This document shows, in pieces, positions 1 through 32,103 of a stretch of DNA of 32,103 bases. Both the position numbers and the translations under genes were made by a program. Origin of the DNA: an uncultured beta proteobacterium (lineage in GTDB: Bacteria; Pseudomonadota; Gammaproteobacteria; Burkholderiales; Burkholderiaceae_C); the NCBI GenBank assembly GCA_903914615.1, contig CAIWPS010000530.1, positions 1 to 32,103 on the forward strand. The letters run 5' to 3'. Position 1 is the first letter of the stretch; each line of letters starts with the position of its first letter. Under the pieces are notes generated by a model that was not told the DNA's origin, ran no database searches, and saw only the letters and a list, made by a program, of their open reading frames with translations.

Positions 1-143
1 GAGTACAGGCGCTGACCGCTTGGCGTCAGCACCGCTTGGGTCAGCCCGTAGCGGCGCTCCCAGACGCGCAGCGTGGCCACCGGCATGCGCAGCATCCGCG
101 CCACGGCGCCGCTGCGATGAAGCGAGGTATCCGCCGTGACCAT
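1..143 (-). CDS. MerR-family transcriptional regulator, N-terminal part (cut by window edge)
   Basis: Reading the minus strand from the ATG at 143 gives MVTADTSLHRSGAVARML, then an RMPVATLRVWERRYGL segment and TPSGQRLYS. This is the helix-turn-helix and first wing of a MerR-type DNA-binding domain. Only the first 47 residues lie in the window, so the effector domain cannot be seen. The gene points away from the photolyase cluster across a 150-bp gap containing several palindromes. MerR-type regulators of the LitR/CarH group, which use a B12 light sensor, often sit beside photolyase genes in Betaproteobacteria. That makes a light-responsive regulator likely here, but this is inference: the B12-binding domain would be outside the window. 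No strong ribosome-binding site is visible before the start. Confidence 0.8.
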   Translation of the reverse strand, partial: MVTADTSLHRSGAVARMLRMPVATLRVWERRYGLTQAVLTPSGQRLY

Positions 144-205
144 GATTGCAGGAACAGGACCGGGCACAGATGACTTCGAAGTTTTCACCAGAGGTCTCGC
201 ATGAC

Positions 206-216
206 GCCACAGTGGC
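206..216. promoter_or_regulatory. Short palindrome in the merR/photolyase divergent region
   Basis: GCCAC-A-GTGGC is a perfect 5-1-5 palindrome between the divergent MerR gene and the photolyase operon. It may be half of an operator, but it is short and could be chance. Confidence 0.25.
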
Positions 217-222
217 ATGGAG

Positions 223-236
223 TCTATCGTGATAGA
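223..236. promoter_or_regulatory. Candidate operator palindrome in divergent promoter region
   Basis: TCTATC-GT-GATAGA is a perfect 6-2-6 inverted repeat in the AT-richer gap between the MerR gene and the photolyase operon. A TTGACA hexamer, a possible -35, follows at 249-254 on the plus strand. The position suits binding by the divergent MerR-type protein. This is a sequence observation plus inference; no consensus for this regulator was recalled to test it against. Confidence 0.4.
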
Positions 237-248
237 ACGTCGATTTGA

Positions 249-254
249 TTGACA
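249..254 (+). promoter_or_regulatory. Possible -35 hexamer of the photolyase operon
   Basis: TTGACA is a perfect sigma-70 -35 hexamer about 41 bp before the first ATG of the operon (295). No good -10 lies at 16-18 bp. At 18-20 bp the sequence is ACATGC-like and poor. A weak -10 with a stretched spacer would fit MerR-type activation, but this is uncertain. Confidence 0.35.
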
Positions 255-272
255 AGAAATGGGTATGAATCG

Positions 273-299
273 GACATGCCCTAGACTCCACGGCATGTC
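273..299 (+). promoter_or_regulatory. 8-bp inverted repeat at the start of the photolyase operon
   Basis: GACATGCC and GGCATGTC form a perfect 8-bp inverted repeat separated by 11 nt. The second arm covers the ATG at 295. It could be an operator, or an RNA hairpin that hides the start of the first small ORF. The sequence alone does not separate these. Confidence 0.4.
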
Positions 300-435
300 G
301 TTCCGAGATCGTCAGCCTGTCGCGGTGACGGTTACCGGCCGTTCCGGGGCCACCGTGGCGCTTGCGCTCGCGCGGGTGCGGCGCACGGGCGGAGAACGCG
401 CGAAGGCCCTTGCTGCCTGCCGAGGCTTGCGGTGA
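295..435 (+). CDS. Possible small ORF (46 aa) leading the photolyase operon
   Basis: An ORF opens at the ATG at 295 (MSFRDRQPVAVTVTGRSG...) and ends in a TGA that overlaps the GTG of the next gene (GTGA). The coupling is the main reason to list it. No family is recognised. About three quarters of its codons end in G or C, somewhat less than I would expect of its neighbours. It has no clear ribosome-binding site, and its start lies inside an inverted repeat. It may be a real leader peptide that couples translation to the DUF2256 gene, or only transcribed leader. It is too short for confident assignment. Confidence 0.25.
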   Translation: MSFRDRQPVAVTVTGRSGATVALALARVRRTGGERAKALAACRGLR

Positions 436-599
436 CGGCGCGCAGCGCGGGCTTTCGCGGCAACAAGGCCGCGCTGCCCAGCAAGCCGTGCGCCGGCTGC
501 GGTCTGGCGATGAGCTGGCGGCGCCGCTGGGCCAGGAACTGGGCCGATGTGAAGTACTGCTCCGACGCCTGCCGGCGCCACAAGGCCGCACGTGGCTGA
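432..599 (+). CDS. DUF2256 family small zinc-ribbon-like protein
   Basis: This 55-aa protein is absent from the supplied ORF track. It starts at a GTG with a GAGG Shine-Dalgarno 6 nt upstream, and contains KPCAGCGLAMSWRRRWARNW, then VKYCSDACRRHK. The two Cys-x2/3-Cys pairs and the W-RR-WARNW block are the hallmark of DUF2256, a small family with no proven function. Family members commonly sit beside cryptochrome or photolyase genes. Here the stop overlaps the photolyase start by 8 nt, so the two are almost certainly co-translated. The four cysteines suggest a metal-binding ribbon, and the Arg/Lys-rich tail suggests nucleic-acid contact. A role as accessory factor for the neighbouring photolyase is inference. 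Confidence 0.88.
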   Translation: MTARSAGFRGNKAALPSKPCAGCGLAMSWRRRWARNWADVKYCSDACRRHKAARG

Positions 600-2160
600 G
601 CTGCGCTGCCTGGTCCTCGTGTTGGGCGACCAGCTCGACCTGGATGCGGCGGCCTTCGACGGCTTCGATGCGGACGTCGACGCCGTGTGGATGGCCGAGG
701 TGGCCGGGGAGTCGACCCATGTCTGGTCGAGCAAGCCGCGCTCCGCGATGTTTCTGGCGGCGATGCGCCACTTCGCGCAGGCGCTGCAAGCCGAAGGCCG
801 CCCGCTGCACTACACCCGGCTGGACGCGCCCGGCAATGCGGGCTCGTTGGCTGCGCAGCTGCAGGCCGACATCCTGCGCCTGAAGCCGGCCCGCCTGGTG
901 ATGGCCGCGCCGGGCGACTGGCGGGTGCTGCAGGCGATCAAGGCCGCGGCCGCATCGCACGGCCTGCCGCTGGACATCCGCGAAGACCGCCACTTCTTCG
1001 TCACGGTCCGCGAGTTTGCGGCGCATGCCCGAAGCCGCAAGTCGCTGCGCATGGAGTATTTTTACCGCGAGCAGCGCAGGCGGCACGGCGTCCTGATGCA
1101 GGGCGATGAGCCCGTCGGCGGCCAGTGGAACTTCGACGCTGCCAACCGCGAGGCCTTCGGTGTTGCAGGGCCAGGTGCTGTGCCACCGCGCGCGGTCTTC
1201 CGGCCCGATGCGTTGACCCGCGAGGTCATGGCCCTGGTCAACACGCGCTTCGCCGGGCACCCCGGCCGCCTTGACAGCTTTGCCTGGCCGGTGACGCGCG
1301 CGCGGGCGCTGCAGTCCTTGCAAGCCTTCATCCGGGATCGCCTGCCGCTCTTCGGCCGCTACCAGGACGCGATGTGGCCCGGCGACCCGTGGCTGTACCA
1401 CGCGCACCTGTCGGCCGCGCTCAACCTGAAGCTGCTGAATCCGCGCGAGGTGGTGGCAGCGGCCGAAGCGGCGCACCGCGACGGGCACGCGCCGCTGGCC
1501 AGCGTCGAGGGTTTCATCCGGCAGATCCTGGGCTGGCGCGAGTACGTGCGCGGCGTCTACTGGACCCAGATGCCCGGGTACCTGCAGCGCAACGCCCTCG
1601 ATGCGCAGCAGGACCTGCCGGCCTGGTTCTGGACCGGTGCCACCGACATGGCCTGCCTGCGCGACGCCTTGGCGCAGACGCTCGAGCACGGCTATGCCAA
1701 CCACATCCAGCGGCTGATGGTCACGGGTCTGTACACGCTGATGCTCGGAGTGCAGCCCCAGCAGGTCCACGCCTGGTACCTGGCGGTGTACGTCGACGCG
1801 GTGGAGTGGGTGGAACTGCCCAACACCCTGGGCATGAGCCAGTACGCCGACGGCGGCGTGATGGGCAGCAAGCCCTACATCGCCACCGGCAAGTACATCC
1901 AGCGCATGAGCCCGCACTGCAAGGCTTGCCGCTACGACCCCGCACAGCGCAGCGGCGACAGCGCGTGTCCGTTCACGACGCTGTACTGGGACTTCCTGAT
2001 GCGCCATCAAGCGGCGCTGGCAAAGAACCCGCGCATGGCGCTGCAGGTGAAGAACGTGGCGCGCCTGACCGATGGGCAGAAGCAGGCGGTCGGCGAACGC
2101 GCGGCGGCCATCCGCCGCGGCGAGGTCGGGGCCGAAGCCGGGCTCGCGCGCCATGCATGA
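592..2160 (+). CDS. phrB: Iron-sulfur (6-4) photolyase, PhrB/FeS-BCP class
   Basis: A 522-aa photolyase-related protein starting at GTG (AELRCLVLVLGDQL), with an AAGG ribosome-binding site 6 nt upstream. It has the N-terminal alpha/beta domain and C-terminal helical FAD domain of bacterial (6-4) photolyases, which repair (6-4) photoproducts in UV-damaged DNA using light, FAD and a lumazine antenna. Cysteines at 355, 443, 446 and 459 reproduce the 88/3/13 spacing of the [4Fe-4S] ligands known in Agrobacterium PhrB. W347, W395-Y396 and H371 occupy the positions of PhrB's electron-transfer and catalytic residues, each shifted by five (recalled from memory). It overlaps DUF2256 upstream and the short photolyase downstream by 8 nt each, so it is the centre of a coupled operon. 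Function is assigned with high confidence; activity is not tested. Confidence 0.93.
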   Translation: MAELRCLVLVLGDQLDLDAAAFDGFDADVDAVWMAEVAGESTHVWSSKPRSAMFLAAMRHFAQALQAEGRPLHYTRLDAPGNAGSLAAQLQADILRLKPARLVMAAPGDWRVLQAIKAAAASHGLPLDIREDRHFFVTVREFAAHARSRKSLRMEYFYREQRRRHGVLMQGDEPVGGQWNFDAANREAFGVAGPGAVPPRAVFRPDALTREVMALVNTRFAGHPGRLDSFAWPVTRARALQSLQAFIRDRLPLFGRYQDAMWPGDPWLYHAHLSAALNLKLLNPREVVAAAEAAHRDGHAPLASVEGFIRQILGWREYVRGVYWTQMPGYLQRNALDAQQDLPAWFWTGATDMACLRDALAQTLEHGYANHIQRLMVTGLYTLMLGVQPQQVHAWYLAVYVDAVEWVELPNTLGMSQYADGGVMGSKPYIATGKYIQRMSPHCKACRYDPAQRSGDSACPFTTLYWDFLMRHQAALAKNPRMALQVKNVARLTDGQKQAVGERAAAIRRGEVGAEAGLARHA

Positions 2161-3364
2161 GACCTTCGCGCCCACGCTCGCCGCGGCGCGGGCCCGCATC
2201 GCGGCCGTCCGGCCGGCCGCCTACGCGCGCACACGCAACGCGCTCGGTGGCGCCGTCAGCCGGTTGTCGCCGTACATCACGCATGGCTTCGTCACGCTGG
2301 CCGAGGTGCTGGCCGGCGTGGCCAGCCGGCATCCGCTGGACGTGCAGCACAAGTTCGTCTACGAGCTCGGCTGGCGCGCCTATTTCCGCCATGTCTGGCA
2401 GCACCGCGGCAGCGGCATCCTGCAGTCGCTGCACGAGGGTCCGCTGCCCGAGGCGGCCTACGCCCGCGAACTGCCGGCCGACATCCGCCGGGCCTGCACG
2501 GGCGTGCCCGTGGTGGACGAGGCCGTGCGAACGCTGTACGCCACGGGCATGCTGCACAACCACGCGCGCATGTGGCTGGCCAGCTACTTGGTGCATGTGC
2601 GCAAGGTGCACTGGCGCGCCGGCGCCGACTGGCTGTACGGCCACCTGCTCGACGGCGACCTGGCCAGCAACCACCTCAGCTGGCAGTGGGTGGCGGGCAC
2701 GGGCAGCAGCAAACCGTACCTGTTCAACGCCGACAACGTGGCCCGTCACGCGCCCGCGCCGTGGCACAGCCCGGGAAGCGTGGTCGACCAGTCCTATGCC
2801 GCGCTGGATCGGATGGCGCGCCAGCCACCGCTGGTCTCGCACCCCGGGCCGGGCGCCGGGCAGGGCTGCGCCGCGAGCGCTGAACCACCGCTGCTGTCCT
2901 GTGCCCCGGAAGACCTGGCTTGCACGGCGCCGCAGGCCGCGAATGTGGCCGGCCGCGACGTCTGGCTCGTGCACCCCTGGAGCCTTGGCGCGCTACCTGC
3001 CGCCTGGGGCCGCGATGCGGTGGCTGTCGGTGTCTTTGTGGCCGACTTCCACCGCGCCTGGCCCTGGAGTGCGCAGCGCTGGCGCTTCGCAGGCAGCCGC
3101 ATGGCCGAACTCGCCACGGCGCGGTGGCACGGCGACGCCGCCGCCATCGGCGCGGCATTGAAGGGCGCGCGCAGCGTGCGCAGCATCGACGAGCCGCACC
3201 TCGCCCCCTGGCTGGCCACCTGGGCCGCGTGCGACGCCGCGCCGGCCCTGTTCCCGCGCGTCGACCGCCGCTGCGAGTCGTTCTCGGCATGGTGGACCTG
3301 CGCTACGCGTGGCCTTGGCTCGGCCGCAGACCTGTTGGCCGGCTGCGAGATGCCGTCTTGGTGA
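2153..3364 (+). CDS. Antenna-less photolyase-like FAD-binding protein with extra C-terminal domain
   Basis: A 403-aa protein. The start chosen is ATG 2153, overlapping the photolyase stop (ATGCATGA). The upstream in-frame ATG of the ORF track would lie deep inside the previous gene. Residues about 10-235 are the helical FAD-binding domain of the photolyase/cryptochrome family: SRLSPYITHGF, HKFVYELGWRAYF, VVDEAVRTLYATGMLHNHAR and the flavin-site block ASNHLSWQWVAGTG. The usual N-terminal antenna domain is missing. After a Pro/Ala linker, about 140 residues follow (DVWLVHPWSLGALP, VAVGVFVADFHRAWPWSAQRW) that read like a small alpha/beta domain. Short photolyase-like proteins are known in Proteobacteria. 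Whether this one repairs CPDs or ssDNA, or only signals, cannot be said. Confidence 0.82.
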   Translation: MHETFAPTLAAARARIAAVRPAAYARTRNALGGAVSRLSPYITHGFVTLAEVLAGVASRHPLDVQHKFVYELGWRAYFRHVWQHRGSGILQSLHEGPLPEAAYARELPADIRRACTGVPVVDEAVRTLYATGMLHNHARMWLASYLVHVRKVHWRAGADWLYGHLLDGDLASNHLSWQWVAGTGSSKPYLFNADNVARHAPAPWHSPGSVVDQSYAALDRMARQPPLVSHPGPGAGQGCAASAEPPLLSCAPEDLACTAPQAANVAGRDVWLVHPWSLGALPAAWGRDAVAVGVFVADFHRAWPWSAQRWRFAGSRMAELATARWHGDAAAIGAALKGARSVRSIDEPHLAPWLATWAACDAAPALFPRVDRRCESFSAWWTCATRGLGSAADLLAGCEMPSW

Positions 3365-3372
3365 CTGCGCCG

Positions 3373-3666
3373 ATGACTGAGCCGATGCCGCCGCTGACCG
3401 CGCAGTAAGACGGCGCATGCCTGCGCTGCCGGCGCGAGGTCGGCTGCTACCGCCGCCTGAAGCTGCTGCGACCCGATACACCGGGGTGCCTTGCAGACGT
3501 CAGCGATGCTGCCTTGCCGCTGCTGCCCGGCGCCGCGCGCGAGCCACTGCCGCCGCGCTTGCACATGTGCGGCCGCGACGTTGAACGGCTCGGCGGCGCA
3601 AGGGCCTTCCGCCTGCACCCGCCAGGCCCGCAGCGACCGCCGTCCCGGGACCAGGCGCCCCTTTGA
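3373..3666 (+). pseudogene. Decayed DCC-family (DUF393) thiol-disulfide oxidoreductase-like gene
   Basis: From ATG 3373 the frame reads MTEPMPPLTAQ, then a TAA at 3406, then DGACLRCRREVGCYRRL, ADVSDAALPLLPGAARE, PRLHMCGRD and GGARAF before losing similarity and ending at 3664. The DGxCxxCRRE-x4-YRR start, the DVSD block and the G-x-AF block are those of the DCC family (DUF393). That family normally begins with a (V/Y)YDGxCPLC motif, so the TAA falls where a Tyr codon is expected. The end is also wrong: the W-x3-LPG region that should follow is absent. DCC genes are common neighbours of photolyases in Betaproteobacteria, so this looks like a former operon member. A sequencing error could explain the stop but not the missing C-terminal half. 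Confidence 0.6.
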
Positions 3667-3873
3667 ACTCAACGGCCCAGGCAGCCAGAAGGTGCGGGCC
3701 GTGATCGAGACGAGGAGGTTGCCACTTCCCTCTCTTTGGGCGCATGCGTCTGCTGCAGTCGCGTATTGGCGGACCGTCGTGGGGCGACAATCAGGCAAAG
3801 GTCGCGTGAGGTTCGTCGCGCCGAGCAGCGCTATCACCAGCGCTGTCAACCCGGCGTCCTTGGCCAAAACGAC
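3667..3873. other. Non-coding stretch with no recognisable gene
   Basis: About 200 bp between the DCC remnant and the tRNA-Asn terminator. Open frames crossing it on both strands show no family motif and run into the tRNA or the photolyase region. It is probably erosion debris from the DCC gene. I see no repeats or promoters that I can support. Confidence 0.5.
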
Positions 3874-3897
3874 AAAGGCCCTCCGAAGAAGGCCTTT
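3874..3897 (-). terminator. Rho-independent terminator of tRNA-Asn, UUCG tetraloop
   Basis: On the minus strand AAAGGCCTTC-TTCG-GAGGGCCTTT folds into a 10-bp stem (one G-U pair) closed by a stable UUCG loop, followed by GTCGTTTTGG. It lies 29 bp beyond the CCA end of tRNA-Asn and is the natural end of that transcript. Confidence 0.85.
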
Positions 3898-3926
3898 GCG
3901 AATCAAAAACTTACGTTTTCTTGTCT

Positions 3927-4002
3927 TGGCTCCCCGACCTGGGCTCGAACCAGGGACCTACGGATTAACAGTCCGGCGCTCTACCAACTGAGCTATCGGG
4001 GA
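3927..4002 (-). tRNA. tRNA-Asn (anticodon GTT)
   Basis: The minus strand reads TCCCCGATAGCTCAGTTGG, a D-arm, then the anticodon loop CTGTTAA with GTT as anticodon, GGTTCGAGCC as T-arm, and the matching acceptor strand TCGGGGA with discriminator G. The CCA end is encoded (GCCA at 3930-3927). All stems pair, the length is 76 nt, and there is no intron. It lies 35 bp downstream of the TonB receptor stop on the same strand, with its own promoter-like -10 and its own terminator. Confidence 0.97.
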
Positions 4003-4012
4003 ACAGCCTTGC

Positions 4013-4018
4013 AGTATA
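4013..4018 (-). promoter_or_regulatory. Probable -10 of the tRNA-Asn promoter
   Basis: The minus strand has TATACT ending 10 bp before the tRNA 5' end. The -35 region would fall across the receptor's stop codon and is weak (TGAGCG-like). The spacing supports independent transcription of the tRNA rather than processing from the receptor mRNA. Confidence 0.55.
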
Positions 4019-4037
4019 GCTTGACCGCGCAGGCCGC

Positions 4038-6230
4038 TCAGAGGTCGACCTGCATCGACGCGCGCCAGGTGCGCGGGGCAAGTGGGAACAAGTACACATG
4101 CTGGTACTGGTAAGGCGACTCGCGCCAGGCCCGGCGGTTGGTGGCGTTGTCCAGGCCCAGTTGCCAGGTCAGTGCGGTCGTGCCGACGCGGGTCTGGTAG
4201 CGCGCACCCAGGTCCCAGCGCGTCCAGCCGGGGATGTGCAGGCTGTTGTCCGGCAGCACCTCGCGGCTGCCTTCGTAGACCAGGCCTGCCTGCAGGCGCA
4301 GCCCGGGCAGGCCGGCGACGGCATGGCTGGCACCCAGCTTGAGGGTCTGGTCGGGCACGTTGGTGGGGCGGCGGCCGTTCAGCGCTGCGTCGCTGTTGCC
4401 ACCCAGCGTGGCCCGCAGCACCATCGCGCTGCCCTGCAATGTCAGCGAGCCAGCCGTCCAGCGCAGCTGTGCTTCCAGGCCGCGGTTGTGCAGGGTACCG
4501 TCGGGCCGCGTCGTGATGCACGCGGCAGGGTTCACGTCGCAACCGGCGCTGACGTCGTCGAACTGCGGCTGGCGGATGTCGAAGCCGGTCAGGCCCCAGG
4601 ACAGGGTCGCTGTACTTTTCTTCATGCCCAGCTCGATCTGCCGGCTCTTCAGCGCGGGCAGGGGCTGGCCAGGGTTGGTGTAGCCCGGCCGGTTGGGCGC
4701 GACTGCAGATTCCACGCCCTGGCCCCAGCTGGCGTAGACCAGCGCCTCGGGGCTCGGCGCCCAGGTGCCTGCCAGCCACGGCGTCGTGAAGGACTGCGGA
4801 TAGTCGGTGGCCTGGCTGCCGTCGGTCTGCACGCTGGCGCGGTGCAGCTGCGTGTGGCGCAGGCCCAGCCACATTCCCAGGGCCTCGCTCAGCTGCAGGC
4901 GGTCCCGCGCATAGAGCTCGGTCGATCGCTCGGTGCGGTTCGTGTTGGCGATGGTGCCCAGGTCGGCGGGCAGGCTCGGCACCAGGGTCAGGCCGTCGAC
5001 CGTGCCGCTGCCGACGATGACGCTGTCGTCGGCCTGCGGCTGCGTGCGCAGCGTGAAGCGCGTGGCCAGCGCTCCGGCGGTGAGCTCGTGCACCCAGGCA
5101 CCCGTGGCCAGGCGGCCCTGCACGTGAGCGTCCAGCGCGGTCGACTGGCGGCGCTCGCCGTCGCTGCGGAAGTCGTAGAAGTCGAAGCTGCCGTCGGAAC
5201 AGTAGCGGTCGTAGTTGCCTTCCTTCGAGCAGCCGTAGGCATAGGCCAGCCGGTCATCGCTGTGCAGCTTCTGCACGGCGGCATGCGCCACCAGCTGCCA
5301 ATCGCCCGCCAGCTGCTGGTGCAGCCGCAGCGAGCCAGTGTTGCCTTCCAGCACCACCGGCAGCGACCAGGGCTGGTTGTTCAGGTTGATGCGAGGGTCG
5401 ACGTTCGACGCACTGGGCAGCACCGGGCCCAGCAGGCTGAAGCCGGGCACGCTGCGCTGCGACTGGCGGCTGCTCTCGACTTCGGCCTCGATCAGGGTGC
5501 CCCCGATCGGGCGCCAGTCGCCGGCCAGCGCGACGAGGCTGCGCCGGCCGCGGTCGTCACGCACCTGCGGGTCCAGCGCTTCGGCCACCACGTTCAGCCT
5601 CACGCCGAAGGCGCCGTCGGTGCCGAGGCGCTGGCCCAGGTCGGCCCACGCGCTGGCCGTGCCGTCCTGGCGCCAGCCGATGCCGGCTGAACGCTGGTTG
5701 CCTTCGGGCCGCTTGACGACCAGGTTCACCAGGCCGCCCGGCGCGCTGGTGCCGGCCTGGATGCCGCTGGTGCCCTTGAGCACCTCGACGCGCGCCTTGT
5801 TGTCCAGCGGCAGGCTGGTCTCGCCGTTGATGGGCAGGCCGTCGCGCAGGAAGTTGTAGCGGTTGTCGATGGCCATGCCGCGCACGGCGAAGGTGGTCCA
5901 GTAACCATCGGCGTTGTAGGCGTCGCTGATCGATGCGTCGTAGCGCGTCAGCGCGGCCAGGCCGGTGCCGCCGCCATCGCGAAGCTGCTCCTGGGCCGTG
6001 ACGCTGGCCTGCAGCGGGCTGCGCGACAGCGGCACGTCGCCGAAGCCGCCGACGGCCGCCGCAGCGGTCGCCGTGCGGCCGGTGATGACGACGCTGGTGG
6101 GGGCGGCAGCGTCGGTGGCGGCGGTCTGTGCCAGGGCCGCCAGCGGCGGGGCGGCCGCCGTTGCCAGGCACAGGGCCAGTCGCCCGAGCCGAAGCGCGTT
6201 GAGCGCAAGTGGGTGGTACTGGGATGCCAT
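4038..6230 (-). CDS. TonB-dependent outer-membrane receptor under TPP riboswitch control
   Basis: A 730-aa receptor. Residues 1-35 form a signal peptide (LALCLATAAAPPLAALAQ). About 45-175 is the plug domain, with TRYDASISDAYNADGYWTTF, VRGMAIDNRYNFLRDG, ARVEVLKGTSGIQAG and PGGLVNLVVKRP. The rest is a 22-strand-type barrel. The plug and barrel resemble the siderophore-receptor subfamily, and an automatic pipeline would name it that. However, the leader carries a TPP riboswitch, so uptake of thiamine, a thiamine precursor or a thiamine phosphate is the better guess. There is no thi gene or inner-membrane partner next to it. The last residue is Leu (SMQVDL), not the usual aromatic of barrel proteins. 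An energising TonB-ExbBD complex must lie elsewhere. Confidence 0.9.
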   Translation of the reverse strand: MASQYHPLALNALRLGRLALCLATAAAPPLAALAQTAATDAAAPTSVVITGRTATAAAAVGGFGDVPLSRSPLQASVTAQEQLRDGGGTGLAALTRYDASISDAYNADGYWTTFAVRGMAIDNRYNFLRDGLPINGETSLPLDNKARVEVLKGTSGIQAGTSAPGGLVNLVVKRPEGNQRSAGIGWRQDGTASAWADLGQRLGTDGAFGVRLNVVAEALDPQVRDDRGRRSLVALAGDWRPIGGTLIEAEVESSRQSQRSVPGFSLLGPVLPSASNVDPRINLNNQPWSLPVVLEGNTGSLRLHQQLAGDWQLVAHAAVQKLHSDDRLAYAYGCSKEGNYDRYCSDGSFDFYDFRSDGERRQSTALDAHVQGRLATGAWVHELTAGALATRFTLRTQPQADDSVIVGSGTVDGLTLVPSLPADLGTIANTNRTERSTELYARDRLQLSEALGMWLGLRHTQLHRASVQTDGSQATDYPQSFTTPWLAGTWAPSPEALVYASWGQGVESAVAPNRPGYTNPGQPLPALKSRQIELGMKKSTATLSWGLTGFDIRQPQFDDVSAGCDVNPAACITTRPDGTLHNRGLEAQLRWTAGSLTLQGSAMVLRATLGGNSDAALNGRRPTNVPDQTLKLGASHAVAGLPGLRLQAGLVYEGSREVLPDNSLHIPGWTRWDLGARYQTRVGTTALTWQLGLDNATNRRAWRESPYQYQHVYLFPLAPRTWRASMQVDL

Positions 6231-6268
6231 CGTGTATTTCCGTGCGATGGCAGGGTGGCGGGCACGCC

Positions 6269-6288
6269 GTACCGCGCCAGCGCGGTAC
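6269..6288 (-). promoter_or_regulatory. Hairpin in the riboswitch expression platform
   Basis: GTACCGCGC and GCGCGGTAC are perfect 9-bp arms (2-nt gap; in practice about 8 bp with a 4-nt loop) directly 3' of the TPP aptamer and 38 bp before the receptor ATG. No run of U follows, so it is not a classical terminator. It may act through the ribosome-binding region or Rho. Confidence 0.55.
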
Positions 6289-6294
6289 TTCGGC

Positions 6295-6404
6295 CTTGCT
6301 TCCCTGCGCGAGGATTACCTCGGGCCTGTGAAATGAACACAGGCACAGTCAGGTTCAAAGGGACTTTCTCAGCCGGGCCATGACAGCCCAGCACCCCTAG
6401 CGGA
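6295..6404 (-). promoter_or_regulatory. TPP riboswitch (THI element)
   Basis: The minus-strand leader of the TonB receptor contains the conserved blocks of the thiamine pyrophosphate aptamer in order: CTAGGGGTGC, CGGCTGAGA, CCCTTTGAACCTGA, GAGGTAATCCTCGCG and CAGGGAAGC. The P3 arm is GGGC...GCCC. An additional hairpin, GCCTGTG-7 nt-CACAGGC (6324-6344), is inserted between the ACCTGA and GGTAAT blocks. GCT/AGC at the two ends can close P1. TPP binding normally switches expression off when thiamine is plentiful, so the receptor would be made under thiamine shortage. The match to the consensus is strong; the mode of control (translation, Rho) is inference. Confidence 0.93.
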
Positions 6405-6405
6405 C

Positions 6406-6422
6406 GCTCCACGGTGTGGAGC
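6406..6422 (-). promoter_or_regulatory. Hairpin immediately 5' of the TPP aptamer
   Basis: GCTCCAC-3 nt-GTGGAGC is a perfect 7-bp stem abutting the aptamer. A promoter-like CACAAT (-10) lies just upstream on the minus strand at 6431-6436, so the hairpin would be at the very 5' end of the transcript. A role as a 5' stabiliser is a guess. Confidence 0.4.
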
Positions 6423-6430
6423 GAACGGCC

Positions 6431-6436
6431 ATTGTG
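6431..6436 (-). promoter_or_regulatory. Possible -10 of the TonB receptor/riboswitch transcript
   Basis: CACAAT on the minus strand, 26 bp before the aptamer's first conserved block, would place the transcript start just ahead of the 5' hairpin. No convincing -35 is seen, so this is tentative. Confidence 0.3.
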
Positions 6437-6517
6437 ACCGAAGGCCCGGGCCGACGTCGCCTTCTGCCGTAGTCTTGTGGCTTGCAGGCGCAGGCCTCGG
6501 CCACCCCGGAGACCGTG

Positions 6518-6907
6518 ATGCAGACCGTTCAACTCTACGCAGGCGTGCTGGGCCTGCTGTTCGTCGCGCTCAGCGTCCGGACGCTGAGACTGCGGCGGCG
6601 CATGCAGGTGGCCGTCGGCGATGGCGGCAACATCGTGATGCTGCGCGCCATGCGTGTGCATGCGAACTTTGCCGAGTACGTGCCGCTGTGTCTCGTGCTG
6701 CTCTACCTGCTGCAGTCGCAAGGAGCGGGCGCCCTGGTCCTCCACGTTCTCGGCACCGGCCTGGTGGCGGGCCGCCTGTCCCATGCCTATGGTGTCAGCG
6801 GGGAACCCGAGAATTTTCGTTTTCGCGTCGTCGGCATGGCCTTGACACTCGGCGTGCTCGTCAGCGCGAGTGTGGGTCTGCTGGTCGGGGCGGCCAGGGC
6901 CCACTGA
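6518..6907 (+). CDS. MAPEG-family membrane protein
   Basis: A 129-aa integral membrane protein starting at ATG 6518, which has a GGAG ribosome-binding site 7 nt upstream. The longer TTG start of the ORF track is less likely. Four hydrophobic segments are visible (VQLYAGVLGLLFVALSV, YVPLCLVLLYLLQ, the region around VLHVLGTGLVAGRL, and ALTLGVLVSASVGLLVG). The block RAMRVHANFAEYVP is the signature of the MAPEG family (glutathione/eicosanoid-type membrane proteins). Bacterial members may have glutathione transferase or peroxidase activity, but the substrate is unknown. It is transcribed away from the TonB receptor and faces the ferredoxin reductase gene tail to tail. Confidence 0.85.
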   Translation: MQTVQLYAGVLGLLFVALSVRTLRLRRRMQVAVGDGGNIVMLRAMRVHANFAEYVPLCLVLLYLLQSQGAGALVLHVLGTGLVAGRLSHAYGVSGEPENFRFRVVGMALTLGVLVSASVGLLVGAARAH

Positions 6908-6909
6908 GT

Positions 6910-6937
6910 CGACCCGCAGCCTCTGGCCGGCGGGTCG
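6910..6937. terminator. Hairpin between convergent genes
   Basis: CGACCCGC and GCGGGTCG are perfect 8-bp arms with a 12-nt loop, starting 2 bp after the MAPEG stop and lying 51 bp before the ferredoxin reductase stop on the other strand. There is no T-run on either side, so it could be a weak bidirectional terminator or an mRNA-end stabiliser. Confidence 0.4.
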
Positions 6938-6988
6938 CTGACCAGGCCCGGGCTTGGAGGGCGAGGTGCTGAATCGCGGGTGCGCGCG

Positions 6989-8089
6989 CTAGTCGAAGAC
7001 CGGTGACTCCACGCCCAGCACCTTGTGAAGCTTGGGGCTGGTGGTGGTGTACTGCAGCAGCACGCGCTTGTCGGGGAAGACGTAGGGCGAGGCGCCGAAG
7101 GCGGCCAGTGCGGCCTCGTGGAAGCCCGACAGGATGAGCTTCTTCTTGCCCGGGTAGATGTTGACGTCGCCGACGGCGAAGATGCCGGGGATGCTGGTTT
7201 CGAACTTCTCGGTGTCGACGACGATCTGCTTGCGCTCCAGCGCAAGGCCCCATTCGGCGATGGGCCCGAGCTTGGGGCTGAGGCCGAAGAACACCAGCAG
7301 CAGGTCCAGCGGCAGCACGCGCGTGACGCCATCGGCGCCCGTGAGCTTCAGCCGCGTCAGCCGGCCGGCGTCTTCCTCGAAGCCGGTGACCTGGCCGACG
7401 ACGAACTGCATCTCGTAGGCCTCGCACAGGTCGCGCATCTTCTGCACGCTGGCCGGCGCAGCGCGGAAGGCATCGCGGCGGTGCACCAGGATCACGCTCT
7501 CGGCCTTGTGCGGCCCGTCCTGCGCGAAGTTCAGCGCCCAGTCCAGCGCCGAGTCGCCGCCGCCCACGATGACCAGGTTCCGGCCCGCGAACTGCGCCGG
7601 CTGCTTGACGCGGTAGAACAGCTGCGTGTCCAGGAAGCGCTCGATGCCATCGACCTTCAGCGTGCGCGGCTGGAACGAGCCCACGCCGCCGGCGATGAAA
7701 ACCGTCTTGGTCAGGAACTGCGTGCCCTTGGAGGTCTCGACGAAGAAGCGGCCGTCGTCGCGCCGCTGCACCGCCGTGACTTCCTGGCCCAGGTGAAAGG
7801 TGGCGCCGAAGGGCTCGATCTGCTTGAGCAGGCTGTTCGTGAGTTCCTGGCCCGTGCAGACCGGCACGGCCGGGATGTCGTAGATGGGCTTGTCGGGGTA
7901 GAGCTCGACGCACTGGCCGCCGGGGTAGGCCAGGCTGTCGACGATGTGGGCCTTGATCTCCAGCAGGCCGAGTTCGAACACCTGGAACAGCCCGACCGGC
8001 CCGGCGCCGACGATCACGGCGTCGGTTTCGACCGGCGTGTCGTGGCGGTTCGCGGTGGCGGTGATGGCCGGGTCGAGGTCGTGCTTCAT
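6989..8089 (-). CDS. Ferredoxin--NADP+ reductase, thioredoxin-reductase-like type
   Basis: A 366-aa flavoprotein with the FAD-binding GAGPVGLF motif near the N-terminus (about residue 28), the NAD(P)H-binding GGGDSALD motif near 178, and the second FAD motif FAVGDVN near 310. It has the layout of thioredoxin reductase but lacks the CxxC active-site pair, which marks the TrxR-like ferredoxin reductases of Bacillus and many Betaproteobacteria. It would move electrons between NADPH and ferredoxin in the cytosol (EC 1.18.1.2). It starts 7 bp after the fdxA stop, so the two are co-transcribed and FdxA is the obvious partner. The pair lies just downstream of the sulfate-assimilation operon on the same strand. 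Confidence 0.88.
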
Positions 8090-8096
8090 GCGGCGC

Positions 8097-8420
8097 TCAG
8101 CGGGCCAGCTGGTCGAGCTTGTCCTTCACGTCCTTCCAGGCGTCGGCGTCGGCCAGGGCCGGCTTGCGCTTGGTGATGCTGGGCCAGTTGCGCGACAGGT
8201 CGGCGTTGAGCTTGATGAACTTCAGCTGCTCGGTGGGCACGTCTTCCTCGGGCAGGATGGCATTGACCGGGCATTCGGGAATGCACACCGCGCAGTCGAT
8301 GCATTCGTCAGGGTCGATGACCAGCATGTTGGGCCCCTCGCGGAAGCAATCCACGGGGCAGACATCCACGCAGTCGGTGTACTTGCAGCGGATGCACGAT
8401 TCGAGAACAACGTGGGTCAT
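8097..8420 (-). CDS. fdxA: 7Fe ferredoxin FdxA
   Basis: A 107-aa ferredoxin. [17 protein letters not shown] near the N-terminus and [13 protein letters not shown] at about residues 39-51 provide the ligands for one [3Fe-4S] and one [4Fe-4S] cluster. The C-terminal tail ([19 protein letters not shown]) is typical of the FdxA group. It is a cytosolic low-potential electron carrier. It precedes the ferredoxin reductase gene by 7 bp, and the two form a redox pair. The upstream spacer to cobA contains a GC hairpin and a promoter-like TAAAAT, so it probably has its own promoter. Confidence 0.94.
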
Positions 8421-8451
8421 GGGAGCAGGCTCGGTGGGATGACACGCAGAC

Positions 8452-8466
8452 GGGGCCGATGGCCCC
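8452..8466. other. Hairpin in cobA-fdxA spacer
   Basis: GGGGCC-GAT-GGCCCC forms a perfect 6-bp GC stem in the leader of fdxA, 21 bp after the cobA stop on the minus strand. No T-run follows. It may weakly separate the sulfur operon from fdxA-fnr or shape the fdxA leader. Confidence 0.4.
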
Positions 8467-8483
8467 GGCTACACCAACCCACG

Positions 8484-8489
8484 ATTTTA
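8484..8489 (-). promoter_or_regulatory. Possible -10 of the fdxA promoter
   Basis: TAAAAT on the minus strand (CGTAAAATCG) overlaps the cobA stop codon, 63 bp before the fdxA ATG. A matching -35 is weak, so confidence is modest. Confidence 0.4.
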
Positions 8490-9281
8490 CGTTGCGCAGG
8501 CGGGGGCCCGGGCTTGCGCGGGCTCAAGCCCAGGGGTCTTTGCCGGCGCGGCGAGGGCTTGTGCCCCGGCGCCAACGGTCACCACCGTGGGACGGCCTGC
8601 ATGCAGCACCGCGGCCGCACCCAGGTCGGCCAGCCGGTGGTCGCTGGCCAGGCGGTCGGGCCAGCCGGCGCGCGAGACCACGCACACCGCTGCGTCGGCA
8701 GGCCAGCCGGACTGGCGCAACTTGCGGCCCAAGGCGCCGAGCTGGCGGCCGGCCATGTAGAAGACTTCGGTGTCGGCGTGCCGGCCGGCCTGCAGTTGGC
8801 CCTGCTGGGTCATCGCGGTGGCCAGGCTGACGCTGCGGCCGCTGCCGCGGCGGGTGAGCGGGCGCTGCGTGTCGGCGGCCGCGGCGATGGCCGCGGTGAC
8901 GCCGGGCACCACCTCGCATTCGATGCCGGCGGCAGCCAGCGCCTGCAGCTCTTCTTCCAGGCGGCCGAAGATGCTGGGGTCGCCGCCCTTCAGCCGCACC
9001 ACGACGCGATGCTGGCGCGCGCAGCGCACCAGCAAGGCATCGATGGTGGCCTGGTCGGTGCTGGCGCGAGCCGGTCGCCCATCGGGCCCCGGCGAAGCTG
9101 AGAAACCGCGCTTGCCGACGTCGAGCCAGCGCGCCTGCGGCGCGAGCTCGCGCAGCGCGGGGTCGGTGAGGGCGTCGAACAGCACCACCTCGGCCTGCCC
9201 CAGCCAGTGCGCCCCGCGCAGGGTGATGAGGTCGGCGGCCCCCGGGCCGGCGCCGACGAAGACGACACGACCCGGCTTCAT
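8487..9281 (-). CDS. cobA: Uroporphyrinogen-III C-methyltransferase (SUMT)
   Basis: A 264-aa methyltransferase. The N-terminal VVFVGAGPGAADLITLRG loop, VVRLKGGDPSIFGR near residue 95, and VVPGVTAAIAAAA are the SAM-binding and signature motifs of SUMT. It adds two methyl groups to uroporphyrinogen III to give precorrin-2, the precursor of siroheme (and of B12). It is the single-domain form, without the CysG dehydrogenase/ferrochelatase half, which must be supplied elsewhere. It overlaps cysN by 4 nt (ATGA), so its task here is siroheme supply for the CysI sulfite reductase of the same operon. The C-terminal Ala/Pro-rich tail of about 20 residues is not conserved. Confidence 0.95.
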   Translation of the reverse strand: MKPGRVVFVGAGPGAADLITLRGAHWLGQAEVVLFDALTDPALRELAPQARWLDVGKRGFSASPGPDGRPARASTDQATIDALLVRCARQHRVVVRLKGGDPSIFGRLEEELQALAAAGIECEVVPGVTAAIAAAADTQRPLTRRGSGRSVSLATAMTQQGQLQAGRHADTEVFYMAGRQLGALGRKLRQSGWPADAAVCVVSRAGWPDRLASDHRLADLGAAAVLHAGRPTVVTVGAGAQALAAPAKTPGLEPAQARAPACAT

Positions 9282-10582
9282 GCCGCGTCGGCCACTGCTT
9301 TCACCAGCAGCGCGCCGCTGGTGCGGTGGCTGGCCGGGTCGACGACGATGAGCGCGCCGCCGACGCGGTTGCGGGTGTAGGGCGCCAGCGGCAGCGGCTG
9401 CTGCAGCTCGAACACGACCTCGCCGATGTCGTTGACGGCCAGGGTCTGGGCGGCGGCAGGCTGCAGGGTGTGGATGTCCAGCCGGTGCGTGATCGCCGCC
9501 AGCCGTGCCTGCACCCAGCGGTTGCCGTGGCGCACCCAGTACTTGCGGCCCGGCGTGGCGGGCTCGGTGTCCAGCCAGGCCAGCGTGGCGCTGAAGCGGC
9601 GCGCCGGCGCCAGCGTGCCGGGCGCGGACAGCCAGTCGCCGCGCGAGACGTCAAGCTGGCGGTCCAGCACCACGCCGGCCGACTGCCCCGCCGTGGCCGC
9701 CGCGATGGCGCTGCCGGCGCGCCGCAGCGCCGTCACCCTGGCGCGCTCGCCGCTGGGGAAGACCTGCAGCGCATCGCCCACCCGCACCTGCCCCTGCGCG
9801 ATGCGCCCCCACAGCACGCGCGGCTGCTCGCCCACGCCGGGGCCGGCGGAAGTCTCGCGGGCCACGTACTGCACGGGCAGGCTGAAGGGGGCGTCGGTTC
9901 GTTCCTGCGCCGTCGGCAGGCCTTCGAGGATCTGCAGCAGCGTCGGCCCGTGGTACCAGGCCACGTCCATCGGCGTCGTCACGTTGTCGCCGCGCAGCGC
10001 CGACACCGGCACGATGCCAGCCGGCACGACGCCCGCTTCGGCCGCAAACGCCGACAGCGCCGAGGCGACGGCGCCGAAGGCCGGCCCGGGGTCGGCGACG
10101 GCGTCGAGCTTGTTGACGGCGAAGACGATGCTGGGCACGCGCAGCAGCTGCGCCAGCAGGGTGTGCCGGCGCGTCTGCGGCAGCAGTTGCAGCGGCCGTG
10201 CCGCCAGGTCGAGCTTGGTGATGTCCACCAGCACCACCGCGGCGTCGCTGCCCGCAGCCGCGGTGACCATGTTGCGCGTGTACTGCTCGTGGCCGGGCGC
10301 GTCGGCGATGATGAACTTGCGCTGCGGCGTCGCGAAGTAGCGGTAGGCGACGTCGATGGTGATGCCCTGCTCGCGCTCGGCCTCCAGGCCGTCGGTGAGC
10401 AGGCTGAGGTCGATGGGTGCGCCCGCGGCGCGCACATGCAGGTGGTCGAGCTGGTCGGCCAGGATGGCGCGGCTGTCGAACAGCAGGCGGCCGATGAGCG
10501 TGCTCTTGCCGTCGTCGACGCTGCCGGCGGTCAGGAAGCGCAGCGCCTTGTGCGGGAACTGGGGCTGGGGCAGGGCAGACAT
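9278..10582 (-). CDS. cysN: Sulfate adenylyltransferase subunit 1 (GTPase subunit)
   Basis: A 434-aa protein starting MSALPQPQFPHKALRFLTAG. The GTPase motifs are clear: GSVDDGKSTLIGRLL (P-loop, about residue 21), DAPGHEQYTRNMVTAA (G3) and NKLD (G4). An EF-Tu-like beta-barrel tail follows. With CysD it makes adenosine phosphosulfate (APS) from sulfate and ATP, driven by GTP hydrolysis. No APS kinase (CysC) domain is fused to the C-terminus. It overlaps cysD by 1 nt (TGATG) upstream and cobA by 4 nt downstream. Lack of CysC fits the APS-reductase type of CysH in the operon. Confidence 0.96.
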   Translation of the reverse strand: MSALPQPQFPHKALRFLTAGSVDDGKSTLIGRLLFDSRAILADQLDHLHVRAAGAPIDLSLLTDGLEAEREQGITIDVAYRYFATPQRKFIIADAPGHEQYTRNMVTAAAGSDAAVVLVDITKLDLAARPLQLLPQTRRHTLLAQLLRVPSIVFAVNKLDAVADPGPAFGAVASALSAFAAEAGVVPAGIVPVSALRGDNVTTPMDVAWYHGPTLLQILEGLPTAQERTDAPFSLPVQYVARETSAGPGVGEQPRVLWGRIAQGQVRVGDALQVFPSGERARVTALRRAGSAIAAATAGQSAGVVLDRQLDVSRGDWLSAPGTLAPARRFSATLAWLDTEPATPGRKYWVRHGNRWVQARLAAITHRLDIHTLQPAAAQTLAVNDIGEVVFELQQPLPLAPYTRNRVGGALIVVDPASHRTSGALLVKAVADAA

Positions 10583-11541
10583 CAGAAATAGCCTTCCTTC
10601 TTGCGCCGTTCCATCGACGCGTCGGACGTGCGGTCGTCCATGCGCGTGGCGCCGCGCTCGCTGACGGTGACGGTCAGCGTCTCGGCGACGATCTCGACGG
10701 CGCTGGCGGCGTCGCTTTCCACCGGGCAGGTGCAGGTCATGTCACCGACGGTGCGAAAGCGCACCGGCAGTGTTTCCACGGTCTCGCCGGGCTGCACCGG
10801 CGTCACCGGCGTCACCGGCACCAGCAGGCCGCGGCGGCGCACGACCTCGCGCTCGTGGCTGTAGTACAGGCCCGGCAGCGGGATGCGCTCGCGCGCCAGG
10901 TAGAGCCAGACGTCGAGCTCGGTCCAGTTGCTGATGGGAAAGGCGCGGAAATGCTCGCCCGGCTTGATGCGGGTGTTGAACAGCGTCCACAGCTCGGGCC
11001 GCTGTTCCTTGGGCTGCCACTGGCCGAAGCTGTCGCGGTGGCTGAAGATGCGTTCCTTGGCGCGCGCCTTCTCCTCGTCGCGGCGGGCGCCGCCGATGAG
11101 GCAGTCGTAGCGGTGTTCCTCGATGGCCTCGAGCAGGGCCACGGTCTGGTGGCCGTTGCGCGATTCCAGCGGGTCGGCCAGGCGCACCGTGCCGCGGCGG
11201 ATGCTGTCCTCGACGCTGCCCACCACCAGCCGCTCGCCCATCTCGGCGACGCGGCGGTCGCGGAACTCGATCACCTCGGGGAAGTTGTGGCCGGTGTCCA
11301 CGTGCAGCAGCGGGAAGGGCAGCCGCCCCTGGAAGTCGCTGCCGACGGCATGCTGCTTGAAGGCCTTCTCGGCCAGGCGCAGCACCACGCAGGAATCCTT
11401 GCCGCCGCTGAACAGCAGCGCCGGCCGCTCGAAGCTGGCCGCCACCTCGCGCAGGATGAAGATCGCCTCCTCCTCCAGCCCGTCGAGGTGCTGGTGGTCC
11501 AGGCCGGGCAGCAGGTGTTCCAGGCTTGCGGGGGCGTTCAT
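10582..11541 (-). CDS. cysD: Sulfate adenylyltransferase subunit 2
   Basis: A 319-aa PP-loop ATP pyrophosphatase. LLFSGGKDSCVVLRLA (about residue 42) is the PP-loop, and HVDTGHNFPEVIEFRD and GGARRDEEKARAKER are classic CysD segments. The C-terminus ends RRKKEGYF, the family's usual tail. It forms APS together with CysN. It starts at the ATG overlapping the cysH stop (ATGA). The coding DNA has three 9-bp repeats (10795-10821) giving a VTPVTPVTPV stretch in a surface loop, an oddity without known effect. Confidence 0.96.
   Translation of the reverse strand: MNAPASLEHLLPGLDHQHLDGLEEEAIFILREVAASFERPALLFSGGKDSCVVLRLAEKAFKQHAVGSDFQGRLPFPLLHVDTGHNFPEVIEFRDRRVAEMGERLVVGSVEDSIRRGTVRLADPLESRNGHQTVALLEAIEEHRYDCLIGGARRDEEKARAKERIFSHRDSFGQWQPKEQRPELWTLFNTRIKPGEHFRAFPISNWTELDVWLYLARERIPLPGLYYSHEREVVRRRGLLVPVTPVTPVQPGETVETLPVRFRTVGDMTCTCPVESDAASAVEIVAETLTVTVSERGATRMDDRTSDASMERRKKEGYF
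10795..10821 (-). repeat. cysD: Three tandem 9-bp units inside cysD
   Basis: On the plus strand CACCGGCGT is repeated twice exactly and a third time as CACCGGCAC. In cysD this encodes repeated Thr-Pro-Val. The repeat keeps frame, so slippage would change length by three residues. Confidence 0.8.
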
Positions 11542-12278
11542 GCCGTCACTTCCTTGGTTTCAGGCCGGCCGACATGCAGGCCGCATTCCTTGGCGTCCTC
11601 GTTCTCCCACCACCAGCGGCCGGCGCGGAAGTCCTCACCCAGCGCCACGGCGCGGGTGCAGGGCTCGCAGCCGATGCTGGGGTAGAACTCGTCGTGCAGC
11701 GGGTTGGTCGGCACCTCGTGCAGGGCGATGTAATGCCAGACGTCGTTCCAGCTCCAGTCGGCCAGCGGGCTGAACTTGGCGCGGCCGTTGTCGTCGACGG
11801 CGCTGAAAGGTACTTCGGCTCGCGCGCCCGACTGTTCGCGCCGAAGCCCGGTGATCCAGGCCGTGCGGCCCTGCAGCGCGCGGCCGAGTGGCTCGACCTT
11901 GCGCAGCGCGCAGCAGGCCTTGCGCAGCTCGATGCTGCGGCGCATCGGCAGCTCGCCGTGGCGGGCGACGAAGTGCACCACCTGCTCGGGCACCGGCTGC
12001 CATGGCTCGATGGCCAGGCCGTAGTGAGCCTCGATGCGCGGGATGAGCGCCAGCGTCGGCGCCGGCAGCAGGCCGGTCTGCAGCGTGGCCAGCGCGATGG
12101 GCAGGCCATGGCGGGCGATGAGGTCGGTGAGCACCATGTCCTCGGCGCCCAGGCTGGTGGTGAAGACGACGCGGCCGCTGTGCTGCTCGGCGGCCTGCTG
12201 CAGCACCGCCAGTGCGTGCGCGACGCGTTCGTCGAAGCCCGGCGTGGCACGGGCGTAGAGCGCAATGGCACGGCTCAC
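11538..12278 (-). CDS. cysH: Adenylyl-sulfate (APS) reductase, iron-sulfur type
   Basis: A 246-aa reductase starting at GTG 12278, whose first bases overlap the stop of the DUF934 gene (GTGA). The longer ORF-track start runs through that gene. TTSLGAEDMVL is the nucleotide-binding motif. KACCALRKVEPL and IGCEPCTRAV supply the two cysteine pairs that bind [4Fe-4S], and ECGLH at the C-terminus carries the catalytic cysteine. In this family, the extra CC/CxxC pairs distinguish APS reductases from PAPS reductases. So it should reduce APS to sulfite with thioredoxin or glutathione, bypassing PAPS. Confidence 0.93.
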   Translation of the reverse strand: MSRAIALYARATPGFDERVAHALAVLQQAAEQHSGRVVFTTSLGAEDMVLTDLIARHGLPIALATLQTGLLPAPTLALIPRIEAHYGLAIEPWQPVPEQVVHFVARHGELPMRRSIELRKACCALRKVEPLGRALQGRTAWITGLRREQSGARAEVPFSAVDDNGRAKFSPLADWSWNDVWHYIALHEVPTNPLHDEFYPSIGCEPCTRAVALGEDFRAGRWWWENEDAKECGLHVGRPETKEVTA

Positions 12279-12652
12279 GGCAGCACCCCAGGTACCGCGG
12301 CGCTGCGTTCGGGCGGCACGGTCTGGTAGTGGGTGTCGAACCAGCCCAGCGCGCGTTGCGCCGTCTCGAGCTTCTGGTCGGCGCGCATCTGCACGGCGTC
12401 GAAGCCGCAGCGGCGCAGCAGCGGCAGCATGTCGGCCAGCACCTCGCCGGTGGCGTGGATTGCGCCGCCGTAGCGCAGGCGGCCGCGCAGCAGCACGGCC
12501 TGCGAATAGGCGCGGCCGTCGGTCCACTTCGGGAAGTGCAACACCACGGCGGCATGGCCGCGGATCTCGTCGGCGCGCGCCAGCACGTCGGCATCGTTGG
12601 GCAGTTGCAGCGCGTCCGCGGGCAGGCTGGCTTCGGGGGCGATGAATTGCAT
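12275..12652 (-). CDS. DUF934 protein of sulfate-assimilation operon
   Basis: A 125-aa protein starting MQFIAPEASLPADALQLPND at ATG 12652. Blocks VVLHFPKWTDGRAYSQAVLLRGRLRYGG, ATGEVLADMLPLLRRCGFDAVQMR and DQKLETAQRALGWF are characteristic of DUF934. Its function is unproven, but it is regularly found between sulfite reductase and cysH genes in Proteobacteria. It starts 10 bp after the cysI stop and overlaps cysH by 4 nt. It has no cysteine-rich motif or membrane segment. A helper role in sulfite reductase assembly or electron transfer is an inference from position only. Confidence 0.9.
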   Translation of the reverse strand: MQFIAPEASLPADALQLPNDADVLARADEIRGHAAVVLHFPKWTDGRAYSQAVLLRGRLRYGGAIHATGEVLADMLPLLRRCGFDAVQMRADQKLETAQRALGWFDTHYQTVPPERSAAVPGVLP

Positions 12653-12662
12653 GCGGTGCACC

Positions 12663-14375
12663 TCAGGCGGCCAAGGCGGTGGACCGCCGCACCGCGTCGG
12701 CGGCATGGCGGAAGGGCAGGGGGCCCAGGCGCCGCGAGGTGTCGATGAAGCGCTCGCCCAGCTGCCGTTCGCGCAGGTAGGTGCCGATGACGGCCTCGAT
12801 GACGTCGGGCACCTCGTCGGCGGCAAAGGAAGGGCCGATGACCTTGCCTGCCAGCGCCGGCCCGCTGAGGGCGCTGCCGTCGGCGCCGGCGACCGTCACC
12901 TGGTACCACTCGCTGCCGTCCTTGTCGACGCCCAGGATGCCGATGTGGCCGCTGTGGTGGTGGCCGCAGCTGTTGATGCAGCCGCTGATGTGGAGGTCGA
13001 TGTCGCCGATGTCGTGCAGCTCGTCGAGGTCGTCGAAGCGCTCGGCGATGGCGGCGGCGATGGGGATGGAACGCGCGTTGGCCAGCGCGCAGAGGTCGCC
13101 GCCGGGGCAGGCGATCATGTCGGTGAGCAGGCCGATGTTGGGCGTGGCGAAGCCGTCCTCGCGCGCCTGCAGCCACAGCGCGCGCAGCTCGCTCTCGGGC
13201 ACCCAGGGCAGCAACAGGTTCTGGTCGTGGCTGACGCGCAGTTCGCCCTGGCTGTAGCGCTCGGCCAGCGCGGCGGCAGCGTCCATCTGGTCGGCGGTGA
13301 CGTCGCCCGGCGGCAGCCCGGCGCGCTTGAGCGAGAGCGTCACCGCGCGGTAGCCGGCCAGCCGGTGCGGGTGCACGTTGCGCTGCAGCCAGCGCGTGTA
13401 GGCAGGCAGCGCGTCGCCGGCCGGGCGCGCCGCGGGTGGAGCCTCTGCAGTGACGGGGTCGACGAAGCCGGCGGCGACACGCGCCAGTTCACTTTCGGGC
13501 AGGACGGGCGTGGCCGGGTCCGCCAGCAGCGCTTCGAACTCGCGGTTCACGGCGTCGACGAAGCGCTGGCCTTCGGCCTTGACGAGGATCTTGATGCGCG
13601 CCTTGTACATGTTGTCGCGGCGGCCGTAGAGGTTGTAGACGCGCACCACGGCCTCGATGTAGACGAGGATCTGCTGCCAGGGCACGAAGTCGCGGAAGGG
13701 CGTGGCGATGACCGGCGTGCGGCCCATGCCGCCGCCCACGGCGACGCGAAAGCCGACTTCGCCCGCTGCGTTGCGGTGCAGGCGCAGGCCGATGTCGTGC
13801 CAGTCGGTGGCGGCGCGGTCCTCGCGCGCGCCGGTCACCGCGATCTTGAACTTGCGCGGCAGGAAGGCGAATTCCGGGTGCAGCGTGCTCCACTGGCGCA
13901 GCAGTTCGCAGTAGGGCCGGGGGTCGACTTCCTCGTCGGGCGCAATCCCGGCGAAAGCGTCGCTGGTGGTGTTGCGAATGCAGTTGCCGCTGGTTTGGAT
14001 GCCGTGCATGTCCACCGCGGCCAGCAGTTCCATGACGTCGGCCGAGCGCTCGAGCGGGATCCAGTTGAACTGCAGGTTCTGCCGTGTCGTGAAGTGGCCG
14101 AAGCCACCGCGCTCCGTCGCGGTGCCGGCGTCCTGCAGGTCGAACTCGCGCGCGATGCGGGCCAGCTGGCGCAGCTGGGTGCTGCTCAGCTCGCCGTAGG
14201 GCACGGCCACGCGCAGCATGGGTGCGTGGCGCTGCACGTACCAGCCGTTCTGCAGGCGCAGCGGGCGGAACTCCTCGCCGCCCAGCTCACCCGCCAGGTG
14301 GCGCTTCAACTGGTCGCGGTACTGCGCGGCGCGGGCGCGGACGAACTGGCGGTCGGATTCGTTGTAGCGGTACAT
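12663..14375 (-). CDS. cysI: Sulfite reductase hemoprotein (siroheme, 4Fe-4S)
   Basis: A 570-aa protein starting MYRYNESDRQFVRARAAQYRDQL at ATG 14375. The earlier ORF-track start adds 24 unconserved residues. The two ferredoxin-like repeats and FGHFTTRQNLQFNWIPL are clear. The siroheme-iron-sulfur ligands are ACPGGDLCALA and SGCINSCGHHHSGHIG in the second half. It reduces sulfite to sulfide by six electrons; a nitrite-reducing role is possible in the family but the operon argues for sulfite. The usual flavoprotein CysJ is missing, so electrons must come from a ferredoxin or another donor. It is the first gene of the operon, with a weakly defined promoter upstream and no visible Shine-Dalgarno. 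Confidence 0.94.
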   Translation of the reverse strand: MYRYNESDRQFVRARAAQYRDQLKRHLAGELGGEEFRPLRLQNGWYVQRHAPMLRVAVPYGELSSTQLRQLARIAREFDLQDAGTATERGGFGHFTTRQNLQFNWIPLERSADVMELLAAVDMHGIQTSGNCIRNTTSDAFAGIAPDEEVDPRPYCELLRQWSTLHPEFAFLPRKFKIAVTGAREDRAATDWHDIGLRLHRNAAGEVGFRVAVGGGMGRTPVIATPFRDFVPWQQILVYIEAVVRVYNLYGRRDNMYKARIKILVKAEGQRFVDAVNREFEALLADPATPVLPESELARVAAGFVDPVTAEAPPAARPAGDALPAYTRWLQRNVHPHRLAGYRAVTLSLKRAGLPPGDVTADQMDAAAALAERYSQGELRVSHDQNLLLPWVPESELRALWLQAREDGFATPNIGLLTDMIACPGGDLCALANARSIPIAAAIAERFDDLDELHDIGDIDLHISGCINSCGHHHSGHIGILGVDKDGSEWYQVTVAGADGSALSGPALAGKVIGPSFAADEVPDVIEAVIGTYLRERQLGERFIDTSRRLGPLPFRHAADAVRRSTALAA

Positions 14376-14491
14376 GCGATACGTGGAACTGGGGAACCGG
14401 CGGCAACGCGCGGCAGCGGGTCGGCGGCGCCGTCCCAGGCTGCGCAATGTAGGCGCACCGCCCCGGTCGAGGAACTACAAAGAAGTGCCTT

Positions 14492-14499
14492 GCATATGC
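14492..14499. promoter_or_regulatory. Palindrome in cysI/patatin divergent region
   Basis: GCATATGC is a perfect 8-bp palindrome about 120 bp upstream of cysI, in an AT-richer patch (GAACTACAAAGAAGTGCC, GAAGAATTAGC). A CysB-type LysR regulator would be expected to bind near here. I cannot match a defined consensus, so this is only a marker of the likely control region. Confidence 0.3.
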
Positions 14500-14545
14500 G
14501 TCTGAAGAATTAGCAGATGGCACCGTGCCGGCGGGCCGCGCTTCC

Positions 14546-14551
14546 TAGAAT
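14546..14551 (+). promoter_or_regulatory. -10 element of a probably leaderless promoter (patatin gene)
   Basis: TAGAAT ends 5 bp before the ATG at 14557, so transcription would start at or next to the A of the start codon. No Shine-Dalgarno is present. The -35 region is weak. Confidence 0.5.
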
Positions 14552-14556
14552 GCGCG

Positions 14557-15504
14557 ATGACCCAAGATACCGACGCCGTGACGCGGGGGCGCGGCTTGCG
14601 CCTTTGGTCGGCGCTGACGCTGGTCGCCCTGCTGGCCGCCTGCCAGTCCGTGCCGCTGCAGACGCCACCACCCGCGCTGCCCGCGCCGACGGCCCCCGAG
14701 CCGCCTCCCGTCGTCAAGCCGCCGCCACGCGCGCCGCGCATCGGCCTGGCCCTGGGTGGCGGTGCCGCACGAGGTTTCGCCCACATCGGCGTGATCCAGG
14801 TGCTGGAAGAAGCCGGCATACGGCCCGACCTCGTCGTCGGCACCTCGGCCGGCAGCCTGCTCGCGGCGATGTATGCCTCGGGCAAGACCGGGCAGGAGAT
14901 GGCGCAATTGGCGCAGGCCATGGACGAGGGCGCCATCACCGATTGGGCCTTCCCGTCGCGCGGCCTCATCCGCGGCGAGGCGCTGGCGCGCTATGTGCGC
15001 GAGCAGACCGGTGGCCGCACCATCGAGCAGATGAAGCTGCCGCTGGGCATCGTCGCCACCGACCTGGACAGCGGCGCGCCCATCCTCTTCCAGCGCGGCG
15101 ACACCGGCGCCGCGGTGCGCGCCAGCAGCGCCGTGCCGGCGGTCTTCCAGCCGGTGAAGATCGGCCTGCGCGAGTATGTCGACGGCGGCCTGGTGTCGCC
15201 GGTGCCGGTGCGATTCGCCCGCCAGATGGGCGCCGAGATGGTGATCGCCGTGGACATCTCCTCGCCGCCCGACGGCAACGCCACCGGCGACATGATGAAG
15301 CTGCTGCTGCAGACCTTCGCCATCATGGGCCAGAGCATCAACCATTTCGAACTGCGCGACGCCGACATCGTGCTGCGGCCGTCCCTCGCCGGCGTCTCCA
15401 GCGCCGACTTCACGGCGCGGCTGAAGGCCATCCAGGCCGGACGGGAAGCGGCCTTGCGGCAGCTGCCCGAGATACGTGCGAGGATCGCCGCGCTGTCCCA
15501 CTGA
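14557..15504 (+). CDS. Patatin-like phospholipase, predicted lipoprotein
   Basis: A 315-aa protein. The N-terminus has a lipoprotein signal (TLVALLAAC; lipobox LAAC, Cys about residue 28) followed by a Pro-rich linker (PPPALPAPTAPEPPPVV). The patatin domain begins with the oxyanion-hole loop LGGGAARGFAHIGV, then the nucleophile elbow GTSAGS (Ser in GxSxG) and the catalytic Asp in YVDGGLVSPVPV. It should be a serine lipid acyl hydrolase (RssA/patatin group) anchored to a membrane facing the periplasm; Asp after the Cys is absent (QSVP follows), which favours outer-membrane sorting. The substrate is unknown. It stands alone, diverging from cysI and ending against the phasin gene. Confidence 0.9.
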   Translation: MTQDTDAVTRGRGLRLWSALTLVALLAACQSVPLQTPPPALPAPTAPEPPPVVKPPPRAPRIGLALGGGAARGFAHIGVIQVLEEAGIRPDLVVGTSAGSLLAAMYASGKTGQEMAQLAQAMDEGAITDWAFPSRGLIRGEALARYVREQTGGRTIEQMKLPLGIVATDLDSGAPILFQRGDTGAAVRASSAVPAVFQPVKIGLREYVDGGLVSPVPVRFARQMGAEMVIAVDISSPPDGNATGDMMKLLLQTFAIMGQSINHFELRDADIVLRPSLAGVSSADFTARLKAIQAGREAALRQLPEIRARIAALSH

Positions 15505-15550
15505 CCGCTGCCATCAAGGAAGACGGGATCGAAGGTGACGCCGGGCCTGA

Positions 15551-15583
15551 AAAGAAAAAGGGCTCGGCGGTGAAGCCGAGCCC
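15551..15583 (-). terminator. Rho-independent terminator of the phasin gene
   Basis: On the minus strand GGGCTCGGC-6 nt-GCCGAGCCC (9-bp stem) is followed by TTTTTCTTTT. The plus strand has only AAAAA after the stem, so its direction is that of the phasin. Confidence 0.9.
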
Positions 15584-15603
15584 AAAAACCTTCCACACGA
15601 GAG

Positions 15604-15623
15604 GCCCGGGACGCATCCCGGGC
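15604..15623 (-). other. Second hairpin in the phasin 3' UTR
   Basis: GCCCGGGA-4 nt-TCCCGGGC is a perfect 8-bp stem upstream of the terminator on the phasin transcript. It may protect the abundant phasin mRNA from 3' decay. It also lies 100 bp after the patatin stop and could weakly terminate that gene. Confidence 0.5.
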
Positions 15624-15681
15624 AAGGTGTAGAGACTGGCGCGCCGGAAAAGTTCAGTCCGGCACGCGCAGCGTGCTCGCC

Positions 15682-16239
15682 TTACGCGGCCTTCTTGCCC
15701 TTGGCGGCAGCTTGCGTGGCCTTGACGGCCGTGTTGGTGATCGCCGTGAAGTTGGCTTCCGCCACTTCGGTGGCCTGCTTGGCGGCCTTGTGCACGCTTT
15801 CGTAGGCGTTGTTGGCGGCGGCAACGGCCGACTTCACCAGCGCCACGGCGCTTTCCGTGCCGGCGGGAGCATTCTTGACGGCGCCGTCCACCAGCGCCAG
15901 CACCTTCTTCTGGCTGTCGGCCAGGGTCGACTCGGTCGCCTTGGTGAATTCGGCATTCGTGCCGGCGACGATGTCGTACAGGTGGCGGCTGTAGGCGGCA
16001 GCCTTCTCGGCGGCGGGTTGCAGCAGGCCGGCCTGCAGCGCCAGCAGTTCCTGCGCGTCCTTGACCGACAGCGCGGCCTGGGTCGTTTCAGCGACTTCGC
16101 TCAGCGTGGTCTTGGCGACCTGCAGGTTCAGTTCGACCAGCTTCTCGACGCCTTCGAAAGCCTTGTGGGTCAGGCCGAAGAGGGTTTCGATGGAGGCCTT
16201 CTGGGCAGCGACGAATTGTTCAGCGGTAAAGGTGGTCAT
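15682..16239 (-). CDS. Phasin (polyhydroxyalkanoate granule-associated protein)
   Basis: A 185-aa protein starting [38 protein letters not shown] at ATG 16239, with a GGAGA ribosome-binding site. The ORF-track start 24 codons upstream is inside the promoter. It is Ala/Lys-rich, almost entirely amphipathic helix without cysteine, and ends in a Lys-rich AAAKGKKAA tail. This is the PhaP-type phasin family, which coats polyhydroxybutyrate granules. It is a monocistronic gene with a strong TATACT promoter, PhaR-type boxes on both sides of it, and a strong terminator. That arrangement is known for PhaR-repressed phasins in Burkholderiales, in which PhaR is released when granules form. Confidence 0.93.
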
Positions 16240-16293
16240 GGTGCATCTCCGTTGGGTGGGTAAAGGGTGAACGTGCTGCGCCTTCCGAACAAC

Positions 16294-16311
16294 TTTGCTG
16301 CGCTGCAACAT
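16294..16311. promoter_or_regulatory. PhaR-type operator box 1 (start region of phasin promoter)
   Basis: TTTGCTGCGCTGCAACAT, the same 18 bp as at 16353-16370 in the same orientation. The core TTGC-6 nt-GCAA is palindromic and resembles known PhaR sites. It lies just downstream of the phasin -10, about where RNA polymerase starts, as expected for a repressor site. Confidence 0.75.
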
Positions 16312-16318
16312 GGAACGA

Positions 16319-16346
16319 AGTATAGGGTTTCCGCCAAGGCGCGCAA
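16319..16346 (-). promoter_or_regulatory. Phasin promoter
   Basis: The minus strand has TTGCGC (16346-16341), a 16-bp spacer and TATACT (16324-16319). The -10 is a near-perfect sigma-70 match. The promoter is flanked by the two PhaR-type boxes. Confidence 0.7.
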
Positions 16347-16352
16347 GCGATT

Positions 16353-16370
16353 TTTGCTGCGCTGCAACAT
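16353..16370. promoter_or_regulatory. PhaR-type operator box 2 (between phasin and deacetylase genes)
   Basis: Second exact copy of TTTGCTGCGCTGCAACAT, 59 bp from the first. It is just upstream of the phasin -35 and also covers the expected -35 position (16364-16369) of the divergent deacetylase promoter. One protein bound here could affect both. Confidence 0.75.
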
Positions 16371-16391
16371 TCTAGGGGTGGCTTTCTAGAA
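16370..16391. promoter_or_regulatory. TTCTAG-N10-CTAGAA inverted repeat at the deacetylase promoter
   Basis: Perfect 6-bp arms 10 bp apart; the second arm also forms the palindrome TTCTAGAA and overlaps the probable -10 (TAGAAT, 16387-16392). The GTG start at 16400 is 7 bp beyond, so the mRNA is probably leaderless. It may be an operator of the deacetylase operon. Confidence 0.4.
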
Positions 16392-16399
16392 TCCGCCCC

Positions 16400-17362
16400 G
16401 TGCTCGCCTTCCACTCCGACGCCTTCGTGCTGCCACTGCCGCCCGGGCACAGCTTCCCGATGAGCAAGTACCGGTTGCTGCGCGAAGCCGTGGAGCAGAC
16501 GCTGCCGGCCATCCGTGTCGTCGAAGCGCCGCCGGCCAGCGACGGCGAACTGGCCCTGGCCCACGAACCGGCGTGGATCTCGGCCGTGGCCGAGGGCACG
16601 ATGAGCGCGGCGCAACAGCGCGAGATCGGCTTCCCCTGGTCGCCGCGCATGGCGGAGCGCTCGCGGCGCTCGGTGGGCGCCACCATCGCCGCGGCAAGGG
16701 CGGCGCTGTTCCAGGGGGAGGGCGTGGCCGCCAACCTGGCCGGCGGCACCCATCACGCCCACGCCCACAAGGGCTCGGGCTACTGTGTCTTCAACGACGT
16801 CGCGGTGGCGGCGCGGCTGATGCAGGCGGAATGGCACCGCCAGCATCGCCGCCTGCTGCGCGTGTGCGTGATCGACCTCGACGTGCACCAGGGCAACGGC
16901 ACCGCCGCGATCTTCCGCGACGACCCCACGGTGTTCACGCTGTCGCTGCATGGCGCGCGCAACTTCCCGTTTCGCAAGGAGGCCAGCGACCTCGACGTCG
17001 AACTGCCCGACGGCTGCGCCGACGCGCCCTACCTGCAGGCACTGGATGCGGCGCTGGACCAGGCCTGGTCGATGCAGGCCGCATCGCCTCCGGGCCTGGC
17101 CTTCTACCTCGCCGGCGCGGACCCGCACGAAAACGACCGCCTCGGCCGCCTGAAGATCAGCAGCGCCGGCCTGGCCGAGCGCGACCGCCGCGTGCTGGCG
17201 GCCTTGCACGCGCGGCGCATCCCGGTGGCGCTGGCCATGGCCGGCGGCTACGGGCGCGACCTTGCCGTCACCGTGGAAGTGCAGCGGCAGACGCTGCGCG
17301 AGGCGCTCGGCGCGTGGCGCGCCTGGAGAGGCCTGCCGGCGATGGAAGAATGCTTGCCATGA
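16400..17362 (+). CDS. Histone-deacetylase-family amidohydrolase
   Basis: A 320-aa zinc hydrolase of the HDAC/acetoin-utilisation/acetylpolyamine amidohydrolase superfamily, starting at GTG. The catalytic set is complete: GGTHHAHAHKGSGYCVFND (His-His charge relay), VIDLDVHQGNGT (zinc Asp and His), AGADPHENDRLG (third zinc Asp) and MAGGYG (transition-state Tyr). Bacterial members remove acetyl or other acyl groups from small amines or protein lysines; the substrate cannot be read from sequence. No Shine-Dalgarno is seen, and a TAGAAT -10 sits 7 bp before the start. It is the first gene of a tightly overlapping five-gene run and diverges from the phasin, with a PhaR-type box between. Confidence 0.92.
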   Translation: MLAFHSDAFVLPLPPGHSFPMSKYRLLREAVEQTLPAIRVVEAPPASDGELALAHEPAWISAVAEGTMSAAQQREIGFPWSPRMAERSRRSVGATIAAARAALFQGEGVAANLAGGTHHAHAHKGSGYCVFNDVAVAARLMQAEWHRQHRRLLRVCVIDLDVHQGNGTAAIFRDDPTVFTLSLHGARNFPFRKEASDLDVELPDGCADAPYLQALDAALDQAWSMQAASPPGLAFYLAGADPHENDRLGRLKISSAGLAERDRRVLAALHARRIPVALAMAGGYGRDLAVTVEVQRQTLREALGAWRAWRGLPAMEECLP

Positions 17363-17802
17363 GCGAACGCCCGCAGCCGCTGCCGCGCAGCCACTTCCCG
17401 CGCTTCCAGACCCTCACCACGCGCTGGATGGACAACGACGTCTACGGCCACGTCAACAACGTCGTCCACTACAGCTTCTTCGACACGGCGGTGAACCGCT
17501 ACCTCATCGAGGCCGGCGCGCTGGACATCCACGCCGGTGCCGTCATCGGCCTGGTGGTGCAGACGCAGTGCCACTACTTCGAGAGCATTGCCTTCCCGCA
17601 GACCGTGCATGCCGGCCTGCGCGTGGCGCACCTGGGCCGGTCCAGCGTGCGCTACGAAGTCGGCCTGTTCGCCGACGAAGCCCCACTGGCGGCGGCGGTG
17701 GGGCATTTCGTTCACGTCTACGTCGACCGTGCCAGCCGCCGCCCCGTGACCGTCCCCGACGCCCTGCGCGCCGCCCTCGAACCCCTGCGACACCCTGCAT
17801 GA
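17359..17802 (+). CDS. Acyl-CoA thioesterase, hotdog fold (4HBT/YbgC type)
   Basis: A 147-aa hotdog protein starting at the ATG that overlaps the deacetylase stop (ATGA). TLTTRWMDNDVYGHVNNVVHYSFFDTAVN is the 4-hydroxybenzoyl-CoA thioesterase-type signature, with the catalytic Asp in the DxDxxGHVNN-like motif. It would hydrolyse acyl-CoA thioesters in the cytosol; chain length and natural substrate are unknown. Placement beside a phasin and in front of a nitroreductase gives a loose link to acyl-CoA or storage-polymer metabolism (inference). Its stop overlaps the next start (ATGA). Confidence 0.9.
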   Translation: MSERPQPLPRSHFPRFQTLTTRWMDNDVYGHVNNVVHYSFFDTAVNRYLIEAGALDIHAGAVIGLVVQTQCHYFESIAFPQTVHAGLRVAHLGRSSVRYEVGLFADEAPLAAAVGHFVHVYVDRASRRPVTVPDALRAALEPLRHPA

Positions 17803-18509
17803 ACCCGACACCCGAGATCACCGCCGCCAGCACCGCCGCCGTCGACGCCGCCATCACCTCGCGGCGGTCGCTGCGCGCCTTCCTGCCCACGCCGGTGCCG
17901 CGGCAGGTCATCGAGGACATCCTGGCCGTGGCCGCGCGGGCGCCTTCGGGCACCAACACGCAGCCCTGGAAGGTGCACGTGCTGACCGGCGACGCCAAGC
18001 GGTCGCTGTCGCAGGACATCCGCGCCGCCTACGACGACCCGGTCGAGCGTGCCCGCCACGTCGAGCCCTACGCCTACTACCCCACCGAGTGGCGCAGCCC
18101 CTATGTCGACCGCCGCCGCAAGGTCGGCTGGGACCTGTACACGCTGCTGGGCATCGGCAAGTCCGACAAGGCGCGCATGCACGAACAGCACGGCCGCAAC
18201 TACGACTTCTTCGGCGCCCCGGTGGGGCTCATCTTCACCATCGACCGCGTGCTGCAGCAGGGCAGCTGGCTGGACTACGGCATGTTCCTGCAGAACGTGA
18301 TGGTGGCGGCGCGCGGGCGCGGGCTGGACACCTGCCCGCAGGCGGCCTTCACGCAGTTCCACCGCATCATCGCCCGCCACCTCGGCCTGGGCGTCGACGA
18401 GACCGTGGTCTGCGGCATGTCGCTGGGCCATGCCGACCCTGACGCGGCGGCCAACCGCCTCGTCACCGAACGCGAGCCGGTCGCGGGCTTCACTCACTTC
18501 CATGGGTAG
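17799..18509 (+). CDS. Nitroreductase-family FMN oxidoreductase
   Basis: A 236-aa protein starting MNPTPEITAASTAAVDAAITSRRSLRAFLPTPVPRQ, coupled to the thioesterase by ATGA. The N-terminal SRRSLRAF-x6-PR motif and AARAPSGTNTQPWKVHVL are FMN-binding signatures of the nitroreductase superfamily; GMFLQNVMVAARGRGLDTCPQ and the late CGMSLGHAD block complete it. It would be a homodimeric NAD(P)H:FMN enzyme that reduces nitro compounds, quinones or similar acceptors; the natural substrate is unknown. Its stop overlaps the transporter start by 8 nt. Confidence 0.92.
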   Translation: MNPTPEITAASTAAVDAAITSRRSLRAFLPTPVPRQVIEDILAVAARAPSGTNTQPWKVHVLTGDAKRSLSQDIRAAYDDPVERARHVEPYAYYPTEWRSPYVDRRRKVGWDLYTLLGIGKSDKARMHEQHGRNYDFFGAPVGLIFTIDRVLQQGSWLDYGMFLQNVMVAARGRGLDTCPQAAFTQFHRIIARHLGLGVDETVVCGMSLGHADPDAAANRLVTEREPVAGFTHFHG

Positions 18510-19854
18510 AGCGGCCCGCGGCACGCTGGCCTTGGCCATCGCCGGCGGCGCGCCGGGGCTGGCGCGGGCGGCCGAGCTCGGCTTCAGCGGCCCGCGCATC
18601 GGTCCGGTGCCGCTGGAGTTCGTGTTCTTCGCCGCCGTGCTGGCAGGCGTGGCGCTGCTGCAGGCCCACACCTTGCGCGTGGCCGCCTGCGGCGCCGCCG
18701 GCATCGCCCTTTACAAGGTGCTGTGCTCGCCCTTCCGGGCCGGTGCCGGGGTGGCCGGGCTGCTGGGCCATCTCGGGCAGGAGTGGGTGGTGCTGGTCAA
18801 CCTGCTGCTGCTGCTGCTGGGCTTCGCGCTGCTGGCCGACCTGTTCGAGAAGAGCGAGCTGCCCGCGCTGCTGCCGCGCGTGCTGCCGGCGGGCTGGCAG
18901 GGCTGCTTCGTGCTGCTGGTGCTGGTGTTCGTGATCTCCAGCTTCCTCGACAACATTGCGGCGGCCATGATCGGCGGCGCCGTGGCGCACACCGTGTTCC
19001 GCGGCCGCGTCCACGTCGGCTACCTGGCGGGCATCGTCGCGGCATCGAATGCGGGCGGTGCCGGCAGCGTCGTCGGCGACACCACGACGACGATGATGTG
19101 GATCGCCGGGGTGCCACCGCTGGAGGTCCTGCACGCCTACATCGCGGCCGGTCTGGCCTTGCTGGTCTGCGGTGTGCCGGCCGCCTTGCAGCAGCAGGCG
19201 CACGAGCCCATCCAGAAGGCCGCGGGGGAAGCCGTCCGCATCGACGGCGTGCGCCTGGGCATCGTGCTCTTCACCCTCATCACGGCCATCGCCGTCAACG
19301 TGCTCGTCAACACGCGGTTTGCAGCCGCTTCCGACCGCTTCCCCTTCCTCGGCGCGGCGGTGTGGCTGGCGCTGCTGGCGGGCGCGGTGCTGCGCCAGCC
19401 CGCGTGGCGGCTGCTGCCGCGCTCCGCCACCGGCGCGGCCTTCCTGCTCTCGCTGGTGCTGTGCGCGTCGATGATGCCAGTGGACGAACTGCCGGCGGCC
19501 TCGTGGCACACGGCGCTGGGGCTGGGCTTCGTGTCCGCGGTGTTCGACAACATCCCTCTCACCGCGCTGGCGCTGAAGCAGGGGGGCTACGACTGGGGCT
19601 TCCTGGCCTACGCGGTGGGTTTCGGCGGCTCGATGATCTGGTTCGGCTCCTCCGCCGGCGTGGCCCTGAGCAGCATGTACGCGCGTGCCCGCTCGGTGCG
19701 GCTGTGGCTGCGCCATGGCTGGCACGTGGCCGTCGCCTACGTGGTGGGCTTCTTCGTCATGCTGGCGCTGTCCGGCTTCCACCCGGGGGCCGCGTTGCGC
19801 GGCCACGGGCCCGATGCGGCGGCTCCCGCCGCGCCCCTCCAAACGGCCCCGTGA
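18502..19854 (+). CDS. NhaD/ArsB (ion transporter superfamily) antiporter-like membrane protein
   Basis: A 450-aa membrane protein. The start chosen is ATG 18502 (MGRAARGTLALAIAGG), overlapping the nitroreductase stop; the earlier start in the ORF track falls inside that gene. There are about 11-12 hydrophobic segments, the first signal-like. Two inverted repeats end in SSFLDNIAAAMIGG and SAVFDNIPLTALAL, the paired DN motifs of the IT superfamily. SNAGGAGSVVGDTTTTMMW matches the substrate-binding loop of NhaD/CitM relatives. Na+/H+ antiport or anion (organic acid) transport are both possible. The DNA has six CTG codons in a row (18802-18819), a slippage-prone tract. Confidence 0.83.
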   Translation: MGRAARGTLALAIAGGAPGLARAAELGFSGPRIGPVPLEFVFFAAVLAGVALLQAHTLRVAACGAAGIALYKVLCSPFRAGAGVAGLLGHLGQEWVVLVNLLLLLLGFALLADLFEKSELPALLPRVLPAGWQGCFVLLVLVFVISSFLDNIAAAMIGGAVAHTVFRGRVHVGYLAGIVAASNAGGAGSVVGDTTTTMMWIAGVPPLEVLHAYIAAGLALLVCGVPAALQQQAHEPIQKAAGEAVRIDGVRLGIVLFTLITAIAVNVLVNTRFAAASDRFPFLGAAVWLALLAGAVLRQPAWRLLPRSATGAAFLLSLVLCASMMPVDELPAASWHTALGLGFVSAVFDNIPLTALALKQGGYDWGFLAYAVGFGGSMIWFGSSAGVALSSMYARARSVRLWLRHGWHVAVAYVVGFFVMLALSGFHPGAALRGHGPDAAAPAAPLQTAP

Positions 19855-19858
19855 AACC

Positions 19859-20848
19859 ATGAACCGACCCCACGTCCTCGTCACCCGTGCCATCTTCCCC
19901 GAGACCATCGAGCGCCTGCGCGAGCATTTCGAGGTCGACGACAACCCGACGGACGCCGTGCTCGGCGCCGGCCTTGCGCCGCGGCTGCAGGGCAAGCAGG
20001 GCGCGCTCACCACCGGCAGCGAGCGCATCGATGCCGCGCTGCTGGCGGCCTGCCCCGGCCTGCGCGTGGTCGCCAACATGGCGGTGGGCTACAACAACTT
20101 CGACATCGCCGCCTGCACCGCGCGCGGCGTGCTGGCCACCAATACACCCGATGTGCTCACCGAGACGACGGCCGACTTCGGCTTCGCGCTGATGATGGCT
20201 GGCGCCCGCCGCATGGCCGAAGGCGAACGCTTCCTGCGCCGCGGCGAGTGGAAGAAGTGGTCCTACGACATGCTCACCGGCAGCGACGTGCACGGCGCCA
20301 CGCTGGGCATCCTGGGCATGGGTCGCATCGGCCAGGCCATCGCGCGGCGCGGCGCCCTGGGCTTCGGCATGAAGGTCGTGTATCACAACCGCAGCCGGCT
20401 GCCTGCAGCGGCCGAGGCGGCGCTGGGCGCGCGCTACCTGACGAAAGGCGAGCTGCTGGCGCAGGCCGACCACCTGGTGCTGGTGCTGCCGTATTCGGCC
20501 GAGAGCCACCACGCCATCGGCGCCGGTGAACTGGCGCAGATGAAGCCCACGGCGACGCTGACCAACATCGCCCGCGGCGGCATCGTCGACGACGCGGCGT
20601 TGGCCGTGGCGCTGCGCGACGGGCGCATCGCCGCCGCCGGCCTGGACGTCTTCGAAGGCGAACCTGCGGTGCACCCGGACCTGCTGACCCTGCCCAACGT
20701 CGTGCTCACGCCGCACATCGCCAGCGCCACCGTGGCCACCAGGCGCGCCATGGCCGAACTGGCTGCCGACAACCTGATCGAGGCGCTGACCGGCGGCGTG
20801 CCGCCGTCGCCGATCAATCCGCAAGTGCTCCCGCTCAGGCCCGCTTGA
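19859..20848 (+). CDS. D-isomer 2-hydroxyacid dehydrogenase (glyoxylate/hydroxypyruvate reductase-like)
   Basis: A 329-aa dehydrogenase starting [20 protein letters not shown] at ATG 19859, 4 bp after the transporter stop. [17 protein letters not shown] is the NAD(P)-binding Rossmann loop (about residue 150). The catalytic set is Arg in [10 protein letters not shown], Glu in VFEGEP and His in TPHIASAT. It is closest to the GhrB/D-glycerate dehydrogenase group, reducing glyoxylate or hydroxypyruvate, but closely related enzymes use other 2-keto acids. It is the last gene of the deacetylase operon; its last 14 bp overlap the 3' end of the oppositely directed molybdenum hydroxylase gene. Confidence 0.92.
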
Positions 20849-22985
20849 GCTGCGCCGTGTCGAAGGGCAGGCTGCGCAGCCGCTTGCCGGTGAGGGCGAA
20901 GAGCGCGTTGGCCACCGCCGGCGCGATTGGCGGCGTGCCGGGTTCGCCGATGCCGCCCGGGTTCTCGCTGCTGGCCACGATGTGCACTTCCACCTTGGGC
21001 ATCTCGCTCATGCGCAGCACCGGGTAGTCGTTGAAGTTGCCCTGCTCGATGCGGCCGTCCTTGAAGCTGATGCGGCCGTACAGCGCTGCCGACAGGCCGT
21101 AGACGATGGCGCCCTCGATCTGCCTTTCGATGGTCTGCGGGTTGACGGTCATGCCGCAGTCCACCGCGGCCACCACGCGGTGCACGCGCGGCGTGCCGTC
21201 GGCGGCCACCGAGACCTCGGCGACCTCGGCGACGTAGCTGCCGAAGCTGGACACCACGGCGATGCCGCGCGCCCGCCCCGCCGGCAGCGGCGTGCCCCAG
21301 CCGGCCTTCGTCGCCGCGAGTTCCAGCACGCCCTTGTGGCGCGGCGACTTGCCCAGCATGGCGCGGCGGAATTCGTAGGGGTCCTTGCCGGCGGCGGCGG
21401 CGAGCTCGTCGATGAAGCCTTCGGTGAAGAAGCCGTTCTGCGAATGGCCCACCGAGCGCCAGAACCAGACCTGCGGCCCCGGCTCCACGCGGCCGTAGGC
21501 GATGCGCTGGTTGGGGATGTCGTAGGGGTGGTCGGCCAGGCCCTCGAGGGCGAAAGAGTCGACGCCGTTCTCGGGGATCTTCATGAAGCCCGAGGCGGCC
21601 ATGATCGACGGCGTGCCGACGCCGGCCTTGAGCATCGTCAGCCCACCCTTGTCGTCCAGCGCGGCCTCGAAGCGCGCCACCGAGGCAGGGCGGTAGAACT
21701 GCGCCGCCATGTCGTCCTCGCGGGCGTAGATCAGCTTCACCGGCTTGCCGCTGATCTTGCTGAGCAGCGTGGCGTCGATGACGAAGTCGGGCGCGAAGCG
21801 GCGGCCGAAGCCCCCGCCCAGCATCATGGTGTTGACCTTCACCTTGGCCGGCGCCACCGAGGCCACCTGGCCCAGGATGCCCTGCGCCGGGCCCTGGCTC
21901 TGCGTGCCGGCCCAGATCTCGACCGTGGCGTCGTCGCCCTGGCCGCGCACCCAGGCCGTGCAGTTCATCGGCTCCATGCAGGCATGGGCAAGATAGGGCG
22001 CCTCGTAGCGCGCGTCCAGCGTGCGCGCGGCGTTGGCCGCGGCGTCGCGGGTGTTGCCCTCGTCGCGCGCCACGGCGCTGGCGTCCCGCGCGCCGGCGTC
22101 GAGCATGTCGCTGATGCCGGCGCTGTTCAAGGTCGACGCCGCACCCAGGTCCCATTGCACGGCGAGTGCGTCGCGGCCCTGCTTGGCAGCCCAGTAGCCC
22201 GCGGCCAGCACGGCCACGCCGCTGGGCAGCGTGATGACCTGCTGCACGCCCTTCACGGCCTTGGCGGCGGCCTCGTTCATGGCCTTGGGCTTGGCACCGG
22301 CCTGCGGCGCGCGCGCCATCACCGCCACCAGCAGGCCGGGCACCTGGGCGTCGATGCCGAAGCGCGCCTTGCCGCTGCTCTTGTCCGGGGTGTCGAGGCG
22401 GCGCGTGGCCTTGCCCAGCAGCTTGAAGGACTTGGGGTCCTTCAGCGCCGGCTTCGCAGGCACGGGCAGCTTCGATGCCGCCACGGCCAGGCTGCCGTAG
22501 CCTGCCTTCCTGCCGCCGGGGCCGCTGACCACGCCCTTGTCGGTGCTGAGCTGCGCGGCATCCACGCCCCACTGCGCCGCGGCGGCGGCGACCAGCATCT
22601 CGCGCGCCGCGGCGCCGGCCTGGCGCATCGGCAGCCAGAAGCCGCGCACGGTGGCCGAGCCGCCGGTGGCCTGCATGCCGAAGGCCGGGTTGGCAAAGGC
22701 CTGGTCGACCGGCGCCTGCTCGACGCCGACCTTGCGCCAGTCGGCGTCCAGCTCCTCGGCCACCAGCATCGGGATCGCGGTCAGCACGCCCTGGCCCATT
22801 TCAGAGGCGCCGCAGACAATGGTCACGCTGTCGTCGCTGGCGATGCGCACGTAGGCGCTGAGGCTGGCGCTGCCCTTCGCCGCGGCGACGGCGGCGCGGC
22901 CGCTGGCCGGCAGCGTGAAGCCGACGACGAGAGCGCTGCCGGTTTGAAGGAAGCCGCGGCGGGTGGGGGTGAGGGTGGCAGTCAT
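20835..22985 (-). CDS. Molybdenum hydroxylase large subunit (IorB/xanthine dehydrogenase family)
   Basis: A 716-aa molybdopterin-cytosine-dinucleotide subunit. [20 protein letters not shown] is a twin-arginine signal, so the enzyme is exported folded to the periplasm. [28 protein letters not shown] and the catalytic Glu in [18 protein letters not shown] follow in the family's order. The length and TAT signal are those of isoquinoline 1-oxidoreductase-type (IorB) and aldehyde dehydrogenase-like enzymes. These hydroxylate N-heterocycles or aldehydes with water oxygen. No FAD subunit is present, and electrons probably go to a cytochrome. It follows the 2Fe-2S subunit by 1 bp. The exact substrate is unknown. 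Confidence 0.93.
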
Positions 22986-22986
22986 C

Positions 22987-23454
22987 TCAGGCCATCCTTT
23001 CCAGCGTCACCGCGGCGTCCTTGATGGCGGCGCGGATGTGGTTGTAGGTGCCGCAGCGGCAGAGGTTGCCGCTCATCGCGGCATCGATGTCGGCATCGCT
23101 GGGCTTCTTGTTCTTGGCCAGCAGCGCGCAGGCGCTCATCACCTGGCCCGACTGGCAGTAGCCGCACTGCGGCACGTCGCGCGCCACCCAGGCCGCCTGC
23201 ACGACCTTGCCGGTGCGCGTGGCCTCCACGGCTTCGATGGTCGTGATCTTCTTGCCCGCCGCGGCAGCAATCGGGGTGACGCAGCTGCGCACCGCCACGC
23301 CGTCCAGGTGCACGGTGCAGGCACCGCACAGGGCCATGCCGCAGCCGAACTTGGTGCCGGTGAGCTGCAGGTTCTCGCGCAGCGCCCACAGCAGGGGCAT
23401 GTCGGGCTCGGCGTCGACCGCGACGGTCTTGCCGTTGACGTTGAGCTTGATCAT
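22987..23454 (-). CDS. Molybdenum hydroxylase [2Fe-2S] small subunit (IorA-like)
   Basis: A 155-aa ferredoxin-type subunit starting [29 protein letters not shown], with a strong GAGGAG Shine-Dalgarno 7 nt before the [22 protein letters not shown] supplies the plant-type [2Fe-2S] cysteines, and [10 protein letters not shown] with [14 protein letters not shown] supplies the second cluster. It shuttles electrons from the molybdenum site of the large subunit. It has no signal of its own and probably travels with the TAT partner. It is the first gene of the two-gene operon; the 85 bp upstream hold both this promoter and the RmuC start on the other strand. Confidence 0.95.
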
Positions 23455-23527
23455 CGTTTTCTCCTCGAGTGGCGGGCGGGCGCGAGCGTACTGCAAGCCG
23501 CCCCATCGTGCAGGCGGCGGCTGCTGA

Positions 23528-23533
23528 GACAAT
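23528..23533 (+). promoter_or_regulatory. -10 element of a probably leaderless rmuC promoter
   Basis: GACAAT ends 6 bp before the ATG at 23540 (GACAATCGCTCGATG), so transcription would begin at or beside the start codon. There is no Shine-Dalgarno. Confidence 0.45.
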
Positions 23534-23539
23534 CGCTCG

Positions 23540-24913
23540 ATGCCCGAATGGATAGCCCTGGCCCAGCTGGCACTGCTGGCGCTCGTCTTCTTGCTCCTGC
23601 TTCTGCTGTGGCTGCGCCGCCCCGACGGCAGCGCCGATGAACGCCGCGCCGCGCAGGTCGACCGCCTGGAACGCGAACTGCGCGACGAACTCGGCCGCCA
23701 GGGCCAGGCCACGCGCGCCGACCTCGGCACCTTCCAGCAGATGCTGCTGACGCAGAGCGGCGACGTCGCGCGCACGCAGAACGAGCAGATCGACAACTTC
23801 CGCGCCCAGCTTGCCAACACCCAGCAGCAGACCGAGGCCGCGCTGCGCCGCTTCAGCGACGCCCTGGCCGAGAGCCTGCGCACCCTGGGCGAGGCCAACG
23901 AGCGCCGCCTGGGCGAGGTGCGGCAGGCCGTCGACGCGCGGCTGCAGGCGCTGCAGGAGGGCAACGAGAAGAAGCTCGACCAGATGCGCGCCACCGTCGA
24001 CGAGAAGCTGCACGCCACGCTGGAACTGCGCCTGGGCGAGAGCTTCAAGCAGGTGGCCGAGCGGCTCGAGCAGGTGCACAAGGGCCTGGGCGAGATGCAG
24101 ACCCTGGCGCGCGACGTCGGTGCGCTGAACCGCGTGCTGACCAACGTCAAGACGCGCGGCGTCTTCGGCGAGGTGCAGCTGGCGGCACTGCTGGAGCAGG
24201 TCTTCACGCCCGAGCAGTACGCCACCAACGTCGCCACCGTGCCGGGCAGCAGCGAGCGCGTCGAGTTCGCCATCCGCCTGCCCGGCCGCGAGGCGGGCGC
24301 CGCGCCGGGGCAGGGCAAGCCGCTGTGGCTGCCCATCGATGCCAAGTTCCCGCGCGAGGACTACGAGCGCCTGCTCGACGCCAGCGAGCGCGCCGACGCC
24401 GCGGCCATGGAAGCCGCCGGCAAGGCCATCGAGACGCGGCTGAAGCTGGAGGCGCGCAGCATCCGCGACAAGTACGTGGCACCGCCCCACACCACCGACT
24501 TCGCCATCCTCTTCCTGCCCACCGAGGGCCTGTACGCCGAGGCGCTGCGCCGCCCCGGCCTGGCCGAGGCGCTGCAGCGCGAGCACAAGGTGATGCTGGC
24601 CGGGCCGACGACGCTGCTGGCCCTGCTGAACAGCCTGCAGATGGGTTTCCGCACCCTGGTGCTGGAGCAGCGATCGGCCGAGGTCTGGCAGGTGCTGGGT
24701 GCGGTGAAGACCGAGTTCGCCAAGTTCGGCGACGTGCTGGTGAAGACGCGCAAGAAGCTCGACGAGGCCAGCAACACCATCGGCCTGGCCGAGACGCGGA
24801 CACGGGCGATGGCGCGGCAGCTGCGCAGCGTCGAAGCCATGCCCGAGGCCCAGGCAGTGCAGCTGCTGCCGGGCCTGGGCGCCGACGCGGCCGAGGACGA
24901 TGGTCCCGCCTGA
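23540..24913 (+). CDS. rmuC: DNA recombination protein RmuC
   Basis: A 457-aa protein. Residues 5-26 are a single membrane anchor ([20 protein letters not shown]). About 40-200 is a long charged coiled coil ([14 protein letters not shown]...). About 215-420 is the nuclease-like RmuC domain: [35 protein letters not shown] and [17 protein letters not shown]-like segments (here [20 protein letters not shown]). RmuC limits inversions at short inverted repeats, and its mechanism is unsettled. The start is the ATG 6 bp after a -10-like GACAAT. The 3' end overlaps the MFS gene by 14 bp, so that gene is translated from the same message. Confidence 0.95.
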
Positions 24914-26147
24914 GCCCGAGCCGGTGACCGTGGCCGTTCCCGGCAGCGCCGCCGACGTCGCGCGGCGCCCGGCCGCGAGTTCGGGCCGGGTCATCGCGGC
25001 GCTCGTCGCCGGCCAGCTGGGCGTGCATTCGGCGATGGCCGGGCTGCGCCTGGCCGCGCCGCTGCAGTTGCTGCACCAGGGCCGCAGCGCCTGGGCGGTG
25101 GGCCTGCTGCTGGCGCTGTTCGCGGCCGCGCCGGTGTGCTTCGCGCTGCCGGCCGGCCGCCTGGCCGACCGCCTGGGCTACCACCGGCCGGTCTACCTGG
25201 CGGTGGCGGTGACGGCCACCGGCTGCGTGCTGGCGCTGCTGTCGACCCTGCTCGCCGGGCCGGCGCAGTTCGCGCTGCTGTGCGTCGCGGCCATGGCCAC
25301 GGGCGCGGGGGCCAACACCGGCATGCTGACCATCCAGCGCACCGCCGGGCTGTCCGCCCGCGACGCCACCGAACGCGTGCGCGTCTTCAGCTGGCTCGGT
25401 GTGGCGCCGTCCTTCTCCAACGTCATCGGGCCGGTGGCCACCGGCTTCATGATCGACGGCTTCGGCTTCCCGGCGGCCTACGCGCTGCTGCTGCTGATGC
25501 CGCTGGCGACCCTGGTCTCGGCGCGCCAGGTGCCGCGCATCGCGCCCGCCGGCGTCGCCCGCGTGGTGGCGGGCCGCACCGCCTGGGACCTGTTGCGCGC
25601 GCCAGGCCTGCCGCGCCTGCTGGTCGTCAACTGGCTGCTCTCGATGTGCTGGGACGTCCACACCTTCGCCGTGCCGGTGCTGGGCCACGAGCGAGGCTTC
25701 TCGGCCAGCACCATCGGCCTCATCCTGGGCACCTTCACGCTCTCGGTGACGGGGGTGCGGCTGCTCATCCCCTGGCTCGCGCACCGGCTCAGCGAGGTGA
25801 CGGTGCTGCGCCTGGCCATGGCCGGCACGGGCATCGTGTTCGCGCTCTACCCCCTGGCGCCCAACCCCTGGGCGATGGGCGCCCTGGCGGTGCTGCTGGG
25901 CATCACGCTGGGCAGCGTGCAGCCGATGGTGATGTCGATGCTGCACCACCTCACGCCCGACCAGCGCCATGGCGAGGCGCTGGCCTTCCGCTCGATGGCC
26001 ATCAACATGTCGAGCACGCTGATGCCGCTGCTCTTCGGTGCCACCGGCACCCTGGTCGGCGCCGCGGTGCTGTTCTGGGTCGTCGGCGGCGCCGTCGGCG
26101 CGGGTTCGTGGGTGGCGCGGCGGCTGGAAGGCGCTGCGGCCGGCTAG
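24900..26147 (+). CDS. Major facilitator superfamily transporter
   Basis: A 415-aa, 12-helix membrane protein with a polar 28-residue N-terminal tail ([17 protein letters not shown]). ALPAGRLADRLGYHRP after the second helix is the MFS loop-2 motif A (G-x3-DRxGxR type). The central loop (QVPRIAPAGVARVVAGRTAW) separates the two six-helix halves. The substrate cannot be told; drug or metabolite efflux is the default guess. The ATG overlaps the end of rmuC by 14 bp, and its stop overlaps the stop of the convergent DUF4124-glutaredoxin gene by 4 bp. Confidence 0.9.
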   Translation: MVPPEPEPVTVAVPGSAADVARRPAASSGRVIAALVAGQLGVHSAMAGLRLAAPLQLLHQGRSAWAVGLLLALFAAAPVCFALPAGRLADRLGYHRPVYLAVAVTATGCVLALLSTLLAGPAQFALLCVAAMATGAGANTGMLTIQRTAGLSARDATERVRVFSWLGVAPSFSNVIGPVATGFMIDGFGFPAAYALLLLMPLATLVSARQVPRIAPAGVARVVAGRTAWDLLRAPGLPRLLVVNWLLSMCWDVHTFAVPVLGHERGFSASTIGLILGTFTLSVTGVRLLIPWLAHRLSEVTVLRLAMAGTGIVFALYPLAPNPWAMGALAVLLGITLGSVQPMVMSMLHHLTPDQRHGEALAFRSMAINMSSTLMPLLFGATGTLVGAAVLFWVVGGAVGAGSWVARRLEGAAAG

Positions 26148-26803
26148 AAGCGGACCTTCGAGCCCTTGGCATCTTCCGGTGCCGGCACGTCGGCCGCGGC
26201 CGGCGCGGGTGCGGTGGCACGCGGGGGCGGCGGCGCGCGCTCGACCATCGCAGTGGCCACCGGCGTGGGCCAGTTGCGCGGCAGGCGCGACTCCTTCGGG
26301 TAGCCGGCGGCGTCGAGGTAGGTCGTCCAGTCAGCTTCCGACAGGCCGCGCAATTGCTGCGGGCCGATGGTCAGTGCCGGCACGGCCCGGCCGCCGACCG
26401 CGCGCTCCAGCGCCAGCGCATCTTCCTCGGTGGCGATGCGCTTTTCGGTGTACGGGATGCCGCGCTGCTGCAGCAGGCGCCGGCCGGCATCGCAGGGGCT
26501 GCAGTTGTCGGCGGCGTAGAGCGTTACCGGGTAGCGCTGCGTCGCCTGGCGAAGTTCGACCGGCAGGCCCGCGGCCGCGGCCTCGGTGCTGCCGTTGCGG
26601 CGCAGCGGCGTCACGCTGACCGCGCCCTCGGCCTGCGGCCGGTCGGTGTAGGTAACGCGCCCGTCAGGCAGCACGACCTTGTACTGCGCCAGCGCCGGGC
26701 CGCAGGCTGCGGCCAGTGCCAGTGCCAGTGCCAATGCGGTGAAGGCGCCCGCCCAGGCGGAAGCCGGGCGGCAGGTGGGGGCGGGCAGGGGCATCGGTTT
26801 CAT
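26144..26803 (-). CDS. Secreted DUF4124-glutaredoxin fusion protein
   Basis: A 219-aa protein from ATG 26803; the longer ORF-track start runs into prlC in another frame. A signal peptide (AGAFTALALALALAAACGPALA) precedes a short DUF4124 domain (QYKVVLPDGRVTYTDRPQAEGAVSVTPL) at about residues 37-65. Residues about 88-165 are a glutaredoxin/thioredoxin-like domain with CSPC (VTLYAADNCSPCDAGRRLLQQRGIPYTEKRI) and a cis-Pro loop (GGRAVPALTIG). The tail is Ala/Pro-rich. It is probably an exported thiol-disulfide or cell-envelope protein. A tandem GCCAGT hexanucleotide tract (26712-26735) encodes part of the signal. Confidence 0.87.
   Translation of the reverse strand: MKPMPLPAPTCRPASAWAGAFTALALALALAAACGPALAQYKVVLPDGRVTYTDRPQAEGAVSVTPLRRNGSTEAAAAGLPVELRQATQRYPVTLYAADNCSPCDAGRRLLQQRGIPYTEKRIATEEDALALERAVGGRAVPALTIGPQQLRGLSEADWTTYLDAAGYPKESRLPRNWPTPVATAMVERAPPPPRATAPAPAAADVPAPEDAKGSKVRF
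26712..26735 (-). repeat. Hexanucleotide tract in a signal-peptide coding region
   Basis: GCCAGT is repeated three times exactly and a fourth time as GCCAAT. It encodes the LALALALA hydrophobic core of the DUF4124-glutaredoxin signal peptide. Slippage would add or remove Leu-Ala pairs without shifting frame. Confidence 0.8.
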
Positions 26804-26868
26804 CCCAGGCGCCGCAGGCGAAAGGCCGAGCGGCAAGGCTGCGAATCTAGCCCACCTGGGGCACGGGC

Positions 26869-28878
26869 TCAAGCCAGGCCCTGGTGGCGCAGCAGGGCGT
26901 CCAGGCTGGGGTCGCGGCCGCGGAAGGCGCGGAAGCTGTCCAGCGCCGGGCGGCTGCCGCCGACGGCCAGGATGTGGTCGCGAAAACGCGCGCCGGTGGC
27001 GGTGTCGAAGACCCCCGCTTCCTCGAAGGCCCCGTAGGCGTCGGCCGACAGCACTTCGGCCCAGGCGTAGCCGTAGTAGCCGGCCGCGTAGCCGCCGTCG
27101 AAGAGGTGGCCGAAGCTGGCCGGGTAGCGGTAGAAGGGCGGTGCCGGCTGCGGCTGGATCTCGGCGTTGACCTCGTCGCAGATCGCCTGCACGCGGGCGG
27201 CCGCGCCGGCCTCGCTGTGCAGCCGCATGTCGAAGAGCGCGAACTCGCACTGCCGCAGCAGCCTCAGGCCGCTCTGGAAGTGGCGTGCCGCCACCATGCG
27301 GTCGAAGAGCTCGCGCGGCAGCGGCTCGCCGGTCTGCGCGTGGCTGCTCAGGCGCTGAAGCACTTCCCATTCCCAGCAGAAGTTCTCCATGAACTGGCTG
27401 GGCAGTTCGACGGCGTCGCCCTCGACGCCGGAGATGCCCGAGACCGCGAGTTCATCGACCTGCGTCAGCATGTGGTGCAGGCCGTGGCCGAACTCGTGGA
27501 AGAGCGTGATGAGGTCGTTGTGGCTGAGCTGCGCCGGCTGCCCGCCCACCGGCGGCGCGAAGTTGCAGACCAGGTGCGCCACCGGCAATTGCAGGCCGCC
27601 TTCGGGGCGGCGCCAGCGGATGCGCGCGCTGTCCATCCAGGCGCCGGACTGCTTGCCGGCGCGGGCATAGGGGTCGAGGTAGAAGGAGGCGACCGCCTCC
27701 GGCCCGCGCCAGACGCCGAAGTGCCTCACGGTGGGGTGCCACACCGGCACCGCGTCTTCGCGGATGGCGACGCCGAACAGCGTCTCGACGAGCCGGAACA
27801 GGCCCTGCAGCACGCGCGGCTCGGTGAAGTACTCCTTGACCTGCTGGCTGCTGAAGTCGTAGCGCGCCTGCTTGAGCTTTTCGCTGGCGTAGGCGCGGTC
27901 CCAGGCCTGCAGTTCGGCCAGGCCCAGCTGCGCCGCCGCGAAGGCCTGCAGCTCGGCCAGCTCGCGTTCGGCATGCGGGCGCGCGCGCAGCGCCAGGTCG
28001 CGCACGAAGGCCAGCACTTCGCCCGGCGAGCGCGCCATCTTGGGCACCAGCGCCAGGTGGGCATAGCTGGGGTGGCCCAGCAGGGCGGCTTCCTCGGCGC
28101 GCAGCTCGACCAGCTCGCGCATGACCGGCGTGTTGTCGAACTCGGGCGGGCCGAACTCGCTGGCGCGCGTGCCGTTGGCGCGGAAGAGCTCGGCACGCAG
28201 TTCGCGGTCGTCGGCGAACTGCAGCACCGGCATCAGGCAGGGGCCCTGCAAGGTGAGCAGGCAGCCGTCCTGGCCGGCCGCGGCGGCGGCGGCCTGCGTG
28301 GCCTCGCGCACGTCGTCGGGCACCCCCTGCAGGCGCGACGCGGGCACCTGCAACTGGAAGGCGTCGGTGGCGTCGAGCACATGGTCGCCGAACTGCTGGG
28401 ACAGCCCTTCGGCACGGTCGCGCAGGGCCGCGAAGCGCAGGCGCGCGCTGCCTTCGAGTTCGGCACCGCCGAGCACGAAGTCGCGAAGCGCGTTGGCCAG
28501 GGCCTTGCGCCGCGCCGGCTCGCGCGGGCTCGCCTGGGCCGCCACCGCCTTGTACTTGGCGTAGAGCCGGGCATCGGCACCCAGGCGGGTGGTGAAGGCG
28601 ACGATGCGCGGCAGGTTCTCGGCGTGCGCCGCACGCAGCGCCGGCGTGTCGACGACGGCCTGCAGGTGGCTGACATGGCCCCAGGCGCGCCGCAGCCGCT
28701 CCACGGGCACGTCCAGCACCAGGGCCAGCGCGTCGAAGTCGGCCGCGACCTCGGGGCCGACGGCACGTTCCAGCGCCGCTTCGGCATCGGCCAGCAGGCG
28801 GTCCAGCGCCGGCGTCACGTGTTCGGGCAGGATGGCCGCGTACGGTGGCGGCTCGTCGTCCTGCAGCAGCGGGTTCAT
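26869..28878 (-). CDS. prlC: Oligopeptidase A, M3 family zinc metallopeptidase
   Basis: A 669-aa cytosolic peptidase starting [29 protein letters not shown]. The HEFGHGLHH zinc motif lies near residue 457, with the third ligand Glu in [12 protein letters not shown] about 28 residues on; [15 protein letters not shown] and GARFRDHIL are other M3 landmarks. It degrades oligopeptides and signal-peptide remnants. It overlaps folD by 4 nt (ATGA), so the folD-prlC pair is co-transcribed. Length and motifs are standard and nothing appears truncated. Confidence 0.96.
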
Positions 28879-29723
28879 GGCCTGCCCTCGGCCGCCTGCA
28901 GCGTGTTGGCCAGCAGCATCGTGATCGTCATCGGCCCGACACCGCCGGGCACGGGCGTGATCCAGCCCGCCACCTCGCGCACCGCGGCGAAGTCGACATC
29001 CCCGCAGAGCTTGCCTTCATCGTTGCGGTTCATGCCGACGTCGATGACCACGGCGCCAGGCTTGACCATGTCGGCCGTCAAGGTGTTGCGGCGGCCGACG
29101 GCGGCGACGACGACATCGGCCTGCCGCGTGTGCAGCGCGAGGTCCGGCGTGGCGCTGTGGCAGACGGTGACGGTGGCGTTGGCTTGCAGCAGCAGCAGCG
29201 CCATCGGCTTGCCCACGGTGTTGCTGCGCCCGATGACGACGGCGTTCCTGCCCTTGAGGTCGATGCCGGTGCTTTCGATGAGCTTCATGCAGCCGTACGG
29301 CGTGGCCGGGCGCAGTCCGGGCAGGCCCGTCATCAAGTTGCCCGCGGAATGGACCGAGAAGCCGTCGACGTCCTTGGCCGTGGCGATGGCCTCGATGACC
29401 TTGTGCGGGTCGATGTGCCGGGGCAGCGGCATCTGCACCAGGATGCCGTGGATGGCGGGGTCGGCGTTCAAGGCCTCGATGCGCGCCAGCAGCGCCGCCT
29501 GCGGCAGCGTCGCTTCGTACTTCTCGAGCACCGAGTGCAGGCCATGGTCGGCGCAGGCCTTGACCTTGTTGCGCACGTAGACGCTGCTCGCCGGGTCGTC
29601 GCCGACCAGGATCACCGCCAGCCCGGGCCGACGCCCGCGCGCGGCCAGCGCTGCGGCGCGTTCGCCGATCTGGGCGCGGATGTGCCGCGAAAGCGCGGTG
29701 CCGTCGATGAGCTGAGCGGTCAT
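28875..29723 (-). CDS. folD: Bifunctional methylene-THF dehydrogenase / cyclohydrolase
   Basis: A 282-aa enzyme starting [24 protein letters not shown]; the eight extra residues of the ORF-track start come from terminator sequence and are rejected. [13 protein letters not shown] (catalytic Lys in the Y-x4-K motif), [28 protein letters not shown] and [10 protein letters not shown] are the FolD signature blocks. It converts 5,10-methylene-THF to 10-formyl-THF with NADP+, feeding purine and fMet synthesis. A terminator hairpin separates it from the upstream response-regulator gene. Confidence 0.97.
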
Positions 29724-29746
29724 GGGCAGGTCTTCGAAAAACGGCA

Positions 29747-29765
29747 AGGCCGCATCGCGCGGCCT
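29747..29765 (-). terminator. Rho-independent terminator of the two-component operon
   Basis: On the minus strand AGGCCGC-5 nt-GCGGCCT (7-bp stem) is followed by TGCCGTTTTTCG. It lies 31 bp past the response-regulator stop and about 24 bp before the folD start. Confidence 0.8.
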
Positions 29766-29796
29766 CGGGGGTGGATGGCCCGGGCCTGGCGGCCGC

Positions 29797-30420
29797 TCAA
29801 GCCTTGCTCTGCGCGCCCAGCGCGATCTTCAGCAGGTCGGCCACCGTGTTGGCGTTGAGCTTTTCCATGATGTTGGCGCGGTGCGCCTCCACCGTCTTGA
29901 TGCTGATGCCCAGGTCGTCGGCGATCTGCTTGTTCAGGCGGCCGGCGACGATGCGTTCGAGCACCTGCGCCTCGCGCGTGGTCAGGCGCGAGAGCAGGGC
30001 GTCGCGGCTGGCCTGTTCCTGGTGCTGGCTGAAGGCGGCGCGGGCCTGTTCCAGCATGCGCTCGACCAGGCCCAGCAGTTCTTCTTCCTTGAAGGGCTTC
30101 TCGATGAAGTCCATCGCGCCCTTCTTCATCGTCGTCACCGCCATCGGCACGTCGCCGTGACCGGTGATGAAGACCACGGGCAGGGGGCTCTTGCGTTCAA
30201 GAAGCCTGTCCTGCAGTTCAAGGCCGCTCATGCCGTCCATGCGGATGTCGGCGATCAGGCAGGCGACCTCGCGCGGGTCGAAGCGGGCGAGGAAGGACTC
30301 GGAAGAATCGAAGCACTTGACGCGGTAGTCCTTGCCCTCGAGCAACCACTGCAGCGAATCTCGCACGGCCTCGTCGTCATCGACGACGTAGACGGTGCCT
30401 TTCTTGGGGATCAGGCTCAT
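29797..30420 (-). CDS. FixJ/NarL-type response regulator
   Basis: A 207-aa regulator starting [27 protein letters not shown] at ATG 30420. The receiver carries the acidic pair (VVDDDEAV), phospho-acceptor Asp in LIADIRMDG (about residue 57), Thr in FITGHGD and Lys in IEKPFKEEE. The C-terminal LuxR-type helix-turn-helix is [40 protein letters not shown]. It should bind DNA when phosphorylated by the kinase encoded just upstream, whose stop overlaps this start (ATGA). It resembles FixJ/DctR/TtrR; the regulated genes are not visible. A terminator follows. Confidence 0.96.
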
Positions 30421-32103
30421 TCGGGTGCGGTGGCGGGGTGCGCGGTCGGGTTCGTGGAAGTCTCGCCCTCGGGAGACGGGGCGGCCGCGGTGTCGGTGCG
30501 CAGCGGCGTTTCGACCGGCAGGGTGAACGAGAAGCGGCATCCGACAGCCTGCCCGGCATTGTAGAGGTTCTGCGCCCGCATCCGGCCGCGGTGCGACTCG
30601 ACGATGGTGCGGCACAGGCTCAGCCCGATGCCCAGGCCTTCGACCTTGGTGGAAAAGAAGGCTTCGTACAGCCGCCCGATGACCTCGTCCTTCAGCCCGG
30701 GCCCCATGTCGGTGACGCTGAACTCGATGACGCCGCCTTCCTCGGGCGTGTGGCGCGGCACCACGCGCAGCTCGATGTGGCGGCGCTGCGTCGGCAGCTG
30801 CGCGCTGTCGATGGCCTCGGCGGCGTTCTTCAAAAGGTTCAGCACCACCTGCTCGATGAGGATGGGGTCGACCATCAGCGTCGGCAGCCGCTGCGCGACG
30901 TAGGTGTGGATGGCGACCTTGCGCCGCCGCAGCTCGATGCCGGCCAGTTCCACCGCGTCCTCGACGATCTGCCGCGCCTGCGCCGGCTGGCGCTGCGGTT
31001 CGCTGCGCTTCACGAAGGCGCGGATGCGGCGGATGATCTCGCCGGCGCGCTCGGCCTGGCGCGCCGTCTTCTGCAGCGCGGCGATGAGGTCGTCGGGCAG
31101 GATCGAAGCCGCCTTCACCCGCGAGACCATGCCGTTGCAGTAGTTGGTGATGGCGGTGAGCGGCTGGTTCAGCTCGTGCGCCACCGAACTGGCCATCTCG
31201 CCCATCGTCACCAGCCGGCTCGTCACCTGGGCCTTCTCGGCCTGCGCCGCGCTCTGCTCCTCGGCACGCAGGCGCGCCGTGATGTCGGTGGCGATGAGCA
31301 TCTGCGCCAGCCGGCCGTCGGTCCACTGCAGGTAGCGCGCGCGCACGTCGAACCACTTCTGCAGCGCCTCGACGAAGACCTCGCGCGGGCTCGCTCCGGC
31401 GTCGGTGAGCTCCTGCGTCGGCAGGCCCGAGAGCGGGTCGACCTCGTCCAGGTGGTCGGTGTTGACCTGGGTGGCGACGACACCGCCGCTCATCTGCAGG
31501 TGGCCGCGCGCGTCGCCGCCGAACCACAGGCGGTAGGAACGGTTGGCGAACAGCAGCTCGCCCTGCTGCACCGAGAGCACCGAGACCGAGGCGTCCAGCC
31601 CTTCCAGCACGGTGGTGAAGCGCTCGTGGCTGGCCGAGAGCTGGTCGCGGATGCGCTTGGCCTCGGTGATGTTGGTCATGCTCGTCATCCAGCCGGTCTG
31701 CTGGCCCTTGGGGTCGATCAGCGGGCTGACGTACATGCGGGCGTCGAAGATCGTGCCGTCCTGGCGCCGCACCTTGACCTCGATGCCGCCGCTGGGGCTG
31801 CGGCCCTGCAGTTCCTGCTGCAGCAGGCGGCCGTTCTCCTCGATGCGGTCGGGCGGCCAGTAGGGGTAGGGCGGCATGCCTCCCACCAGCTCGCGGGTGG
31901 CGTAGCCGGTCATCTGGCAGAAGGCGGCATTGACGTAGGTGACGCGGCCTTCCAGGTCCATCGCGCGCATGCCGGTGGGCATGGAGTTCTCCATCGCGCG
32001 GCGGAAGTTCGTTTCCTGCACCAGGGCGCCCTGGATCTGCGCGCGGCGGCGCATGTGGCGCCAGGTGCCCAGCAGCATCCACACCGTCAGCACCGACAGC
32101 GCC
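30417..32103 (-). CDS. PAS-domain sensor histidine kinase, N-terminus outside the window
   Basis: At least 560 residues are visible. The frame is open to the window edge (ALSVLTVWMLLGTWRHMRRRAQ), which looks like a membrane helix followed by a basic stop-transfer, so an N-terminal sensor region is missing. Two PAS domains follow (about 30-145 and 160-280), then HisKA with the H-box MASSVAHELNQPLTAITNY, the N-box NLLKNAAEAID, and the catalytic G-boxes DMGPGL and GLGIGLSL. This is the FixL/DctS/DctB layout. There are no obvious heme-PAS residues, so the signal is unknown. It is co-translated with the FixJ-type regulator. Confidence 0.94.
   Translation of the reverse strand, partial: ALSVLTVWMLLGTWRHMRRRAQIQGALVQETNFRRAMENSMPTGMRAMDLEGRVTYVNAAFCQMTGYATRELVGGMPPYPYWPPDRIEENGRLLQQELQGRSPSGGIEVKVRRQDGTIFDARMYVSPLIDPKGQQTGWMTSMTNITEAKRIRDQLSASHERFTTVLEGLDASVSVLSVQQGELLFANRSYRLWFGGDARGHLQMSGGVVATQVNTDHLDEVDPLSGLPTQELTDAGASPREVFVEALQKWFDVRARYLQWTDGRLAQMLIATDITARLRAEEQSAAQAEKAQVTSRLVTMGEMASSVAHELNQPLTAITNYCNGMVSRVKAASILPDDLIAALQKTARQAERAGEIIRRIRAFVKRSEPQRQPAQARQIVEDAVELAGIELRRRKVAIHTYVAQRLPTLMVDPILIEQVVLNLLKNAAEAIDSAQLPTQRRHIELRVVPRHTPEEGGVIEFSVTDMGPGLKDEVIGRLYEAFFSTKVEGLGIGLSLCRTIVESHRGRMRAQNLYNAGQAVGCRFSFTLPVETPLRTDTAAAPSPEGETSTNPTAHPATAPE

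Follow-up and report, generated by a model that had tools for sequence, protein, structure and literature searches.

The window analysed in the current study, a stretch of 32,103 nucleotides of DNA from an uncultured, Rubrivivax-like beta proteobacterium, carries on its minus strand a gene for a TonB-dependent receptor and, 54 nt upstream on the same strand, a thiamine pyrophosphate (TPP) riboswitch aptamer. The features of this locus are as follows, in 5' to 3' order of the minus strand.

6284..6408, minus strand: TPP riboswitch aptamer (RF00059, model positions 1-105) found with cmscan, core from GCT at 6401 to AGC at 6298
6401-6391, minus strand: conserved block GCTAGGGGTGC, read on the minus strand
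6367..6373, minus strand: GCTGAGA, exact conserved block
6356-6349, minus strand: conserved block GAACCTGA, read on the minus strand
6324..6344, minus strand: inserted hairpin GCCTGTG..CACAGGC of 7 bp between P4 and P5 (comparison with orthologous leaders)
6321-6310, minus strand: P5 block GAGGTAATCCTC, read on the minus strand
6309-6298, minus strand: conserved block GCGCAGGGAAGC, read on the minus strand
6302..6307, minus strand: GCAGGG, 3' strand of P4 and proposed switching strand, which pairs in the minimum-energy fold without ligand with CCCTGC (6255-6250)
6269..6288, minus strand: spacer hairpin GTACCGCG..CGCGGTAC in the interval between aptamer and expression platform (sequence and fold)
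6250..6255, minus strand: CCCTGC, proposed anti-sequestor and partner of GCAGGG (motif conservation)
6225..6252, minus strand: start-codon hairpin, TGCCATCG (6252-6245) with CGATGGCA (6232-6225) (complementarity, fold and conservation)
4038..6230, minus strand: TonB-dependent receptor of 730 aa, predicted outer-membrane importer of thiamine (or thiamine phosphate) (Pfam, NCBIfam and ortholog context)

Receptor gene and aptamer

The encoded protein is identified as a TonB-dependent receptor by its Plug (PF07715, 46.5 bits) and TonB_dep_Rec_b-barrel (PF00593, 116.6 bits) domains. Its best family score is to the siderophore subfamily TIGR01783 of NCBIfam (238.4 bits, cutoff 223.5), as anticipated in a preliminary description of this DNA, according to which the gene would be called a siderophore receptor, and the nearest solved structures, FemA, BauA and FhuA, are all siderophore receptors. 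An AlphaFold model based on 12 sequences was of low confidence (mean pLDDT 62.7), the barrel being modelled better than the plug, which was not resolved. The gene is solitary, being flanked by a tRNA downstream (anticodon GTT by inspection) and a divergent MAPEG gene upstream, in agreement with the earlier remark that no thi gene adjoins it. Elsewhere in the window, two photolyase-family genes (592-2160 and 2072-3364, plus strand), a DPRP-family gene and a FAD-binding DNA photolyase, overlap end to end, while a run of sulphate-assimilation-type genes (8487-14447, minus strand) with tetrapyrrole methylase, EF-Tu-type GTPase, PAPS reductase and sulphite/nitrite reductase domains lies upstream of the receptor region.

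A targeted cmscan of the window with RF00059 yielded a match of 38.0 bits (E 4.7e-6) covering 105/105 model positions. This score lies below the curated gathering cutoff (GA) of 54.3 bits, which is a search threshold and not a biological feature, and a general Rfam scan of the window returned nothing above the gathering score except one tRNA. Helices P1 (3 bp), P2, P3, P4 and P5 are present, and the claim that the leader has all the conserved TPP blocks was borne out, as every block is intact within a full-length match. The GCTGAGA block corresponds to the pyrimidine-binding loop of established TPP aptamer structures, and the retained residues include all those that we take to be ligand contacts, going by the E. 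coli thiM structure: GAG of CUGAGA, G of ACCUG and CG of GCGCAGG. When the 5.88 Mb draft genome of the host was scanned, the window aptamer was its single TPP match (E 1.6e-5); a chance match is ruled out by this value together with the linkage described below. The preliminary description had named a covariance-model score below threshold as grounds for refuting the aptamer, and formally the window score falls there, yet it does not refute the aptamer, as orthologous aptamers exceed the GA, among them that of the closest orthologue (G348, receptor 68% identical to that of the window) at 59.9 bits and that of G196 at 60.9 bits.

The low score of the window aptamer is explained by two departures from the model. 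The optional P3a is missing, and the stretch from ACCTG to GCGCAGGG measures 40 nt, which is 25 nt more than the 15 nt seen in 59 of the 70 orthologous leaders. Helix-forming inserts next to P5 also occur in eight other leaders (L037, L039, L041, L043, L047, L049, L089 and L131), all of which retain the aptamer core and the platform, so that P4/P5 inserts are recurrent, with lengths of 40-102 nt across the window and these eight leaders where 15 nt is usual. Real riboswitches that score low and carry insertions at unusual positions have been described by Barrick and Breaker (PMC2258182). These observations support the identification of the window leader as a TPP riboswitch, which would be expected to bind TPP.

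Expression platform

Downstream of the aptamer, the start-codon hairpin holds the ATG (6230-6228) in its 3' arm and an SD-like GGAAA (6241-6237) in its loop. The platform that buries the start codon is conserved across many species: of the 70 distinct leaders compared, 48 have the hairpin with 6 or more of its 8 pairs, and 66 have a CCTGC or CCTGT motif 3' of the aptamer. In an alignment of 22 diverse sequences 88.6% of cells were paired, against at most 45% on sliding, although this is not an unbiased frequency since the sequences were picked from motif-bearing leaders. Changes on both sides were seen at three pairs, a level reached by 4 of 500 shuffles; in L041, TGTCATCG pairs with CGATGACC (ATGACC), in L132 and L144, TGCTCGTCG pairs with CGATGAGCA (ATGAGC), and in L086, where the start codon is GTG, TGCCAC pairs with GTGGCA. 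An apparent tandem arrangement in L126 was found to be a single aptamer, its doubling being an artefact of the search pattern.

With the aptamer locked in folding, the start hairpin formed with a probability of 1.0. In the ligand-free minimum-energy fold the GCAGGG strand of the aptamer is instead paired with CCCTGC just 5' of the start hairpin. The ligand-free equilibrium fold did not open the start codon, the ATG staying paired (probability 0.98 in the window), so the proposed ON state would rest on co-transcriptional folding. No terminator was detected on the minus strand in the interval from the aptamer to the ATG.

From these elements a switch may be proposed by which TPP would repress translation of the receptor. 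When TPP is plentiful in the cytoplasm, the aptamer would enclose the ligand and keep the 3' strand GCGCAGGG in P4; TGCCATCG would then pair with CGATGGCA, burying the ATG and turning translation off. When TPP is scarce, pairing of GCAGGG with CCCTGC would compete with the start hairpin and the receptor would be translated.

Linkage of aptamer and receptor in relatives

The comparison set comprised 60 genomes of the same genus, of which 49 carry the receptor and 55 have TPP sites. Each of the 50 receptor genes in this set has a same-strand TPP aptamer in front of it, at a distance of 10-249 nt (median 100), although in one pair (G345) the aptamer is partial at a contig edge, and in 39 genomes the receptor-linked aptamer is the sole TPP site. 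The search for similar riboswitch-receptor pairs in related genomes that had been recommended at the outset therefore gave a uniform answer in the genus. Among Burkholderiales beyond the genus the conserved blocks were present in most of the orthologue leaders examined, Variovorax being the main exception, and on a tree of the Burkholderiales receptors the TPP-leader label was strongly clustered. In G301, a weak TPP-like match (29.8 bits; L204:1112-1206) that directly precedes a gene for a serine recombinase possibly arose by chance.

In two genera of prototrophs the orthologues belong to TPP-controlled thi operons. The order in Variovorax paradoxus 110B is TPP site, cytX-like permease, thiD (opposite strand), thiO, thiS, thiG, further sequence and receptor, the aptamer thus heading a thi cluster that includes the receptor, while Curvibacter HBC61 has the order TPP site, thiO, thiG, thiE, second TPP site and receptor. 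The Variovorax operon was reported in 2023 and its receptor termed a predicted thiamine active transporter (PMC10409787). That protein is orthologous to the window receptor (approximately 48-50% identity) and likewise under a TPP riboswitch, but it stands at the end of a prototroph's biosynthetic operon, whereas the window receptor is solitary, has its own riboswitch and sits in a predicted auxotroph.

Thiamine synthesis genes in the host and the genus

Searches of the host draft genome for thiC and thiG gave no match, and a thiamine pyrophosphokinase gene (TPK, PF04263) was found neither in the host nor in the 60 genomes of the genus. A 20-bit ThiE match on contig C793 of the host proved to be IMP dehydrogenase. 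A ThiD match beside an aminotransferase class-III gene (approximately 90 bits, cutoff 205) was rejected as a distant paralogue; this ThiD-like kinase domain (G000:C256:7239-7997, L196) adjoins a hemL-like gene of that class, and comparably weak matches turn up in almost all genomes of the genus, including most of those that have a true ThiD. The thiL gene, on the other hand, is present in the host (321 bits).

Most genomes of the genus, like the host, are devoid of thiC, thiG, thiE and a true thiD and possess thiL, which is kept nearly everywhere while thiE is mostly lost; among the 60, thiC was found in 7, thiG clearly in 9 and thiE clearly in 10. In the 36 genomes of good quality, 28 have the receptor without thiG/thiE, 2 have both, 5 have thiG/thiE without the receptor and 1 has neither, an inverse distribution with a Fisher p of 3e-4, in a statistic that ignores shared ancestry. 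The draft assembly of the host consists of 866 contigs, and since several thi genes share one contig in prototrophic relatives, a single missing contig could mimic their loss; the individual gene losses in the host are thus not proven singly, while 29 of the 36 good genomes of the genus agree in lacking thiG/thiE. By its gene content the host is predicted to be a thiamine auxotroph. A literature search on the thiamine requirement of Rubrivivax returned nothing usable.

Two genomes of the genus without thiG/thiE (G350 and G302) have a second TPP site, behind which lies a gene for a small thiamine-binding protein of the MTH1187/YkoF family.

L201:2962-3432, minus strand: MTH1187/YkoF-family protein with apparent export signal, behind the TPP site L201:3504-3611
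L202:2921-3376, minus strand: MTH1187/YkoF-family protein with apparent export signal, behind the TPP site L202:3449-3556

This protein may be a partner in uptake. A more speculative idea, to which we give little credence, is that it is the vitamin counterpart of a hemophore which, if exported, might pass thiamine or thiamine phosphates to the receptor or the inner membrane; in the host, the window receptor might take up thiamine phosphates directly, which would feed ThiL.

Discussion

The reading strongly favoured by the findings of this study is that the locus combines a TPP riboswitch with the gene for the receptor through which a thiamine auxotroph takes up vitamin B1 across its outer membrane. 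As the sole TPP switch found in a genome devoid of B1 synthesis genes precedes the receptor, the latter is read as a vitamin B1 importer. It would import intact thiamine, or thiamine mono- or diphosphate, in a TonB-energised manner, and ThiL would catalyse the final step in turning the imported thiamine into TPP. The presence of thiL and the absence of TPK imply a thiamine kinase or, alternatively, import of TMP. The preliminary description had proposed an importer of thiamine or a precursor. The thiamine part of that proposal is upheld by the linkage in all 50 pairs, the thi operons and the complementary distribution of genes, while the precursor part is disfavoured by the missing thiC, thiG and thiE. 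It had also held the gene to be recognisable only through its RNA, which is too restrictive given that synteny and the phyletic profile lead to the same answer.

Import of a precursor (HMP or thiazole), with TPP feeding back on precursor uptake, is unlikely. It is suggested by the TPP-controlled cluster of Variovorax, in which the receptor occurs together with the putative HMP transporter cytX, and by the control of precursor transporters by TPP riboswitches elsewhere (PMC3766115). In the host and most of its genus, however, thiE is absent and HMP and thiazole cannot be joined, for which reason intact thiamine or thiamine phosphate is the likely cargo; moreover, orthologues occur in auxotrophs and prototrophs alike, which suggests a common cargo at the level of the product.

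It is very unlikely that the protein is a true ferric-siderophore receptor, brought under thiamine control by happenstance or because its siderophore is tied to thiamine status. The TIGR01783 score and the nearest structures point that way, and the plug-barrel architecture is common to the window receptor and FemA, BauA and FhuA. The window receptor nevertheless lacks a siderophore context and any Fur-box-like site in consensus scans, in which the best hit in the leader (9/19) equalled those in shuffled sequences, although a consensus scan could overlook Fur control, and it differs from these proteins in its thiamine regulation and context. The association with TPP aptamers, which is without exception in the genus, the membership of thi operons in other genera and the distribution inverse to that of the thi genes likewise argue against a siderophore as cargo.

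That the P4/P5 insertion has made the window aptamer a decayed one that no longer switches, leaving the receptor constitutive, is most improbable, since the features in its favour (a score of 38.0 bits where most relatives reach 50-60, and a P4-P5 stretch of 40 nt in place of 15) are met by intact conserved blocks, by an insert that is a clean hairpin at a site where other leaders tolerate inserts while keeping core and platform, and by the record of low-scoring true riboswitches with unusual insertions (PMC2258182).

TonB receptors behind TPP riboswitches are already known. Genetic evidence exists for OMthi (BT2390) of Bacteroides thetaiotaomicron, a TonB-dependent receptor behind a TPP riboswitch whose deletion together with the biosynthetic operon raised the thiamine requirement (PMC5613172); this system shares the riboswitch and the outer-membrane receptor with the window but differs in phylum and in its pnuT-tnr3 association. 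Similarly, omr1, which the papers cited here trace back to Rodionov et al. 2002, has been described in auxotrophs and environmental genomes as a potential B1 outer-membrane receptor near TPP riboswitches, its specificity being called unclear (PMC10881298, PMC12442306). The window receptor resembles omr1 and OMthi as a TonB receptor under presumed TPP-riboswitch control, judged from its position, and is likened to them by this arrangement. For the Burkholderia and Ralstonia groups, a survey of TPP regulons did not find any transporters under TPP regulation (PMC3766115). Three features are new to the best of our knowledge: the solitary pair of riboswitch and receptor found genus-wide in auxotrophs, the conservation of a platform at the start codon, and the recurrent P4/P5 insertion, owing to which genuine TPP switches are missed by standard Rfam cutoffs.

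Many receptors labelled as siderophore receptors have other cargo. In the present case vitamin B1 is indicated alike by the control through RNA, the phyletic profile and the operon context, in a genus that is mostly unable to make it, and since no other TPP-controlled gene was found in most of these genomes, the receptor would offer a clean test of the cargo of such receptors.
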